NCBI GenBank assembly: GCA_038400315.1
Contig: CP151667.1
Span: forward strand, 5,653,174 to 5,717,173
Source: Isosphaeraceae bacterium EP7
Lineage (GTDB): Bacteria; Planctomycetota; Planctomycetia; Isosphaerales; Isosphaeraceae
Direction of reading: 5' to 3'
Length of the DNA: 64,000 nucleotides
A program made the position numbers and the translations under genes. Below are positions 1 through 64,000 of this stretch, one piece after another; position 1 is the first letter of the stretch; every line of letters begins with the position of its first letter. The notes under the pieces were generated by a model. The model was not told where the DNA came from, did no database searches, and worked only from the letters and a program-made list of their open reading frames with translations.

Positions 1-730
1 CGCTCAGCCGCCCCATGGTGGTCACGGTGAACTGGAAGTTCTGGCCCTCGGACGTTGGCGACTGGCCAACCTGGCCGGCGGCGACCTGGACGTTCTGCTC
101 GGAGATCGACGCCAGAACATCCTCGGTGGTGAGGTTACGGGCCTTGAGCTTCTCCGGGTCGAGCCAGATACGCATGCCATAGCTGGAGCCGCCGAAGACC
201 ATGATGTCGCCGACCCCGGTGATTCGGCTCAGCGCATCCTTGACGTACAGCGTGGCGTAATTGCTGAGGAAGAGGCTGTCGTACCGTCGGTCGGGCGAGG
301 TGAGGGCGACGACCATGATGATGCTGGTCGACTGCTTCTTGGTCGTGACCCCCTGCCGCTGAACTTCCTGCGGAAGCCTCGGCTGGGCGATGGCAACCCG
401 GTTCTGCACCAGGACCTGGGCCCGGTCCAGGTCGGTGCCGACCTCGAAGGTGACCGTCAGGCTGTACGCCCCGTTGGAGGCGCAGCTCGAGTTCATGTAG
501 AGCATGCCCTCGACGCCGTTGATCTCCTGCTCGATGGGAGAGGCCACGGTATCGGAGAGCACCTGGGCGTCGGCGCCAGGGTAGGCGGCGACGACCATGA
601 CCGTCGGCGGCGTGATCGAGGGGTATTGCTCGATCGGCAGGTTATACATCATGACCGCGCCCACGAGCATCGTCATGATGGCGATGACGTTGGCGAAGAT
701 CGGCCGTTCGATGAAGAATTTCGAGAACAT
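1..730 (-). CDS. RND efflux pump inner-membrane subunit (AcrB/MexB type), partial
   Basis: Reading the minus strand from the ATG at 730 gives MFSKFFIERPIFANVIAIM, then the first transmembrane segment and the start of the periplasmic porter domain (YPSITPPTV, YPGADAQ, EQEINGVEGM). This is the hallmark N-terminus of hydrophobe/amphiphile RND pumps such as AcrB. About 243 of an expected ~1,050 residues are inside the window and the frame is open to the edge. The protein would sit in the inner membrane and export toxic compounds through a tripartite complex using the proton gradient. It starts 31 bp after the stop of the adaptor gene, so the two are co-transcribed. No outer-membrane factor is visible here; it may lie beyond the edge or elsewhere. 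Confidence 0.95.
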   Translation of the reverse strand, partial: MFSKFFIERPIFANVIAIMTMLVGAVMMYNLPIEQYPSITPPTVMVVAAYPGADAQVLSDTVASPIEQEINGVEGMLYMNSSCASNGAYSLTVTFEVGTDLDRAQVLVQNRVAIAQPRLPQEVQRQGVTTKKQSTSIIMVVALTSPDRRYDSLFLSNYATLYVKDALSRITGVGDIMVFGGSSYGMRIWLDPEKLKARNLTTEDVLASISEQNVQVAAGQVGQSPTSEGQNFQFTVTTMGRLS

Positions 731-761
731 GTGGGGGTCTGCCCGTCGGCCTCTGGAGTGT

Positions 762-2150
762 TCAGTTGGGACGGGCAGCGGGCGCATCGCCCGCGTCTTC
801 GTGCCTGGCCACGGCGGCCGCGGCCTCCTGGTCGAGCTTCGGGCTGACCTTCAGGCCGGGCCTGGCTCGCAGCAGGCCGTCGACCACGATCCGGTCGTCG
901 GCGCCGATCTTGCCGGTGACCTCGCGGAGGCCGCCATCCTCGATCCCGAGCTTCACCTGCCGCCTCTCGACCTTGTCTTCCTTGCCCACGGCCAGGAGAT
1001 AGGCCCCTTGCTGGTCGGAACCCAGGGCACGCTCGGGCACCATCAGGGCATTCTGGCGGCTCTCGAACGGCATCCGGACGCGGACGAACTGGCCCGGCGT
1101 GATGATGCCCTCGGTGTTGGTGAAGAGGCCTCGGGTGCGCCTGGTTCCGGTGCCGGTGTCGACCATGGGGTCGATGTAATCGACCTTGCCTTTGTGCGGA
1201 TAGCCATCCTCATTGCCCAGGCCAAGCTCCATGGTCAGGGTCGCCTCGCGATAGTCGCGCTGCTTGCCCGCGCGGATCATGTCCTGGACGCGGAGCATGT
1301 CGTCCTCGCTGACGCTGACGTAGGCGTAGACCGGGTCGATCTTGACGACCGTGGCCAGGGTCGTGGCCGTCCCCTCGCCGACGTAGTTGCCCACGTCGAA
1401 GTCTCGGTTATTGATCCGGCCGTCGATGGGCGACGAGATCCGGCAGTAGCTCAGGTCGAGCTCCGCATTGCGAACGGCCGCCCTGGCCCCTTCCAGGCTC
1501 GACCTGGCCGAGAGGATGTTGATCTCGTAGTCGGCGGTCGACTGCTCGATGGCGGCGAGGTCGGCATCCATCTGGGCCTCGCTCTTCTTGCGGGTGGCCT
1601 CGGCGCGGTCGAGGTCCTCGCGAGAGGCGGAGTTGCGCGCGACGAGGGCCCTGGTGCGTGCCTCCTCCAGCTTGGAGAGCGAGAGCTGCGAGTTGTCCAG
1701 CTCGTGCTGCGCCTTGGCGATCTCACGCCCCTTGGATCGCTCGGCCTTGGCCAACCCCGCCTCGGCCTCGGCGAGCTTGGCCTTGGCCTGCTCCAGGCCG
1801 ACCTTGAACGGCTCCTCGTCGATGACGAACAGCACCTCGCCCGCCTTGACGTCGGCCCCGTCCTGGAACAGGCGTTCCTTGAGGAACCCCTTCACCCTCG
1901 CCCGCAACTCGACCTTCGAGGTCGGCTGGGCGGTGCCGGTGTATTCCAGGTAGCTGGTCACCCCGCGCAGGACCGGCTTGGCCACGATCACCTCGGGCGG
2001 CGGCGGCTCGTGGTAGACATTCCCCTGGCCGCAGCCGGCCGCGAGCAGCGAGACCGCGAGCATCGGGGCGAACATCGCCGCGACTTTCGTCAGGGGACGC
2101 CCGTACGGCCGGGCCGTCGTCAGGTCGGGATCGAGCATCGTTGGGCCCAT
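762..2150 (-). CDS. RND efflux periplasmic adaptor lipoprotein (membrane fusion protein)
   Basis: About 462 residues. The N-terminus has a hydrophobic stretch ending in a lipobox (LLAAGC, Cys about residue 40), so it is probably lipid-anchored. After it come a biotinyl-lipoyl-like domain (ELRARVKGFL, VLFVIDEEPF), a long alpha-helical hairpin (about 115-225, heptad-like, rich in A/E/K), the return lipoyl half (SPIDGRINNRDFDVGNYV), and beta-barrel and membrane-proximal domains (TPGQFVRVRMP, VPERALG). This order is that of AcrA/MexA. It bridges the RND pump just downstream to an outer-membrane channel. The start at 2150 is chosen for the AAAGA-like site ahead of it; ATGs at 2138 and 2075 are alternatives. 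A TetR gene is transcribed divergently and probably represses it. Confidence 0.93.
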   Translation of the reverse strand: MGPTMLDPDLTTARPYGRPLTKVAAMFAPMLAVSLLAAGCGQGNVYHEPPPPEVIVAKPVLRGVTSYLEYTGTAQPTSKVELRARVKGFLKERLFQDGADVKAGEVLFVIDEEPFKVGLEQAKAKLAEAEAGLAKAERSKGREIAKAQHELDNSQLSLSKLEEARTRALVARNSASREDLDRAEATRKKSEAQMDADLAAIEQSTADYEINILSARSSLEGARAAVRNAELDLSYCRISSPIDGRINNRDFDVGNYVGEGTATTLATVVKIDPVYAYVSVSEDDMLRVQDMIRAGKQRDYREATLTMELGLGNEDGYPHKGKVDYIDPMVDTGTGTRRTRGLFTNTEGIITPGQFVRVRMPFESRQNALMVPERALGSDQQGAYLLAVGKEDKVERRQVKLGIEDGGLREVTGKIGADDRIVVDGLLRARPGLKVSPKLDQEAAAAVARHEDAGDAPAARPN

Positions 2151-2176
2151 GTGAGTCTTTCGAATCCGGCGGCTGT

Positions 2177-2201
2177 TTACTGTTCGATCGATCAACTGTA
2201 A
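2177..2201. promoter_or_regulatory. Candidate TetR operator (imperfect dyad)
   Basis: TTACTGTT (2177-2184) and AACTGTAA (2194-2201) form inverted half-sites separated by 9 bp, with one mismatch per 8-bp arm. The dyad lies between the divergent efflux adaptor (start 2150) and TetR gene (start 2312), 27 bp upstream of the adaptor start. The 25-bp size and location match operators of AcrR/TtgR-type repressors. The role is inferred. Confidence 0.45.
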
Positions 2202-2311
2202 GATTCCAAGGTCGTCTGAGTCAAGATGGGATGCCTGCGAAGGGTCAGACGTCCAGATCCTGCCGAGGCGAGAAGGTTCGCATTTTCAGGCAATTTTTAG
2301 GCGAGATATCC

Positions 2312-2950
2312 ATGATTGATGGGGAGGGGCCTCCCGCCGGCGAGTCGCAAGTCCGGGTCAGGAATGCAACCGCGACGAAGGCGGCCGTGCTGGCCTCGGC
2401 CGAGCGGCTGTTCGCCGAGCGAGGGTTCGCCGGCACCTCGATGCGCGACCTGGCGGCGGCTTCGGGGGTCTCGCAGCCCTTGATCCAGCACCACTTCGGC
2501 GGCAAGGACGCCTTGTACGCGGCGGTCTTGCGGCATTCCATGGAAGACTTCGTCGAACGCACCCGCGACGAGGCGACGCGCACCGACCTGCCGATCAGCG
2601 TCGCCGAGGACTTGACCAGGCTCTTCGCGTTCCTGTGCGCGCACGCATCGGTGATGAGGATCATCGGCTGGGCGCGGCTGGAGGGGAAGCATGACCTGGT
2701 CTCGGGGTGCGAGGGGATACGGCTGGCGATGATCGGGAGGATCGTACGCGGGCAGGAGCTCGGCCTCGTCAGGACGGACATCGACGCCCCCTCGCTGGCC
2801 GTGATGCTTGAAGGATTGCTGATCTACTGGTTCGAGAATAAGGCACTGAATCGGGTCCTTTTCGACCACGAACCGGACGACGAGGCATTCCTGCGTAAGG
2901 CGATCCTCCTCCTGGAGCGCGGGATCGCGCCGGCGACGCCCGGGGCCTGA
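2312..2950 (+). CDS. TetR/AcrR family transcriptional regulator
   Basis: 212 residues. The N-terminal third is a classic TetR DNA-binding domain: KAAVLASAERLFAERGFAGT, then SMRDLAAASGVSQPLIQHHF as the helix-turn-helix, then GGKDALYAAVL. The remaining helices form a ligand-binding/dimerisation domain. The ATG at 2312 is preferred over the longer open frame because it is preceded by AGGCGAGA and gives the family's usual length. Divergent placement against an RND pump suggests it is the pump's local drug-responsive repressor. This is an inference from context; the ligand is unknown. Confidence 0.93.
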   Translation: MIDGEGPPAGESQVRVRNATATKAAVLASAERLFAERGFAGTSMRDLAAASGVSQPLIQHHFGGKDALYAAVLRHSMEDFVERTRDEATRTDLPISVAEDLTRLFAFLCAHASVMRIIGWARLEGKHDLVSGCEGIRLAMIGRIVRGQELGLVRTDIDAPSLAVMLEGLLIYWFENKALNRVLFDHEPDDEAFLRKAILLLERGIAPATPGA

Positions 2951-2979
2951 ACGGCTGGCCCCCGGGCGACGCCAGAGGG

Positions 2980-4329
2980 TCAATTCCCGGCCTCGAACAG
3001 CTCGGAGAGGACCCGGCCGTCGGGGCGTCCGAGCGAGACGCCCAGCAGGTGCGCGGCGGTGGGGGCGATGTCGACGGTGTTCACCCGGTCGACGAGTGCC
3101 CCGGCCTTGACCCCGGCGCCGTTGACCAGGAACAGGGCGTTCATCTTCGGCTCGGTCGAGACGTAGCCGTGGGAGCCGGTGGGCGTGGCATTGGCCTCGA
3201 TGAGCCCGGCGCCCTTGGCCGTGGCGGAGAAGCCGTAGCCGTCCTTGGCCACCAGCACGAGGTCGGCCATCGACCGGTTCTCGGCAGGCTGGGGGAAGTG
3301 ATATTCGGGATAGTCGGCGGGCTGGAGCACCGCGGCGATCCCCTCGGCATCCCGGAAGAGGGACGTGACGGCGTCGCGATCCTGGGCCGCCGTGGAGGGG
3401 TCGGTCAGGTAGACCATGCCGATCCCGCCCTCGGAAATGACATGGGCCTTGGCCGACTTGATCTTGGCCTCGTCCGCGACCAGCAGGCCGGCATCCCGCA
3501 GGGCGATGTTGGGGCGGATGTTCTTGGTGACGGCGATGAAGCCGTGGTCGGAGAGGACGAAGAGGGTCGTCTGCTTGCGGATCCCGGCCTCCTCAAGGGC
3601 CCCGACGACCTGCCCGACGAGGCGGTCCAGCAGCGATGCGGCGGTGTAGCCCGGGGCGGAGTCGGGCCCGTGGCGGTGGTGGGTGCCGTCCAGGTTCAAG
3701 AGGTGCAGCGCCAGCAGCCTGGGCTTGCGGGCGCGGAGGATCTGGCAGGCGGCCTCGGTCCAGACCTCGTCGCGGACGACCCCGCCCCCCTTCTCGTAGT
3801 TGACCAGAAGACCCTTGTCGGCAAGCTCCTGCTTGAGCCTGGGGGTGGTGAAGTCGAGGTCCTTGGGGACGTCGGGCATGTTGTCGGCGATGCTCTTCGA
3901 GCCCCGGGTGCAGGGCCAGAACAGGGCGGCAGAATCCATGCCCGCGTCCTTCAGGACGTCGAAGAGGAGCGGGATCTTGACCAGGTCTTGCTGGCTCCGC
4001 GCGGGGTCGACGAGGGTCGGGCTGCCGGGCTCGCCGCGGGTGGCCACGCCGTTGAAGAGGACGCCGTGGCGGTCGGGGTAGACGCCGGTCATCAGTGAGG
4101 TGTGATTGGGCCAGGTCACCGACGGGTTGACGACCCGCATCCCTTGCCTGGATGAGGCCCCCTCGGCACGCAGCTTGCGCAGGTTGGGCAGCGAGACGTG
4201 GGGGTCGTCCAGCAAGGTCGCCGGGAAGCCGTCGAGGGTGATCACGACGACATGGCGGTCTTCGGCCCGTGCCGTGGACGGCATGACGAGGGCCAGGGCG
4301 AGGGCGGCCAGGGCGAGGCGTCGATGCAT
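2980..4329 (-). CDS. Secreted alkaline phosphatase-superfamily phosphodiesterase (ENPP-like)
   Basis: 449 residues with a clear signal peptide (MHRRLALAALALALVMPSTARA). Metal-site motifs of the nucleotide pyrophosphatase/phosphodiesterase branch are visible: VVITLDGF near the N-terminus, the nucleophile threonine in PSVTWPNHTSLMTGVYP, LNLDGTHHRHGPDS, VLSDHGF, and a late GSHGYVS histidine. It probably hydrolyses phosphodiester or phosphonate bonds outside the cytoplasm; the substrate cannot be told from sequence. It converges on the TetR gene with only 29 bp between stops and follows the two-component genes on the same strand after 125 bp, so it may belong to their regulon. Confidence 0.88.
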   Translation of the reverse strand: MHRRLALAALALALVMPSTARAEDRHVVVITLDGFPATLLDDPHVSLPNLRKLRAEGASSRQGMRVVNPSVTWPNHTSLMTGVYPDRHGVLFNGVATRGEPGSPTLVDPARSQQDLVKIPLLFDVLKDAGMDSAALFWPCTRGSKSIADNMPDVPKDLDFTTPRLKQELADKGLLVNYEKGGGVVRDEVWTEAACQILRARKPRLLALHLLNLDGTHHRHGPDSAPGYTAASLLDRLVGQVVGALEEAGIRKQTTLFVLSDHGFIAVTKNIRPNIALRDAGLLVADEAKIKSAKAHVISEGGIGMVYLTDPSTAAQDRDAVTSLFRDAEGIAAVLQPADYPEYHFPQPAENRSMADLVLVAKDGYGFSATAKGAGLIEANATPTGSHGYVSTEPKMNALFLVNGAGVKAGALVDRVNTVDIAPTAAHLLGVSLGRPDGRVLSELFEAGN

Positions 4330-4454
4330 CGGCTGTTCTCCATGCGATTGGGGCTGAGCCAGGTGCGGGAGGTCTTCCGAAGGTCGAGTTTAGCGGGTCG
4401 TGTGTCGAGCGTTCGGTGCATGGAATGTCGGGGCCGTGAAGATGGTGGGAACCT

Positions 4455-5960
4455 TCATGCGTCGGCCCAGGCGGCCTGCGAGACGGGCTTCGGCCGGGTC
4501 GGTGGGCTCGGGACGTCGGCCGGTTTGGGGAAGCGGAGTATGAAGCGGGCGCCCGCGTCGGGACGACTCTCGACCCGGACCGTCCCGCCCCCGGCCGCGG
4601 CGATCCGCCTGACCACCGACAGCCCCAGCCCGACGCCGGGCCGGCCGACCATCCGGGCCCTGGGCGAGCGATAGAAGGGGTCGAAGACCGCCTCAGCCTC
4701 CTCGGCCGAGAGCCCGCAGCCGTGGTCCTCCACCACCAGCATGGTGGCATCGGCCTCGGGCCAGCAAGCGACACGGACCGACGTCCCGGTTTCGCTGTAT
4801 TTGAAGGCGTTGTCCACAAGGTTGTCTACCATCTGCGAGAACAAAGGGGGGTGGGCGTTGACCCTCGCCGGGGCGTCGGAAACCTCGACGCGGAGGTCGT
4901 CGCCGCGGTCGTGGTCGTGCCAGCGGCGGAGCTGCTCGGGGAGCCAGGTGGCCAGGTCGATCACCTCGGAGTTGGGGTGCACGGCCTCCGCCTCGGTGCG
5001 GGCCAGGAAGAGGAGCGACTCGACGATCTGCCGCAGCCGGCTGGCCTCTCGGTGGACCTGGTCGAGGGTCTGCTCGTACTCGTCGGCCGGCCTCGGGCGG
5101 CGACGGACCACCTCGATCAGGCTGAGCAGGCCGGCAATCGGGGTCCGTAGCTGGTGAGAGGCGTCGCCGGTGAATCGCCCCTGTCGGTCGAACGATTCAT
5201 GGACCCGGTCCAGCAGGCCGTTGAAGGCGCGGCCCAGGTCTTCCAGCTCGTCGCCCGTGCCGGGGGTGGGCAGGTGGTGCGAGGCGTCGGCAAGCTCCAT
5301 GCTCCGCGCCGAGGCGGCCATCTTCGTCAGCGGTGCAAGCGCTCTTCGGATGAAGCGGCGGCCGGCGACGGCGCAGGCCAGCCAGAGGGCTGTCGACACG
5401 CAAATCACCGCCATCGCCAGGTTCCGCAGGCTGGCCTCGGCGGGCGCCGGCGAGAGGCCGACGGTGAGGATCATGGTCGAGAAGACGGGGTCATCCTGGT
5501 CGTCGTCCTGATGCCCGCGGCCCAGCTTCAGCAGCTCGGGAAGCCGCAGGTGGCGGCGGGCCAGCCTCCAGCCCGGCAAGGTGCCGACCACCGTCGCGTC
5601 CCCCTCCCGGGGCGGCAGCACCGACGAGTTCGGATCGGGCGGGGCGAAGCTGCTTTTGAACGAGTTCACCGATTGGTCGAGGATCCGCCCGTTCGCAAGC
5701 TGGATCGCCCAGCGCACGTCCTCGACGTCGGGCTCCAGGCCCAGCAAGAGCCGCCGGTCCTCGGGCTCCCACTCCAGGCCCTCGGTCTCGACGTCCACCG
5801 CCGCCTCCAGGGTGTCGAGCGCCTGCTCCAGCCGGTCGTCGAGCTGGCGGGTCAGGTATGACGCCCCCAGGGAGTAGATGGCGCCCGAGAAGCCGATGAG
5901 CACCGCCGCCAGGGCCGCGAGGAAGAAGACCGACAGCCGAGTGGTCAGGCTCATGTTCAT
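4455..5960 (-). CDS. Two-component sensor histidine kinase
   Basis: 501 residues: a first membrane segment (about 8-32), a periplasmic region of ~150 residues, a second membrane segment (VICVSTALWLACAV), a HAMP linker (RRALAPLTKMA), the HisKA box with phosphoacceptor His in GDASHQLRTPIAG, and an HATPase_c domain with N box (NLVDNAFKYSE), G1 (VVEDHGCGL) and G2 (GVGLGLSVVRRI). Its ATG overlaps the response regulator stop as ATGA, so translation of the pair is coupled. It is an EnvZ/OmpR-class inner-membrane kinase that would phosphorylate the adjacent regulator. The stimulus is not evident. Confidence 0.95.
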   Translation of the reverse strand: MNMSLTTRLSVFFLAALAAVLIGFSGAIYSLGASYLTRQLDDRLEQALDTLEAAVDVETEGLEWEPEDRRLLLGLEPDVEDVRWAIQLANGRILDQSVNSFKSSFAPPDPNSSVLPPREGDATVVGTLPGWRLARRHLRLPELLKLGRGHQDDDQDDPVFSTMILTVGLSPAPAEASLRNLAMAVICVSTALWLACAVAGRRFIRRALAPLTKMAASARSMELADASHHLPTPGTGDELEDLGRAFNGLLDRVHESFDRQGRFTGDASHQLRTPIAGLLSLIEVVRRRPRPADEYEQTLDQVHREASRLRQIVESLLFLARTEAEAVHPNSEVIDLATWLPEQLRRWHDHDRGDDLRVEVSDAPARVNAHPPLFSQMVDNLVDNAFKYSETGTSVRVACWPEADATMLVVEDHGCGLSAEEAEAVFDPFYRSPRARMVGRPGVGLGLSVVRRIAAAGGGTVRVESRPDAGARFILRFPKPADVPSPPTRPKPVSQAAWADA

Positions 5961-6658
5961 GACGTCTCCTTCGCCGCCGCGGCGGGCCCCTCGCCCAGCA
6001 CGTAGCCCCGGCCCCTCAGGGTGTGGATCAGCCGAGGGCCGTGCGCCTCGAGCTTCCGCCGCAGCTCGAAGACGTGGACCTCAAGGCTGTTGGAGATCCC
6101 GTCGTGACGCTCGTCCCAGACATGCTCATAAATCCTCGTCCTGGAGAGCACCTGGCCCGAATTTCGCATCAGGAAGACCAGCAGGGCGTACTCCTTGGCG
6201 GTCAGGTCGACCGCGCGGCCCGCACGAAGGACGCGCTGGCTGGCCAGGTCGAGGCTGATGTCCGAGAAGTCGAGCGTAGTGCCCGATCGACCCTCGCTCC
6301 GACGCATCAGCGCGCGGCAGCGTGCCAGCAGCTCCTCGAAGGCGAAGGGCTTGCTCAGATAGTCGTCCGCCCCGCCATCGAGCCCCCGGACCCGGTCGGA
6401 GACGGCATCCCGCGCGGTGAGGAACAGGACGGGCGTCTCGCGGTCGCGCTGGCGGAACCGCTTCAGGACCGTCAGGCCGTCCTGCCCCGGCAGCCACCAG
6501 TCCAGCACGACGAGGTCCCAGCCCCCGCCCGCCAGGGCCGCCCAGGCCGCGTCGCCGTCGGCGGCGTGCTCGACGACGAAGCCCTCTTCACGCAGCCCCC
6601 GCACCAGGGATGACGCGATCAGCTCATCGTCCTCGACCAGCAGGATGCGGATCCCCAT
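5957..6658 (-). CDS. OmpR/PhoB family response regulator
   Basis: 233 residues. The receiver domain shows the acidic pocket (LLVEDDE), phosphoacceptor Asp53 (VVLDWWLPG), a Thr/Ser switch (LFLTAR) and the conserved Lys (DDYLSKPF). The C-terminal winged helix is the OmpR type (LTAKEYALLVFLMRNSGQVLS, SNSLEVHVFELRRKLE, TLRGRGYVL). The ATG at 6658 was chosen because it opens directly with the receiver domain and follows an AAGGGGGG site; the open frame extends 37 codons further without homology. It overlaps the kinase gene by 4 bp. Confidence 0.96.
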   Translation of the reverse strand: MGIRILLVEDDELIASSLVRGLREEGFVVEHAADGDAAWAALAGGGWDLVVLDWWLPGQDGLTVLKRFRQRDRETPVLFLTARDAVSDRVRGLDGGADDYLSKPFAFEELLARCRALMRRSEGRSGTTLDFSDISLDLASQRVLRAGRAVDLTAKEYALLVFLMRNSGQVLSRTRIYEHVWDERHDGISNSLEVHVFELRRKLEAHGPRLIHTLRGRGYVLGEGPAAAAKETS

Positions 6659-6728
6659 TTTCGGCCCCCCTTCGGCCTTAACCCACAAGGCCGTCCACCC
6701 CACGCATTTTACCCGGAAAAGGCCGCAA

Positions 6729-6950
6729 TCACATCCAGCGGGGAGCCTCGTCGCCGTCCCGACCCGCAAGCAGGCCCAGCCGCCTCAGCTCGGCCTCATC
6801 CTCGGCGGGCTCGCAACCGGCCAGGCCCATCCGGCCCAGGTCGCTCCAGGACTCGACGGCCGGGGGCGAGGCGACGACGTCGGACGGGCCATCGGCGGTC
6901 ATCGGGGGCTGCATGTCGCGGTCGGTGATCTGGACGAAGCGAAAGAACAT
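6729..6950 (-). CDS. Small hypothetical protein upstream of the two-component genes
   Basis: 73 residues, acidic, no membrane segment and no family recognised. An ideal ribosome binding site (GGAGG, 8 bp before the ATG) supports it as a real gene. It lies 70 bp upstream of the response regulator and 51 bp downstream of another small gene on the same strand, so all four may form one transcript. The function is unknown. Confidence 0.55.
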   Translation of the reverse strand: MFFRFVQITDRDMQPPMTADGPSDVVASPPAVESWSDLGRMGLAGCEPAEDEAELRRLGLLAGRDGDEAPRWM

Positions 6951-7001
6951 CGGATGTCCTCCGGAATGGGCCTTGAAAGGTCGATGGGCTGCGGGCGAGC
7001 C

Positions 7002-7184
7002 TCAATGTTCCAGGTCCTCCCGGAATGGATCTTGGTCGGCCTGGTCTTCCGAGGGCTGGCTGACGAAGACACAGAAGGCGTCGAACGCATCGACCATCGA
7101 CTTGATCACATAACCACCGGCCAGCCCCGTCACCATGGCCTCGCAGGCGGGCACGATCAGCAGTTCAAAGGCGTTGGATTTCAT
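7002..7184 (-). CDS. Small hypothetical protein
   Basis: 60 residues with a moderately hydrophobic first half (ELLIVPACEAMVTGLAGGYVIKSMVDAF) and an acidic tail. It is preceded by GGAG about 9 bp before the ATG. It is the first gene of a possible run of small gene, small gene, response regulator and kinase on the minus strand. No family was recognised. It could be a small membrane-associated protein, but the hydrophobic stretch is weak. Confidence 0.5.
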   Translation of the reverse strand: MKSNAFELLIVPACEAMVTGLAGGYVIKSMVDAFDAFCVFVSQPSEDQADQDPFREDLEH

Positions 7185-7636
7185 CGGACTCTGCTCCGCT
7201 CGGGTTCGTTCCTCTCAAGGCGGCGTCTCATCTCGCCGGCCACGAAAGAAATCTACCGGGCGAAGCTTAACCCACCGTTACCAAGGGATTAAGATTCGCT
7301 AAGTTTGACTTAACACCTTAATTTCATAACCTTTAGGCCCACGAAATTCCCCCCGAAATACGGTCGTTGCCCCCGCTTTGGTCGACCATTCCTTCGCATG
7401 ACAGGCCGACTGGCTGGAAACGGGACGGCCGGACCCCGGAACCTCCGGCGCTCCGGCTGAGAGACCCTTGGACCGAACCCGATCGCGTTCGTCGGCCCGC
7501 GACGCAACGGCCATGGGAGACAGCCCGGGGCGGAACCATCGACCGGCCTGGTATGCGCGATGCCCGCGCGGGGAATCACCTCGTTCGCTCCGAATTGTCA
7601 AAGATGGGGGCGATTTCAAGGGCAATGGACCGGGAT
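7185..7636. other. Intergenic region with an AT-rich block
   Basis: 450 bp without a supportable gene. The part at about 7245-7330 is far richer in A+T than its surroundings and carries several TTAA/TTAAG words and a short dyad (TAAG-N5-CTTA). It lies upstream of the minus-strand small gene at 7184, so it is a plausible promoter or control region. No clear -35/-10 pair could be fixed. Confidence 0.3.
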
Positions 7637-8905
7637 TCAGGCGGCAGGAGCGGCCAGGAGACGGAGAATCCCCGCTCGTGCAGGAAGCCTCGATGCAACG
7701 GACGGCCGGCATAGGCGCCGAGCGGGCCTGGCGAGCGGCTTCGCAGTCAAAGCGGCCACGTTCAGGCCGACGAGCGAGCGGGCCAGGCGGCGGAACAGGC
7801 CCGACAGGTGGCTTCGTTCGGCGAATCGGGTCGGGACAGCTTGATGGGTTCGTTCTGTGCGGAGGACCGGGGCGGATTGTGGCTGGATTCCCGCCTGTTC
7901 CACGTCACCGGGCGGCTGGGAGTGGCCGCTTTGTTCCGAGGAGTTCCCCCGATCGGGACCGGATGCGGGGGGCACGGGCTCGTGGTCGGGGGCCGGGTCG
8001 GTGTCGGGGAATTCGCGGGCGGGCGGACGGACGTAGGAGGTGTCGCGGGGCCGCTCGCGGTAGTCGTCGGACATGGTCAGGGGCGCGGTCTCGCGTCGCT
8101 GGCGCCCCTTTTGCAGCATGTCCAGGGCCCACCGCTGGCGGCGGAAGCTGGCCGTCTCGTAGCGCCGGAGCAGGACGAGCGTCGGGTCGTCGACGGCGAT
8201 CAGTCCCATCGACGTCGCCTCGCGCAAGTCTTCATCGATCTCGTCGAGCATCCCCTCTTTGCGGTCGTAAAGCCCTTCCAGCTCGCCCTCGACCAGCTCA
8301 CGCAGGTGGGACAGTGTCTCTTCTCCCTCGTCCGCATTGAGCGGGCTGTCCAGCTCTCGCAGCTCGGCGGCGATGCCCAGCAGGTCGTGGGCCAGGCCCT
8401 TCTGCTCGGCGGTCCAGCCCCCGTTCTTGTCGAGGCCTTTGCCAAGAGCCCGCCAGCGAGCAATCAGCCAGTCGCACCCGGCCGAGGTCGTCGCCAGCCG
8501 CGCCGCCACCTCGTCGGGCCGGTCCGCCAGGGTCCGCCCCAGCTTCGCCGCCTCGGCCTTGCGCTCGTCGCCCCAGCAGGCAACCGCGCGTCTCGCCCGG
8601 ACATCCCGCACCAGCCGCTCCTCGATCCGGCACCGGTCGATCCGCACGCCCTCGATCGCGATCGTCTCGACCAGCCCCATCTCGAACGCGTTCATCGGCC
8701 TGAGCGACGAGACCAGCTGCTCGCCCCGCTCCTGTGCGGCCTGCGCCTCGCATTCGGGAACAACCACGCCACTGCCCGCCAGCCCGTGAATCAGGCTGTT
8801 CCGGCGTGATTTCTCCTTCCCCTCGGCGGTCCTCGGCCCGGTGCTGCGCTGAGCATTGCGTCGGTTGGCGTCGATGCGCCGCTGGCTGACTTCGAGCTTG
8901 CCCAT
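7637..8905 (-). CDS. Hypothetical protein with STGPRT-type N-terminal motif
   Basis: 422 residues. The N-terminus reads RRIDANRRNAQRSTGPRTA followed by EGK, RRNSLIHGL. I recognise this motif as very common among unannotated planctomycete proteins, but I know of no assigned function. The middle (about 90-300) is helical and charged, with RRYETASFRRQRWALDMLQKG near its end. The tail after about 310 is proline/arginine-rich and looks disordered. The motif is basic and could bind nucleic acid; that is speculation. The gene is divergent from the putative toxin gene at 9225, with 319 bp between the starts. Confidence 0.7.
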   Translation of the reverse strand: MGKLEVSQRRIDANRRNAQRSTGPRTAEGKEKSRRNSLIHGLAGSGVVVPECEAQAAQERGEQLVSSLRPMNAFEMGLVETIAIEGVRIDRCRIEERLVRDVRARRAVACWGDERKAEAAKLGRTLADRPDEVAARLATTSAGCDWLIARWRALGKGLDKNGGWTAEQKGLAHDLLGIAAELRELDSPLNADEGEETLSHLRELVEGELEGLYDRKEGMLDEIDEDLREATSMGLIAVDDPTLVLLRRYETASFRRQRWALDMLQKGRQRRETAPLTMSDDYRERPRDTSYVRPPAREFPDTDPAPDHEPVPPASGPDRGNSSEQSGHSQPPGDVEQAGIQPQSAPVLRTERTHQAVPTRFAERSHLSGLFRRLARSLVGLNVAALTAKPLARPARRLCRPSVASRLPARAGILRLLAAPAA

Positions 8906-9184
8906 GATGCTTCGTCGCTTCCCTGGGTGCGAGTTCGAGGGGGTGGATTCGCCGACATCGGCGAGGGGCGGACCGCGTGACTTCGCGAAGAACGGCCCCA
9001 GGAGAGACTATCCCGAAATCGGGACTCCCGTCAATGCAAAATTCCATTTTATTCGAGCTGCGGGCCTCGCCGCCCACCCTGGAGTGTCCCTGCCTGCTGA
9101 TGCCCGGATGACCCCCGCGAACCACTCCATCGATCGCATTCGCTTGCCATTGTTTTCCCCCCAGAATTCGCGAACCAATCCAGT

Positions 9185-9213
9185 TTGATTTTGTACATAC
9201 ACCGCCGTACAAT
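9185..9213 (+). promoter_or_regulatory. Sigma70-like promoter with embedded operator-like inverted repeat
   Basis: A -35-like TTGATT (9185-9190) and a -10-like TACAAT (9208-9213) are exactly 17 bp apart. A perfect inverted repeat, TTGTAC (9191-9196) and GTACAA (9207-9212) with 10 bp between, fills the spacer and overlaps the -10. The layout suggests a repressor that excludes RNA polymerase, as in autoregulated toxin-antitoxin operons. The first downstream ATG (9225) would be only about 5 nt from the expected start point. Confidence 0.6.
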
Positions 9214-9224
9214 CCTATTCTGTC

Positions 9225-9557
9225 ATGACGAAAGGATCTCAGGGCCGGCCGATGGGCTTCAAGCAAACTCGCCGGGCCCTGATCGAGGCCTTGCTGGCTC
9301 GTCGCATCGAGTTCGAAGACCGGCGGGATGCGGGAAGCAAGAATCTCCTCTATACCGGCGAGGTCACACCGGAGTTCGTCGTTGAGTTGCTACTCCGTTG
9401 CACAGGCGACCAACACTCGACGAGCCGGCACCATATGGATCGAGACCAGATCGTCGACATTTTCAAGGTCCCGAATGATGGCGTCCGTTGGTATATCAAG
9501 TCATATCTCGTCGAGGACGACGGGGTCCTGGCGATCTTCATCAGCGTGCATCCTTGA
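9225..9557 (+). CDS. Putative MqsR-like toxin (mRNA interferase fold)
   Basis: 110 residues (101 if the ATG at 9252 is used, which has a CAGGG before it). By-eye comparison with MqsR shows the same order: an N-terminal helix (RRALIEALLARR), then LLYTGEVTPEFVVELLLRC, a D-rich segment ending in DQIVDIFKV (MqsR: TIWQDVYRP), then RWYIKSYL and LAIFISVH (MqsR: VYLKITV, LIVSFKE). Tyr90 would align with the MqsR catalytic Tyr81. MqsR-family toxins cleave mRNA. The next gene, 28 bp downstream, has a YgiT/MqsA-like zinc finger, which supports a toxin-antitoxin pair. Similarity is at pattern level only, so another small RelE-like fold remains possible. Confidence 0.55.
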   Translation: MTKGSQGRPMGFKQTRRALIEALLARRIEFEDRRDAGSKNLLYTGEVTPEFVVELLLRCTGDQHSTSRHHMDRDQIVDIFKVPNDGVRWYIKSYLVEDDGVLAIFISVHP

Positions 9558-9585
9558 AGACGGTCAACTCCCGGGAGGCAGGGCG

Positions 9586-10239
9586 ATGAGGTTGTTTCAG
9601 CCGGGCGATCGATCGGTGGGCATTTGCCAGCACTGTCGGTGCAAGGTCCGGACGGTCATGAAGTACGTCGACTTCACGCCGGCCGGGACCGACGCGATTG
9701 TCCCCGACGTCCTGCTCGGCATCTGCGAGAGGTGCGACAATGTGGTCGGCATCCCGTACCAGTCGACCCCGAAGATCAACGAACATCGCGCAGCCGCCGC
9801 CCACACCCAGGAGAACATCGAGGCCCGCGTCCCCAGGTCACTGGAGGAAGCCCTCGAGCTTGTCACGGCATCGGTCGGCGGCACGCATAAAGAATTCCGG
9901 CCTGCCATGATGCGTTATTATTTGAATCAGGTTTCGAAGGACCCGGAGGTCGCCAGGCAGGTCGAGGCCCGGTCGAAGGCAGACCTGGCGAGGGGGAAGG
10001 CGGATCGACGCCTGGCGCTGAAGGTCCCATCCCGTCAGTGGGCCGCCGCATGGACGGCTGCCAAGGCCGCGGGGATCACGCGGAATAGCCAGCTCTTGCG
10101 GGGTGTGGCTGCGCTGATCGCCGACGATTACGGGATCTCGCTCAAGGGCAAGGGCGGGGAGGGTTTGCCGGCGACCAAGCCTTCGAAGGGGGCCCGGGCA
10201 CGGATCGCGTTCCTTAAAGATCTCGTTGAATCGATCTGA
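9586..10239 (+). CDS. Putative antitoxin: YgiT-like zinc finger plus ribbon-helix-helix-like C-terminus
   Basis: 217 residues after a good GGGAGG site. Cysteines 14, 17, 19, 47 and 50 (CQHCRC ... CERC) followed by GIPYQSTPKI resemble the MqsA/YgiT zinc-binding domain. Instead of the MqsA Xre-type helix-turn-helix, residues about 141-183 read RRLALKVPSRQ, then a helix, a GITRNSQ turn, and a second helix LLRGVAALIADDYG. This is the strand-helix-helix pattern of ribbon-helix-helix DNA-binding domains. The middle (80-130) is helical and unassigned. It would neutralise the upstream protein and bind the inverted repeat at 9191-9212. The zinc finger is the firmer call; the ribbon-helix-helix assignment is inferred. 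Confidence 0.55.
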   Translation: MRLFQPGDRSVGICQHCRCKVRTVMKYVDFTPAGTDAIVPDVLLGICERCDNVVGIPYQSTPKINEHRAAAAHTQENIEARVPRSLEEALELVTASVGGTHKEFRPAMMRYYLNQVSKDPEVARQVEARSKADLARGKADRRLALKVPSRQWAAAWTAAKAAGITRNSQLLRGVAALIADDYGISLKGKGGEGLPATKPSKGARARIAFLKDLVESI

Positions 10240-10333
10240 TCGGGCGAAGTCGTGTCGAGAGGAACAGCATGCGGATTATGGTGTGAGGGGCCCAAGTAAG
10301 TTAGCCTGGGGTTCACATCTCGGGAGTTTGCCG

Positions 10334-10867
10334 ATGCGATTGCCTGCATTCCGTGTCCGCACCTTGATGCTCGCCGTGCTGGCGTTCGCTGTTATTGTCG
10401 GCGGCCCGATGGAGTTTTCCAGGCTCAGGCGGCTCTCGGCTTATTACCGCTGGTGCGCCGAAATGTGTGCGGCGAATGCTCAGAAATCCGATCAAGCGAC
10501 CCGTCGTGTGATGCGACAACTCGCCGCGGCCAACCTTAAGCCAGGGGAGGCCGAGCGTCTGAGGCTCGATCTCGAGATCTTCTGTTCGCGGACGGCGAAC
10601 GAGGCCAACCGCGCGGCAATCTTCGATCACGCGGCGTCGCACCCCTGGGAGGCGGTCCCGGAGCGGACCGCGGAGGCGTACGGGCTCAGGCCTGATACCC
10701 CACAAGTGCGTCGACTTCTGGCCCTGCCGATCGATACGTCGGCGCCAGCTCCCGACCCGGGGCCGAATTTCCAGTGGCCCGGCGAGACCATGCTGACTCG
10801 CGACATCCCGCCGAATCCCCCAGATCCCTCGGCCGCTCCCAGAACGACCGCCGCACCGTCGCCCTGA
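10334..10867 (+). CDS. Small one-pass membrane protein, planctomycete FRVRTLM type
   Basis: 177 residues. It begins MRLPAFRVRTLMLAVLAFAVIVGG, a single N-terminal membrane segment preceded by the FRVRTLM sequence that recurs at the start of many short planctomycete proteins. The rest is soluble, with a helical segment (about 35-90) and a proline-rich tail. GGGAG before the ATG at 10334 supports this start over the longer open frame. No function is known. Confidence 0.65.
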   Translation: MRLPAFRVRTLMLAVLAFAVIVGGPMEFSRLRRLSAYYRWCAEMCAANAQKSDQATRRVMRQLAAANLKPGEAERLRLDLEIFCSRTANEANRAAIFDHAASHPWEAVPERTAEAYGLRPDTPQVRRLLALPIDTSAPAPDPGPNFQWPGETMLTRDIPPNPPDPSAAPRTTAAPSP

Positions 10868-11040
10868 CACCGTGCCCCGGAAAGGTTCGGCCGATTCGTC
10901 GAAAGTCCCTGAAAACTTCGGGCAGGCCAGGGCCCGATCGAATGCGGTGGTGCGCCCGGGGTTGAGGTCGGTATGATGGCGGTTTGGCCGGTGGGTCGGT
11001 ACGCGCGGTTGTCGGTCGGTGAGAGGGGTGGAGCTTGGAG

Positions 11041-11916
11041 ATGGGGATCGAGGGGGAAATCGAGTCGCTCGATTACCCGGTGGATAATGCTCCGATCCGG
11101 AGCCTGGTGCATCGCGGGCTCACCATCGAGGGGTATTCCAGGGCCGCGGTTCAGACCTACTGGCGCATCCCCGAGATGAAGCTGGGGTTCGACCTGGGGG
11201 TGCAGCCCTGGTCGTTCATGACCACGCCGACCTGGTTTTTGTCGCACACCCACCTCGACCACGTCGCCGCCCTGCCCGTCTACGTGGCCCGGCGGCGGAT
11301 GATGAAGATGGCCCCGCCGACGATTTACATGCCCGCCGACGCGGTCGAGCCGGTCGAGGCCCTGCTGCGGGCCTTCCAGCGGCTGGACCGGGGGCGGATG
11401 CCGGCGAACCTGGTCGGGCTGGTCGACGGGCAGGAGGTGAACCTGTCGCGCGAGCTGGTCGTGACGGCGTTCGACACCAAGCACACGATCCCGTCGCTGG
11501 GCTTCCTGGTCTGGGACCGCCGCCGCAAGCTGAAGGCCGAATACCAGGGGCTGCCCGAGGCCGAGATCCGCGACATCAGGCTCTCGGGCCTGGAGGTCTC
11601 CTCCGAGGTCCGGTTCCCGAAGCTTGCGTACATGGGGGACACCGCGCCGGCCGGGCTGGACCATTTCCCCGAGGTCTACAAGGCCGAGATCCTGATCATG
11701 GAGATGACCTTCGTCGCCCCCAACGAGCGCGCGTCGGTGATCCACAAGTACGGCCACACCCACCTGGACGACTTCCTGGCGCGGGCCGACCGGTTCGAGA
11801 ACGACCTGATCATCGCGTCGCACTACAGCACGCGGATGCACCCCGACCAGATCCAGCGCATCGTCGAGAAGCGCCTGCCCGAGAAGCTCAAGTCTCGACT
11901 GAAAGTCTGGCTGTAG
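11041..11916 (+). CDS. Metallo-beta-lactamase-fold hydrolase, RNase Z-like
   Basis: 291 residues from the ATG at 11041 (a TTG two codons earlier is possible). Signature motifs: SHTHLDH (HxHxDH metal site), TKHTIPSLGF histidine, AYMGDT aspartate, GHTHLDD, and a C-terminal ASHYSTR histidine. The order and length (~300) fit tRNA 3'-processing endonuclease RNase Z/ElaC and relatives. RNase Z would trim tRNA precursors in the cytoplasm, which matters here because the tRNA-Leu in this window lacks an encoded CCA. A related MBL enzyme with another substrate cannot be ruled out. Confidence 0.75.
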   Translation: MGIEGEIESLDYPVDNAPIRSLVHRGLTIEGYSRAAVQTYWRIPEMKLGFDLGVQPWSFMTTPTWFLSHTHLDHVAALPVYVARRRMMKMAPPTIYMPADAVEPVEALLRAFQRLDRGRMPANLVGLVDGQEVNLSRELVVTAFDTKHTIPSLGFLVWDRRRKLKAEYQGLPEAEIRDIRLSGLEVSSEVRFPKLAYMGDTAPAGLDHFPEVYKAEILIMEMTFVAPNERASVIHKYGHTHLDDFLARADRFENDLIIASHYSTRMHPDQIQRIVEKRLPEKLKSRLKVWL

Positions 11917-11993
11917 GCGTCGCGGCCCGGGCCGGCATCCCCTCAACGCGGGCGTCCCTCATCTTCCCCTCCATCAACGACACCGAGAGACGC

Positions 11994-12764
11994 ATGCCCG
12001 AACCCGTTCACATGAAGTGGTGCTCGATCCGCCATGGTTCCGACCTGTTCGAGGTCTACTGGGATGCCGCGGAGGGGCGGGCATTGCGGGCCTTCTCCGG
12101 GACCTACGTCAAGGACGAGGAGCCCGAGGCGACGGCCAAGCCGACCGGCATCGTGGACGTGCCCTGGACGGCGGTCGAGGCGCGGCGGGCGCGGGCCTGG
12201 CTGCTCGACGCCCTGAAGTCGGCCCCCCTGGAGCCCGATTCGTTCGAGGTCGGCCAGCGAGTCGCGCTGATCGGCGGCCACAAGAACGAGACCCTGATCC
12301 GCTCCACCGAACCCTGCAAGCTTTGCGCGGGGACGGGGACGCTGGCCAACCCCCGGAAACGCAAGGGGACCGAACCCTGCCGGACCTGCAAGGGGGAGGG
12401 GACGATCGTCAAGAACCTGGAGAAGGTGCGCGACGACGCGGGCAACCAGGTCTACGAGGCGTTCGAGCCGGACTCCGCGGGCGTGGTGACGAGGCTGGGG
12501 AAGGACCGGGGGACGCTACCCGCTCGGAGCAATAACCTGGACGTCTTCGTGACCCTGGACGACGGCCGCGAGATGAAATGCCCGGTGCGCAAGCTCCGCC
12601 TGGAGCGGGCCCCCGAGGGCTACGGCCAGTTCTTGAAGGAGGTCGAAGCCCAGGCCGACGCGATGGACCCGACCCCGTTCCTGGGGTTCCGGGCATCCAG
12701 CGTGGAATTCCGCGAGAACAAGGGGGGCGCCTTCCTGGGCACCTTGAAGCGTAAGAGCCTCTAG
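11994..12764 (+). CDS. Protein with DnaJ-type zinc-finger motifs
   Basis: 256 residues, no membrane segment. In the middle are two CxxCxGxG-type units, CKLCAGTGT (about 104-112) and CRTCKGEGT (about 125-133), each matching the zinc-binding repeats of DnaJ; two such units make one zinc site. There is no J domain and no chaperone C-terminal domain. The flanking parts are acidic and soluble (VGQRVALIGGHKNE; NNLDVFVTLDDGREMKCPVRKL), the latter resembling a small beta-barrel. It starts 77 bp after the RNase Z-like gene and may share its transcript. The function is unknown. Confidence 0.65.
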   Translation: MPEPVHMKWCSIRHGSDLFEVYWDAAEGRALRAFSGTYVKDEEPEATAKPTGIVDVPWTAVEARRARAWLLDALKSAPLEPDSFEVGQRVALIGGHKNETLIRSTEPCKLCAGTGTLANPRKRKGTEPCRTCKGEGTIVKNLEKVRDDAGNQVYEAFEPDSAGVVTRLGKDRGTLPARSNNLDVFVTLDDGREMKCPVRKLRLERAPEGYGQFLKEVEAQADAMDPTPFLGFRASSVEFRENKGGAFLGTLKRKSL

Positions 12765-12841
12765 GCCGGGAGGATGACGGCCTAGCCCCCCGCCCCGCAT
12801 CACTTGGCCGGGCGCCGCGATCCGACGTCGACGGGCGGGCC

Positions 12842-13897
12842 TCAACGGGCGGCGGGCGGGAGGAGATGAGTGCCGAGCCAGCGATAGGCGGGGATCTGGG
12901 CGGCCCGGAAGTACCTGAGGTCGTGATGGGCTTCGGGATTCTCGGTGAGGTCGACGGCGATGCCCCGACTCGCGGCCAGCCAGGCGAACGAGCGGGCCTG
13001 GGCGTCGAAGTTGTAGTTGTCCCGCCCCGGAAAATTGACGTAGATCTCGAGCTGACCCGGACGCAGGTCGGTCCGATTGATGAGGTCGTAGGGGTTATCG
13101 TGGGCGATCCTGGACAGGACGTCGGGGCCTGAGCCGTAGACGGGTCCCACATACCGCTTCACCCTGCGGGTGAGAAAACCGTGGTAGTAGCGGGCGATGA
13201 CCATCTCGGGGTCGTACTGATTGCGTTCGCGGAAGGTGGCGGGGTCGAAGTCGTCGCCGTAGCGGTCGTCGCAGGTGTTATAGAGCATGTTGAGCGGGCC
13301 GGCGAGGGTGGCGACGACGCCGAAGAGGTCGCGATGCCGCAGGGCGATGGCCATCGCGCCGTAGCCGCCTGCGGAGATGCCGAGCAGGGCATGCGCGCGG
13401 GCCTCGGGGCGAATCGGGTAGGTTCGCACGAGGAAGGGAACGACCTCGTCGATGAGGTGGTCCTCGAAGCGGCCGCCCAGGCCGTTGATCCAAAACGAAT
13501 GGGTGGCGTTGAGCCTATTCTTGCCCTCGTAGGTGCCGTCGGGCGCGGCGATGATCGCGGGACCGAGCTCGCCCCGGTCCATCATCCGGTCGAGCTGCTT
13601 GAGGACGACGGGATCGAGGAGGCCGTGCTCGTCGACGTCGGCGCTGTGGAGCAAGACGATCAGGGGGTAGGAGAGGGCCGGGTTGTATCCGGGCGGAAGG
13701 TAGACGTAGAGGTCTCGGGGCCCGCCCAGCACATTCGAGACGAGCCTGCGGTCGGCCCCGTGATTGGACGTGTAGTCGACCACCCGGCCGCAGAGCTTGC
13801 CGTTGAGATGATCCAGGCCGATCGGTTCGAACAGTTGAGCACGGGCCGGGGACGCCGTCGCGGCCAGGAGGGCGAGGGCCGCCACGAGTCTTCGCAT
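12842..13897 (-). CDS. Secreted esterase-family alpha/beta hydrolase
   Basis: 351 residues with a signal peptide (MRRLVAALALLAATASPARA). The fold motifs are those of the esterase D / antigen 85-like group: VYLPPGY, PLIVLLHS, and the nucleophile elbow GISAGGYGAM; the late DLTENPEAHHDLRYF carries candidate catalytic histidines. The start at 13897 is backed by AAGGA 8 bp upstream; the open frame extends 93 codons without homology. It is probably a carboxyl-ester or feruloyl/acyl esterase acting in the periplasm. It converges on the zinc-finger gene with 77 bp between stops. Confidence 0.8.
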   Translation of the reverse strand: MRRLVAALALLAATASPARAQLFEPIGLDHLNGKLCGRVVDYTSNHGADRRLVSNVLGGPRDLYVYLPPGYNPALSYPLIVLLHSADVDEHGLLDPVVLKQLDRMMDRGELGPAIIAAPDGTYEGKNRLNATHSFWINGLGGRFEDHLIDEVVPFLVRTYPIRPEARAHALLGISAGGYGAMAIALRHRDLFGVVATLAGPLNMLYNTCDDRYGDDFDPATFRERNQYDPEMVIARYYHGFLTRRVKRYVGPVYGSGPDVLSRIAHDNPYDLINRTDLRPGQLEIYVNFPGRDNYNFDAQARSFAWLAASRGIAVDLTENPEAHHDLRYFRAAQIPAYRWLGTHLLPPAAR

Positions 13898-14177
13898 TGA
13901 TCGATCCTTCGACCGTGACGAGGCGTGAGATTCATCCGATAACCCGGACAAGATCGGACGTGAGGGGGCGACCTCGCGAGCGATTTTGGCCGGGACGCCG
14001 AGTCCCCCGCGAATTCCAGGCTCGCGCGGGGCAAAACCGTCGTTCGGTGATCGGGGCTCACGCCGGCGACGGGCGGCAACAAGGCCCGCACGTCCGCGAC
14101 CGATGCCGGAAATCGTGCATGGTTCATGGCAGCTTGAATCGACCGCTCCGTTCGGATGACGGTCGAGATCGCTCAAA

Positions 14178-14822
14178 TCAGGACTTCTTTGCCGGAGGCG
14201 GGGTCAGGTGTGGCTGGCCGACCAGGCTCGCGGGGATCCCCCACGGGGCTCCGAAGACGAATTCGGCCAAGGGTTTCCGGGTTCTGGGAGCTAGGTCCCG
14301 CTGGCGATACGTCTCCGGCAGAGTGTCGGGCTCGGCGGCGTAACCGATCGCCAGGCCGGTCAAGGGCTGCACGCCCTCGGGGATCTTGTACAGTTCCCTG
14401 GCCCTGTCGGGCAGGATGCCAATCATCTGGTGGACGCAGAGTCCGCGGGCCGTCGCCTCCAGGGTCAGGCCGGCGCTGGCCAGCCCGAGGTCGTGCAACG
14501 CGGCGGCGTTGGGCTTCCCATTCAGGGTGAAACTCAACCTCGTGCAGCCCAGCGCAAGCACCGGCGCGGCCGCGGCCCAGGCCTGGTTCCCCTCGACCAG
14601 GCAGGAATGGAGCCGCCCGAAGGCTTCGGGCTCCTCCTTCGTCGCCACGAGGTAGCTCCAGGGCTGCTCGTTGTACGAGGAGGCCGCCCAGCGTGCCGCC
14701 TCGAACAACGAGCGGAGATCGTCCTCGGAGACCGGGCGGTCATCGAAGGCGTAGGGGCTCCATCGCTGCGCGAGCAGCTCGTGGATGAGATGGTCGGGGG
14801 CCGCGTGCTTCTGGGCGTTCAT
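14178..14822 (-). CDS. Nitroreductase family protein
   Basis: 214 residues. Family signatures: an N-terminal RWSPYAFDDRPVSEDDLRSLF, the FMN-contacting ARWAASSYNEQPW, and a later DLGLASAGLTLEATARGLCV and GILPDRARELYKIPEG. It is an FMN-dependent NAD(P)H oxidoreductase likely to act as a homodimer in the cytoplasm; the substrate (nitro compound, quinone or other) is undetermined. The ATG at 14822 follows GGAGCGAGTG. The open frame extends further upstream into a hexanucleotide repeat and was not used. Confidence 0.88.
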   Translation of the reverse strand: MNAQKHAAPDHLIHELLAQRWSPYAFDDRPVSEDDLRSLFEAARWAASSYNEQPWSYLVATKEEPEAFGRLHSCLVEGNQAWAAAAPVLALGCTRLSFTLNGKPNAAALHDLGLASAGLTLEATARGLCVHQMIGILPDRARELYKIPEGVQPLTGLAIGYAAEPDTLPETYRQRDLAPRTRKPLAEFVFGAPWGIPASLVGQPHLTPPPAKKS

Positions 14823-15301
<479 letters not shown>

Positions 15302-16612
15302 ATGGGATGGATCTGCCGCTTGGCGTGCGTGCCGGCCGCCCTGCTCATGTCGACGGTCGTCGCGGCCCAGGACATTCCGGTCGATCCGGCCGAAGCAACG
15401 GGCCCCCCCCCGGCGAATTACGCCTCCGGCCTCCAGGCGGAATCGCTGCCGGGCGAGCTCTCGGAAGACATCGACGGGGCCCTGCCCGGGACGCCGTTGG
15501 GACCGACACCGGTCGCCGACGTCCGTTTCTTGATGGATAATCTGGGATTCAAGAATTTGGTCGGCGAGAGCCGGATCCGTACCTTCGGCTGGTTCGAAGG
15601 GGGTTACACGGGGGCGTCGTCCGGAACCGGCATGCTCTCCGTCCAACCCCGGCAGAACCGCTTCGGCAATGAATTCCTGGTGAACCAGATCGGCTTCGTG
15701 ATTCAGAAGCCGCTCAAGCAGGATCAGTTCGACATCGGCTTCAACGTCCGCTACTTCGCGGGCGGGGATGCGGCCCTGGGACAGCCCAAGGGGGGCATCG
15801 GCGACCCGGTCAGCAACCAGCACTTCGCGCAGGACTTCCGCGACCTTTACATCTCCGCCCACTTGCCCATCCTCACCGAGGGGGGCGTCGATGTGAAGGC
15901 CGGCCGGATGAACTCGATCATCGGGTATAACGGGTTCCTGGCCCCCTATCGCCCGTTCTACTCCAGCGACTACCAGTTCTTCTACTCGCAGGACGGTGCC
16001 TTCACGGGCGTCCTGACGAATCTGCACGCCACGGACCGGCTTGAGATCTGGAACGGCGTGACGTTCGGGGCGAACACGTTCTTCACCAAGCGCAGCTCGA
16101 ATTCGATCTGCTACATCGGCCAGGTGAATTACTGGCTCACGGACGAGCACAGGACGCGGCTGACGGCCTCGGTCTACACCGGGCCCGACGCCATTTTCGC
16201 CGCGCCCGGCATGAACGGCGACTTCAACACGACCGTGGAACTACGCCTCCAGCACAACTGGACCGAACGGCTCTTCCAGGTGGTCCAGTCCAACATGGGC
16301 TGGGATGCCAACACCCCGGTCGGCACCGGCTCGTGGTACGGCCTGTACACGATCGGGATCTACAACCTGACCGACACGATCAGCACCCAGGCCCGTGCGG
16401 AATGGTTCGACGACGTCCAGGGGACACGGACCGGGGTCGGGACCAATTACTCCGAGGTGACCCTGGGCCTCAACTGGCACCCCAGCAAGTTCTTCGAGCT
16501 TCGTCCCGAGATCCGCGGCGACTTCGCCGGCGCGCCCGCCTACGGCGTCGGCGGCGAACACACCCACTACAGCCAGTTGACCGGCGGCATCAGCGCGCTC
16601 GTCAAGTTCTGA
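15302..16612 (+). CDS. Outer-membrane beta-barrel porin (BBP2/OmpL-like) beside the urease cluster
   Basis: 436 residues with a signal peptide ending AAQ (MGWICRLACVPAALLMSTVVAAQ). The mature part alternates short amphipathic strands with aromatic girdles (FGWFEGGYTG, GFNVRYFAGG, YISAHLP, YNLTDTISTQARAEWF, VTLGLNWHPSKFFELRPEIRGDF) and ends with a C-terminal Phe (SALVKF), as outer-membrane barrels do. The pattern fits the putative beta-barrel porin-2 family. AGGAG at 15288 favours ATG 15302 or GTG 15299. It converges on ureD, the last gene of the urea operon, so a role in bringing urea across the outer membrane is plausible but inferred. Confidence 0.8.
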   Translation: MGWICRLACVPAALLMSTVVAAQDIPVDPAEATGPPPANYASGLQAESLPGELSEDIDGALPGTPLGPTPVADVRFLMDNLGFKNLVGESRIRTFGWFEGGYTGASSGTGMLSVQPRQNRFGNEFLVNQIGFVIQKPLKQDQFDIGFNVRYFAGGDAALGQPKGGIGDPVSNQHFAQDFRDLYISAHLPILTEGGVDVKAGRMNSIIGYNGFLAPYRPFYSSDYQFFYSQDGAFTGVLTNLHATDRLEIWNGVTFGANTFFTKRSSNSICYIGQVNYWLTDEHRTRLTASVYTGPDAIFAAPGMNGDFNTTVELRLQHNWTERLFQVVQSNMGWDANTPVGTGSWYGLYTIGIYNLTDTISTQARAEWFDDVQGTRTGVGTNYSEVTLGLNWHPSKFFELRPEIRGDFAGAPAYGVGGEHTHYSQLTGGISALVKF

Positions 16613-16642
16613 GGACCGATCGATCGATCGACGCGAGAGGCA

Positions 16643-16671
16643 TCGAGGCGGCGTTCGGCCCGCCGCCCCGA
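16643..16671. terminator. Bidirectional stem-loop between porin and ureD
   Basis: TCGAGGCGGCG (16643-16653) pairs with CGCCGCCCCGA (16661-16671), 10 of 11 positions, loop of 7. It lies between the convergent stops of the porin and ureD. There is no T-run, so it may act as a barrier rather than a classical intrinsic terminator. Confidence 0.5.
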
Positions 16672-16680
16672 TCGTGTGGC

Positions 16681-17634
16681 TCAAGCCGTCGCCACCCCTT
16701 GCGGCCTCGAGAACCAGTGGTTGGGGGCAAGGTCGGTCGAGTCGAGCAGCCAGGGCCGGGCGTCGGGCCCGACGGTCCAGATCGCGGCGAGGCGGAGGGC
16801 GGTCCGGACCAGGTCGGCGGTGACGGCCGACGGGTGGCCGCACCAGCGCATGCAGGCCTCGCCCGACTCGAGCCGGAAGAGCGAGCGCCTGAGGTCGGGG
16901 CCGGTCTCGGTCCCGGGAAAGTCCTCGGGAACGGGCCCGGCGATGAACAGGCTGCCCGTGGCCAGGAAGCCGCCGACGTGCCAGCCGGTCTCGTCGGCGT
17001 TCCAGGGCCCGTCCCAGCGGAATCGGTCGCGGTAGACGAGCGAGCCCCCGCGATGGGCCTGGAAGTCCTGGACGATCCGCTCGAACTGGTACCGCTCGGA
17101 GAGGACTCCGCGGTCGTAACGACCCGGCAACCAGATGTCGCCCCAGAGCAGCCTGGCGCGAGGGGCGAGCGCGACCCGGCCCCGCTGGTAATAGCGGCAG
17201 GCGCGGAACGGGATCGCGGGGCCGGGCAGGACGACCAGGCAGGCATCGTCCTCGACCTCGACGTCCCATTGCTGGGTCGCGTAGCTCGAGACGGCCGGGT
17301 GGATTCGCGTGGCCGACTGCCCGGTCACGACGGAACGCGTCCCGGCCCTCGCCTTCAGCTCGATCAGGTGCCCGTCGCCGTCCATCAGGCCGGCGGTCAG
17401 GTTGATCAGATACAGAAGCGAGGCGGGCTCGCCGTCGAAGTCGAACGGCGGCATCAGACAGACGGGGACCTGATGATAGCTCGAGCCCAGGCGGGTCGAG
17501 TCGTCGGGCCCGCGGATCAGCTCGATGCGTGCGCCGCCGACGCGGGCGGCCTGGTGCTCCTTGGGCTGGATGTCCCGGAATTCGGGCGGGATCAGGAGTT
17601 CTTGACGAATGATGCGAGTTGCTGGCGCACCCAC
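16681..17634 (-). CDS. ureD: Urease accessory protein UreD
   Basis: 317 residues, near the usual length. Typical UreD segments are [41 protein letters not shown], and [38 protein letters not shown]. UreD binds the apo-urease and with UreF and UreG delivers nickel. It starts at GTG 17634, giving a 43-bp overlap with the end of ureG; no nearer start is visible. It is the last gene of the urea transporter-ureABCFGD run. Confidence 0.92.
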
Positions 17635-18323
17635 TTGATCACCTCCTCGACCCCTTCCTTCTGGCGGAGGCTGACCATCAGGAACGGCCGTTCGCCGCGC
17701 ATCTTCAGGCTGTCCCGCCGCATCACGTCGAGGTCGGCGCCGACGTGGGGGGCCAGGTCAATCTTGTTGATGAGGAGCAAGTCACTGTTGCAGATGCCGG
17801 GCCCACCCTTGCGGGGGATCTTGTCCCCTTCCGCCACGTCGATGACGAAGATGAACTGATCGGCCAGTTCCCTGGAGAAGACGGCGGTCAGGTTGTCGCC
17901 GCCCGACTCCACGATGACCATCTCGAGCCCGGGGAATTGCCGCTCGAAGTTGACCACGGCGCTGAGGTTGGCGCTGGCGTCCTCTCGAATGGCGGTGTGC
18001 GGGCAGCCGCCGGTCTGGACGCCGACGATCCGCTCGACGGGCAGGACGCCGCTGCGAGAGAGGAATTCGGCGTCCTCGTGGGTGTAGATGTCATTGGTGA
18101 TGACGGCCAGGTTGATCTCGGGCCAGAGCTCGCGGCAGAGCGCCTCGACCAGGGCCGTCTTGCCCGAGCCGACCGGGCCGGCGACACCCAGGGTGAAGAC
18201 CTTGCGCGACGGGCCGGCATAGCGTGCCGGTCCGGGCCTCCCCCTATGATCGTGGGGATTCTCATCGAAGTGGAAGGCGAGGCCCCAGCGGGGCGCGCGC
18301 CGACGGCTCGGCGGGTCGGACAT
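17592..18323 (-). CDS. ureG: Urease accessory GTPase UreG
   Basis: 243 residues against ~205 in most bacteria. GTPase motifs: P-loop [17 protein letters not shown], the nickel-binding CPHT-type motif in [15 protein letters not shown], the switch region VESGGDNL, and [13 protein letters not shown]. The extra N-terminal ~45 residues contain several histidines ([12 protein letters not shown]), which could bind nickel. That matters because no ureE is present. It starts 4 bp after the ureF stop, implying coupled translation. It hydrolyses GTP to drive nickel insertion. Confidence 0.95.
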
Positions 18324-18327
18324 CGGG

Positions 18328-19008
18328 TCAGGACCGATACATCCGGGCATAGAGTTGAGTTTGCTCATCGCAAAGGATCTCATAAAAGGGTGAGCCGGCG
18401 CCCGCGGTCTCGGGCTCGCGGTCGACGAGTTCCGCGACCAGGCCCCGAATGACATCGTGAAGGTAGGCCACCACCTGCTGGCCGTGGGTATGCCCGACCG
18501 GGATGGCGCGAACGCCCGCGCCGATCATGCCCAGGGCGGCCTGGTGAAGGTAGGCCGTCAGCACCCCCTCGGGTCCGGCGCCCGCGAGGGCCCCGAGCAG
18601 ACCGAAGGCGATGGCGTGATGCCAACCGGCCGGGATCTCCGGCGTCGGCCCCGTGAATGGCAGCATCCCCGCGGAGCACCAGGCCCAGGTCGCCCCCAGG
18701 GCCAGAAGCTGGTCTCCCATCTCCCGGCTCGCGTGTCGGGTCGAGGGGGGGACGATCGAGGCTTCGAGGAGCACGTTCAGGGCGAGGAAGTCGGCCGGGC
18801 GGCCAGCATGCACCGCCCGGCAGGCCGAGGCCACGAGCACCCCTTCGAGCGGGCCCAGCGAGTTGCGGAGCCAGAGGCCGGTCCAACGTTCCAGGGTCTC
18901 GGGGTCGTGGACCAGCCGTCGGGCGATCGCCGCCTCGAGCCCCCACGAATGCGTATAGCCGCCGATCGGGAGGGCCGAGTCGGAAATCTGAAGCAGGCAC
19001 AGATTCAT
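18328..19008 (-). CDS. ureF: Urease accessory protein UreF
   Basis: 226 residues. The N-terminus [25 protein letters not shown] is the UreF signature, and it is all-helical downstream. It scaffolds the UreD-UreG-urease activation complex. The ATG at 19008 lies 59 bp after the ureC stop, leaving no room for ureE between ureC and ureF, the usual place for that gene. Confidence 0.94.
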
Positions 19009-19067
19009 CGTTCACCGAAGTTCGCGGGCGGTTGACGGCGAGGCGGGCGGGGGTCGGACCGTCCGGA

Positions 19068-20789
19068 TCAGAACAGGAAATACCGTTGGGTCAGGGGGAG
19101 CGACTCCATCGGCTCGCTGCCGACCGACTCGCCGTCGACGTACACCTGATAAGTGTCGGCGTCGACCCGAATCTCGGGGGTCGCCTCGTTGCGCCTCATG
19201 TCCTTCTTGCCGATCGTGCGGCAATTCTCCACGCCGACGAGCTCGCGCTTGAGGCCGTAGCGCTCGCCGATCCCCGCCTTGATCGAGGCCTTCGACACGA
19301 AGCTCAGGCACGAGTGGGAGAGGGCAAGGCCGAGCGACGCGAACTGCGGGCGCATGTAGACCGGCTGGGGCGTGGCGATGCTGGCGTTGGGGTCGCCCAT
19401 CTGAGCGGCGACCAGCAGGCCCCCCTTCAGGATGAGGAACGGCTTCACGCCGAAGTAGGCCGGGTCGTACAGCACGAGGTCGGCCAGCTTGCCCCCCTCG
19501 ATGCTGCCGACGTGATTGCCGATGCCGTGGGTGATCGCCGGGTTGATGGTGTACTTGGCGACATAGCGCTTGACGCGCTCGTTGTCGTTGCGCGAGCTGT
19601 CGCTGGCGAGCGGGCCGAGCTGCACCTTCATCTTGTGCGCGGTCTGCCAGGTCCGCACGATCATCTCGCCGATGCGGCCCATGGCCTGCGAGTCGGAGCT
19701 CATGATGCTGATGATGCCGCGGTCGTGGAACACGTCCTCGGCGCCGATGGTCTCGGCTCGGATCCGGCTCTCGGCGAAGGCCACGTCCTCGGGGATGCTC
19801 CTCGACAGATGATGGCAAACCATCAGCATGTCGAGATGCTCGTCGATCGTGTTGACGGTGAACGGCCGCGTCGGGTTGGTGCTGGAGGGGAGCACGTTGG
19901 GCAGGCCGGCGATCTTGATGATGTCCGGGGCGTGGCCGCCGCCGGCGCCCTCGGTGTGGAAGCTGTGGATCGCCCGGCCGTCGATGGCCGCGATCGTGTC
20001 GTCGATGAAACCGCACTCGTTCAGGGTGTCGGTGTGGATGGCGATCTGGATGTCGTACTCGTCGGCCACCTTCAGGCTGGTGTCGATGACGGCGAGCGTG
20101 GTGCCCCAGTCCTCGTGCAGCTTCAGGCCGCAAGCACCGGCCTCGACCTGGTCGCGCAGGGGCTTGGCGATGCTGCCGTTGCCCTTGCCCAGGATGCCGA
20201 CGTTGACCGGTAGGCCTTCGAAGGCCTGGAGCATCCGCATGATGTTCCAGGGCCCCGGCGTGCAGGTGGTCGCCCAGGTGCCAGTGGCCGACCCGGTGCC
20301 GCCACCGATCAGGGTCGTGACACCGCTGGCGATGGCCACCTCGATCTGCTGAGGGCAGATGAAGTGGATGTGGGTGTCGATCCCGCCGGCCGTGCAGATC
20401 CGGCCCTCGCCGGCGATGATCTCGGTGCCCGGCCCGATGACGAGCCTCGGGTCGACGCCGTTTTGGGTCAGGGGGTTGCCCGACTTGCCGACGGCCACGA
20501 TCCGGCCTTCGCGGATGCCGATGTCCCCCTTGACGATCCCCCAGTGGTCGATGATCACCGCGTTGGTGATCACCAGATCGCAGTGGGGCGGGCTCATCGG
20601 CTCGTCCAGCGGGCACTGGTCCTGGCCGTCGCGGATCGACTTGCCGCCGCCGAAGATCGACTCCTCGCCGTAGTCGGTGTAGTCGTGCTCGATCTCGATG
20701 ATCAGCTCGGTGTCGCCCAGGCGGATCCGGTCGCCGGTGGTCGGGCCATATTTCTTTGCGTACGCCTTGCGGGAAATTCGGACGCTCAT
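19068..20789 (-). CDS. ureC: Urease subunit alpha (catalytic)
   Basis: 573 residues, full length. Nickel and catalytic residues are all present: [14 protein letters not shown] (HxH), the carbamylated lysine in [21 protein letters not shown] and [14 protein letters not shown] histidines, the flap [14 protein letters not shown] with the catalytic His, and SSDSQAMGR aspartate. It hydrolyses urea to ammonia and carbamate in the cytoplasm, with UreA and UreB. The gene follows ureB by 55 bp. Confidence 0.98.
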
Positions 20790-20844
20790 CGCTCGATGTC
20801 TCCAATCGTTCTGGGTGAGAAGGCTTCGGACTCTATCCGGATGG

Positions 20845-21303
20845 TCAGCCCGACTTCTTCTCAGAACGAGAGGGACCTTTGCCGCCGCCCGGCTTCGGCC
20901 CGGCGGGCTTCGTGTCGGCGGCGCCGGGCTCGGAGGGCTTGTGGCCGTACCCGGCGGCGAAGCAGCGATCCAGGCTGCACTGCTTGGTGTAGGGGTCGTC
21001 CAGGCGGCCCATCACCAGCGCGTTGAATCCGTAGACGACGCGCCGGCCGCCGTAGGGGATCAGATTGACGTCCCTGACATCGCCCGGCTCGAATCTGGCG
21101 GAAGTGCCGCTCGGCAGGTCGAGCCGCATGCCATAGGCCTTCTCCCGGTCGAGGACCAGGGCCCGGTTCACCTCGAAGAAGTGGTAGTGCGCCCCGATCT
21201 GGATGGGGCGGTCGCCGGTGTTGTTGACGGTCACCGTCACCACGGTCTGGTGCTCGTTGAGGACGATGTCGTCGCCGTCGAAGAAGTACTCGCCGGGGAT
21301 CAT
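20845..21303 (-). CDS. ureB: Urease subunit beta
   Basis: 152 residues. The beta-subunit core ([65 protein letters not shown]) is complete by about residue 105. A further ~45-residue tail, rich in Pro, Gly and Lys (ends SRSEKKSG), exceeds the usual ~100-120 residues and looks disordered. It is a structural subunit of urease. Confidence 0.96.
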
Positions 21304-21354
21304 GGGTCTGCCTCCGAGGTTTCGATGCGTGCCTGGATGTGCCGAAGACGACGT

Positions 21355-21657
21355 TTAGCGGATCGGGTCGTGGACCGTGACCAGTTTGCTGCCGTCGGGG
21401 AAGGTCGGCTCGACCTGGATCATCGAGATCATCTCGGGGACCCCGTCCATCACGTCATCGCGTCCGAGGATCTCGCGACCGGCGGCCATGATCACCGCGA
21501 CCGACTTGCCGTCGCGGGCCATCTCCATCAACTCGGCCGTGATCAGCGCGATGGACTCGGGCACATTCAGCTTGAGGCCGCGTTCTTTGCGAGCCCTGGC
21601 GACCTGGGCGGCGACGAAGATCAGGAGCTTGTCGCGCTCCTGCGGGGAGAGATTCAT
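21355..21657 (-). CDS. ureA: Urease subunit gamma
   Basis: 100 residues, the exact family size. [46 protein letters not shown], and [27 protein letters not shown] are standard. GGGGAG lies before the ATG at 21657. It is 25 bp downstream of the urea transporter stop and 51 bp upstream of ureB. Confidence 0.97.
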
Positions 21658-21682
21658 CGGCGAGACTCCACGGGACAGGTGC

Positions 21683-22672
21683 TCATCTTCTGCGGGACGA
21701 CTTCCGACGCTCCGGGCGCCGGCGGTCCATTGATCCGGGTGATACGGGTGCGGACGTCGTGTGCGGCCCGAGCAGCCTCCCTTCGAACCAGCCCAATGCG
21801 AGGACGATCCAGGTCGCAAGGACGAAGGGGGCCGTCAGGGCGGGCAGGCCGAGCAGGGGGACGACTTCGGTCAGGGGGACCGACAGGAGGATGCCCAGCA
21901 AAGGCGGGATCAGCGAACGCCGCCAGAGAGACAGGGCCACCGCCGCCAGGGTCGCGTTGTATCCGTAGAGACCGAGCGCGATGTTCTCGAGCAGGGCGCG
22001 TTCGACGAGCCGCTCGGGGTCGATCGCCCTGGCCGTCACGGTGGCGTGGTAGCTGCCCACCAAGGTGCCCACGATGGCACCCACCACCACCCAGGCCGCG
22101 TGCTTCGTGCTGCCGAGGGCGATGCCGAGCAGGAACAGCACCCCGGTCGCGATGCTCGCCTGGAACATCACCTGGCCCACCCCGTGCAGCACCGCCTCGG
22201 CGAACGTGGCCGAGATCGCCGCCCCGGGGGCCACCGGTGCGACGCCCGTCCTCAGGCCCAGGAAGTAGATCGCCCAGGTGATGAGGATGAACGGAGTGGT
22301 ATAGGTCGGGAACGGCACATGTTTCCGCATCAAGTGGGTCAGTGCCGCCGCGGCGACGCTGCCGACCACGAGCATGGCGATGCTCGCCGGCCCCTGCTTG
22401 AAGAAGAAGAACGTGGCGATGCCGACCAGGGCCGAGTTGAATCCGTAGATTCCGGCCGCGATTTCCGCCTCGTCGAATTTCAGCAGCTTGGCCGTCAGCA
22501 GCCCGAGCGCCGAGCCGACGACCGCGCCGATCGCCATCAGCGGAGAGCCGATCGCGATGCCGATGACGAAGCAGAGGCCCGAAAGGGCGTTCTCCTGGAA
22601 GAAGACCTGCCCGATCCCCCGGAAGACGGGGCGGATCGGGCCCGGGATGACGGAATCCGACATGATCTGCAT
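21683..22672 (-). CDS. Urea transporter (UT family)
   Basis: About 329 residues with roughly ten hydrophobic segments in two homologous halves. Each half carries the UT pattern: [18 protein letters not shown] with [13 protein letters not shown], then [18 protein letters not shown] with [13 protein letters not shown]. Urea transporters are channel-like proteins of the inner membrane, so urea enters by facilitated diffusion and is trapped by hydrolysis. Start at ATG 22672 (GAGG upstream) or 22663. It is the first gene of the urease operon, an arrangement also known from other bacteria. Confidence 0.92.
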
Positions 22673-22877
22673 CGATCGAGCCTCGAAAGGACGATGGGCA
22701 ATTCTTCGACGGATCTCGACAATCGACGGCCCGCTCACTCCGCGCGGCCAGGCGCCCGTAGTCCCGGACCACGCGTGGCCCCGAGACTGCTCGTGGGTGA
22801 TGGATCAGGACCAGTGGTCCGCTCCGGTCGGACGCGAGGTCCGACTCAGGAGCTGGACTCATGGCCGGGTCGGCCGA

Positions 22878-23678
22878 TCAGCCGAAGATTTCGACGGTGC
22901 CGGACTTCAGATGATAGGTCCCGCCGACCACCTTGAGATCGCCGGACTTGACCATCCCCGACAGGATCGGGTCGAGGCCCTTGAGCCGCTCGACGTTTTC
23001 GAGGACGTTGGCCTTGATTGCGTTGGTCAGCTTGTCGCCGGGCTGTTCCCTGCTCTTGATCGCGGCCGGCCTGATCAGGTCGACCAACCCTCGGATTGAT
23101 CCGGGCAGGACGTCGTTGGCGTCGATGTGATCGATGGCGGCCTGGACGGCGCCGCACTTCTCGTGGCCAAGGACGATGATGAGCCGGGCGCCAAGCTCGG
23201 CCACCGCGAACTCGATGCTCCCCTTCAGGGCGGGGCCGGTGCCGCTGATGATGTTGCCCGCCACGCGGACCACGAAGAGGTCGCCGACCCCTTGGTCGAA
23301 GATCAGCTCGGGCGAGACCCGCGAGTCGGCGCAACCGACGATGATTGCGACGGGGGCCTGCCCTTCCGCGAGCGGCAGGAAGTCGGCCGGCCTACGCCCG
23401 GGGTGAGTCAGCTCCCCCTTGACGAATCGCTGATTGCCTTCGAGGAGGCTGGCGAGCACTGCGTCGGGCGTGGCCCGCACGGCCGGCTCCGCGACGGCCG
23501 GGCGGGCGCACGACAGGGCAACGCCCGCCGCGCCAATCGCCAGGCCCGAGCGGCTGAGGAACTCGCGACGCGACGACGCGGCCGCAACCTCCGATGGGTT
23601 GCCTCCGCCCTCGACGACGGACATCGGATCCTGAGCCTGGACGTTCGTTGGCCGGGGCTGATTCCGGGGCGTTCTCAT
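22878..23678 (-). CDS. Beta-class carbonic anhydrase with Tat signal
   Basis: 266 residues. The N-terminus has a twin-arginine signal (SSRREFLSRSGLAIGAAGVAL), so the enzyme is exported folded. Zinc ligands are present: CADSRV (Cys and the Asp-Arg dyad) and the HxxC pair in VLGHEKCGAVQAA. It interconverts CO2 and bicarbonate, here in the periplasm. It precedes the urea transporter on the same strand; CO2/bicarbonate is a product of urea hydrolysis, so the location fits one physiological unit. Start 23678; ATG 23624 is an alternative that keeps the Tat motif. Confidence 0.93.
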   Translation of the reverse strand: MRTPRNQPRPTNVQAQDPMSVVEGGGNPSEVAAASSRREFLSRSGLAIGAAGVALSCARPAVAEPAVRATPDAVLASLLEGNQRFVKGELTHPGRRPADFLPLAEGQAPVAIIVGCADSRVSPELIFDQGVGDLFVVRVAGNIISGTGPALKGSIEFAVAELGARLIIVLGHEKCGAVQAAIDHIDANDVLPGSIRGLVDLIRPAAIKSREQPGDKLTNAIKANVLENVERLKGLDPILSGMVKSGDLKVVGGTYHLKSGTVEIFG

Positions 23679-23973
23679 GGCGATCGTTCCAGCAGGTTCG
23701 CCAAGACCGGCGGGGTTGAACGCAATTCAACCCGACGCGTCGTCGGCGGGGAAGTGTGTTGAGACCGCAAATTCGGAGTCATATTCGGTTATTGCCCATA
23801 CTCTCGCCTTTACGCGAGCTGCAAGCAACAGGTTGCTCGGGTCGCCGAAGGAATTGGGCCGGTTGACCCGAATCTAGGCATCGGGGAATTCATCAAGGAG
23901 CGTTTTTGCTCGAATTTGCTCGGAGGACTGATGCGTTCAGAGGTTCAGACCGAGCACCCTGGTTCCACTCTCC

Positions 23974-25692
23974 TCAGAAGTAGAGCTGGAACCTCAGCCA
24001 GAACATGTCGGCGCTCTCCTGCAAGTGACCGGCCCGGTACTGGACCGGGTCGCCGAATTGCCCGTGGAGCCAGAACATGTAAATTTTGATGTATTCGTTC
24101 CAGTACCAATTTGCACCGAGCTCGGTCGTGACGGCCGAGTTGGACCAGAGATTCGGATCGGCGAAGCCCGCGTTGAAGATTTCCCGCCCGAGGCTCAGAC
24201 GACTGACGCGAGCGACGGCCTCCCAGGCGCCCGGCCCTCGGATTCCCCCCGACTCCAGCGGGATGAACGGCCGCAAGGGCCGGACCCTGGCACGCTGCTC
24301 GATCTGCTCGCCGGTCAGGAAGTAGGCGCCCGTGAGGTAGAAGCCCGAGAACGGAACTCGAGTCGACGACGGGTTGGCGGCCGACGCATAGCCGCCGTAG
24401 CCGTACTGCCACTCGCCGATCAGGGAGAGGCTTTTGTAGAAATACGCGGCATGGGTCGAGCCCAGCACACGCTGTCCGCGCTCGACCACGTCGCGGTTGA
24501 GAATCAGGAACGGGGTCGTGCCGGCCCCCGGGATATCGCCGTTCGGCGAGCCGCCGCCGAGCCGGAACGACATCGGCACGGCCTGCTGGTCCTGGTGGCC
24601 GACCGCGACCGAGGTGCCGACGTTGAGGAACCGGGCGAACGGCAGGGCGTCCGTCTGTTGAAACGGCCGCGCATTCAGGTAGCCGACGAAGTCCACGCCG
24701 TTGGCGAGGCTTTCGAAGGAGTTGCGCGAGCCATTGAAGATGCCGGCGGCGTAATCGACCTGCTTGTCGAACAGATAGCCCCAACCCATCAGGCCGAACT
24801 GGCGATTCAGGCTGAGATTCGTCGTGAACAGCGAACGCTCGGGAGTCGGCAGCCAGTAATTCGAGATTGCGTACTGATCATAGGGAAGCGGCGTGAAGAA
24901 GCGGCCGAAGCGGACCTGGAACCGGTCGTCCAGATGCAAGTTGATGAACGCGTTGAGGACGTTGACCGTCCCCCCCGACCCTCGGTTGATCGCGAGCTCG
25001 TACTCGACCTGCCGCGTGAGATGCCCGCTGAAGAAGATTCGCTGACGGGGAAGGAAGATCCCGCTATTGTTCGGATCCTGATCGGACCGGCCCCAGACTC
25101 GCCCCTCGATCTGGGACTCATAGTGGATCTGGAGCTGAAATTCCCGGTTCTCGGTCTGAAACTGAAACCCCGGCCCGAAGCTGCCCAGGAGCGGCAAGCG
25201 GCCTGAGCTTGAGCCGGGTCGCCCCGTCGGGGGGGCGAAGCCGGGCGCGGGCGTGAATGGGGCGAACTGGCCTTCGGTATAGTCCGGGACCGGGCTGACA
25301 TCCGCCGTCGGAGGGTCGCCCGTCGGAACCGTCGCATCCTCGAGAGCATCGCCACCGAGCCCCGGGCGCGTTGTCCGACCATCGGTCTGATCCCCGAAGC
25401 GTTCGAGGATCTCCCTGATCTGGGCGTCGTGCTCACGCTTGCTTCGTTCAAGCTCGTCGGCGAGCTTCCGATTCGTGTCTTCCATCGCCCTGAGCCGCTC
25501 GGCAAGTTGCTCGACCGTGATCGGCCCAGCCTGGGGGAGCGGAGGTGGGGCCGTGGTGGAAGGGGTCGCGGGGGTGGGCAGGATGACCGGCGGACGATCC
25601 TGCGACCTGGCGATCGAGCGGAATACGGCCAGGGTCATCCAGATGACGACAACGACCCTACGCCAGACAGGCCGACGAATCCCCGATCTCAC
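23974..25692 (-). CDS. Outer-membrane porin (phosphate-selective porin O/P-like)
   Basis: 572 residues. It has an N-terminal signal from the GTG at 25692, a proline-rich linker, and a coiled-coil segment (VEQLAERLRAMEDTNRKLADELERSKREH, about 60-90) that could anchor peptidoglycan or trimerise. The barrel that follows (about 170-572) has FQLQIHYESQIEGRVWG, RQRIFFSGHLTRQVEYELAINRG, INLHLDDRFQVRFGRFFTPLPYDQY and a terminal aromatic strand (MFWLRFQLYF). Strand pattern and the RFGRFFTP segment fit OprO/OprP-type porins. The solute cannot be deduced; a second porin lies at 15302. Confidence 0.78.
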   Translation of the reverse strand: MRSGIRRPVWRRVVVVIWMTLAVFRSIARSQDRPPVILPTPATPSTTAPPPLPQAGPITVEQLAERLRAMEDTNRKLADELERSKREHDAQIREILERFGDQTDGRTTRPGLGGDALEDATVPTGDPPTADVSPVPDYTEGQFAPFTPAPGFAPPTGRPGSSSGRLPLLGSFGPGFQFQTENREFQLQIHYESQIEGRVWGRSDQDPNNSGIFLPRQRIFFSGHLTRQVEYELAINRGSGGTVNVLNAFINLHLDDRFQVRFGRFFTPLPYDQYAISNYWLPTPERSLFTTNLSLNRQFGLMGWGYLFDKQVDYAAGIFNGSRNSFESLANGVDFVGYLNARPFQQTDALPFARFLNVGTSVAVGHQDQQAVPMSFRLGGGSPNGDIPGAGTTPFLILNRDVVERGQRVLGSTHAAYFYKSLSLIGEWQYGYGGYASAANPSSTRVPFSGFYLTGAYFLTGEQIEQRARVRPLRPFIPLESGGIRGPGAWEAVARVSRLSLGREIFNAGFADPNLWSNSAVTTELGANWYWNEYIKIYMFWLHGQFGDPVQYRAGHLQESADMFWLRFQLYF

Positions 25693-26185
25693 GCGATTTC
25701 GACTCCGTCCACCGGACGCACAGGCTCCATCGCCCTTGGCCGACCCGGAGGCCGATCAATCCCTCGCACGCGGTTGGGACGCAACCTAATCTTTGTCGGC
25801 GAATCTCACAATCTCGGATGTCGCGATCTCGGGGCCGCGCAGCGGTCACCCGCCGGCGAATCCGGGCGGTGAGTCGAACGGACCAGGCCTGATCACATAA
25901 AATTCTTAATATAATCACTTTTTGACGTGCGGTGAGTCCTCACGCGAGGGCCTTGCGATGGCGTCGAGAATCTCAGATCATTTGCGGGGTCGACGGCAGC
26001 GCTTCGAGCCTTCAATTCGACGGTAACGGGCCGCGGCACAAACACTTCGGCGCGATCGCGGCCTCGCCGCAAGCCCCCGAATTCTGCCCGCAGACGAGCG
26101 ATTCAAGCGAAACTGCCGCCGAGGATGGGCGGGGATTGATCCCCGTTCGGCGGTCCGGCGGTGTTCGATCCCGGGAGAAAGTCCG
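25693..26185. other. Divergent intergenic region with AT-rich promoter-like core
   Basis: 493 bp between the porin (minus) and a small secreted protein (plus). Around 25895-25925 the sequence is strongly A+T-rich and includes an exact TATAAT on the plus strand at 25910-25915. No -35 at the right spacing is clear, and the same block could serve the minus strand. No gene was recognised. Confidence 0.35.
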
Positions 26186-26461
26186 ATGAGAACGCGTTCC
26201 TACCCGAGGGCCACGATGGCCGTCGGTGTCCTGATTCTCGGCGGCCTCGCCGGCCTGGCAACGGCCGCGTACCAGGGGGCGGCCCCCCGCTTTGTTTACG
26301 CCTCTGGCGCCCAGGGGGTCCGCTACTATGCCAACCCCGGCGCCCGTGCCGTCACTCAGGCACCCCCCGCCCAACGCCGGACCGTCGGGCCGGGCACGCG
26401 AGATTGGACGTCAGGACGACGGCTGGGCATGCACAAGCCCTGGCTCCAGTCCCGGGGCTGA
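26186..26461 (+). CDS. Small secreted protein of unknown function
   Basis: 91 residues. The N-terminus (ATMAVGVLILGGLAGLATAAYQ) is a signal peptide or single membrane anchor. The mature part is short, basic and rich in Ala/Arg/Pro, with VRYYANPGAR. GGGAGAAAG precedes the ATG. It lies 70 bp upstream of the TPR protein, probably in one transcript. No family was recognised. Confidence 0.6.
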   Translation: MRTRSYPRATMAVGVLILGGLAGLATAAYQGAAPRFVYASGAQGVRYYANPGARAVTQAPPAQRRTVGPGTRDWTSGRRLGMHKPWLQSRG

Positions 26462-26531
26462 CCGAATCCGCAAGCGACAACATCCACCCAAGCATAATGA
26501 TCCGGCCGTCGTGCCGGCGAGGGAGACGGCG

Positions 26532-27620
26532 ATGATGAAAGACTTGAAGGTGTGGCTCGCGGTCATCCTTCTGGGCGCATTTGCGCTCGCTGAAGGAACC
26601 ACACACGCGGCGGATTGGAAGTCGGAGCACGACGCCGGTTGGGCCGCTTACAAAGAAGGTCGGCTCGACGACGCCGAACGGCATCTCAAGCTGGCGGAAG
26701 CGGAAGCGAAGAAGCTCGGCGAGCAGGACCTGGGGCTGGCGACGACCCTCGACCACCTCGCCTGGGTCTTCTGCGCCGAGGGCAAGTGCGACGAGGCCGT
26801 GACCCTGGCCAAGTCGGCCCTGGCGATCCGCGAGAAGGCCCTGGGCAAGGACCACCCCGACGTCCTGGTCAGCCTGAACACGGTGGCCTGTGCCTTCGAT
26901 GCTGCGGGCCAGCCTGCCGAGGCCAAGCCCGCATACGAGTCGTATCTGGCCGCCGCGGAAAAGGCCCACGGCGCCGAGAGCGTGATCGTGGCCGAGGCGC
27001 TGGACAACCTCGCCACGGTCGATCATCTGCTGGGAAACGCCCCCAAGGCCGAAGCCTCGTACAAGCGGGCGCTCGCCATCCGCGAGAAAGTCGCCGGCGA
27101 CAAGCCCGTCGACCTCGCCCCGACCCTGCATAACCTTGGTCTCTTCTACATCGATCAGAAAAATTACGCGGCCGCGGAACCGCTCCTGAAGCGTGCCCTC
27201 GACATCAGCACGAAATCGCTGGGCGAAGATCACCCCGACGTGGCTTCCAACCTCGAAGCCCTTGGGTGGCTGTACGCAAGCCAGGACAAGGCCGCCGAGG
27301 CGGAGTCGGTGCTGAAGAAGGCCCTGGCACTCTACGAGCTCGACCTCGGCGCGGATCACCCGCACGTGGCGCGATGCAGCTCCAAGGTGGGCCAGGTCTG
27401 CTCGACGCTAGGCCATCAGGCCGAGGCCGAGGCCTGCTGCAAGCGAGCGGTGGCCATCTGCGAGAAGGCCGGCAACGATCCGATCGAAACGGCCGTCACC
27501 CTCGACGAATACGCAGCCGTGCTCCGCAAGGCGGGCAAGAAGGACGAAGCCGAGGCGGCCGAGGCCAAGGCCAAGACCCTCCGCAAGTCTCACGAACCGG
27601 CCAAAGCCCCGAAACGCTGA
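26532..27620 (+). CDS. Secreted tetratricopeptide-repeat protein (kinesin-light-chain type)
   Basis: 362 residues with a signal peptide (VWLAVILLGAFALAEGTTHA). After it come about seven ~42-residue TPR units of the kinesin-light-chain type: each has the pattern LAIREKALGKDHPDVLVSLN or LDISTKSLGEDHPDVASNL. The repeats stack helices into a protein-binding surface; no catalytic domain is present. It probably acts in the periplasm as a scaffold. The start at 26532 is preceded by GAGGGAG. Confidence 0.85.
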   Translation: MMKDLKVWLAVILLGAFALAEGTTHAADWKSEHDAGWAAYKEGRLDDAERHLKLAEAEAKKLGEQDLGLATTLDHLAWVFCAEGKCDEAVTLAKSALAIREKALGKDHPDVLVSLNTVACAFDAAGQPAEAKPAYESYLAAAEKAHGAESVIVAEALDNLATVDHLLGNAPKAEASYKRALAIREKVAGDKPVDLAPTLHNLGLFYIDQKNYAAAEPLLKRALDISTKSLGEDHPDVASNLEALGWLYASQDKAAEAESVLKKALALYELDLGADHPHVARCSSKVGQVCSTLGHQAEAEACCKRAVAICEKAGNDPIETAVTLDEYAAVLRKAGKKDEAEAAEAKAKTLRKSHEPAKAPKR

Positions 27621-28062
27621 ACTTCGGGCAAACCAGCGAGTCGGCCCGGTGTCACTCACCCAGGGGGAGGTCTTCTGACCATCATGACGCCGGACACAGC
27701 CGGACCCGAGCTGAGATGACGCATTGCGTCAGATCAATGTCCGAATGAGACCTCCTCACCGCGACTCGGCCCTCGACCGTCGTCGGGCCAGGGCGTTCAA
27801 AAGACCCCTGACCCCGACGACGTATCCCGACGATCGGCCGTGGCTTCGATGGACGACCGCAAGTCGAGTCGCGCCCTTGAGTGTGATCGTTTCCGAGAAC
27901 GTGACGGTGGCTCTCGAATGTAAGCCGGTCACCTGCCTGTGCTGCGTGCGTGGCAATCGGCGGGAGATTCCCGAGCAACCAATCGCCGTGTTGGCCGACG
28001 TCAGGCGGCCCGCGCCTTGGTTCGATGATGTCGCCGATGACGCATCCTGGAGGCCGCGACGA
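27621..28062. other. Intergenic region with nested inverted repeats
   Basis: 442 bp between the TPR gene and the SMP-30-like gene. GGAGGTCT (27666-27673) can pair with AGACCTCC (27748-27755); inside it is a palindrome with 7-bp arms, TGACGCA-T-TGCGTCA (27717-27731), and a short CCGG-N6-CCGG. These could be operator sites or a structured RNA. The rest shows nothing. Confidence 0.35.
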
Positions 28063-29058
28063 ATGAATTTTCGAACTCATCGCAAGCTCGTCCTGGTCCT
28101 CCTGGCCATGCACATCGCCCGTCCGGCGACCGCCGATGGGCCGGGGATTCTCTCCCCCGGCGCACGCCCGGAACTCCTTCAGGAACATGGCGCGGGCGAG
28201 GGGCCGGCCTGGCACCCGAAGCTCGGCCTGCTCACAAGCGGCAACGGCGACATCGTTCGCCGCGACCTCGACGGCAAGGTCTCGGTCTTCCGCAAAGGGG
28301 CCGGTTCGAATGGTCTGATGTTCGACCGCCAGGGGCGGCTGGTCATCTGCGAGGCCGCGAACCGCCGCGTCACACGGATCGAGGTCGACGGGCGACTGAC
28401 CATCCTCGCCGAACGCTACGACGGCCACCGCTTCAACCAGCCGAACGACCTGGCACTAGACTCTCACGATCGCATCTACTTCACCGACCCCTGCTACGGC
28501 GACCGCACGGGCATGGAGATGGTCGACGCCGACGGCCGGAAGGTTGAGGGCGTTTACAGGATCGACCCCGACGGCCGGGTCAGCCGCATCATCGCGCACG
28601 AGGTGGACCGGCCAAACGGGCTGGTCGTCACCCCCAATGACCGAACACTCTTCGTCGCCGACAACAACAACGACAGAGTCGGCGGTGCCCGGAAGCTCTG
28701 GAGGTTCGTGCTCGGGCCCGAGGGAACGATCGACCCCGACAGCCGGACGCTCGTTTATGACTGGGGCGCCACGCGAGGCCCCGACGGCATCAAGCTCGAC
28801 GCCGCCGGACGCCTGTTCGTCGCGGCCGGCTCGAACCGGCAGAACCCACCCTACGAGACGCAGGAGAAGCCCACGGCGGGCATCTATGTCTTCTCGCCGA
28901 CTGAGAAGCTCCTCCAGATGATCCCGATCCCTCGCGACGAGTGCACCAATTGCGGCTTCGGCGGCGACGATTTCAAGACCCTCTTCGTCACGGCAGGCGG
29001 CACGCTCTGGTCGGTGAAATTGAATGAGCCGGGGCGCACGGTTTGGAACGTGAAATGA
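28063..29058 (+). CDS. Secreted SMP-30/gluconolactonase-like protein
   Basis: 331 residues with an N-terminal signal (LVLVLLAMHIARPATA). The beta-propeller pattern of the SMP-30/gluconolaconase group is visible: EGPAWHP (metal Glu), FNQPNDLALDSHDRIYFTDP (Asn and substrate region), RPNGLVVTPNDRTLFVADNNND (metal Asn) and RGPDGIKLDAAGRLFVAA (metal Asp). These enzymes open sugar lactones with a single divalent metal. The ATG follows GGAGG. The gene lies upstream of a Gfo/Idh/MocA oxidoreductase, a pairing common in sugar catabolism. Confidence 0.88.
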   Translation: MNFRTHRKLVLVLLAMHIARPATADGPGILSPGARPELLQEHGAGEGPAWHPKLGLLTSGNGDIVRRDLDGKVSVFRKGAGSNGLMFDRQGRLVICEAANRRVTRIEVDGRLTILAERYDGHRFNQPNDLALDSHDRIYFTDPCYGDRTGMEMVDADGRKVEGVYRIDPDGRVSRIIAHEVDRPNGLVVTPNDRTLFVADNNNDRVGGARKLWRFVLGPEGTIDPDSRTLVYDWGATRGPDGIKLDAAGRLFVAAGSNRQNPPYETQEKPTAGIYVFSPTEKLLQMIPIPRDECTNCGFGGDDFKTLFVTAGGTLWSVKLNEPGRTVWNVK

Positions 29059-29341
29059 GGCCCTGAGATCACATTCGATCAGCAATCCCAAATCCGTCCC
29101 GCCGACAGCGATTTTCATCAGACTCATCCCGTTCGGCCTCATGCTGTCGACACTAGCCAGCAAGGTTGGTGTCCGAGCAAATCTCCGGGCTCGCGACCGA
29201 ATTCGCGCGTTGAATGAGTTGTTCAACAAGGAAGTTACGGGCAACGAAGCACGATTTGGAGCAAGCCCCCAAGGCCAATCGGATCGGCCAGAAGAAGTGG
29301 CAGGACGTGGTGCGGCCATTGGGCGAGAAAAGGAGCGGCGG

Positions 29342-30424
29342 ATGCAGCGAAGGACATTCCTCGGTGCACTGGCAGTCGGCACGCTGCGCGGGGCGGAAAC
29401 GCCCCCACTCCGGCTCGGAATGGCCGGCCTGGTGCACGGCCATGCGGCAGGATTCCTGTCCCGATACCGTGATTCCAAAGAGATCGATCTCGTCGGTGTC
29501 GCCGAGCCCGATCGGGAGGTCGCGGCACGCTACGTCAAGCGATCCCGGCTCGATCCGGCGTCGGTCTATCCCTCACTCGAGGTCATGCTCGACCGTTCGA
29601 AGCCGCAGGCCGTGGTCGCGTTCACCGACACCGCGGATCATCTTGCGGTCGTCGAAGCCTGCGCTCGCCGCAAGATCCCGGTCATGGTGGAGAAGCCCCT
29701 CGCCATCAACATCGAGCAGGCTCGTGCCATCGAGCGGGCCGCGGCCGCGGCCGACATCCCCGTGCTGGTCAACTACGAGACGACCTGGTATCCGTCCAAT
29801 CACGCCGCTTACGCCCTGGCCAAGACCACAAAATCACTCGGCGAGATCCGCAAGGTTGTGGTCCACGACGGCCACCGCGGGCCGAAGGAGATCGGAGTCC
29901 AGCCCGAGTTCCTCGCCTGGCTGACCGATCCGGAACGTAACGGTGCCGGTGCCCTATTCGACTTCGGCTGCTACGGCGCCAACCTGATGACCTGGTTGAT
30001 GGACGACGCGCGACCGACCTCGGTGACCGCCGTGACCCGGCAGTTCAAGCCCGAGATCTATCCCAAGGTGGACGACGAGGCGACGATCCTCCTGGAATAT
30101 CCCGGCGCGCAGGCGATCATCCAGGCGTCGTGGAACTGGCCGTTCGACCGGAAGGACCTGGAGATCTACGGCCGGACCGGGCAGGTGCTGACGGTGGCGA
30201 AAGACGGACTCAAGGTTCGCCTGGAAGGGAAACCGGAAGAAGTCCGCCAGGCGGACCCGCTGCCGTTACCCGTCGACGACTTCTTACGCTATTTCGCCGC
30301 CATCGTGCGGGGTGAGGTCAAGCCTTCGGGGCTATCCTCGTTGAAGAACAATCTGATCGTCGTGGAAATCCTCGACGCCGCCCGCCGCTCAGCCGCGATG
30401 GGTCAGACGGTGCGTCTCAACTGA
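29342..30424 (+). CDS. Gfo/Idh/MocA family oxidoreductase
   Basis: 360 residues. A short N-terminus MQRRTFLGALAVG resembles a Tat or secretion signal, as in many planctomycete members. The Rossmann NAD(P) region has LRLGMAGLVHGH in place of the usual GxGxxG, followed by the conserved EKPLAIN. The C-terminal alpha/beta domain holds GCYGANLMTWLMDD in the position of the substrate-binding histidine motif. The enzyme probably oxidises or isomerises a sugar or cyclitol. AGGAG precedes the ATG at 29342. The departure from GxGxxG may mean altered cofactor binding. Confidence 0.85.
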   Translation: MQRRTFLGALAVGTLRGAETPPLRLGMAGLVHGHAAGFLSRYRDSKEIDLVGVAEPDREVAARYVKRSRLDPASVYPSLEVMLDRSKPQAVVAFTDTADHLAVVEACARRKIPVMVEKPLAINIEQARAIERAAAAADIPVLVNYETTWYPSNHAAYALAKTTKSLGEIRKVVVHDGHRGPKEIGVQPEFLAWLTDPERNGAGALFDFGCYGANLMTWLMDDARPTSVTAVTRQFKPEIYPKVDDEATILLEYPGAQAIIQASWNWPFDRKDLEIYGRTGQVLTVAKDGLKVRLEGKPEEVRQADPLPLPVDDFLRYFAAIVRGEVKPSGLSSLKNNLIVVEILDAARRSAAMGQTVRLN

Positions 30425-30560
30425 CTGCCCATGGGGATGTCGCGACCGGCGCCCGCTCACGCCGCCCACCGGGCCAGTTCCGCCCGTTTCAGCTCATCGC
30501 GCCAAGAGGCACAGGATAGCCCCCCTGCCCCATCGAGACACGACACTCGAAGAGAAAGGG

Positions 30561-30593
30561 GGCGCCCCGGGTCGACGTCGCGATCCCGGGCGC
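30561..30593 (-). terminator. Terminator-like hairpin downstream of hsp20
   Basis: GGCGCCCCGGG (30561-30571) pairs with CCCGGGCGCC with one bulged C. It lies just after the Hsp20 stop in the minus direction and is followed by CCCCCTTTCTCTT, a weak pyrimidine tract. It may also stop the plus-strand oxidoreductase transcript. Confidence 0.5.
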
Positions 30594-30600
30594 CTCGTGT

Positions 30601-31086
30601 TCACTTCCCGCCGTTCGCGGCACCGATCTTGGCCGGCGACGCGCCGGCGAGCTTGATCTGTCGCGGCTTGGCGGACTCCGACTTGGGCAGCGAGAGCGTG
30701 AGGACGCCGTGCTCGAATTGGGCCTGCGCCCGGTCCGAGTCCACCGGCGTGGCCAACGACACCGATCGCTGGAACGATCCGGAACGTCGCTCGCGGATGT
30801 GCCAGTGCTCGCCCTTCCTCTCCTGCTCCTCCTTGCTCTCGCCGCGGATGGTGAGCGTGTCGCCGTGGACGGTGATTTGCACGTCCTCGGGCTTGACGCC
30901 CGGCAGCGACGCCTTGACAACGAAGCTGTCCTCCGTCTCGGAGACGTCGAGCGGCAGCGTCGCCAGGCCGCTGGTGGCCGAGAGTGCCCCGGGCCGGACG
31001 AAGCTGTCCTGGAACAGTGTGCTCATCGCATCACGGAGGCTGATCGGCTCGCGGAATGGAAAGGGATCCCAACGTTCGATCGCCAT
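30601..31086 (-). CDS. Small heat shock protein, Hsp20 family
   Basis: 161 residues. The alpha-crystallin domain spans about 45-140: DVSETEDSFVVKASLPGVKPEDVQITVHGDTLTIRGE, then RERRSGSFQRSVSLATPVD and FEHGVLTLSLPKSE (the A-x-x-x-n-G-V-L signature). The IxI-like tail is RQIKLAG. It is an ATP-independent holdase preventing aggregation. A textbook AAAGGAGG site fixes the start at 31086. No CIRCE element or sigma32-type promoter was found upstream. Confidence 0.96.
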   Translation of the reverse strand: MAIERWDPFPFREPISLRDAMSTLFQDSFVRPGALSATSGLATLPLDVSETEDSFVVKASLPGVKPEDVQITVHGDTLTIRGESKEEQERKGEHWHIRERRSGSFQRSVSLATPVDSDRAQAQFEHGVLTLSLPKSESAKPRQIKLAGASPAKIGAANGGK

Positions 31087-31645
31087 CAGATTCCTCCTTT
31101 CTGATTGGGGAAGGTCCTCCCAGCCCTCAATCGCGGAATGAGTCTTCTCCCGGAGCGTGGTCGAACCACCGAATTTCACAGCAAACAACGCGCCGATTCT
31201 TTCAACAAATGTGACAACATCGTGAACGCAATTGGAAGCACGTTCCGGGGACGACTCCCATTTCCGGCCGACGCCATGGGCCGGTATGCTACGGTCATGC
31301 AGAGTCTCGCTCGATCACCATCCATCGGTGCGAAGCGGCGGAGAGTCGATCCGATCGTCGTTCAGAGTTGCATCTTCAAGACATGGCGGACGTCGAGCAT
31401 TTCTGGCGACGGCGGCGGCGAGAGCGACCGCAAGGCGCCTTCATCCACGCTTTCGTAGAATCGGCGGATCGCTGCGACTCGGGGCCTCGTCTCGCGATTC
31501 GTGTCGATCCGATTGCCCATAGGCAAGCAGGCGAGAACTCAGGCCGATGCAGCGGGACGTCAGGCTTCTCGACGTTTCGAGCGGAGCAGTTGCGCGGGCT
31601 CGCGAAAATCGGGCATTCACAACCTGATAAAGGATCCGCGAGCCA
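31087..31645. other. Intergenic region upstream of hsp20
   Basis: 559 bp between the hsp20 start and the CHAD-domain stop. The stretch 31180-31240 is lower in GC and should carry the hsp20 promoter. Open frames here have no homology or ribosome sites that I can support. Confidence 0.4.
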
Positions 31646-32581
31646 TCAGGGCGGATCGAACTTTGAGGCCTCGGCTTCCGACCTCCACGCCCGCCAATAG
31701 GCCCCAAATCGGGCGACGAAGACTCCGGGACGCTCGCCAAAAATGTCCCGTCCCAGGGCGATTGCGTCCCGCTGGAGTTCGGCCCGGCGGCCGTCGATTA
31801 GCGGCAGGAGCGTTGCTGCCGACGCCGTCTCGGCCTCCCCGTCGCCGATGGCTTGGATCGAATCTCGCAAGATGACCAGGTCGTGATCCTCGCCCAGGAG
31901 ATCCGCCAGCCAATGTGCCGCCACGGCCCGATCTTCGATGAATCCGGGCCGAATGGGCAGGAGCATGTCCAGCGCATAACGGAGGTCCTTGACCCGCTTC
32001 CGCCACTCGTGAAGGCCCTCGTCGGTCGGGGCATCCGTCGCTTCGTGGAACGCCCCGAGGCCCCGCTTGTAAATCCTCCGCAAGCCGACTTCGAGGGCGT
32101 CCCAGTCGTGCCCTGCGACCTCCCAACGCTTCACCTCCCGACGGGCCTTCTCCAGTGTCTCGACGAGTTCTTCAAGGGCTTTCCCCTCATCGAGGACCCG
32201 CCGGTCGACTTCCCCTTTGAGACCGAGGAGAAAATCACGAACCGGGCCGATGGACTCCGGCCCGATTTGCCCGGCGGACCACTCGGCCAATCGGTCGAGC
32301 GTCTGGACGAGCACGCTGGCGTCTCGCAGTTCGGACAGGGGACGCCCTGCATCGCGAAAACGGGCGTCCTCCCGGTCGGCGAGCTTCCCCCCAAGTCCGC
32401 CTCTGGTAAGTCGGATCAAGGCACGGACCTTCCTGAGCCGCTGGCGGATACGATGGACAACGTCCTCTGGCGCGGCAGCGTCCGAGCCCTTCAGTTCGCC
32501 CAGCGCCTGGTCGATCTGGGTGCCGGCGATCCGCCGGACCCTCTTCGCGACCGATTCGTCTGCCTTGAATTGAAATGCCAT
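31646..32581 (-). CDS. CHAD-domain protein
   Basis: 311 residues, all-helical. The conserved CHAD histidine/arginine motifs are visible twice: EDVVHRIRQRLRKVRALIRLTR near residue 40 and EGLHEWRKRVKDLRYALDML near residue 190, followed by LGEDHDL. CHAD domains bind inorganic polyphosphate through such basic helices. No CYTH phosphatase domain is fused. The start at 32581 follows GGGAGACGG; the frame continues upstream without homology. Confidence 0.88.
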   Translation of the reverse strand: MAFQFKADESVAKRVRRIAGTQIDQALGELKGSDAAAPEDVVHRIRQRLRKVRALIRLTRGGLGGKLADREDARFRDAGRPLSELRDASVLVQTLDRLAEWSAGQIGPESIGPVRDFLLGLKGEVDRRVLDEGKALEELVETLEKARREVKRWEVAGHDWDALEVGLRRIYKRGLGAFHEATDAPTDEGLHEWRKRVKDLRYALDMLLPIRPGFIEDRAVAAHWLADLLGEDHDLVILRDSIQAIGDGEAETASAATLLPLIDGRRAELQRDAIALGRDIFGERPGVFVARFGAYWRAWRSEAEASKFDPP

Positions 32582-32810
32582 CGTCCGTCTCCCGACCGCG
32601 TCCACGATCACCTCGTCTCCGGCGACTTCCCGCCCCAGCCAGTGGGGGCCTGGAACTGGCGGGCGGCTTCCTCGCGGGGAAACTCGATCTCGGCGGTGAC
32701 GTGCCCCATGAGCCTGCGCCGGGAAACATCGGCCTTGATGGTGGGCCCGTCGTGCGGAAGCTGGCGATGGGCTTGCCCAGCGTTGAGGGTAGCACCGACC
32801 AAGCATCGCC

Positions 32811-33782
32811 TTACCGAAATTCTCGGTCGAACCCGGCCTGGAGTGCCTTGCTCCCACGCTCCCGGACGATTGCCTCGACTCTCTCGCGCAGACGCGGGTC
32901 ATCCTTGTAGATTCGAATCGCCGACAGCGCGTCGATTGCGGTGAGTTCCGGCCCGGTTCCGATGAGCTCGTTCAGGTACTCAACCGAGGCGGGTCGCCTG
33001 AGGATGGCGATGGCCAGAAGTACGTGCTGTCTCAATTCAGTTGAGTGACACCGCTCAAGGCATCGCTTCAGCGGGTCGAGGGCTTCGGACAGGCGTGACT
33101 TTCCAAGTGCCAGTGCCGCCGCCTCGCAAGCAGCCGCATGGCCTGGTTCAAGGAACTCGATGACGATCGACAGATTCTCCACCGGGTCAACCGTGAGGAG
33201 CCCCAGGAGGCAATCGGAGAACACATCGAGATCTTTGTCGCCGATGCGAACCTTGAGGCGGAGAATCAACCCCGCGCTCTCGGTCCCGATGGCTCCGAGC
33301 GCCATTGCCGCGGCGGATCGCACGTCCCTTGCGGGGTCGATCATCGCATCGACGAGCAAGGGCAAGGAACTCGCGCCTTCAACGCGCGCCAGCGCGACGA
33401 GTGCGGCCGCTCGCACGGGTGGGGCGGAATCCTCCGTCGTGCCCCAGACCGGCTCGAGTTGGACGTGTCTCGCCGCCTTCAGGAAGACGTCCGACTTCTG
33501 ATGCTCCATCTTGTCGAGGGCCTGGACGATCGCGATCTTGGCGCGGCAGAGCTTGTCATCCTTGAGCGGATTGACGAGAAACCGATCGAAGGCCGCTACC
33601 AGGTCTTTGGACAGTTCGACGAGCATGTTCTCGCCGGCGATGGGCGCCGCCGCGGCGACGACCAGATTTGACCGATCGCCGATCGACTTCCGCAGTTCGG
33701 AAATCTGCTCTGGTGTGAGCGATTGCCCGCGGAGTGTTCGAATCGCCGCCAGTTTGTCATCCAGCGACGCGCGCCCAGCCAT
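32811..33782 (-). CDS. HEAT-repeat protein
   Basis: 323 residues, soluble, alpha-solenoid. Several HEAT/armadillo-like units are visible, e.g. PPVRAAALVALARVEGASSL, RDVRSAAAMALGAIGTESAG, AAACEAAALALGKSRLSEAL. Such proteins are protein-protein scaffolds; the partner is unknown. It lies 229 bp upstream of the CHAD gene on the same strand; no supported gene lies between. Confidence 0.7.
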   Translation of the reverse strand: MAGRASLDDKLAAIRTLRGQSLTPEQISELRKSIGDRSNLVVAAAAPIAGENMLVELSKDLVAAFDRFLVNPLKDDKLCRAKIAIVQALDKMEHQKSDVFLKAARHVQLEPVWGTTEDSAPPVRAAALVALARVEGASSLPLLVDAMIDPARDVRSAAAMALGAIGTESAGLILRLKVRIGDKDLDVFSDCLLGLLTVDPVENLSIVIEFLEPGHAAACEAAALALGKSRLSEALDPLKRCLERCHSTELRQHVLLAIAILRRPASVEYLNELIGTGPELTAIDALSAIRIYKDDPRLRERVEAIVRERGSKALQAGFDREFR

Positions 33783-33910
33783 GCTTCGTTCCGAGGCCTG
33801 GAAGAGGTGAGTTCGTGGAGCCCCATCATACCCCCAATCGTTCACGGCGAGCGACGCCGACCTGGCTGGGAGGGTCGTCCTGAAGGCGCTAATAGACAAT
33901 CCCAACGAAA

Positions 33911-33942
33911 AAAGGGCTCCCGGCAAATGCCGGGAGCCCTTT
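33911..33942 (-). terminator. Rho-independent terminator after tRNA-Leu
   Basis: A perfect 15-bp stem (arm AAAGGGCTCCCGGCA at 33911-33925, complement at 33928-33942, tiny loop) lies 9 bp after the 3' end of the tRNA on the minus strand and runs into a stretch of six T residues in that direction. Confidence 0.92.
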
Positions 33943-33951
33943 CAATGCAAG

Positions 33952-34037
33952 TGCCGAAGAGAGGACTTGAACCTCCACGGGCCGTTAAGCCCACTAGGAC
34001 CTGAACCTAGCGCGTCTGCCAATTCCGCCACTTCGGC
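33952..34037 (-). tRNA. tRNA-Leu (anticodon CAG)
   Basis: The minus strand gives an 86-nt class II tRNA. The acceptor stem is GCCGAAG pairing with CTTCGGC, discriminator A. The anticodon stem CTAGG/CCTAG encloses loop TTCAGGT, anticodon CAG, which reads CUG codons. A long variable arm (about TGGGCTTAACGGCCC) is typical of tRNA-Leu, and the T arm has GGTTCAAGTCC. CCA is not encoded after the discriminator, so it must be added after processing. Confidence 0.96.
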
Positions 34038-34254
34038 ATTGAGATCAAACGGAAATCGCCTTGATGGCGAGAGAACTTACGTCACCTCACCGTATTCGAC
34101 GAGTGATGGGGTGATTCTAAACGATGCACCCAGTTAGGGCAAGAGCTTCGTCGCGGGCGGAGGCGTTTTTAGCGGTCCCCTTTGGGAGTCTCGGAGCTCC
34201 CGCTCGAGCGCTGATCTTGCGGTCGTCCACAAGCGTAGAAATTCATCGATCGGA

Positions 34255-37221
34255 TCAGGATTTGACGGCCGCATAACTCGGGCGGAACCAGGTGCCGATC
34301 AGGCCGAGGAACAGGCCGGCGAGGGCGGCCGTCGAGAGGAAGAGGCCGTTGCGGAAGGAGACAGGGTTGTAGGTGTAGACGAGCTTGTGCCGGCCCGATG
34401 GGACGCCCGCGCCTCTCATGGCCCGATTGGCCCTGAGGATCGGCGCGGGCTTGTCGTCGATGGTCAGGGTCCAGCCCGGATAGAAGACATCGGCCAGGAC
34501 GACGATCCCGGGCCGCATCATGTTGACGTCGATCTCGACCCTCTGCGGCGAGGGGTAGCGGACGACCGGGACTTCCGACGGATCGGTGATCGAGCGGGTG
34601 ATGAAGGGTCGCACCTGGTTCACGTCGGTCGTCTCGATCCAGGCGATCGCCTTCGGGTCGATGACGGCCCAATCGGGCATCTTCCAGATGGGGTCATCGG
34701 CGTAGAGGATCTCGTTCATCGGCTCGACGCGCGAAGTCTTATCCATCCCTTCGACGGGCTTCAGGAGCCGGACATCGTGGACGACCCAGGCACGGGGGTA
34801 GGCGGAGCGATTGCGCAGAATCCGGTAGTCACGAGTCTTGGCGTATTCCAGCTCACGGGCCTCGCGATCGGGCCCGTCGAAGGCGCCGGCCGGGGGATGA
34901 ACCGCATCGGAGTTGAAGACGAACGAGGCATAGCCCCGATTTTCGTCCTTCCAACCGGCCGAGATGCTGGGCACGACGAAGTATCGAGTATTCCAGAGAT
35001 CGTAGCCGCGTCTGGGCTGGTAGACGATCCTCTCGCCTTCTGGAATCATGAGGGCGCCGGAGACCTGGGGATTGGCGGATCGCCAGAACGGGGCGAAGAA
35101 CCAGTCGTAGTCATATAACTCGGCGGTGCCCAGGGTATGGGTATACTCGGCGCCGTAGTTGATCCCGTACTTGGGCTGGATGGTGGCCCGCTCCCACTCG
35201 ACGAAGTCGGCCACGCGATCGTTCGAGGCCTGCTCCTGCCAGATCATCGGATCCCAGATGGGCATCCTGTGGATCCGGAACGGGCCCGTCGCCGGGTCAA
35301 GCTTCTCCGCGTCCTGGATCAGCTTGAGGACCTCGGGCGTCCCCTCGAGCATCGATTGCGGGACCGTGGCGATGAACCGTGAGTTGGCCATCGCCAGGTC
35401 AACCGAGGCGAGGAGGAGCAAAGCGGCGCCGGCGAGCCTGGGCCGACGACTCGCGAGAGCCGCCAGCAGCGCCAGGCAGGCGAGCACGCCGGCCGAGTGC
35501 ACGAACGCCATCCTCGCATTCTGGAACGCCCCCTGGACGTTGAGCGGCCCGAGCTGCGAGCCCGAGGCCGGCTCGGCCGCCGAGGCCGTGAGCCAGCCTA
35601 CGAACGGCCCCCGGGCCAGCGTGATGGCGAGGATCGCGGCCAGGCCGATCCCCGAGAGGGCCAGCGCTCGCCGCCGAAGGCGACGGGCGGCCTCTTGGTC
35701 GGCGATGACGCGGTCCCAGCCCGCACCCGCGAGGATGGCCAGCGCCAGCACGGTGAAGGTGAGCAGCTTGGCCGGATAGCGGAAGGTGTGGAACCCCGGG
35801 AAGATCAGGGTCATCATCCAGTAAACGCTGCCATCTCCGTCTCGCAAGTGGCCATCGAATCGGATCGCCGAGGTATCCGGGCCGTCGGGGATGCCGATCA
35901 GGCGGGTGAGTGACGGGACACCGCGGGCCCACCAGAGAGGACCGCCGTATTCACCGAGACCGGCGACGAAGCTCAGGCCCGCGACCACGAAGAGCCAACG
36001 ACGCCACGGGGGGGCGGAGCCCGACTCGGGCCGGGCCATTGCCGCCCAGGCAAGCAGCAGGACCGAGGCCCCCATGTAGAGCGTCGGGACCCAGTTCTTC
36101 GCGTGGCGGGTGCGGGGCGGAAGAAACTGATGCCAGGACGTATTGCCGGCCGTGCCGATGTATGAGCCGAAGAAATTCGGCCAGATGGCCCCGACAAGCG
36201 CGTCCGGCTCGACGCTGAATGGGTAGATGTCGTGGGTCGACTGGTCGGCCGACCTGGACGTCAGGGCGGTGAACTCGACCACCGGCAACAGTTGCGCCGC
36301 GGAGAGCGCCCCGGCGAGGCCGGCGGCGAAGCCCAGGCCCGCCAACCGAACGACGATCGGTCCCCGCCTTCCCCCCTTCCTGCGTGACAACATGACAACC
36401 AGGACCAGCGCCCAGCAAGCCGCCGTCAGTCGGGGAAGCCAGGGGACGATCGGCAGGACAGGGGGCGGAAAACCCTTGGGTCGCAGACTTGGCGTGATTG
36501 CGGCGAAGGCGAGCACCGCCAGACAGTAGACGATGCCGATGGAGAGCAAGCCGATCGGCCCAGGCATACTGGATCGTGCGAGCGAACGTCCTTCCAAGCG
36601 TCCAGAGAGCATGAACGCATAGAGCCCGGCGAAAAGGCCGGTGAGGTAGGATGCCTGCGGGTCGCCCCCCAGCACCTGCATCGCCAGGACCGTGGCCAGG
36701 CCCAGAATCGCACGGGTGCGCCCCAGCCTCAACCAGCGGTCGACGGCAAGAAAACCCAGCGGCGCCCAGGCCGCGCCGACCAGGAAGATGATGTTGCAGT
36801 ACTGGAACACGATGGGACCGGCGAACGCATAGCTGAGGCCCGCCAGCCCCGATCCGACCGCCGAGATCGACCAGGAGCGTGCCAGCGCGAACGCGGCGAC
36901 AAATGCAAGGACGACATGCGCCACCGCATACAGCCGTGCCCCCCAGGCATAGGGAAGGACGGTGTAGATGAGCTTGCCCGGATAGAGCACCGCGGCCGTG
37001 GGCTGTCCCAGCAGCGGCATCCCGGAGTTTTCTTCCATCTCCCAGAGCGGCCATCGGCCCGCCTGCCACTCGGCCTCCACCCGCTGATAGAGCGGATAGT
37101 AGAAGTGCGCCGAGTCTCGGAAGGCGAGCTGACCGCCCCGGAACAGGGCATCGCCGAAGAAGACCGCGACCAGGGCCACCAGGCACGCGAAGCTCAGGGC
37201 GGGCAGCGGGAAGCGGCGCAT
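34255..37221 (-). CDS. Large YfhO-like multispanning membrane protein
   Basis: 988 residues. The N-terminal two thirds contain about twelve hydrophobic segments. The first extracytoplasmic loop reads FRDSAHFYYPLYQRVEAEWQAGRWPLWEM followed by MPLLGQPTAAVLYPGKL, which matches YfhO/GT-C-like glycosyltransferases where the Asp in this loop is catalytic. A soluble domain of ~250 residues and a final membrane segment (FLSTAALAGLFLGLIGTWF) follow. YfhO-type proteins modify cell-wall or lipid polymers with sugars from lipid carriers. The substrate is unknown. Start at 37221; the ribosome site is weak. Confidence 0.78.
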   Translation of the reverse strand: MRRFPLPALSFACLVALVAVFFGDALFRGGQLAFRDSAHFYYPLYQRVEAEWQAGRWPLWEMEENSGMPLLGQPTAAVLYPGKLIYTVLPYAWGARLYAVAHVVLAFVAAFALARSWSISAVGSGLAGLSYAFAGPIVFQYCNIIFLVGAAWAPLGFLAVDRWLRLGRTRAILGLATVLAMQVLGGDPQASYLTGLFAGLYAFMLSGRLEGRSLARSSMPGPIGLLSIGIVYCLAVLAFAAITPSLRPKGFPPPVLPIVPWLPRLTAACWALVLVVMLSRRKGGRRGPIVVRLAGLGFAAGLAGALSAAQLLPVVEFTALTSRSADQSTHDIYPFSVEPDALVGAIWPNFFGSYIGTAGNTSWHQFLPPRTRHAKNWVPTLYMGASVLLLAWAAMARPESGSAPPWRRWLFVVAGLSFVAGLGEYGGPLWWARGVPSLTRLIGIPDGPDTSAIRFDGHLRDGDGSVYWMMTLIFPGFHTFRYPAKLLTFTVLALAILAGAGWDRVIADQEAARRLRRRALALSGIGLAAILAITLARGPFVGWLTASAAEPASGSQLGPLNVQGAFQNARMAFVHSAGVLACLALLAALASRRPRLAGAALLLLASVDLAMANSRFIATVPQSMLEGTPEVLKLIQDAEKLDPATGPFRIHRMPIWDPMIWQEQASNDRVADFVEWERATIQPKYGINYGAEYTHTLGTAELYDYDWFFAPFWRSANPQVSGALMIPEGERIVYQPRRGYDLWNTRYFVVPSISAGWKDENRGYASFVFNSDAVHPPAGAFDGPDREARELEYAKTRDYRILRNRSAYPRAWVVHDVRLLKPVEGMDKTSRVEPMNEILYADDPIWKMPDWAVIDPKAIAWIETTDVNQVRPFITRSITDPSEVPVVRYPSPQRVEIDVNMMRPGIVVLADVFYPGWTLTIDDKPAPILRANRAMRGAGVPSGRHKLVYTYNPVSFRNGLFLSTAALAGLFLGLIGTWFRPSYAAVKS

Positions 37222-37308
37222 GGAGGGATGGCCCGTGACCTTTGTGGGAGCGACTGGTCGACCTCTGAGGACGGACCAATGTACCACGAAGGAGCGACCA
37301 CGAACGCA

Positions 37309-37354
37309 GGCCCGCCCCGCTGGCCCGGCCAATCGACCGGGGGCGGGGCGGGCC
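37309..37354 (-). terminator. Strong hairpin after the di-haem peroxidase
   Basis: A perfect 12-bp G+C stem (GGCCCGCCCCGC at 37309-37320, GCGGGGCGGGCC at 37343-37354). It lies 36 bp beyond the stop of the peroxidase gene and between it and the YfhO-like gene on the same strand. No T-run follows on the minus strand. Confidence 0.55.
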
Positions 37355-37389
37355 TTGGAATTTTCAACCTATCGCGAAGCGGAATGGAC

Positions 37390-38856
37390 TCAGCGCACGG
37401 GGGCGTGGACGTCGCCCAACGCGGTCTTGGGGCTCGGGGGGGTCAGGGCATCCCTGGGATTGGGGGCCTTGCCGTCGGGGCCGGGCGGGAGGGTCGGCAG
37501 CTCGACCTTGATGATCTCGCCGTTGAGGGCCTTCATGAACTCGACGAGGTCCTGCTTCTCCTGGGGAGTGAGGCCGAGCTTCTTCATGTCCTTGTCGATC
37601 CAAGGGTTGGCATTGCCGCCGCGGTCGTAGTATTCGACCACGTCCACCAGCGTCTTCTCCTTACCGTCATGCATGTAAGGGAATGTCCGCTCGATGTCCC
37701 GGAGAGACGGGGTCTTGAAGGCCCCCTGCTCGGCCGGGTTCTTGGCACCGACCGGGGCGATCTCGAACCGTCCGATGTCGGCGAATTTGTTGGTCGCGAC
37801 GTCAAAGCCGACGCCCAGGTTATGGAACTGCTCGTCGGTGAAGTTGGCGCCGATGTGGCACGAGGTGCAATTGGCCTTCTTGAGAGTGACCTCGGGCTTG
37901 AACTCGTCGTCGGCGTTGAGCCGCAGGCCGAAGAGAACCATCCCACGCTTCTGGCTGTCGGTAAGCGCCTTTAGGTCCTCGGGCGACTCATCCTTCGAGG
38001 CCAGGTTGTAGCGGTCATAGGGAGAGTTGCCCGAGAAGGCGGTGCGCTCGAAGGTGGCGATGGCCTTCGCCACGCCGTCGAGGGTCACATCGGTGCCGAA
38101 GACTTTCTGGAACTGTTCGCGGTAGCTGGGAATGGTCCGCAGCCGGTTGACGATCTCGCCGTAAGACTGGTCACCCATCTCGATCTTGTTCTGGGGCGGG
38201 CCCTGAGCCTGGCCTTCGAGCGACGGTGCGCGACCGTCCCAGAACATCGTCTTGCCGTAGACCGTGTTCAACACGGTCGGGGCATTGCGTCCGCCGACCT
38301 GTCCGAGGATGCCGACGGACGTGGGAAGGTTGTCGGTCCAGGCCTTCTCGGGATTGTGGCAGGTGGCGCAGCTGACGGTGGTATCCTTGGAGATCCGCGC
38401 GTCGAAGTAGAGTTGCTTACCCAGGTCGAGCTTCGCCTGGGTCATGGGGTTCGCCGCCGGGATCAGCGCCGTGATCGGTCCCAGCCCTTTGGGGGGGGTG
38501 ATTGCGACGACTTCGGCGGGGGCAATCTTGCTGCTGTCGGGCATGGCCCAGAGGTGGTCGATCGAGGTCGGCACCGCGGCGGTGGCCTCCCCTCCCTTGA
38601 TTTCTTCCTTCACGACGTCGACCACCTTGCTGGTGTCGACCTCACGGACCGGCGTGACCGACTCGCCCAGCTTGCCGCCGCTCGGGGCCGGGGCCTTGCC
38701 GGGGGCCTGGGATTCCGGGGCATCGGCGACGGCGACCGGGGGAGTCGCGGGGGGGGAGGCCTCATTGCCGGCTCCGCCACAGCCGGCCAGGGACAGAAGC
38801 GCCGCCGGCAGACACCAGGCCAGCCGCGACGCAATCCGGGACGATGCGAGACGCAT
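37390..38856 (-). CDS. Di-haem cytochrome c peroxidase/MauG-family lipoprotein
   Basis: 488 residues. It has a lipobox signal (LLSLAGC) and a Pro/Ala-rich linker to about residue 80. The catalytic part has two c-type haem sites, CATCH (near 170) and CTSCH (near 345), plus GGRNAPTVLNTVYGKTMFWDGRAPSLEGQA and AFKTPSLRDIERTFPYMHDGKEKTL, diagnostic of the bacterial di-haem peroxidase/MauG family. It would reduce peroxide or carry out a related oxidation in the periplasm using cytochrome electrons. A ferredoxin gene lies 204 bp upstream on the same strand. Confidence 0.92.
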   Translation of the reverse strand: MRLASSRIASRLAWCLPAALLSLAGCGGAGNEASPPATPPVAVADAPESQAPGKAPAPSGGKLGESVTPVREVDTSKVVDVVKEEIKGGEATAAVPTSIDHLWAMPDSSKIAPAEVVAITPPKGLGPITALIPAANPMTQAKLDLGKQLYFDARISKDTTVSCATCHNPEKAWTDNLPTSVGILGQVGGRNAPTVLNTVYGKTMFWDGRAPSLEGQAQGPPQNKIEMGDQSYGEIVNRLRTIPSYREQFQKVFGTDVTLDGVAKAIATFERTAFSGNSPYDRYNLASKDESPEDLKALTDSQKRGMVLFGLRLNADDEFKPEVTLKKANCTSCHIGANFTDEQFHNLGVGFDVATNKFADIGRFEIAPVGAKNPAEQGAFKTPSLRDIERTFPYMHDGKEKTLVDVVEYYDRGGNANPWIDKDMKKLGLTPQEKQDLVEFMKALNGEIIKVELPTLPPGPDGKAPNPRDALTPPSPKTALGDVHAPVR

Positions 38857-39060
38857 GCAAGAACTCCAAACAAGAGGCGTGGACGAGCCGGGCCGCCGCA
38901 CTGGGCGGGGCTTCCGGCTGGCCGGGACCGGCCTCGGGATCGAGACTCAGGAAAGTACACGGGGACCGAGCAGCACCCGTTTGGGGCGGCCGGCCATGGG
39001 GCGAGCAGGTCGCACGAGCGGTCGGCCGGGCTGGGCCGGCACGACGCCCGGGCGGCCCGA

Positions 39061-39429
39061 TTATTTCTTCTTGGCGGCGAGGGTGAGCGCGTTACGCTGG
39101 GCGGCCTCGACGAGGTCTTCCCAATGCTTTTCGACGTATTCCGGGGGGCCGCCCTTCAGCGCCACGTACTGGGCCACTTCCAGGGTGTCGACCATGTCGA
39201 TCGTGTCCCAAGGACAGACCTGGGCGCAATGCTTGCAGCCGATGCAGCGATCAAGGTCGACGTCGCACCAGGTCTGAAGGCTTGGGTGATCCTCACCGGG
39301 CACCTTGTAGATGCAGTCGACGGGGCAGACCTCGAGGCATGCCTCGCACCCGGTACATCCATCGGCGTGGATGACGGCCAGGATACGGGGGACCACTTTG
39401 CGCGGCTTACCGGCGGTCGAGGCGGCCAT
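39061..39429 (-). CDS. Ferredoxin with two [4Fe-4S] motifs
   Basis: 122 residues. Two CxxCxxCxxxCP motifs are present, CTGCEACLEVCP and CIGCKHCAQVCP, with a CPVDCIY segment after the first as in bacterial-type ferredoxins. A ~45-residue helical tail ending in KKK follows the second cluster. It is a cytoplasmic electron carrier; the partner enzyme is unknown. Confidence 0.93.
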   Translation of the reverse strand: MAASTAGKPRKVVPRILAVIHADGCTGCEACLEVCPVDCIYKVPGEDHPSLQTWCDVDLDRCIGCKHCAQVCPWDTIDMVDTLEVAQYVALKGGPPEYVEKHWEDLVEAAQRNALTLAAKKK

Positions 39430-39561
39430 GGTGAATCCCGTCTCCTGACTGTGTGCAGGGCCTTACGTCGCGTCGGATCGACGTCGAACCGATAATGATT
39501 ATTGTTCCGCAGGCCGCGAGGGTCAAGCAATCAAACCCGCTCGCCTCGCGTTTCATCCACA

Positions 39562-40017
39562 ATGGTCCCCGAGGGTGGGGCAAAGCCCCTCGTTCCAGAC
39601 GTGAAGTATCCGCCCAAGCAAGGCATGTCGGCCGAGGAACGGTTCATCGTCGACGAGACAAACCGGATCACGTTCAGCGATTCCCAGATGCCCGCCGTGC
39701 TGGCGACCCCCTGGCTGATCCTCAGGCTGGAGTTCGCCGCGCGGCACGCGATCGAGCCTTGCCTGGAGCCGCACGAGCGCAGCGTCGGCACCTACGTCGA
39801 GGTCGAGCATCTGGCCCCCGCGCCCGAGGGCTCAGAGGTCGTCTGCCGCGCCAAGGTGATCCACGTCAATGGACCGGTCGTCACCTTCCAGGTCGAGGCC
39901 CACGACGGCATCGAGCCCCTGGCCCGCGGCATCCACCGACGTCGGGTGATCGACACCGAACGCTTCGCCCGCCGCCTCGCCCGCAAGAAAGCCCAACTCG
40001 ACGAAGGGAGAGGCTGA
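39562..40017 (+). CDS. Hotdog-fold thioesterase, FlK-like
   Basis: 151 residues (131 from the ATG at 39625). By-eye match to the fluoroacetyl-CoA thioesterase family: Thr in VLATPWLI, Glu in RLEFAARHAI and His in VEVEHLAPAP correspond to the Thr42/Glu50/His76 triad, with EAHDGIEPLARGIHRRRVI as the C-terminal strand region. It probably hydrolyses a small acyl-CoA. It lies 90 bp upstream of an OFA-family carboxylate transporter on the same strand, which suggests a link to small organic acids. The true substrate is open. Confidence 0.8.
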   Translation: MVPEGGAKPLVPDVKYPPKQGMSAEERFIVDETNRITFSDSQMPAVLATPWLILRLEFAARHAIEPCLEPHERSVGTYVEVEHLAPAPEGSEVVCRAKVIHVNGPVVTFQVEAHDGIEPLARGIHRRRVIDTERFARRLARKKAQLDEGRG

Positions 40018-40107
40018 TCCGGAGACAGGGGTCACCGTCGCGCGTGCCCCTGGCACCCCCGGCCCGGCGTGGATATGGTACGCCATCCCCAACGGAGAAC
40101 TCGGTCC

Positions 40108-41442
40108 ATGGATCACGCGTCGAAGGTGCCGTCGAAAGCCTGGGTCGTGACGTTCGCCGGCATGTCGGTGAACCTCTGCCTGGGCATTCTCTATGCGTGG
40201 AGCGTCTGGAAGGCCGGGCTCCTGAGCGATCCGGCTCATCCGGCCGGGACGCCCATGGGAGGGCGGAATGCCGGCTGGACGTACCTGACCGACGCCCAGG
40301 CAACCTGGGCTTACGCGCTCTGCGGCATCATCTTCGCGCTGTCGATGATCCCCGGCGGCCGGATCCTCGACCGGTTCGGGCCGAGCTTGGGTGCCACCCT
40401 GGGCGGCCTGTTCCTGGCCTCCGGATGCATCCTGGCCGGGCTCATGAAGAGCTATCTCGGGCTGCTCCTCGGCTTCGGGGTGCTGGGGGGAATCGGGATG
40501 GGCCTGGCCTATGCCGCGACGACCCCCGCGGCGGTCAAATGGTTCGGCCCGCACCAGCGTGGTCTCATCGTCGGCCTGGTGGTGGGCGGCTACGGAGGCG
40601 CGGCGATCTACATCTCGCCGCTGGCCAAGTCGCTCATCGCCGATTATGGCCTGACCGGCAGCTTCGTCGTGCTCGGCAGCCTCTTCGCCCTGGTCGTCGT
40701 CGTCGCAGGCCGCTTGCTGGCGTTCCCTCCGGCGGGATACGTCCCCCCCGGTGCCCCGTCCTCGGGCTCTGGCTCCGACCAGTCGGGCCTGACTCGCGTC
40801 GACTGGACCCCCGGGCAGATGGTCCGAACCTGGCAGTTCTACGGCCTGGTTTTCCTGTTCATCGGTTCGGCCCAGTCGGGCCTGCTGGTGATTGCCAACG
40901 CAACGCCGATGCTCAACGGGACGGCCAGCAAGGTCGCCTTCTTCGCGGCCAATGCCTGGTTGCTCTCGTCGTTCGGAGGTCTTGCCAACGCGACAGGTCG
41001 GGTGGGCACGGGGATCTATTCCGACCGGATCGGCCGGGCCAACGCCTACCTGATCAACGGCCTCATCTCGGCAACCTGCCTGTTCCTGATGCCGACGATC
41101 ATGGCCTCGGGCAGCGTGCCGCTGCTCTTCCTGGCTGTCGGGGTGGCCTACTGGCAATACGGCGGCGGCCTGGCCCTGATGCCCGCGTTCACGGCCGACT
41201 ACTTCGGCCCCAAGCACCTGGGGAGCAATTATGGTCTCGTCTTCCTCGGCTGGGGGATCGCCTTCATCGTCCCGCAGCTCGCGGGTTACGTGAAGGACGC
41301 CACCGGCAGCCTCGACGCGACCTTCTACGCCTCGGGAGTCCTGCTGCTGGCGGCCGTCGTCCTCAGCAGGATGCTGACCCGCCCACTCTCCCCGACGGAG
41401 ACGATTCGGGCGGAAAGCCCGATCCTGCTCGCATCAAAGTAA
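40108..41442 (+). CDS. MFS transporter, oxalate/formate antiporter (OFA)-like
   Basis: 444 residues with twelve hydrophobic segments. MFS features are SVNLCLGILYAWSVW in helix 1 (typical of OFA members), PGGRILDRFGP in loop 2-3, and GIGMGLAYAATTPAAVKWF, with DRIGRANA in loop 8-9. OFA proteins exchange or import carboxylates such as oxalate, formate or pyruvate across the inner membrane. The ATG at 40108 is preceded by GGAG. It converges on an alpha/beta hydrolase with 18 bp between stops. Confidence 0.9.
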   Translation: MDHASKVPSKAWVVTFAGMSVNLCLGILYAWSVWKAGLLSDPAHPAGTPMGGRNAGWTYLTDAQATWAYALCGIIFALSMIPGGRILDRFGPSLGATLGGLFLASGCILAGLMKSYLGLLLGFGVLGGIGMGLAYAATTPAAVKWFGPHQRGLIVGLVVGGYGGAAIYISPLAKSLIADYGLTGSFVVLGSLFALVVVVAGRLLAFPPAGYVPPGAPSSGSGSDQSGLTRVDWTPGQMVRTWQFYGLVFLFIGSAQSGLLVIANATPMLNGTASKVAFFAANAWLLSSFGGLANATGRVGTGIYSDRIGRANAYLINGLISATCLFLMPTIMASGSVPLLFLAVGVAYWQYGGGLALMPAFTADYFGPKHLGSNYGLVFLGWGIAFIVPQLAGYVKDATGSLDATFYASGVLLLAAVVLSRMLTRPLSPTETIRAESPILLASK

Positions 41443-41460
41443 GTTGTCCCGCCCGGCATC

Positions 41461-42339
41461 TCAGCGAGCCGACGCGATCCGGTCGAGGAACGCATGCAAT
41501 GCGTCCTCGACGCTCCGGCCTCCCGCATCAAAGTAGTCGTTGTGGTCGGCCGCATCGACATCGATGCGTGTCGCGCCGGGCACGCGCTCGGCCAGCCTTT
41601 CCGACATGGCGAACGGAATGAGCTGGTCGCGTCGACCGTGGCCGATGAGCACCGGGACCTTCACTCCGCCGATCTTCGAGAGGTTGTCGAATTTGTGCTG
41701 CAACAGCAGCGAGGTGGGAAGGAACGGGAAGGAACGGCGGACCATCTCGGCCAGGCTGGTGAACGGGCTGAAGATGGCCAGACCAGCGACCGGCCGACGC
41801 GCCGCCAGGTCGACCGCGACCGCCGCGCCGAGCGACCACCCCGCGGCCACGATCCTGGCCGGGTCGACATCCTTACGCGATGAGAGATGGTCGAAGGCCG
41901 CGTCGGCGGTGCGGTAGCATCCCGACTCGCCGGCCGATCCGCCGCTGAGACCAAACCCGAGATAATCGGGGATCAGCACGTTGGCCCCCAGCCTCCGGAA
42001 CGACTCGAACCGTGAGATCGAGTCGGCCAGGCACATGCCGTTGCCATAGAAGAAGAGGATGGTGGGCCGCCTTGACGCCTCGGGATCGGGCGAACCCCCC
42101 GGCCCAAGCGCCGGGCCGAAGAGGGCCACCACCTTGTCTCCGTTGGCGTCAAGTGTGACGATCGTCGCACCGGGAGGCGGGGTCACTCGGGCCTCGGGCC
42201 TCCCTTGCGAGTCGGCTCCCGGGAAGATCAAACGGTCCTGAATCGCGGTCAGCACGATGAGCATCCCCATTAGGACGAAGACCGGGAGCCGCAGGAAGCG
42301 CCAGACCCGGCGGGCGGCGGAATGCCCCGGGAGAATCAT
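41461..42339 (-). CDS. Membrane-anchored alpha/beta hydrolase
   Basis: 292 residues. One N-terminal membrane segment (LPVFVLMGMLIVLTAI) is followed by DRLIFPG, typical of the BEM46/serine aminopeptidase-like group. Catalytic elements are YLGFGLSGGS, nucleophile elbow GWSLGAAVA, acid loop GHGRRDQLIP and DAADHND with the histidine. It is probably an esterase or lipase-like enzyme at the outer face of the inner membrane. Start ATG 42339 with an AGAGGG site. Confidence 0.82.
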   Translation of the reverse strand: MILPGHSAARRVWRFLRLPVFVLMGMLIVLTAIQDRLIFPGADSQGRPEARVTPPPGATIVTLDANGDKVVALFGPALGPGGSPDPEASRRPTILFFYGNGMCLADSISRFESFRRLGANVLIPDYLGFGLSGGSAGESGCYRTADAAFDHLSSRKDVDPARIVAAGWSLGAAVAVDLAARRPVAGLAIFSPFTSLAEMVRRSFPFLPTSLLLQHKFDNLSKIGGVKVPVLIGHGRRDQLIPFAMSERLAERVPGATRIDVDAADHNDYFDAGGRSVEDALHAFLDRIASAR

Positions 42340-42439
42340 CACGTGTCAACCCTCTTACCCGATCACGCGGAGGCAGCAGGACTCCGTGGCGAATCGCCCG
42401 TAGGAAGGTCGCATGTCCGGTCACTTCGCGAAAGGCGCA

Positions 42440-42493
42440 GCACGACGACGGCCGCGTCATCCCCTGGGCGGAAGGATGACGCGGCCGTCGTGC
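42440..42493. terminator. Very long GC-rich stem-loop downstream of spoVG
   Basis: The left arm (42440-42462) pairs with the right arm (42474-42493) over 20 bp, with a 3-nt bulge (ACG duplicated on the left) and a loop of 11. It lies 54 bp after the spoVG stop on the minus strand, before the alpha/beta hydrolase gene. It is likely a transcription or RNA-decay barrier; there is no T-run. Confidence 0.6.
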
Positions 42494-42546
42494 TTGCTCT
42501 GGCTCGGGGCAACCTCGGCATCGATCCCGTCGGGGACCGGATCTGT

Positions 42547-43191
42547 TCAGATCCCTGAGCCGAAGGAGATGTCGCGGTCGGAGGCGACGCCCTCGGCGGA
42601 GGTCTCCTTGCGGGGCGCGACGTGGGGCCCGCGTATGACCGACTGTCCGTTCCGGTTGTGCTGGGCGTGGCCGCGGAGCGGGCTGCGACGCAGGGGCGGT
42701 GCCTGCTCGGAGCCGGGTGCGCCGGCCTCGGCGCCCACGTGAGCGGGGAGGTTGACGTCGAACTCGCCGCCGTCGAGGTCATCGTAGCGCGAGACGTAGC
42801 CGGGCAATTTGGCCCGTTCGAGCTCGTCGGCGTACGAGGCCAGTACGGCCGATTGGATCTTCTCGCGGCAGGACGAGTTGATCGGGTGGGCGATGTCGGC
42901 GTGCAGCTTGGCGCGGCCGTCGGCGTCACGCAGGGCGCGGTTCTCGTCCAGGCGGCAGCCGCACTGGTTGCAGAACCGGCTGCGGAGGTGGTTCTTGGTG
43001 CCGCAGTGGGTGCAGCGGTCGGTCAGCTTGCGAGATGGCATGGCGACGAAGAAGCCCTTGGCCCCTTCGATGATCTTCAGGTCACGGATGACGTACGAGT
43101 CGTCGAACGTGATGCTGCAGAACGCCTGCAAACGCTCGTTGCTGCCCGAGTTGTCTTCCATGAGCTTGATGCGGACTTCGGTGATTTCCAC
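42547..43191 (-). CDS. spoVG: SpoVG-family protein with inserted zinc ribbon
   Basis: 214 residues versus ~90 for Firmicutes SpoVG. The SpoVG core is split: residues 1-57 (MEITEVRIKLM, FCSITFDDSYVIRDLKIIEGAKGFFVAMPSRK) and 99-125 (DIAHPINSSCREKIQSAVLASY). Between them, residues 60-79 hold a zinc-ribbon-like cysteine set (CTHCG, CNQCGC), which replaces the short loop of other SpoVG proteins. The C-terminal ~80 residues are Pro/Arg/Ser-rich and look disordered. SpoVG binds nucleic acid and regulates genes post-transcriptionally in other bacteria. The gene is 31 bp downstream of ispE, as in the Firmicutes ispE-spoVG neighbourhood. Confidence 0.88.
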   Translation of the reverse strand: MEITEVRIKLMEDNSGSNERLQAFCSITFDDSYVIRDLKIIEGAKGFFVAMPSRKLTDRCTHCGTKNHLRSRFCNQCGCRLDENRALRDADGRAKLHADIAHPINSSCREKIQSAVLASYADELERAKLPGYVSRYDDLDGGEFDVNLPAHVGAEAGAPGSEQAPPLRRSPLRGHAQHNRNGQSVIRGPHVAPRKETSAEGVASDRDISFGSGI

Positions 43192-43222
43192 GGCCGGTAC
43201 TCCTTTACGAGGCGTGTCCCGC

Positions 43223-44101
43223 TCAAGGGTCGCAGGTGACGGCCCGGACCTGTCCCAGTCCGGGGAGTTGCAGTCGGTTCGCGGCCTCGCGTGCCGCGTC
43301 TTTGTCGCGGCAGAGCCCGAAAAAGGCAGAGCCGCTGCCGCTCATCAGGTGCCCGTCGAGCAACGGGCCGAGGTCGGCCAGGGCCTTGTTGACCCTCGCC
43401 AGCTCCGGCCGGATCGACTCGGCGATCGGCTGAAGCCGATTAAACAAGAGCTCAGCCAGTTCGGCCGGCTTGCCGCCGGCCAAGGCCTCCACAATCCCTC
43501 CCATCGGCCTGGGCCGAGGGGGGGGCACGAGCGCCCGGTACACGTCCGCCGTCGAGACTCCAACGGGGGGGCAGACCAGGACGAAGTGCAGAGGAGCCTT
43601 CAGATTGATCGGTTCCACACGCTCGCCTCGACCTCGGCAGACAGCCGCAGGACCGTGCAGGAAGAAGTTGACGTCGCTGCCCAGGCCCGAGGCGAGCTCG
43701 TCCAGCGCTTCGATTCCGAGGCCAAGGCCCCAGAGTCGATCGAGGCCGACCAGGGTGGCCGCCGCGTCGCTGGATCCGCCCGCAAGGCCTGCCTGCGACG
43801 GGATCCGCTTCTTCAGCTCGATCCTCACGCCGCGCATCGTCCCGGCTCGATCCTTGAGCCGTAACGCCGCGCGGACGACCAGGTTGTCTTCGTCGGTCGG
43901 GAGCGTCGGGTCATCGCATTCCAGGGAAACCTGCCCCGATGGGTCATCGACCAGGCGTAACGTGTCACGCAGGTCGACAGCCACCATGACTGTCTCAAGC
44001 TCGTGGTATCCGTCGGGCCGCTTGCCCAGGATCTCCAGGAACAGGTTGAGCTTGGCCGGTGCTTCCACCTCGATCGCACCGTCACGGTCATGCACGATCA
44101 T
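43223..44101 (-). CDS. ispE: 4-diphosphocytidyl-2-C-methyl-D-erythritol kinase
   Basis: 292 residues. GHMP kinase motifs: APAKLNLFLEILGKRPDGYHELE (motif 1 with catalytic Lys), IPSQAGLAGGSSDAAATLVGL (motif 2, glycine-rich ATP loop with GLAGGSSDAA) and HLMSGSGSAFFGL (motif 3). It phosphorylates the 2-hydroxyl of CDP-methylerythritol in the non-mevalonate isoprenoid pathway. The start at 44101 gives the family's length and places the first motif near residue 15; the ribosome site is weak. Confidence 0.95.
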   Translation of the reverse strand: MIVHDRDGAIEVEAPAKLNLFLEILGKRPDGYHELETVMVAVDLRDTLRLVDDPSGQVSLECDDPTLPTDEDNLVVRAALRLKDRAGTMRGVRIELKKRIPSQAGLAGGSSDAAATLVGLDRLWGLGLGIEALDELASGLGSDVNFFLHGPAAVCRGRGERVEPINLKAPLHFVLVCPPVGVSTADVYRALVPPPRPRPMGGIVEALAGGKPAELAELLFNRLQPIAESIRPELARVNKALADLGPLLDGHLMSGSGSAFFGLCRDKDAAREAANRLQLPGLGQVRAVTCDP

Positions 44102-44461
44102 CCGATCGACACCCCGCGACGGGCCACGCGGGCGGCGTCCCGACTCATCCCCAACTCGTTCCCTAAATCCATGTTCCGGCCTCGACTTCCGTCCATCCCC
44201 GGCCGATGCCCGGGCGAGCTCTCGGGGCCACTTCCGGCGACCCTCCCGGAACACCGGACCTTGTATCCCGATCGCGGAAAGGTCGCAAGCCGAAATCCTC
44301 AAGTCGCGAACGACGCCTGCCGGATGACACATTTCGCGGCAATTTCACGACGGGCGGCCCGCGCGTTGCTTCGGGGCCACACGTCTCCTAGACTGCGGAC
44401 TTCGCACCCATTTCGTCCCGATCTCGATCGCGGGCCGAGCGCCCGCCCGGAGGATGCAGCG
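44102..44461. other. Divergent intergenic region, ispE / sugar isomerase
   Basis: 360 bp between two divergent genes. It must hold both promoters, but I could not fix a -35/-10 pair. No repeats or small genes are supported. Confidence 0.35.
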
Positions 44462-45418
44462 ATGAGCGGCAATCGTTGGAGTCGCAGGTCGTTTCTCGGG
44501 ACGATGGCCGCCGGCGGCCTGGCCCTCGGCACCGGCGTCCGGCCGGCATTCGCGCTGGCCGGCGGCCAGCCCAAGCCGGGCAAGATCGGCGACTTCAAGA
44601 TCTCGCTGGCTGAGTGGTCGCTGCACAAGGCCCTCCGCGAGAAAGACGCCAAGATCACCAACCTCGACTTCCCGCGCATCGCACGCGACGAATACGGCAT
44701 CGAGGGCGTCGAATACGTCAATCAGTTCTTCAAGGACAAGGCCCACGACGCGGCCTACCTGAAGGACCTCAACAAGCGGGCCGCCGATAACGGGGTCACC
44801 AACGTCCTCATCATGATCGACGGCGAAGGGGACCTCAGCCTCGCCGACGCCGCCAAGCGCAACCAGGCCGTCGAGAACCACAAGAAGTGGGTCGACGCCG
44901 CCGCCACTCTCGGTTGCCATGCCATCCGCATCAACACCGGCAGCAACTACGGCCCCGACAAGACCGACGACGCCGCGGCCGGCTGCTCGGCCGTGGCCGA
45001 GTACGGCGCCAAGCACAAGATCCACATCATCTGCGAGAACCACGGCGGGCCGTCCAGCGACCCCGACTCGCTGATCGCGCTGGTCAAGGCCGTCAACAAT
45101 CCGATGTTCGGCACCCTGCCCGACTTCGGCAACTTCCCCAAGCATAAGAATAACAACACCTACGCGATCGATGTGTATGACGCGATCGCGAGGCTGATGC
45201 CCTACGCAAAGGGGGTCTCCGCCAAGAGCTACGACTTCGCCTCCGACGGCACCGAGTCGAACCTCGACTTCGCCCGGATCCTCAAGATCGTCACCGATTC
45301 CGGCTACAACGGCTGGGTCGGCATCGAGTACGAGGGCAGTCGCCTGACCGAGCCCGAGGGCATCCGCGCCACCAAGAAGCTGCTCGAAAAGCTGAGGGGC
45401 GCGGATTACCGGGGCTGA
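44462..45418 (+). CDS. Tat-exported sugar phosphate isomerase/epimerase-like TIM barrel
   Basis: 318 residues. The signal is twin-arginine (NRWSRRSFLGTMAAGGLALG). The xylose-isomerase-like TIM-barrel (AP endonuclease 2) family shows in ISLAEWSLHKAL, IEGVEYVNQFF, ATLGCHAIRINTG, HIICENHGGPSSDPDSL (metal Glu), TLPDFGNFP and WVGIEYEGSRLTEPEGIRATKKLL (last metal Glu). Such enzymes epimerise or isomerise sugars and cyclitols with a divalent metal. Planctomycetes export many. GGAGG precedes the ATG. Confidence 0.88.
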   Translation: MSGNRWSRRSFLGTMAAGGLALGTGVRPAFALAGGQPKPGKIGDFKISLAEWSLHKALREKDAKITNLDFPRIARDEYGIEGVEYVNQFFKDKAHDAAYLKDLNKRAADNGVTNVLIMIDGEGDLSLADAAKRNQAVENHKKWVDAAATLGCHAIRINTGSNYGPDKTDDAAAGCSAVAEYGAKHKIHIICENHGGPSSDPDSLIALVKAVNNPMFGTLPDFGNFPKHKNNNTYAIDVYDAIARLMPYAKGVSAKSYDFASDGTESNLDFARILKIVTDSGYNGWVGIEYEGSRLTEPEGIRATKKLLEKLRGADYRG

Positions 45419-45444
45419 GCCGGAACCGGCCGCGAACTTCCAAA

Positions 45445-45480
45445 GGCCGCCCGCGCACGGGAAACCGGGCGTGGGCGGCC
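45445..45480 (+). terminator. Hairpin after the isomerase gene
   Basis: GGCCGCCCGCGC (from 45445) pairs with GCGTGGGCGGCC (to 45480) with one G-T wobble, around a small C/G-rich loop. It starts 27 bp after the isomerase stop and ends 24 bp before the next ATG. No T-run, so read-through is possible. Confidence 0.5.
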
Positions 45481-45504
45481 GATCCATCTCCAGGGAAGCC
45501 CGAG

Positions 45505-46668
45505 ATGCCCGACGATCGCAGGCCGGTGGCCGCCGTGGTGACCGAGTGGCGGACGAACAGCCACGCCGACGTCTTGCTGGCCCGACTCCTTGAGCCCAAG
45601 GCCTGGGGCCACGCGGTCCCGTTCAAGCTCAGGCTCGCGTCGCTCTACGTTGATCAGGTTCCCGCCAACGACCTCGCGCAAGACTATTGCCGCCGCCACG
45701 GCATCCCCATCTTCCCAACGATCGCCGGGGCCGTCGGCGTCGACACGGGCGGCGAGCCGGTGGCCGGAGTCCTGCTCGTCGGCGAGCACGGCCGATATGC
45801 CAGGAACTCGCGCGGGCAGACGATGTACCCGCGTCGCGGACTATTCGAGGGGATCGTCGACGCGTTCCGCTTGAACAAGCGCTCGGTGCCCGTCTTCTGC
45901 GACAAGCACCTCTCCTATGAATGGCTCTTCGCCCGCTGGATGGCCGACCTGGCCCGTCACGAGGGCTTCCCCCTGATGGCCGGCTCGTCGCTACCCGTCG
46001 GCTGGCGGGTTCCGGCCGCACAGACGCCGATGGGGGTTGAGCTGGAAGCGGCCTTTGCCGTGGGCTATTCCGATCTGGAGGCCTATGGCTTCCACGCGCT
46101 GGAGACCCTCCAGTGCCAGGTGGAACGTCGCAAGGGAGGAGAGACCGGCGTGGCCTCGGTTCAGTGCCTGACTGGCGAAACCGCCAAGGCTCGCTTGCGG
46201 CCCGGCACAGTGGATGGCGACATTCTCGCCGCCCTATCTAATGGTCGCGTGCAAGCGGTCCCCGGCGCCTTGCCTTATCGGGCTCTTCCCGACGACGTGG
46301 TTTTTCTCATCCGCTACTCCGACGGCCTGGAGGCCGCCGTGGCGATGGTCGGCTCCATGGGGGAATGTTTCGCCTTTGGCTGCAGGCGCAAAGGCGAGAC
46401 ACGGCCCGAGACATTCGCGATCGAGCTTGAGCAGGTCCGCCCGTTCGGTCACTTCGGCCACCTGCTGCGGGCCGTCGAGCACATGATCGTGACCGGATCG
46501 CCCCCCTACCCGATCGCCCGGACTCTGCTGACCACCGGGATGCTCGCCGCCCTGATGGAGAGCCACCACGAGGGGGGCCGTGAAATCCCCACCCCGCACC
46601 TGGCCACGCTGGGCTATTCCCCGACCGACTGGCCCTATGCCCCGGGAGGGATGGGAACGCCGGCCTGA
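45505..46668 (+). CDS. Unrecognised protein, possibly Gfo/Idh-like
   Basis: 387 residues, soluble, no signal peptide. It opens with a strand-rich segment (PVAAVVTEWRTNSHADVLLARLLEP), then VPANDLAQDYCRRHGIPIFPTIAGAV, VAGVLLVGEHG, SVPVFCDKHLS and MAGSSLPVGWRVP. The order of an alpha/beta N-terminal half followed by a (V/I)F-DKHL segment is reminiscent of the EKPL position in Gfo/Idh/MocA proteins, but no GxGxxG loop is present. I do not recognise the family with confidence. An AGGGAAG site precedes the ATG, 86 bp after the isomerase, with a hairpin between. Confidence 0.7.
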   Translation: MPDDRRPVAAVVTEWRTNSHADVLLARLLEPKAWGHAVPFKLRLASLYVDQVPANDLAQDYCRRHGIPIFPTIAGAVGVDTGGEPVAGVLLVGEHGRYARNSRGQTMYPRRGLFEGIVDAFRLNKRSVPVFCDKHLSYEWLFARWMADLARHEGFPLMAGSSLPVGWRVPAAQTPMGVELEAAFAVGYSDLEAYGFHALETLQCQVERRKGGETGVASVQCLTGETAKARLRPGTVDGDILAALSNGRVQAVPGALPYRALPDDVVFLIRYSDGLEAAVAMVGSMGECFAFGCRRKGETRPETFAIELEQVRPFGHFGHLLRAVEHMIVTGSPPYPIARTLLTTGMLAALMESHHEGGREIPTPHLATLGYSPTDWPYAPGGMGTPA

Positions 46669-46769
46669 GTCGGCCCGCCGCGGGCGGGATTGACCGATTG
46701 TGCGGGCCTTCGTATGGTACCGGCTCGATCCCGGCGCCAAGGATTCGGAGGCCGGTCGCCCCCTCAGGG

Positions 46770-47747
46770 ATGGAGCCCGTGGGTACGCACATCGTCGTGC
46801 TGAATTACAACGGCCGCGAACTGCTGGCCGAATGCCTCCCGTCGATCGCGCTGGCCGCCGCCAGGGCGCCGGTCTCCTGCCCCATCACGGTGCTGGACAA
46901 CGGCTCGACGGACGACTCGCTCGCCTACCTGGCCGAGAACTGGCCCGCCGTGCGCGTCGTCAGCGAGCCGAATGCGGGCCTGGCCTCCTTCAATACGTTG
47001 CTCGGCCGCCTGACAGAGCGCACGGTCCTGCTGCTGAACAACGACGTCAAGCTCGCCTCGGACGCAATCCAGCCGCTTCTGGACGAGCTTTACGCGAATC
47101 CGGACGCCCTGTTCGCCGCCCCGCTTTGCTGGGACTTCGCCGGCGAGGCGTGCGAGGGGATGCGGACTAAAGTCGGCATGCGGTACGGCCTGATCCGGGG
47201 CCTCTGCCGGTTCCCCGGCCATGAGTCGGGGCTCGATTCGCCCGACCTCACGGCCTCGGCCGGGCCGGTGCTAGCGGTCGATCGGCTCAAGTTCCTGGCA
47301 CTCGGCGGCTACGACCGGATCTATTTCCCGGGCCGGATCGAGGACCTCGACCTCGGCTTCCGCGGCTGGATGGCCGGCTGGACCGGGAGGTACGTCCCCG
47401 GCTCGGTCGCCTATCACCGTGGCTTCGGCTCGTTCGGTCCGGCCTTCGGGGTCGGAGGCTGCGACCGCCTGGCGATGCGCAACAGCCTGCTCTTCGCCTG
47501 GAAAAACCTGGGCCTCAAGCGACTGGCGGGGCACCTCGCCTGGCTCCCCGCGCGGCTGACCTACGCGACCGTACGCGGCCAGACGACCCCCTGGCTTGCC
47601 CTGGCCGGAGCGCTGCGTCGACTTCCTGCGGCCGTCCGTGGTCGCAGGGCGCTGGGAGTGGGCAAGGCGGGGTGGTCCGCGCGAGAAGACGCGTTCTTCG
47701 AGAGGTTTGACTGGACGAAGGACGCCCCGACAACTCGCGCCGCCTGA
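46770..47747 (+). CDS. Family 2 glycosyltransferase
   Basis: 325 residues. GT2 (GT-A fold) signatures: HIVVLNYNGRELLAECLPSI, VLDNGSTDDSL, LLLNNDVKLASDAI (metal-binding DxD-like position), GPVLAVDRLKFLALGGYDRIYFPGRIEDLDLGFR (ED catalytic base motif), and YHRGFGSFG. It resembles rhamnosyl/galactofuranosyl transferases of surface polysaccharide loci. It is the first gene of the tightly packed operon 46770-54386. The start at 46770 has only AGGG close by; GTG 46779 is possible. Confidence 0.9.
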   Translation: MEPVGTHIVVLNYNGRELLAECLPSIALAAARAPVSCPITVLDNGSTDDSLAYLAENWPAVRVVSEPNAGLASFNTLLGRLTERTVLLLNNDVKLASDAIQPLLDELYANPDALFAAPLCWDFAGEACEGMRTKVGMRYGLIRGLCRFPGHESGLDSPDLTASAGPVLAVDRLKFLALGGYDRIYFPGRIEDLDLGFRGWMAGWTGRYVPGSVAYHRGFGSFGPAFGVGGCDRLAMRNSLLFAWKNLGLKRLAGHLAWLPARLTYATVRGQTTPWLALAGALRRLPAAVRGRRALGVGKAGWSAREDAFFERFDWTKDAPTTRAA

Positions 47748-47775
47748 ACCCCGGCGGCGTCAAGGAAGGTGTCCC

Positions 47776-48798
47776 ATGGCCCGACCCGCACTGGTCATCG
47801 ACGCACGCCCACGCGGGCCCGAGGGGCCCATCGCGCTGGCCCTGGTGCAGGGCCGGCCGGTGCTGGCTCATCTCGTGGAGTTGGCAAACACCCTCGACGA
47901 AGTGGCCGTCGCCGTCCATGCCCGGCCCGACGAGCAGGCGAGCTTCGGCGCCGTCCTGGACCGCCGCTCCGATCGCTTCCTCTTCCGCACTGGCCCGCCC
48001 CCCGAGGGCGCGGCGATTCTGCGTGCCGACCGCGTCTACGACGCCGCAAGGCTTCGGAAAACGCTCCGACGCGGCGGCGACCCTGAGCAGGCCGTGGTCT
48101 GGAGGCTGGATGGTGCGCCCGCCTTGCGGGCCGTCGATGATGAGCTGAACCGACGTGCGACTTACCAGCCGCTCGGATCCTACTGGGCGATCGGCCCGGC
48201 CCGGTTCCTCGCTCAGCGGCTTTGCCCGACCCATATCCGGCCGAACGCGGTCACGCTCGCCTCGGCAAGCCTGATGATGGCCGGATCGGCCACTCTGGTG
48301 CTCGCCCCGGCCACCCTACCCATCCGGCTCGCCATCGCCGGTGCCTTCGCCCTGGCCCTGGTTCTGGACACCGCCGACGGCCATCTCGCCCGCTTGCAGG
48401 GGACGACCAGCGACTTCGGCCGCTGGCTCGACTCGACGCTCGACGAGTGGTCCGACATGGCTCTCCACGCCGCGATCGCCTGGTCGGCCTACGCCCGAGA
48501 CGGACGGCCCGAGTGGCTGGCGGTCGGGATCGCCTACGCGATGGGCAAGTATCTGTACATGGTTGGCGTCCGTGCCTGGGAGCCCGCCGAGGAGTCCGAG
48601 GCGCCGAACCAGGCCGCCGTGCCGTCGGGGCTCGCCCGGTGGCTGGTCCGGGCGATGGGCCATGCCGACCTGCGTTGGCACGCCTGGATCCTCCTGGCCG
48701 CGGTGGGCCGGCTGGATGTCGCCCTCGCGGTCTACGCGGTTTACTTCCCTCTCAGGGCCGCCGCCGGGCTGGTTGGCAAGGGGGTGCGACATGCCTGA
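47776..48798 (+). CDS. CDP-alcohol phosphotransferase with an N-terminal nucleotidyltransferase-like remnant
   Basis: 340 residues. The C-terminal ~190 residues are a six-helix membrane domain with the complete CDP-alcohol phosphotransferase motif, D198-x2-DG-x2-AR-x8-G-x3-D219-x3-D223. It would join a phospho-head group from a CDP-alcohol to an acceptor alcohol. Residues 1-150 are soluble (ALVIDARPRG, PVLAHLVELANTLDEVAVAVH, AAILRADRVYDAARLRKTLRRG, VDDELNRRATYQPLGSYWAIG) and are laid out like the cytidylyltransferase half of bifunctional IPCT-DIPP synthases. The GxGxR nucleotide loop of that half is missing. AAGGAAGG precedes the start. Confidence 0.85.
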   Translation: MARPALVIDARPRGPEGPIALALVQGRPVLAHLVELANTLDEVAVAVHARPDEQASFGAVLDRRSDRFLFRTGPPPEGAAILRADRVYDAARLRKTLRRGGDPEQAVVWRLDGAPALRAVDDELNRRATYQPLGSYWAIGPARFLAQRLCPTHIRPNAVTLASASLMMAGSATLVLAPATLPIRLAIAGAFALALVLDTADGHLARLQGTTSDFGRWLDSTLDEWSDMALHAAIAWSAYARDGRPEWLAVGIAYAMGKYLYMVGVRAWEPAEESEAPNQAAVPSGLARWLVRAMGHADLRWHAWILLAAVGRLDVALAVYAVYFPLRAAAGLVGKGVRHA

Positions 48799-49558
48799 GC
48801 CGCGACTTTCCGCCCTAATCCTGGCCAAGAACGAGGCCCTAAACCTGCCCGGATGCCTGGCCTCGGTGCAGTGGGCCGACGAGGTGGTCGTCGTCGTCGA
48901 CGATGCGAGTCGCGACCGAACCGAGGAAATCGCCCGGCGGGGTGCCGACCGAGTCGCCGTCCGCCCGTTCGACGACTTCGCCGCCCAGCGTAACGCCGCG
49001 CTCGACCTGGCCACCGGCGACTGGGTCCTCGCGGTCGACGCCGACGAGCGGGTCACCCCCGACCTCGCCGCCGAGATCCGCCGTGTCATCGACCCGAAGT
49101 CCGCCCCCGCATGCGGCTACCGCGTGCCCATCAAGAGCGTGATCCTGGGCCGTCGCTTCTCGCACTCGGGCACCCAGCACGACCGCCCCCTGCGCCTCTT
49201 CCGTCGCGACGCGGGCCGATGGACCGGCGCCGTGCACGAGACGGTCGACCTGGCCGGCGAGGCCGGACAGCTCGGGAACCACCTGACGCACAGCACGATC
49301 CCAGACATGCAGACATTCCTGCACAAGATCAATCTCTATACGACGCTCGAGGCGGAGAAGTTCCGCCGCGAGGGTCGAGAGACCGGCGCGGTCGACCTCG
49401 CGGCCCGCCCGGTCTGGACGTTCCTCAAGCTCTACCTCGGCAAGCAGGGGTTCCGCGACGGCCTGGAAGGCTTCACCTTCTGCGCCCTTTCCGGCCTGTC
49501 GGTCGCCGTCCGCCACTGGAAGCATCGCGAGCTGACGCGAGCCGGGAGGGCGGCATGA
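48791..49558 (+). CDS. Family 2 glycosyltransferase, WaaE/KdtX-like
   Basis: 255 residues. LSALILAKNEALNLPGCLASVQWADEVVVVVDDAS, AAQRNAALDLATGDWVLAVDADERVTPDL and QHDRPLRLFRRDAGRWTGAVHETV match the lipopolysaccharide-core GT2 group that adds glucose to a heptose/Kdo region. The acceptor here is unknown. It overlaps the preceding stop by 8 bp and the next gene by 4 bp (ATGA). Confidence 0.9.
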   Translation: MPEPRLSALILAKNEALNLPGCLASVQWADEVVVVVDDASRDRTEEIARRGADRVAVRPFDDFAAQRNAALDLATGDWVLAVDADERVTPDLAAEIRRVIDPKSAPACGYRVPIKSVILGRRFSHSGTQHDRPLRLFRRDAGRWTGAVHETVDLAGEAGQLGNHLTHSTIPDMQTFLHKINLYTTLEAEKFRREGRETGAVDLAARPVWTFLKLYLGKQGFRDGLEGFTFCALSGLSVAVRHWKHRELTRAGRAA

Positions 49559-50256
49559 CGGCCCTGCACGAGGCGGGCGTGGCCCTCAGCTTCAACCGTC
49601 ACGCGGCCCGCTTCAAGCGCCAGGTCGACGCGGATGACGTCCGCCTCCGCGCGGTGATCGATGCGCTCGGGCCGCTCGTAGGGCGGACGATCCTCGATCT
49701 CGGCTGCGGCAAAGGGCGGTTCGCCGCCAGGCTGACCGAGGCCGGGGCGTTCATCGTCGGGCTCGATGTCTCGCCCGAGATGCTCGCCGAAGGGTCCGGC
49801 GCACGGACGCTCGGCTCGGCCCGACGCCTGCCATTCGCCGATGCGTCGTTCGATGGAGTCTTCGCCATCGAGGTCCTTCAGCACGTCCACCCATCGCATC
49901 TCGACGAGGTCCTGTCCGAAGCCCGGCGGGTCCTCGCACCAGGCGGACGGTTGGCCATCGTCGACAAGAACGCCGCGGCTCTCGACGCGAATCGACCCTG
50001 GTTGCCGGCCCTGGCGGTGAAGTGGATCGATGTGCGTCGAGGTCGCTGGATGTACCCGGCCCGCGGCCCGCTTAGGGAACGCTGGTTCCTCGCCAGCCGC
50101 ATGATGGCCCTCCTCTCTCGCCGCCAGTTCAAAGGGGTCGAGGCCACGCCGATCCTCTCGCCTCGCGAGGCCGGTCGGGCCATCTTCCGCATACTCCCGC
50201 ATGCCCGCTCGTTGATCCTCTGGACGGCGCACGCGCCGGGGGGGCTGAATGACTGA
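49555..50256 (+). CDS. Class I SAM-dependent methyltransferase
   Basis: 233 residues. Rossmann-type methyltransferase motifs: ILDLGCGKGRFAARLTEAG (motif I), VGLDVSPEMLAEG, ARRLPFADASFDGVFAIEVLQHV (motif II/III) and EARRVLAPGGRLAIVDKN. It is a UbiE/Coq5-like fold and probably methylates a glycan or lipid intermediate of this pathway. It overlaps its neighbours by 4 bp upstream and 8 bp downstream. Confidence 0.9.
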   Translation: MTALHEAGVALSFNRHAARFKRQVDADDVRLRAVIDALGPLVGRTILDLGCGKGRFAARLTEAGAFIVGLDVSPEMLAEGSGARTLGSARRLPFADASFDGVFAIEVLQHVHPSHLDEVLSEARRVLAPGGRLAIVDKNAAALDANRPWLPALAVKWIDVRRGRWMYPARGPLRERWFLASRMMALLSRRQFKGVEATPILSPREAGRAIFRILPHARSLILWTAHAPGGLND

Positions 50257-51763
50257 GACGCCCGATTTGAACCTCCCGCTGCTCCCGCTGCTGCTCTACA
50301 AGACCCCGCCCGGCCTGGAGCTGATCCTGGCCCAGGAAGGGGTTGCGCAGAAGTCCATCGCCGACCTGACCCCCGCGACCCTGCTCGCAGGCCGGTTCGT
50401 GCTGTATGACGGCCGCGTCACCTCGCGAGATCGCCTGAAGGCGATGCTCACGCCCGAGCACTTCGCCATCGACGTCGACCCGTTGCGAGGGGGCGAGTCG
50501 GTCGACCCGTTCGCCGCCCTGATCGACAACGAGAGCCGGATGGCGTCGTGGAACATCGGCGGTGCCTTGCCTCGCGAGCGGATCGCGCGGAGGCCGAAGG
50601 GGCGTATTCGCCGGACTCTCATCGACCGCCTCAGGCGCACCGTCGGCGAAGCCGGCGGCCTCTGGGCACGCCTCGGCTCGTTCCCCTATCCTTATCGATC
50701 GGCCTTCAATTTCAGGGCCGACCTCGACGAGTCGGTCCCCGACGATTACTGGTCGTACGCCAACGCTCGCAGACCGATCGAGGACTGCTCGACCCACTTC
50801 GTCTCGACCCGCGCTTACGGCAATTGCCCCGCTGTGCTCGACGACCTGCGTGACTTCGACGCGCAGTCGCACGGCCACTATCACGTCATCTCGCGTGATG
50901 CCGACTCGAACCGCCGGAACCTCCGGCGCGCCCACAGGCTGCTGGTCGACGCCGGGATCACCCCGACGGGGTTTGCGTCGCCGCACGGACGCTGGAACCC
51001 GGGCCTGGACGACCTGCTCGAAGAGCTTGGTTATGAGTATTCCTCCGAATTCCAGATCGGCTACGACGACCTCCCCTTCTTCGCCTGGAAGGGGGACCGC
51101 TTTTCGAAGGTGCTCCAACTTCCGATCCACCCGGTCTGCGAAGGGATCCTCCTGGAAGCAGGCGTGACGGGCGGGGCCGACATCGCCGATCACCTGGCGC
51201 GGGTGGTCCGGGCCAAGATCGAAGCGGGCGAGCCGGCCTTCGTTTACGGCCATCCCGAGCACCGTCTCTGTCGCTACCCGATGGTCTTGCGGGCGCTTGC
51301 CGAGACAATCGAAGGGGAAGCCTTCGTCTGGCGGTCCACGATGACGGCCTTCGCCGACTGGTGGCGCTGGCGGTCCGAGCGTGCCTGGTCGGTGGTGGGC
51401 CGAGGCCCGGGTCGATATGAGGTCATGCTCGAAGGTTGGTCGCTGCGCTATCCCCTGGGCATCGAGGTCTATCGCGGCGACCACATCGCCCGACTGCCGA
51501 TCGACGCGCCGCGGGTGAACCTGAACCTGGGTGAGCTGGCCTACGAACGTTCGACGTCGAGGGCCGACATCCCCCATCCCACCCCCACGCCCCGAGAAAT
51601 CGGCTGGCGAAACTTCGTCCGCGAGGCGCTCGACTGGGAGACGGTCACTCCGCTGAGCGAGCTGCCCGCATCGTCGTTGACCGGCCTGGTCAAACGCGAG
51701 CTGAGGCGATGGCGAGACAGCGACGACTCCGATGCCCTGGCCCTGGAAAGGACTTCGTCGTGA
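50249..51763 (+). CDS. Polysaccharide deacetylase (NodB/CE4-like) protein
   Basis: 504 residues. The NodB-like core lies in the middle: FNFRADLDESVPDDYW (motif 1 with the Asp pair), SHGHYHVI (metal-binding HxxxH-like, here HGHYH), GFASPHGRWNPGLDDLLEELGYEYSSEF (motif 3), then FVYGHPEHRL. The N-terminal ~150 and C-terminal ~130 residues are not recognised; the latter contains a beta-rich segment (YEVMLEGWSLRYPLGIEVYRG). It probably removes acetyl groups from an amino sugar. No signal peptide, so it would act before export. Confidence 0.78.
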   Translation: MTETPDLNLPLLPLLLYKTPPGLELILAQEGVAQKSIADLTPATLLAGRFVLYDGRVTSRDRLKAMLTPEHFAIDVDPLRGGESVDPFAALIDNESRMASWNIGGALPRERIARRPKGRIRRTLIDRLRRTVGEAGGLWARLGSFPYPYRSAFNFRADLDESVPDDYWSYANARRPIEDCSTHFVSTRAYGNCPAVLDDLRDFDAQSHGHYHVISRDADSNRRNLRRAHRLLVDAGITPTGFASPHGRWNPGLDDLLEELGYEYSSEFQIGYDDLPFFAWKGDRFSKVLQLPIHPVCEGILLEAGVTGGADIADHLARVVRAKIEAGEPAFVYGHPEHRLCRYPMVLRALAETIEGEAFVWRSTMTAFADWWRWRSERAWSVVGRGPGRYEVMLEGWSLRYPLGIEVYRGDHIARLPIDAPRVNLNLGELAYERSTSRADIPHPTPTPREIGWRNFVREALDWETVTPLSELPASSLTGLVKRELRRWRDSDDSDALALERTSS

Positions 51764-52884
51764 GCACCCTCGCCCGCGTGGAGCGGGCCCCGAAGATCCT
51801 CGGGAACGACTGGCCCGCTCATCGGGTCGAGGGCCCGATGGTGCCGGGCTCGGTGCTGGTCCACGCTCCGTCGTCGGCCTTCCAGGCCCCGGGCGGCGGC
51901 GAGAATCAGCTCGTCCAGACGGCCCGGCAATTGGAACGGCGCGGGCTCGTGGTCAGGCCGTTCAACCCCTGGCTCGACCGGGTCGAAGACTCAAGGCTGC
52001 TTCATCTCTTCGGCATGTCGCGCGAGGGCCTGGAACTCGCCCGGGTGGCCAGGGCGCGTCGAGTCCCGGTGGTCCTCTCGCCGATCTGCTGGTTCGAGCC
52101 GGCCGCCCTCCGGGCGCTGGCATCGAGCCCCTTGCGGGGTTGGCTGGATGTGTCGAAGCTGGCCGCGCGCCGGTTTCTCCCCGGCCTGCCCGACTGGCGC
52201 CGCGAACTTCTCGCGATCTCCGATGCGATCCTGCCCAACTCGAAGGCCGAAGCCGATCAGGTTACCCGCCTCTTCGGCGTCGATCGGTCTAGGATCCAAA
52301 TCGTGCCCAACGGGGTCGACGCGCGATTCGCGCAATCTAGTCCGCGGGCCTTCCATGAATGGGCGGGGGTCGACGACTTCGTCCTCTACGTCGGCCGGAT
52401 CGAGCCGAGGAAAAACGTCCTCGGCCTAGCCCGCTGCCTCAGGGCGATGGGCCGTCGTCTGGTCGTCATCGGCGAGGCACCGCACTGGGCCCGTGACTAC
52501 GAGCAGACCTGCCGACGAGAAGCCGGCGAGCTTGCGACCTGGCTTCCGCGCATCGGCCACGACGACCCGCGGCTGGCCTCGGCCTATGCCGCGGCGCGCG
52601 TCGTCGCGCTGGTGAGCTGGTTCGAGACGCCCGGGCTCGCGGCCCTGGAAGGCGCGATGGCGGGGCGACCCGTGGTGGTGACTCCTTATGGAAGTGCCCC
52701 CGAATATTTCGGCGGGCTCGTCCGCTATGCGCGCCCCGACAGGCCTTCGGAAATCGCCGGTGCGATCGACGAGGCATGGGATGCGGGTCCTCAACCAGGC
52801 CTCGCTCGCCAGATCGGCGGTCGTTTCAGCTGGTCGGTCGTGGCACGACTCACGGCGGAGGCCTATGATCAGGTCGGCGCTTGA
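51760..52884 (+). CDS. Family 4 glycosyltransferase
   Basis: 374 residues from a GTG at 51760, overlapping the previous stop as GTGA with AAAGGA upstream. GT-B fold signatures: APGGGENQLVQTARQLERRG near the N-terminus, LPNSKAEADQVTRLFGVD and IVPNGVDARF, FVLYVGRIEPRKNVLGL (nucleotide-sugar site), and VSWFETPGLAALEGAMAGRPVVVTPYGSAPEYFG (E-x7-E). A retaining transferase using a nucleotide sugar; the linkage is unknown. Confidence 0.93.
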   Translation: MSTLARVERAPKILGNDWPAHRVEGPMVPGSVLVHAPSSAFQAPGGGENQLVQTARQLERRGLVVRPFNPWLDRVEDSRLLHLFGMSREGLELARVARARRVPVVLSPICWFEPAALRALASSPLRGWLDVSKLAARRFLPGLPDWRRELLAISDAILPNSKAEADQVTRLFGVDRSRIQIVPNGVDARFAQSSPRAFHEWAGVDDFVLYVGRIEPRKNVLGLARCLRAMGRRLVVIGEAPHWARDYEQTCRREAGELATWLPRIGHDDPRLASAYAAARVVALVSWFETPGLAALEGAMAGRPVVVTPYGSAPEYFGGLVRYARPDRPSEIAGAIDEAWDAGPQPGLARQIGGRFSWSVVARLTAEAYDQVGA

Positions 52885-54232
52885 ACCCAGGCCTGTGGTG
52901 CTCGGTCGCTACCGCTACAGCAAGTGGCGGTGGCGCATCCTGGTACGTGCCTTCGACGCCGCGGGCTCAATGGCCCTGCGCGGCTGGAGGACCGTCCGCC
53001 CCGCGCCGATAGCCCCCGAGCCCCGCCGGATCCTGGTGGTCCAGCTAGACCACATGGGGGACGCGGTGCTCAGCAGCCCAATGTTCCCCAGGCTCAAGGC
53101 GGCCTTCCCTGGCGCAACCATCGACGTGCTCGCCTCGCCCAGCAATCGCGAGGTCTTCGAGGCCGATCCGCACGTCGACCGAGTGCTCCTGGCCGAGCGC
53201 AACTGGTTCGAGCGGAGACGCGGACATTGGTCGCTGGGCCAGGCCGTCTGGACCCTCGGGCGTTCGCTCAGGGGCGAGAAATACGACCTCGGCATCGATG
53301 TTCGCGGGGATATCCTGACCGTCCTGGTCCTCACCCTGGCGGGCATCCCGCGCCGCGCGGGCTGGGCGATGGGCGGAGGCGGATTCCTGCTCACCGACGT
53401 GGCCGATTGGGTGCCCGGTCGGCACGAAGTTCGATCGAGGTTGGCCCTGCTCGATGCGATCGGGATCGCCGTCGACGACCCGGCGCGGGTCCACGTCTAT
53501 CCCAGCGACACCGACCGAGCGCGGGTCGCGCGGATGCTCAATGAGACGTGGAGCGGCGGGTCGAGGCGGTCGGCCTTGAGTCGAGGCCTGGCCCAGGTCG
53601 GCCGCACGGCCAGGGTGCTCGCCGGGGTCGGCCGGCGCGATGATGGGGCGTCGTACAGGGACGACGAAGTCGACCTGGACGCCGATTCTCTACACGCAGG
53701 GCGGTTCGGCGAACCCTCGCCGCTGCTCGCGGTGCACGTCGGAGCGGGGACGGCCGCCAAGCGCTGGCCGCGTCGGTACTGGGCGGCCCTGGTCGCCCGG
53801 TTCCTCGACGAAGGGTGGCGCGTGGTGGTCATCGGCGGACCCGACGATACCGAGACGGCCGAAGCGATGGAACCGCACGATCTGCTGGCCGACTGGGTCG
53901 GCAGGATGTCGCTGACGGAGACCTCCGCGCTGTTGGAACGTGCTGATCTGTTCATCGGCACCGACAGCGGCCCGGCCCACCTGGCCGCCTGCGCTGGAGT
54001 CCCCTCGGTGGTCCTCTTCAGCGGGACGAACCGGCACGCGCAGTGGCGTCCCTGGTCGCGGCGGACCCTGGTCTTGCGGAAGCGAACGGGCTGCGGCCCG
54101 TGCCATCAGAAAGTCTGCCCGGTGCCGGGTCATCCCTGCATGTCCAGGCTCACCCCCGACCGGGTTCATCGCGCGGCCTGCCGCTGGTGGTCGAGGCTCC
54201 ACCGATCGGAGTCGCCGCATGCACCGGTCTGA
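52865..54232 (+). CDS. Family 9 glycosyltransferase (heptosyltransferase-like)
   Basis: 455 residues. RILVVQLDHMGDAVLSSPMFPRLKAAFPGATIDVLAS, YDLGIDVRGDI, AVHVGAGTAAKRWPRRYWAALV, and LFIGTDSGPAHLAACAGVPSVVLFSGTN are diagnostic GT9 motifs (ADP-heptose:LPS heptosyltransferase group). A low-complexity insertion (about 225-280) and a cysteine-containing tail (GCGPCHQKVCPVPGHPCM) occur as in several GT9 proteins. It overlaps the previous gene by 20 bp, with GGAGG just before the ATG. Confidence 0.92.
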   Translation: MIRSALEPRPVVLGRYRYSKWRWRILVRAFDAAGSMALRGWRTVRPAPIAPEPRRILVVQLDHMGDAVLSSPMFPRLKAAFPGATIDVLASPSNREVFEADPHVDRVLLAERNWFERRRGHWSLGQAVWTLGRSLRGEKYDLGIDVRGDILTVLVLTLAGIPRRAGWAMGGGGFLLTDVADWVPGRHEVRSRLALLDAIGIAVDDPARVHVYPSDTDRARVARMLNETWSGGSRRSALSRGLAQVGRTARVLAGVGRRDDGASYRDDEVDLDADSLHAGRFGEPSPLLAVHVGAGTAAKRWPRRYWAALVARFLDEGWRVVVIGGPDDTETAEAMEPHDLLADWVGRMSLTETSALLERADLFIGTDSGPAHLAACAGVPSVVLFSGTNRHAQWRPWSRRTLVLRKRTGCGPCHQKVCPVPGHPCMSRLTPDRVHRAACRWWSRLHRSESPHAPV

Positions 54233-54386
54233 CGGCGATTCGCCGCAAGCCTGGAAGACCTGGGTAATCCTCGCCTGGGTCGTGCTCATCGCGGGCCTCT
54301 ATGCCGGCACGCTGGCGCGATCGAGGCCCGGCCTCGCCGCCGGCGTTCATCGGGCGTTCGCCCAGTTGCCGATCCTCCGTCGCTGA
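54219..54386 (+). CDS. Small single-pass membrane protein ending the glycan operon
   Basis: 55 residues. A single hydrophobic segment (WVILAWVVLIAGLYAGTLA) lies between a short polar N-terminus and a basic tail. CGGAG sits 7 bp before the ATG, and the gene overlaps the GT9 stop by 14 bp. No family was recognised. Position at the end of the operon suggests a membrane tether or accessory subunit, but that is inference. Confidence 0.6.
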   Translation: MHRSDGDSPQAWKTWVILAWVVLIAGLYAGTLARSRPGLAAGVHRAFAQLPILRR

Positions 54387-54537
54387 TCCGACGCGAGGCA
54401 ATTTCTCGGACCGTGGCGCGTGACTTCGGCACCCGGATCGAGTCCATTAGGCGAACTCGAAGCGCCCCGGCCGATGCACCTTCAACGGCCGGGCGTCGTT
54501 CCTCGAACCGCTAACAACGGACTTGAAAGGACGCCCC

Positions 54538-55107
54538 ATGCTCGTCGCCTGCCTGCTGCTGAGCTCAGCCCTCGTCGCCGCCGACCCATCGCCGCCGCCC
54601 GGTTTTATTGCCCTCTTCAATGGCAAGGACCTGGAAAACTGGAAGAACGAGGGGAAGGCCAAGGGCCACTGGACCGTCAAGGACGGCGTTCTCCATTACG
54701 ACGGCAAGGGTGACAGCCTGCTCACCGCCAAGGATTACGGCGACGTCGAGTTCTTCGTCGACTGGAAGATCGGGCCTAAGGCCGACTCGGGCATCTATCT
54801 CCGCGGCAAGCCCCAGGTGCAGATCTGGGACGACCCGGTCGGCTCGGGCGGCCTCTACAACAACAAGGTCAACCGGAGCACACCGCTGAAGGTGGTCGAC
54901 AAGCCGGTGGGCGAGTGGAACACCTTCCGGATCATCATGAAGGGCGACAAGGTCACGGTCTATCTCAACGGGACGCTCGTCACTGACAACACGACCCTGG
55001 AAAATTGGCCCGACTACAAGGGGCCCGTCCCAGCCAAGGGGACCATTGAGTTGCAGCACCACGGCAACCCGCTCGAGTTCCGCAATATTTACCTGAAAGA
55101 ACTCTGA
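54538..55107 (+). CDS. DUF1080 (3-keto-disaccharide hydrolase-like) secreted protein
   Basis: 189 residues with a short signal peptide ending SALVAA. The concanavalin-like jelly-roll core shows PGFIALFNGKDLENWKN, WTVKDGVLHYDGKGDSLLTAKDYGDVEFFVDWKIG, DSGIYLRGKPQVQIWD, and EWNTFRIIMKGDKVTVYLNG. This family is very abundant in planctomycetes; some members hydrolyse 3-keto-disaccharides. Activity in this copy is inferred. GAAAGGA precedes the ATG. Confidence 0.9.
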   Translation: MLVACLLLSSALVAADPSPPPGFIALFNGKDLENWKNEGKAKGHWTVKDGVLHYDGKGDSLLTAKDYGDVEFFVDWKIGPKADSGIYLRGKPQVQIWDDPVGSGGLYNNKVNRSTPLKVVDKPVGEWNTFRIIMKGDKVTVYLNGTLVTDNTTLENWPDYKGPVPAKGTIELQHHGNPLEFRNIYLKEL

Positions 55108-55644
55108 GACAGTCGAGGCTCGAGGCCCCCTATCCAAGGGGGCCTCGGCCTCCGGGCCGCGCATCCGAGGCAAGGTTCACGCCCTCAAATCGACGCAAGC
55201 AACGAAGATTACAAGAGTTCATGCGATGAGGACGCGGCAGGGTCGAGAAACTTGAGTGATTTCGCCGAATTTGTCGCCTTTTTCCTTGAGTCTCGATGGT
55301 GCGACCGTTAAACTCCGCCTGCACGTCAAAGACACCCCCGACGTGCAGCCAACTGGCCATCTGAACTTTGAATTTGCTCCAGGCCCGCACGCGTCAACGA
55401 TGACCGTCGTCCCGGCCCATGTCGCATGGATTTGCGGCATGGAGCACCCCCGTCCTGCCCCAGGCCGCCACGCGTGGAACGCGTTGGGGGTCCATGCCAC
55501 AGGTCACTCTGCAGGGACAGCCGCCCGCCGACTTCTCCGGTGAACGGCGTCGAATGCTCGGGTTTTGGAAGACCCGCAGGCACCGACGTTCGGAGCGTTC
55601 GGGTACCGAGTTTCAACTCGCCAAGGCACAAGGAGGGCTATGCC
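55108..55644. other. Intergenic region with several inverted repeats
   Basis: 537 bp without a supportable gene. Besides the terminator hairpin, it has a perfect inverted repeat with 9-bp arms CTGCACGTC (55319-55327) and GACGTGCAG (55340-55348), and a CCACGCGTGG palindrome near 55469. It precedes the C26-family gene and may contain its operator sites. Confidence 0.4.
55122..55146 (+). terminator. Hairpin after the DUF1080 gene
   Basis: GAGGCCCCC (55122-55130) and GGGGGCCTC (55138-55146), perfect 9-bp stem with a 7-nt loop, begins 14 bp after the stop. No T-run. Confidence 0.65.
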
Positions 55645-56397
55645 ATGAAGGACCGGCCTCTCATCGGGATCAACACCGACTACCGCGCGGCCGTCAAGGG
55701 TCGCGCCCCGCAGACGATGGTGCACAGCGGATACTATGACAGTATCCTCTCCGCAGGCGCCATCCCCATCCTGCTGCCGCCGCTCACGAAAGAACAGGAC
55801 CTCGGGCCGATCCTCGACAGGCTCGACGGCGTGCTGCTCACCGGCGGCGACGACCTCGACCCCAAGAAGATGAACCTGGGCTTCCACCCGTCCGTCACCA
55901 TGATGAACGAGCGGCGCGAGAACAGCGACCGCCTGCTCTGTCGACTGGTCCAGGAGCGCAAGCTCCCCGTGCTGGCCATCGGCGTGGGGATGCAGGAGCT
56001 GAACGTCTGCAACGGCGGCGGCATCTACTTGCACCTGCCCGAAGACCTGCCCAAGGCCATCCCGCACCGCGACCCCCAAGGGGGCCCGCATCGTCACACC
56101 GTCGTGATGGAGCCGGGCACGCGGATGGAAGAGATCTACGGGCCGGGCGAGATCCGGGTCAACAGCTACCACCACCAGGGCATCCGCAAGCTCGCCCCCA
56201 ACTTCGTCGTCGCCGCGCTCGCCCCCGACGGGCTCGTCGAGGCCTACGAAGGTCGCGACCCGGGCTGGTGGGTCGTCGGCGTCCAGTGGCACCCCGAGAA
56301 CGAGGGGACCATCTCGCTGGACACCCAGCTCATCGAATCATTCGTCGCCGCCTCGTCGAATTCTCACGCCAGCCCGAAGCTCGCCAAGGTCGGCTGA
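55645..56397 (+). CDS. Gamma-glutamyl-GABA hydrolase (peptidase C26)-family protein lacking the cysteine nucleophile
   Basis: 250 residues. The family framework is clear: PLIGINTDYR, MVHSGYYDSILSAGAIPILLPP, LDGVLLTGGDDLDPKK, REN, NSYHHQGIRKLAP and VVGVQWHPEN (His and Glu of the triad). In active members the nucleophile elbow is AICRG; here it reads AIGVGMQELN, with Gly at about position 113 where the Cys should be. Known PuuD-type enzymes release GABA from gamma-glutamyl-GABA. This copy is probably inactive in that reaction or has a different mechanism. AAGGAGGG precedes the ATG. Confidence 0.85.
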   Translation: MKDRPLIGINTDYRAAVKGRAPQTMVHSGYYDSILSAGAIPILLPPLTKEQDLGPILDRLDGVLLTGGDDLDPKKMNLGFHPSVTMMNERRENSDRLLCRLVQERKLPVLAIGVGMQELNVCNGGGIYLHLPEDLPKAIPHRDPQGGPHRHTVVMEPGTRMEEIYGPGEIRVNSYHHQGIRKLAPNFVVAALAPDGLVEAYEGRDPGWWVVGVQWHPENEGTISLDTQLIESFVAASSNSHASPKLAKVG

Positions 56398-56564
56398 GCC
56401 TGAGGACTTGGAAGTTTGGCACGCCGCTCGTCCAACTCCATCGAATTCGGAACGCCGCATCGCCGGGTCATTTCCGGGCACCGATGCCGCAAACGTCCCA
56501 GCCCAGGGAGCATTTTCCCGCAGGGGCCGGACGAACCGAGATTCCTTCGACTGATGAGCACGCG

Positions 56565-56598
56565 AAGTCCGCGGGGATCGATTCCCGGCGGACTTTTC
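56565..56598 (+). terminator. Intrinsic terminator
   Basis: A 13-14-bp stem (AAGTCCGC-GGGG arm pairing with a CCC-GGCGGACTT arm, one mismatch) with a TCGA loop, ending in TTTT. It is the only hairpin here with a plus-strand T-run. Confidence 0.65.
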
Positions 56599-56688
56599 GC
56601 GTCGACGGCCGCAAGTGATCCCTCATGCTCATGCGAGCAGCATTCGCATGCGATGCCTGGCTTCTCATCGCAACCCCGTCGCGACGAA

Positions 56689-56717
56689 GGCCCGCCGGAT
56701 GCGGTTTCCGGCGGGCC
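56689..56717 (-). terminator. Stem-loop downstream of the YXWGXW gene
   Basis: Perfect 11-bp arms, GGCCCGCCGGA (56689-56699) and TCCGGCGGGCC (56707-56717), with a 7-nt loop, 47 bp past the stop on the minus strand. Only a weak T-tract follows. Confidence 0.55.
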
Positions 56718-56764
56718 TCGAATGACGCACTGATCTCACAATTTCAACGGGAAACGCGAAGCGA

Positions 56765-59392
56765 TCACCGACGGCCACCGCCTCCGCCGCCGCCACCGCG
56801 CCCGCCCATTCCTCCACCACCTCCGCCACGCCCGCCCATTCCGCCGCCGCCGCCCATGCGAGCGCCCCCCATTTGACCGCCTCCCATTCCGGCACCTCCC
56901 ATGCGCGGACCTGCCATCTGGCCGCCTCCCATGCGCGGACCTGCCATCTGGCCGCCTCCCATGCGCGGACCGGCGACCTGGCCGCCTCCCATGCGCGGGC
57001 CGGCGATCTGGCCACCTCCCATGCGCGGCCCTGCCATCTGCCCACCTCCCATGCGCGGGCTGGCGATCTGGCCACCTCCCATGCGCGGGCCACCCGCCTG
57101 GCCAAATTGGCCGAGGCTACCCTGTGAGAGACCACCGCGGGCCATGCCGGCGTTCTGCTGCGGGTTTCCCCCCATGCGGGGCTGGCTTATCCCGGGCGCT
57201 GCTTGCCCGCGGAATCCCTGCGTCGGCCCCTGGCCACGCGGTGGTTGCACCATAGCTCCGACCCCGGGACGGTTACCCTGAGGGCCGCCGGCACGCGGCT
57301 GCACTGCGGGAGATTGAGCTTGTTGACCCATCCCCGGCCGTAGATTCCCAGGTCCGAAGCCCCCCCCTTGTCCGGGCCGCGTTAGCGGCCGTTGCTGACC
57401 TGGCTGACCCGGACGCATCCCTTGGACTCCTCCGCCAAGCTGGCCGGGGTTCTGCGATCGGGACGCCTGAGCAGGCCCCACGCGTCCCGGAATGATCTGC
57501 GAGGGAAGATTGGCCCCGCCCGCGTTGGATGAGTTGAACGCCGGTCGACCGACAGAGTGGCTCAGGCCCTGAGCATTCTGGCCAGGGCGAGTTCCCCCGT
57601 TGAAGCCTGGTCGCCACGATTGACTGGCCATCGAGGTGGTTGGTCTCTGCCCCTGGGCTCTCGGAGCCTGGTTCTGGCGAAACGGATTCCCATAAGCCGA
57701 CGACGCGGGGGGAGCCATCGACCCCGGACGCGGCATCGAAGCGAATGAGCTGCCATTCGTCCGTCCTCCCGGACGATCGCGGCCCGGCTGACCCATGGAA
57801 GGACGACCGCCACCCGGCTGCCCCGGACGGATGGGGCCCTGCCCCGGTCGGCCGCCTGCTCCCATCTCGCCGCCTGGTCGGTTCACGAACGGTCCGTTGC
57901 CATTCGGCCTGCCACCTTGCCCGCCGCCGTTCGGCCGACCTTGATGGCCGCCATGATTGGGCGCGAACGGATATCGGTTGTGACCACCTTGATGGTTCCA
58001 ACCATTCCCCCGATTAACCCATCCATTGTTGCCCCAACCTCGGTTGCCCCAGTTCTGTCTGCCCCAACCGCCACCTCCCCAGTTGTTGAAGCCGAAGCCC
58101 GAATAGACGGGCCAGCCGAAGCCGCCGTAATTTCCAAATCCACCGAAACCGCCGAAGCCATAATTCCCGTAATAAGGGAAGCCAAAACCCGAGCCGAATC
58201 CAAGGCTCAACGAGTTGAAGCCGCCGTAGCCGCCGAACCCGAAGAGGCGGCCAATCGCCAGGCCACCACCCAGGCCGCCATATCCAAATCCCCCCGGGCT
58301 AAACCCGCCAAACCCTCCCGGGCCGTAGCCGCCGAAACCGCCGAAGAGACCATTACCGCCGTAGCCGGCGGAGGTGAGGTAGGGGTAGCCGAAGGAGCCC
58401 TGATAAGGAAAGTCGAGGTAGCCGGAGTAGGTCCCGAGAGACCCGTAGGAGGCGTAACCGTAATACTGGCCTTGGGGGTCGTAGTAGCAGCCGGGGTAGC
58501 CGTCGTAATAGCTGGTCGGTCGGCCGAACGCGCCGTAGAGTTGGCCGAAGGACTCGGGAGTCACCTGCGTGATTGGCTGATAGACGACCTCGCCTGCGTC
58601 GCGCGCCGTGGCGTCGACCTGGGCCGGCGCGAAGAGGGTGCCGCGATCTTCTAGTGTCCGGTCCCAGTACCCGTCCTGGAACGCCCACCCTTCAGGCTGC
58701 TTGATCCACTGAGCGGGAACCCACGCCCAACCTTCCTGGGCCTTGGTCCAGAAGCCGGGTTTCCAGACGACGCCATTTCCGTCTGGGTAGTACTGGCCGG
58801 GGATGTAGAAGGCGTCGGCCGAGGGGGCCTCGCCGGGGGTCTCCTCGGGCCGATCCGTGGGCGGGCCGTCCTTGCGGAAGTCGACCCGGTCGGTGGTCCG
58901 GTCGCTCCAGAAACCGGGCACGCGGGCCCACCCCTGGTCGTCTCGCTTCCAGTATCCGTTGACCCAGAAACGGCCCGGAGGGGGGACGCGCCAGGCGCCG
59001 GTCACCCAGGTGAAATCTTGGCGCTTGGTATCCCAGTCCCAGTAGCCGTCGATCCATTCGGCCTTGGGGTCGGGCTTGTCGATGCCGGGCCGTTCGACCA
59101 CGGGCGCAGGCGGCGACTGCTTGACGCGCACAGGGTCGCGATCGCGGGCCGGCGAGAGGAACCCTTCGTTGAGCGGGCCTTCCATCAACGCCTTGACGTT
59201 GGGGTTGGCGACTCCCTCGCGCGGGGCGTCGGGAAGGGCCTCGGGAAGCGTCGTGATGTCCTGGGCGGGAGCCTCGGGCGCGACGAGGGCGGGAAGTTGC
59301 AGCGCGAGGACCGCCGAGGGCCATGAGGCCAGCCCGAGGGCCGCCGTCAGAAGGCCCTGGCCAAGCCGGGACTTGACGACTGGTCCAACCAT
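56765..59392 (-). CDS. Large secreted YXWGXW/glycine-rich repeat protein
   Basis: 875 residues. A signal peptide (LLTAALGLASWPSAVLA) is followed by about five YXWGXW-like tryptophan/tyrosine repeats between 110 and 260 (IDGYWDWD, VNGYWKRD, VPGFWSD, KPGFWTK, FQDGYWD). Next comes a Gly/Tyr/Phe-rich region (about 285-475), then Asn/Gly and Pro/Gly/Gln/Arg-rich stretches, and at the C-terminus decapeptide repeats (PRMGGGQ plus MA/IA/VA and G/S) and a poly-Gly tail. Such composition suggests an extracellular or outer-surface structural protein. The start at 59392 follows GGAG. Confidence 0.85.
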   Translation of the reverse strand: MVGPVVKSRLGQGLLTAALGLASWPSAVLALQLPALVAPEAPAQDITTLPEALPDAPREGVANPNVKALMEGPLNEGFLSPARDRDPVRVKQSPPAPVVERPGIDKPDPKAEWIDGYWDWDTKRQDFTWVTGAWRVPPPGRFWVNGYWKRDDQGWARVPGFWSDRTTDRVDFRKDGPPTDRPEETPGEAPSADAFYIPGQYYPDGNGVVWKPGFWTKAQEGWAWVPAQWIKQPEGWAFQDGYWDRTLEDRGTLFAPAQVDATARDAGEVVYQPITQVTPESFGQLYGAFGRPTSYYDGYPGCYYDPQGQYYGYASYGSLGTYSGYLDFPYQGSFGYPYLTSAGYGGNGLFGGFGGYGPGGFGGFSPGGFGYGGLGGGLAIGRLFGFGGYGGFNSLSLGFGSGFGFPYYGNYGFGGFGGFGNYGGFGWPVYSGFGFNNWGGGGWGRQNWGNRGWGNNGWVNRGNGWNHQGGHNRYPFAPNHGGHQGRPNGGGQGGRPNGNGPFVNRPGGEMGAGGRPGQGPIRPGQPGGGRPSMGQPGRDRPGGRTNGSSFASMPRPGSMAPPASSAYGNPFRQNQAPRAQGQRPTTSMASQSWRPGFNGGTRPGQNAQGLSHSVGRPAFNSSNAGGANLPSQIIPGRVGPAQASRSQNPGQLGGGVQGMRPGQPGQQRPLTRPGQGGGFGPGNLRPGMGQQAQSPAVQPRAGGPQGNRPGVGAMVQPPRGQGPTQGFRGQAAPGISQPRMGGNPQQNAGMARGGLSQGSLGQFGQAGGPRMGGGQIASPRMGGGQMAGPRMGGGQIAGPRMGGGQVAGPRMGGGQMAGPRMGGGQMAGPRMGGAGMGGGQMGGARMGGGGGMGGRGGGGGGMGGRGGGGGGGGRR
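56894..57110 (-). repeat. 30-bp direct repeats encoding a decapeptide
   Basis: Seven near-identical 30-bp units, each with ATGCGCGG at its core (56901, 56931, 56961, 56991, 57021, 57051, 57081), inside the C-terminal part of the YXWGXW gene. The period is a multiple of three, so copy number can change without a frameshift. They are coding repeats, not a CRISPR array. Confidence 0.95.
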
Positions 59393-60553
59393 GGTAGGTG
59401 CTCCATGGGCGCCGACGACGCCCGTTAGCCGATGCTTCAGCCTGTTGCTCTGATTCTACGAGACATAGAAGCAAACCCCGAGCCTCACGGCGCGGAATCG
59501 CCTGCCGAGTCCCGGATTCGGCCGCAAACGCCGATTGTCCGAGCCGAGGGATGATCCTGCGATCGCGCTCGTCATCAGGGACCTCCCTTCCTACGCCAGA
59601 AACCTGGCGACGGGACGGAGAGATCTCACGGATCGACCCGCGAGGTCGATCCTCACCTCGGCACGGCTGACGGTCCTCCTTCGATTCGATAGGCCCTCGC
59701 GCATCGACGGGCTCGACGTCTTGGAGAGGGCCAACGCACGCGTCGAAAGCTCGCGAGATGCCTCGGACGTATGCTCCGCAGGGAGCATTCGCTTCGCCCG
59801 AGAGAGACGCTGCAATCACCAAGAGCCGCAAGCTCACCGCGACCGCCAGACTCGCCCCATGTCGCTCCTCCGATGACCTCACTCAGGCCGCCCCGGCCAG
59901 GCGCCAGACCACCTGAGCCCAGCCCGCTTCGGTCGTTCGATGGACCTCGTTCGCCCCTCTTCTGGAGAGCTCTGAGAGGAGCCGAGAGAGCCCTCGGTCG
60001 TCGACGCGAAGACTCCTCGAAGGACCCTCCCGGGATCTCTCTCGGAGGTCCTTCTCGCAGTCAGTCGGGGCAGTGAGTTGGAACCCGCACGTCCGTCGCG
60101 TCCGTCATGATCGAAACGAAGGGTGGCCCGAGCGGGGCTGACATCGCGTGGCTGACATCGAAAATCCTCTCCATTCCGAGATTTTTTTTCGGACCCGATC
60201 CCGCGCGCGTCTGGCCGCGACGAACTTGTATTCTTCGAAGGGTTGCGACGAGCCTCGAACGGAGACCCTGGCCTCGAACCCGCAAAAACCGCGGATTTTC
60301 AAAGGTCCGCGGCGTCCCATATCGAATGTATAATTTTGATCACATCCTTATTTGGATCATGAGAATCGCACTCCCACTTTGGCTCCGATCGATTCGTTTG
60401 GCAAAAACCTCCCGGAAATCGACCGAAACGGGTCGCGGGTGTCCCATCTTCGTCTTCCCGAGCGTGATATATTTCGCTAAGAAATGAGCGGCGAGGCGGT
60501 GGAGTTGGGACCCGGCCTCGTCGCAGTTCCACACTCAGTTGAAGGAAGATACG
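59393..60553. other. 1.16-kb region without a supported gene
   Basis: Open frames here lack homology and good ribosome sites; one minus-strand frame starting at 59882 begins with a signal-like stretch (LAVAVSLRLLVIAASLSG) but then has no coherent fold. From about 60170 to 60480 the composition drops in GC and includes an 8-T run (60182-60189), an inverted repeat CCGCGGA-N10-TCCGCGG (60289-60312), an exact TATAAT (60329-60334) and GATATATT near 60467. It probably holds the promoter of the H1-like gene. Confidence 0.4.
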
Positions 60554-60997
60554 ATGGCGGTGAAGAAGCGCGAGGCGAGCAAGTCCGAAGTCGCGGCCAG
60601 CACCTCCAAGGCCACCAAGCAGTCGGCGCCCAAGAAGGCCGCCGCCAAGAAATCCGAGGCCCCGGCCGCCCCGGTTGCGGCCCCGAAGGCCGCCCCGAAG
60701 AAGGCGGCCGCCCCGGCCCCCGTCGCGGCCAAGGCCCCCGCCGCGGCCAAGGCTCCCAAGAAGCCGGCCCCGGCCCCGATCAAATTGTCGGCCACTCAGA
60801 CCGAGTTCCTCAAGAAGATCAAGGACACGGCCGAGGAGGGTTACCTCGCCTCGAAGAAGGTCGAGCAGAAGACCCTCGAGGCTCTGCTCAATCGCAAGCT
60901 CATCAAGAAGGGCGGCAAGGACAAGACCTCAGGCGGCTTCAAGTACCTGATCTCCAAGCAGGGCGAGAAGCACCTCGAGACGCAGCCCACGGCCTGA
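60554..60997 (+). CDS. Histone H1-like Lys/Ala/Pro-rich DNA-binding protein
   Basis: 147 residues. Residues 1-75 are almost entirely Lys, Ala, Pro and Ser (KKAAAKKSEAPAAPVAAPKA, APKKPAPAP), like the basic tails of bacterial H1-type proteins. Residues 76-145 form a small globular domain (KLSATQTEFLKKIKDTAEEGYLASKKVEQKTLEALLNRKLIKKGG, FKYLISKQGEKHL) resembling a winged helix. It is probably a nucleoid-associated protein. AAGGAAG lies before the ATG at 60554. Confidence 0.8.
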   Translation: MAVKKREASKSEVAASTSKATKQSAPKKAAAKKSEAPAAPVAAPKAAPKKAAAPAPVAAKAPAAAKAPKKPAPAPIKLSATQTEFLKKIKDTAEEGYLASKKVEQKTLEALLNRKLIKKGGKDKTSGGFKYLISKQGEKHLETQPTA

Positions 60998-61309
60998 CCG
61001 GCCTGGACTGTTCTCGACCTTCTGCCCCAATGTCCGCCCGCCGAGGGAGCGTCCGTCTCGCACGGTCGGCTCGGACCCGGGGGCAACCCACGGGGACGGG
61101 TCCGCGGAGGTTCGCTCCGCACGCGAGACCTTCCCAACACGCTTCGCCCGGGGGGCCGCAAGGCACGCCGCCCACCCCCGGGCCCGCCAGCCGAAGACGC
61201 CGCGTCACCCGTTCAAGCTCATCTCCGGCAGCCCTCGCGGGCGGGTCGGGCGATGGGCCGGGCGAGAGACGCGGCGTTCTTTCGTTGAGGCCTCGACAGG
61301 ATCCCGAGG
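60998..61309. other. Convergent intergenic region
   Basis: 312 bp between the H1-like gene and the asparaginase gene, very GC-rich. I see no gene, clear terminator or repeat that I can support. Confidence 0.35.
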
Positions 61310-62371
61310 TCAGGCCGGAGGCAGTTCGTCGTACAACGGGGTGCACTCGACGAGGCGGGCGGAGTCGCCGTCATGGAGCGCCATCTTCTCGCCCGCCCAG
61401 AGGCTGGCGCCGGCGTACTTGCCGTCCTTGGTGACGCAGTAGAACTTCACCTGGAAGTTGGGCCGGCCCTTCTTGTCTCGCAGCCGATCGAGCTTGTTCG
61501 TCGCCACCACCCGCTTGCAGGCATCGAGAACCGCGTCCTGGGGCGCCCGCCCGGCGCGCAAGGATTCGACGATGGTGTGGCTCGACAGGTTCAGGAGGTT
61601 GGCCTCGCCCCGACCGGTCGAGCCGGCCGAGCCCACCTCGTTGTCGAGGTAGAGCCCCGCGCCCAGAATCGGCGAGTCGCCCACCCGTCCGGGGATCTTG
61701 AAGTAGAGGCCCGACGTGGTCGTCACGCAGCCGAGGTTGCCGTGCGTGTCGAGCGCCGAGCAGTGGATCGTGCCCGGCTTGCGGATGCCGAACTCGGTGC
61801 GCACCGCGTCGTCCAGCTCGTCGTCGGGCGGGGGGAATCGGTCGTCGTCCTTGCCGTTGGTCTCCTTCCAGTAGAGCCAGATCTTGCGGGCGTCGTCGGT
61901 CAGCAGGTCCTCCTCGGGGAACCCGTGCGCCTTGGCGAACCGGAGCGCGCCCTCGCCCACGAGCAGGCAATGGTCGGTGCGCTTCATCACCAGGCGGGCC
62001 ACCGCGGCGGGGTGCTTGATGTTGCGGAGCGAGGCCACCGCGCCGGCCGAATGAGTCGGCCCGTGCATCACCGCGGCGTCCAGCTCGACGACGCCGTCTT
62101 CGTTGGGAATGCCGCCGTAGCCGACGGTGTGGTCCTCGGGGTCGGCCTCGACGATGGCGACCCCGGCGATCGCGGCGTCGAGCGGGTCGGCCCCGGCGCG
62201 GATCTGCTCCATCGCCTTCTCGACGGCCCTCAGGCCATTGCCGCTGCTGACGACGATCGGCCGTCGCTGGCCCGGAGGCTTGGGCCGCGAGGCGCCAAAC
62301 GAGGCGGAGGCTCCCAGGCCTGCCGCGGCGTTCAAGGTGAGGAAGGTCCTGCGATTGAGCGGCTCGGCCAT
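61310..62371 (-). CDS. Isoaspartyl peptidase/L-asparaginase-family Ntn hydrolase, Tat signal
   Basis: 353 residues. A twin-arginine start (LNRRTFLTLNAAAGLGASASFG) suggests export. The glycosylasparaginase-type framework follows: DPLDAAIAGVAIVEADPEDHTVGYGGIPNEDGVVELDAAVM, and the self-cleavage site KPGTIHCSALDTHGNLGCVTTTSG, where Thr after Gly is the expected nucleophile. IPGRVGDSPILGAGLYLDNEVGSAGSTGRGEA is the substrate pocket. It likely hydrolyses N4-linked asparagine amides, possibly GlcNAc-Asn, after autoproteolysis. Confidence 0.92.
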   Translation of the reverse strand: MAEPLNRRTFLTLNAAAGLGASASFGASRPKPPGQRRPIVVSSGNGLRAVEKAMEQIRAGADPLDAAIAGVAIVEADPEDHTVGYGGIPNEDGVVELDAAVMHGPTHSAGAVASLRNIKHPAAVARLVMKRTDHCLLVGEGALRFAKAHGFPEEDLLTDDARKIWLYWKETNGKDDDRFPPPDDELDDAVRTEFGIRKPGTIHCSALDTHGNLGCVTTTSGLYFKIPGRVGDSPILGAGLYLDNEVGSAGSTGRGEANLLNLSSHTIVESLRAGRAPQDAVLDACKRVVATNKLDRLRDKKGRPNFQVKFYCVTKDGKYAGASLWAGEKMALHDGDSARLVECTPLYDELPPA

Positions 62372-62586
62372 GACATCGTCTCTCGCCAGGCAAAGGGGTG
62401 AGGTCCGTCGGTGCCGGGCCTCGTTGATCGGTTCGGCACAAGCATATCGGCCCCCCCTTGCACACGCCACGACCGCACCTCGCGCATTGCAGCCGGTCCG
62501 GAACCGGTTAGCCTGGAGGAGCGGGCGGGAGCGGAGAACGTCTCTCCGGCCATGCCCGATCACCCACACCGCGGGGCCTTGAACCG

Positions 62587-64000
62587 ATGCGGCGAGCCTC
62601 ATTCGGGACGATCCTCGCGGCCGCCTCCCTCATCGCGGTCGCCCGTGCGCAGGCCCCCGTCGGGATCGCCCCGGTGCTGACCACGATCCTCCCGCCGGGC
62701 GCCACACGAGGCGCCACGTTGGACTGGATCCTCTCGGGCCGTGGGCTGCCCAAGGCCGAAGACGCGAGGCTCATCATCTCCGGCGAAGGCATCGAGGTCA
62801 CCTCGATCGAGCCGGCCGGCGAGGGGACGCTGAAGGCCTCGATCAGGGTGGCGGTAGGTGCGAAGCTCGGTGTGCGCGACGTCAGGATTCTCGGCCCCGA
62901 GGGGCTGTCGAACCTCCTGCCCATCGTGGTCGACACTCTGCCGCAGGTGGCCGAGGTTGAGCCCAATGACTCGATCGAAGGAGCGACGCCCATCGACCCG
63001 GAGAGTGTCGCAACGGGGACGATCCGGGCCAGGGACGTCGACCATTTCCGGGTCAGGGCAACCGCCGGCACCCGGCTCACGTTCGAGGTTCAGGCGCAGC
63101 GCGTGGGCTCGCCAATCACCCCCTTGCTCACCCTGCTCGGCCCCGGCGGCGTGGCCGTCGCGCAGGCCCGTGAAGGGCGAGGCGGCGATCGCGATTGTCG
63201 ACTCTCCTTCGTGTTCCCCGACGACCGACCTTACTTCGTCCAGCTCCGCGACAACACCTATGGGGGTGGAGACGGCGTCGCCTATCGGCTCCGAATCACG
63301 AGGGCCCCGTTCTCCACCGCGGCCTTCCCGCTGGGCGGCCCAGGCGGCAAGCCACTCATCGTCGAGGTCTCGGGAGGAAGCCTGAGCGAGCCCGCAACCG
63401 CGACCGTCGACCTGCCCGACGACCCCGGCGCACTGGTCGATCCGGGGTCAATCGAGGTGCCCGGCGGGACGACCACGATCCCGCGCAGGCTGGTCGTCGG
63501 AGACGGCCCCGAGATCGTCGAGCCGACCGGCCTGGACGGCAAGAGTCCCCCCGTCCCGCTCGTGCCAGGCACCACGGCCAATGGTCGAATCGGTCGCGCC
63601 GGGGAGGTCGATCGCTATTCGCTCTCGATGCTCAAGGGAGCCCGTGCGCGGGTGAGTCTGCGGGCCGACGATCTCGGCTCTTGGCTCGACTCGGTCCTGT
63701 TCGTTCGAGGCCCCAAGGGTACGGTCGTCGCCGAGAATGACGATGCAGGGCCCGGGAGCCAGAATCGAGGCGGGGCCTTCTTCGGCATCGGCACGGGGGA
63801 CACCGACAGCCGCCTTGCCTTCGAGGCCGATGCCGACGGCGACTACATCATCGAGGTGGCCGACCGGTACGGCGACGGCGGCCCCGAGTACGCCTACCGA
63901 CTCTCCGTCGAGGACGACCGGCCCGACTTCGAGGTGACGCTGCTCATCGGCAGGACCGGCAACGGCAGGGCCGCAGACCCGGCGAAGGCGGCCAACGTCC
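62587..64000 (+). CDS. Secreted PPC-domain protein, partial
   Basis: 471 residues to the window edge; the frame stays open. A signal peptide (ILAAASLIAVARA) leads into a Ig/TIG-like segment (ILPPGATRGATLDWILSGRGLP), then a pre-peptidase C-terminal (PPC) domain starting VAEVEPNDSIEGATPIDPESVATG and VDHFRVRATAGTRLTFEV, and a second PPC-like unit (NGRIGRAGEVDRYSLSMLKGARARVSL, DGDYIIEVADRYGDGGPEYAYRLSV). Such proteins are typically cell-surface or secreted; the catalytic part, if any, is beyond the edge. Divergent from the asparaginase gene by 215 bp. Confidence 0.85.
   Translation, partial: MRRASFGTILAAASLIAVARAQAPVGIAPVLTTILPPGATRGATLDWILSGRGLPKAEDARLIISGEGIEVTSIEPAGEGTLKASIRVAVGAKLGVRDVRILGPEGLSNLLPIVVDTLPQVAEVEPNDSIEGATPIDPESVATGTIRARDVDHFRVRATAGTRLTFEVQAQRVGSPITPLLTLLGPGGVAVAQAREGRGGDRDCRLSFVFPDDRPYFVQLRDNTYGGGDGVAYRLRITRAPFSTAAFPLGGPGGKPLIVEVSGGSLSEPATATVDLPDDPGALVDPGSIEVPGGTTTIPRRLVVGDGPEIVEPTGLDGKSPPVPLVPGTTANGRIGRAGEVDRYSLSMLKGARARVSLRADDLGSWLDSVLFVRGPKGTVVAENDDAGPGSQNRGGAFFGIGTGDTDSRLAFEADADGDYIIEVADRYGDGGPEYAYRLSVEDDRPDFEVTLLIGRTGNGRAADPAKAANV

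What the first reader, a model, noticed from the sequence alone, without database searches (positions are those of the whole stretch)
9185..10239. Putative toxin-antitoxin module pairing an MqsR-like toxin with a zinc-finger/ribbon-helix-helix partner
Two plus-strand genes, 28 bp apart, behind their own promoter. The first (110 aa) follows the MqsR layout by eye (DQIVDIFKV, RWYIKSYL, LAIFISVH). The second (217 aa) has a YgiT/MqsA-like zinc finger (C14, C17, C19, C47, C50; then IPYQSTPKI), but where MqsA has an Xre-type helix-turn-helix this protein seems to have a ribbon-helix-helix domain (about 141-183). MqsRA is known with toxin first and antitoxin second; a zinc-finger/ribbon-helix-helix antitoxin of this size would be an unusual architecture.
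Basis: partly seen in the sequence, partly recalled or inferred. Interest (0 to 1): 0.8.

Follow-up and report, generated by a model that had tools for sequence, protein, structure and literature searches.

The report
MqsR-like toxin with rebuilt antitoxin
A planctomycete carries a two-gene module, found in related form in many other bacteria, that looks like the known MqsR poison-and-antidote pair except that the antidote protein has exchanged its usual DNA-binding part for a different, doubled one that appears to sit on its own conserved DNA switch.

Summary
In detail: two plus-strand genes (110 and 217 aa, 28 bp apart) behind a promoter-like site. No convincing match to a curated family was found, but the pair is real. 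Anchored on the first gene alone, 56 of 57 loci from several phyla have the second gene directly downstream; the exception ends at a contig edge. AlphaFold models are confident. The first protein's best solved match is E. coli MqsR (Z 8.2, next 5.5). The second has an MqsA-like Cys4 zinc domain (Z 6.0; profile E 6e-6) followed by two ribbon-helix-helix units in one chain, closest to the F-plasmid relaxosome protein TraY (Z 8.5). A palindrome (TAC-N10-GTA) lies upstream of the first gene in 56 of 57 loci (chance 0.6-3%); in the window it fills the promoter spacer.

Best reading: an undescribed type II toxin-antitoxin family, in which an MqsR-fold, probably RNase, toxin is neutralised by a zinc domain whose usual helix-turn-helix partner is replaced by an intramolecular ribbon-helix-helix autorepressor. 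Sequence profiles alone do not show kinship of the toxin to MqsR. Toxicity, neutralisation, RNase activity and DNA binding were not tested.

The parts
9185..9190 (+). -35-like hexamer TTGATT
   Evidence: in relatives a hexamer with 4 or more of 6 matches lies 15-18 nt before the right half-site in 38 of 56 loci, against 13% at random positions
9192..9211 (.). putative operator palindrome TGTAC-N10-GTACA
   Evidence: TAC-N10-GTA upstream in 56 of 57 loci; this exact palindrome occurs once in the 7.2 Mb genome
9208..9213 (+). -10-like hexamer TACAAT, overlapping the right half of the palindrome
9225..9557 (+). MqsR-fold toxin candidate, 110 aa (alternative start 9252, 101 aa)
9586..10239 (+). 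antitoxin candidate, 217 aa: zinc domain plus tandem RHH
9619..9810 (+). MqsA-N-like Cys4 zinc domain (residues 12-75)
   Evidence: VIA Z 6.0 to MqsA 3gn5_B over 62 residues; hhalign E 6.2e-6 to MqsA profile
9808..9939 (+). RHH unit 1 (residues 75-118, strand-helix-helix)
   Evidence: model secondary structure
10000..10128 (+).
   Evidence: model secondary structure; R142 34/34, S at 144 33/34, K at 146 32/34 in relatives

Best explanation
A two-gene, autoregulated type II toxin-antitoxin operon of a family not described in the papers searched. The first gene encodes a small MqsR-fold protein, probably an RNA-cleaving toxin. The second encodes its antitoxin: an N-terminal Cys4 zinc domain of the MqsA-N type, inferred to clamp the toxin, joined to two ribbon-helix-helix units that pair within one chain (as in TraY) and are inferred to bind a 20-bp palindrome lying between -35 and -10, shutting the promoter. 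Shown computationally: conserved pair, predicted folds, conserved palindrome over the promoter. Inferred: toxicity, RNase activity, neutralisation by the zinc domain, DNA binding. In the planctomycete it is probably an acquired element.
For: Adjacency: 56 of 57 loci fetched by the toxin have the partner; 33 of these are left after clustering partners below 85% identity, with L007 and L014 left out by hand. Toxin model pLDDT 93.7: MqsR is the first PDB match, Foldseek E 1.6e-3, prob 1.00, TM 0.61/0.63, VIA Z 8.2 over 89 residues at 3.3 A, next BrnT Z 5.5. Partner model pLDDT 93.0, pTM 0.76: residues 12-75 match MqsA-N (Z 6.0, 62 residues), 76-213 match a relaxosome chain taken as TraY (Z 8.5, 100 residues, 3.1 A); hhalign to MqsA E 6.2e-6, prob 85%, zinc domain only. 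Toxin Y81, K83, H100, W80, S98, K30, G36 and partner C14/C17/C47/C50 identical in 34 of 34. Operator: TAC-N10-GTA 56 of 57, TACG-N8-CGTA 53 of 57, the latter 0 times in 338,187 control bases. Decay asymmetry: in 8 copies (L007, L009, L010, L014, L015, L016, L028, L029) the toxin gene is damaged and the partner frame full length. Precedent: in a tested MqsR:PanA system the zinc domain alone neutralises MqsR (PMC10440598, passages).
Against: No experiment. The toxin profile does not show homology to MqsR by sequence (hhalign E 0.024, probability 2%) and no member meets the MqsR Pfam model. Of MqsR's two essential residues only Tyr81 has a counterpart in the (weak) alignment; opposite Lys56 stands His or Tyr (17 and 17 of 34). 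Foldseek gave no PDB match of the partner below E 0.001, and Z 6.0 for the zinc domain is within the range the tool calls common. The operator pattern was chosen after looking at the sequences. Four loci keep partner fragments without any toxin (L011, L012, L013, L017), where the partner is damaged too.
Confidence: 0.8

Rival explanations
1. A divergent member of ordinary MqsRA: MqsR toxin with a zinc finger/XRE helix-turn-helix antitoxin whose second half was misread.
For: Toxin-first order, toxin fold, Cys4 zinc domain.
Against: The confident partner model has strand-helix-helix twice and no XRE domain match; the profile match to MqsA stops after the zinc domain. Members reach the MqsA-type NCBIfam models only weakly (4 of 34, best E 0.012 and 0.035).
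Confidence: 0.06
2. A BrnTA-like module: BECR-fold toxin first, RHH antitoxin second, with a zinc domain added.
For: BrnT is the second structural match of the toxin (Z 5.5); BrnA has a C-terminal RHH domain (PMC11980606 passage); one of 34 partners matches a BrnA model at E 0.13.
Against: MqsR fits clearly better (Z 8.2 over 89 residues against 5.5 over 70); no BrnT family match among 34 toxins; the partner has a zinc domain and two RHH units.
Confidence: 0.06
3. A conserved, autoregulated gene pair that is not toxic: a regulator or an inactive former toxin-antitoxin pair used for another task.
For: No function was tested. An annotated but non-toxic plasmid pair (MtvTA) has been reported (PMC11826091, abstract start in a search listing).
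Against: Invariant surface-type residues W80, Y81, K83, S98 and H100; repeated damage of the first gene only; presence on plasmids and virus-like contigs.
Confidence: 0.1

Closest known systems
MqsRA of E. coli (MqsR PF15723; MqsA, YgiT)
   Same: Toxin fold, toxin-first order, N-terminal Cys4 zinc domain of the antitoxin, antitoxin folded throughout with the DNA-binding part at the C-terminus (PMC2791442 passages).
   Different: Two RHH units replace the XRE helix-turn-helix; partner is 197-217 aa against 131; toxin fails the MqsR Pfam model; the MqsR residue Lys56 is not conserved in the weak alignment; palindrome TACGA-N6-TCGTA.
MqsR:PanA (zinc domain-HTH-Panacea antitoxins)
   Same: An MqsA-type zinc domain fused to further domains; there the zinc domain alone neutralises MqsR (PMC10440598 passages).
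   Different: No HTH or Panacea match here; tandem RHH instead.
TraY of the F plasmid and DndE (tandem RHH proteins)
   Same: Two RHH units in one chain acting as a pseudo-dimer (Z 8.5 and 5.4; passages of PMC12117103 and PMC10853773).
   Different: Those act at the transfer origin or in DNA phosphorothioation; neither carries the zinc domain nor pairs with an MqsR-fold gene.
BrnTA
   Same: BECR-fold toxin with an RHH antitoxin, toxin second-best match (Z 5.5).
   Different: Weaker toxin match, a single C-terminal RHH, no zinc domain (PMC11980606 passages).

Membership tests
MqsRA | toxin reaches the MqsR_toxin Pfam model PF15723 | tested here: not met
   no listed match for the window toxin or any of 34 members; 0 of 21 related genomes, though that search's controls also stayed silent
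MqsRA | toxin has the MqsR fold | tested here: met
   3hi2_B first by Foldseek (E 1.6e-3) and by VIA (Z 8.2, 89 residues, 3.3 A)
MqsRA | sequence-profile kinship of toxin to MqsR | tested here: inconclusive
   hhalign E 0.024, probability 2%
MqsRA | essential Lys56 and Tyr81 (PMC9636575, passages) | tested here: inconclusive
   Tyr81 counterpart 34 of 34; opposite Lys56 His 17 and Tyr 17 of 34, in a weak alignment
MqsRA | toxin gene before antitoxin gene | tested here: met
   56 of 57 loci; the other is cut by the contig end
MqsRA | antitoxin N-terminal Cys4 zinc domain | tested here: met
   four Cys in 34 of 34; hhalign E 6.2e-6; Z 6.0; zinc binding itself not tested
MqsRA | antitoxin C-terminal XRE helix-turn-helix | tested here: not met
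   model shows two strand-helix-helix units at 75-118 and 139-181; MqsA profile match ends after the zinc domain
tandem RHH fold (TraY, DndE) | two RHH units in one chain | tested here: met
   secondary structure of the model and Z 8.5 over 100 residues
BrnTA | toxin and antitoxin match the BrnT/BrnA families | tested here: inconclusive
   no BrnT Pfam match in 34 toxins; BrnA model E 0.13 in 1 of 34 partners; BrnT fold second at Z 5.5
type II toxin-antitoxin system | toxin arrests growth and the protein antitoxin neutralises it | not testable with these tools
   only indirect: pairing, operator, toxin-first decay

The most novel reading that the evidence does not exclude
The MqsA zinc domain is a portable neutraliser that evolution has bolted onto unrelated DNA-binding heads. 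Here it sits on a monomeric tandem-RHH repressor that recognises one operator (TACGA-N6-TCGTA) kept from Pseudomonadota to Bdellovibrio-like bacteria and, in degenerate form, planctomycetes. The toxin branch uses His/Tyr chemistry (invariant Y81 and H100, H or Y at 55) in place of MqsR's Lys/Tyr pair.
Probability: 0.4. Interest if true: 0.75.

Novelty: new variant of a known kind. Interest (0 to 1): 0.62.

Why it matters
It would add a widespread family to the toxin-antitoxin catalogue that the profile libraries tried here did not recognise. It would also give a clean case of an antitoxin keeping its toxin-binding part while its DNA-binding part was replaced by another fold. The conserved operator makes repression directly testable, and the tandem RHH predicts an antitoxin that need not dimerise to bind DNA, which bears on how toxin level tunes repression in such systems.

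Tried and rejected
Led nowhere: single-protein scans of Pfam, NCBIfam, PHROGs and PADLOC and phmmer against the PDB; first genome-contig scan with the window toxin alone; window toxin against phages; profile search of the PDB by sequence (best 0.0092 for the toxin, to a repetitive phycobilisome-type match, and 0.43 for the partner, to a DUF1778 RHH protein, then CopG 1.1); MqsR Pfam family in related genomes (controls silent, so uninformative); one Pectobacterium copy as DNA against E. coli genomes (no match); PHROGs scans of both alignments (only isolated weak hits, best E 0.001).

Considered and rejected: ordinary MqsRA (no helix-turn-helix), BrnTA (weaker fold match), a single RHH unit (model shows two), C19 as a zinc ligand (not conserved). 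A regulon beyond the operon is not suggested by the exact palindrome, which occurs once in the genome, but looser sites were not searched. Prior description: nine paper searches listed none whose title or abstract start describes an MqsR-type toxin with a zinc/RHH antitoxin; passages of seven papers were read, none whole; subscription papers and preprints are not held.

Weak points of the counts: many loci are near relatives; 33 remain after clustering. and the alignments left out L007 and L014; the operator count left out L007. The window and L055 lack TACG-N8-CGTA but have the looser pattern; L045 also lacks it and L047 lacks both. Planctomycete searches scored only part of the first-look candidates per genome.

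Full report
Observation. The genome has 7,199,273 bases in 5 contigs and holds one copy of each gene. It is taken as a planctomycete because a genome of the same family (G003) carries the same pair, with protein sequences identical to those in a contig titled Planctomycetaceae bacterium (L055).

Library searches. For the window proteins there is no match worth the name in Pfam, NCBIfam, PHROGs or PADLOC, or in PDB sequences. Scanning 34 relatives of each gave only weak matches. For the partner, 4 of 34 members touch the YgiT finger (best E 0.012) and 4 the MqsA-type model (0.035), 1 the RHH_6 family (0.1), 1 a BrnA model (0.13), and one member a TetR-type regulator model at E 0.00062, which I take as chance. 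For the toxin the best is E 0.017 in Pfam, to an unrelated family, and none is MqsR.

Distribution. With the window toxin, plasmid records gave 8 matches in Acetobacter and Rhizobium at E up to 1. An alignment of four toxins then drew 49 genome-contig loci and 4 viral-contig loci. They are mostly alpha-, beta- and gammaproteobacteria (Rhizobium, Mesorhizobium, Acetobacter, Pseudomonas, Burkholderia, Paraburkholderia, Achromobacter, Rahnella, Pectobacterium), with Bdellovibrio-like, deltaproteobacterial, Eisenbacteria and planctomycete contigs. In the window's own family 2 of 45 genomes have the toxin and 3 of 45 a partner match, one of these a fragment without a toxin match. In a sample of 392 genomes of the phylum only the window's own has either. 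The toxin gene is 57% G+C against 67% for the window. Rare, AT-richer and found on plasmids elsewhere, it is probably acquired; that is inference.

Pairing. I looked downstream of the toxin for an ORF with two CxxC pairs in 57 loci (L018-L070, L006, L007, L008, L014), all of them fetched by toxin matches. 56 have it, at gaps from -4 to +70 bp; in L024 the held DNA ends 36 bases after the toxin. No partner is truncated among the 56 except L048, cut by its contig end. Distances between toxins and between partners correlate at 0.79 over 33 pairs (0 of 5000 permutations).

Toxin. Invariant in 34 of 34: K30, G36, W80, Y81, K83, S98, H100 (window numbering from MGF at 9252). H61 is kept in 33, H60 in 31, H69 in 32 (the window has D), and position 55 is H in 17 and Y in 17. 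The model (pLDDT 93.7, pTM 0.85) has the order helix, strand, helices, then a curved sheet of four strands. MqsR chain 3hi2_B leads Foldseek (E 1.6e-3, prob 1.00, TM 0.61/0.63) and VIA-align (Z 8.2, 89 residues, 3.3 A, 9% identity); then BrnT 5.5, a designed protein 5.1, another toxin complex 4.9. Against ten MqsR sequences hhalign is not significant (E 0.024, probability 2%), though it sets WYIK against VYLK and so Y81 against MqsR Tyr81. Lys56 and Tyr81 are the residues MqsR cannot lose (PMC9636575, passages). So the fold is MqsR's, the catalytic set only partly, and shared ancestry rests on structure.

Partner. The model (pLDDT 93.0, pTM 0.76) has a strand-rich segment 9-55 with the four cysteines, a helix 58-72, then strand 75-83, helix 84-96, helix 104-118, a linker helix, and strand 139-148, helix 149-161, helix 167-181, and a last helix. 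VIA-align puts residues 12-75 on MqsA-N (3gn5_B Z 6.0; 3hi2_C 5.9) and 76-213 on chains of F relaxosome entries (9f0x_G Z 8.5), then DndE (7x4e 5.4). I take those chains as TraY because the paper on that structure describes TraY as a monomer holding the whole RHH-dimer fold (PMC12117103, passages); DndE is described as a tandem RHH protein too (PMC10853773, passages). Foldseek alone gave nothing below E 0.001 in the PDB (MqsA first at 0.067) and one uncharacterised phage protein at 4.2e-7 in the viral library. The MqsA kinship of the zinc domain has independent support from profiles (E 6.2e-6, 71 columns, ending where the RHH part begins).

Operator. Upstream regions of the toxins share a palindrome. 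TAC-N10-GTA lies within 100 bases upstream to 20 downstream of the start in 56 of 57 loci (window included, L007 not used), against 20 occurrences in 338,187 flanking bases (0.6% per region) and a mean of 1.6 of 57 (maximum 7) in 200 shuffles. The stricter TACG-N8-CGTA is in 53 of 57 and never in the flanks. The pattern was read off these sequences first, so the controls measure chance, not choice. In the window the palindrome TGTACATACACCGCCGTACA (9192-9211) fills the space between -35 and -10 and overlaps the -10; it occurs once in the genome. In relatives a -10-like hexamer starts in the right half-site in 46 of 56 and a -35-like one lies 15-18 nt before it in 38 of 56, against 13% at random; both in 32 of 56. 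The distance from palindrome to the ATG at 9225 (15 nt) is like that of many relatives, that to 9252 (42 nt) is not, which favours 9225 though no relative shares the extra residues.

Decay. In L009, L010, L014, L015, L016, L028 and L029 the toxin frame is interrupted, shifted or rearranged while the partner is full length; in L007 the toxin's start codon is not ATG, GTG or TTG. Against this tidy picture, L011, L012, L013 and L017 hold only partner fragments and no toxin, the state expected late in decay. One search looked at 15 chosen loci, not all.

Mechanism. Shown by computation: conserved pair, two predicted folds, conserved palindrome over the promoter. Inferred: the toxin cleaves RNA; the zinc domain blocks it, as MqsA-N does for MqsR (PMC2791442 and PMC9636575, passages) and as the zinc domain of a PanA antitoxin does (PMC10440598, passages); the two RHH strands enter the major groove at a half-site and two antitoxin molecules cover the palindrome; toxin release follows loss of antitoxin.

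Known or new. A 2009 survey describes MqsR (YgiU) partners as two kinds of helix-turn-helix protein, one with a zinc finger (PMC2701414, passages); a 2023 network adds zinc-HTH-Panacea. None of the passages seen describes a zinc domain with RHH. Nine paper searches found no such description, in a library without most subscription papers. I file it as a new variant of a known kind: it works like MqsRA but fails two of its defining features (Pfam model, XRE domain).

Noticed in passing
L007, L009, L010, L014, L015, L016, L028, L029: Copies in Acetobacter, Rhizobium and Pseudomonas in which the toxin gene is broken or lacks a usual start while the partner is full length.
   Followed up: partly
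L011 4001-4186, L012 3001-3286, L013 3001-3429, L017 3001-3201: Partner fragments without a toxin in Cupriavidus metallidurans, Neorhizobium, Rhizobium gallicum and R. leguminosarum records; three keep mainly the zinc domain.
   Followed up: partly
L005 (genome G027): A 41-residue remnant of the zinc domain in another genome of the window's family, with no toxin match in that genome.
   Followed up: no
L069 254-2451: The pair lies about 90 bp behind a long ORF that reads by eye as a tyrosine-recombinase integrase, which suggests prophage cargo; no family search was run on that ORF.
   Followed up: no
BFVD A0A6J5L2R7: An uncharacterised 167-aa phage protein matches the partner model at Foldseek E 4.2e-7; its neighbours were not seen.
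   Followed up: no
window 7637-8905 (-), 5957-6769 (-), 11035-11916 (+), 12842-14176 (-): Neighbouring ORFs; by eye the second reads as a response regulator, the third as a metallo-hydrolase and the fourth as an esterase; none was searched.
   Followed up: no
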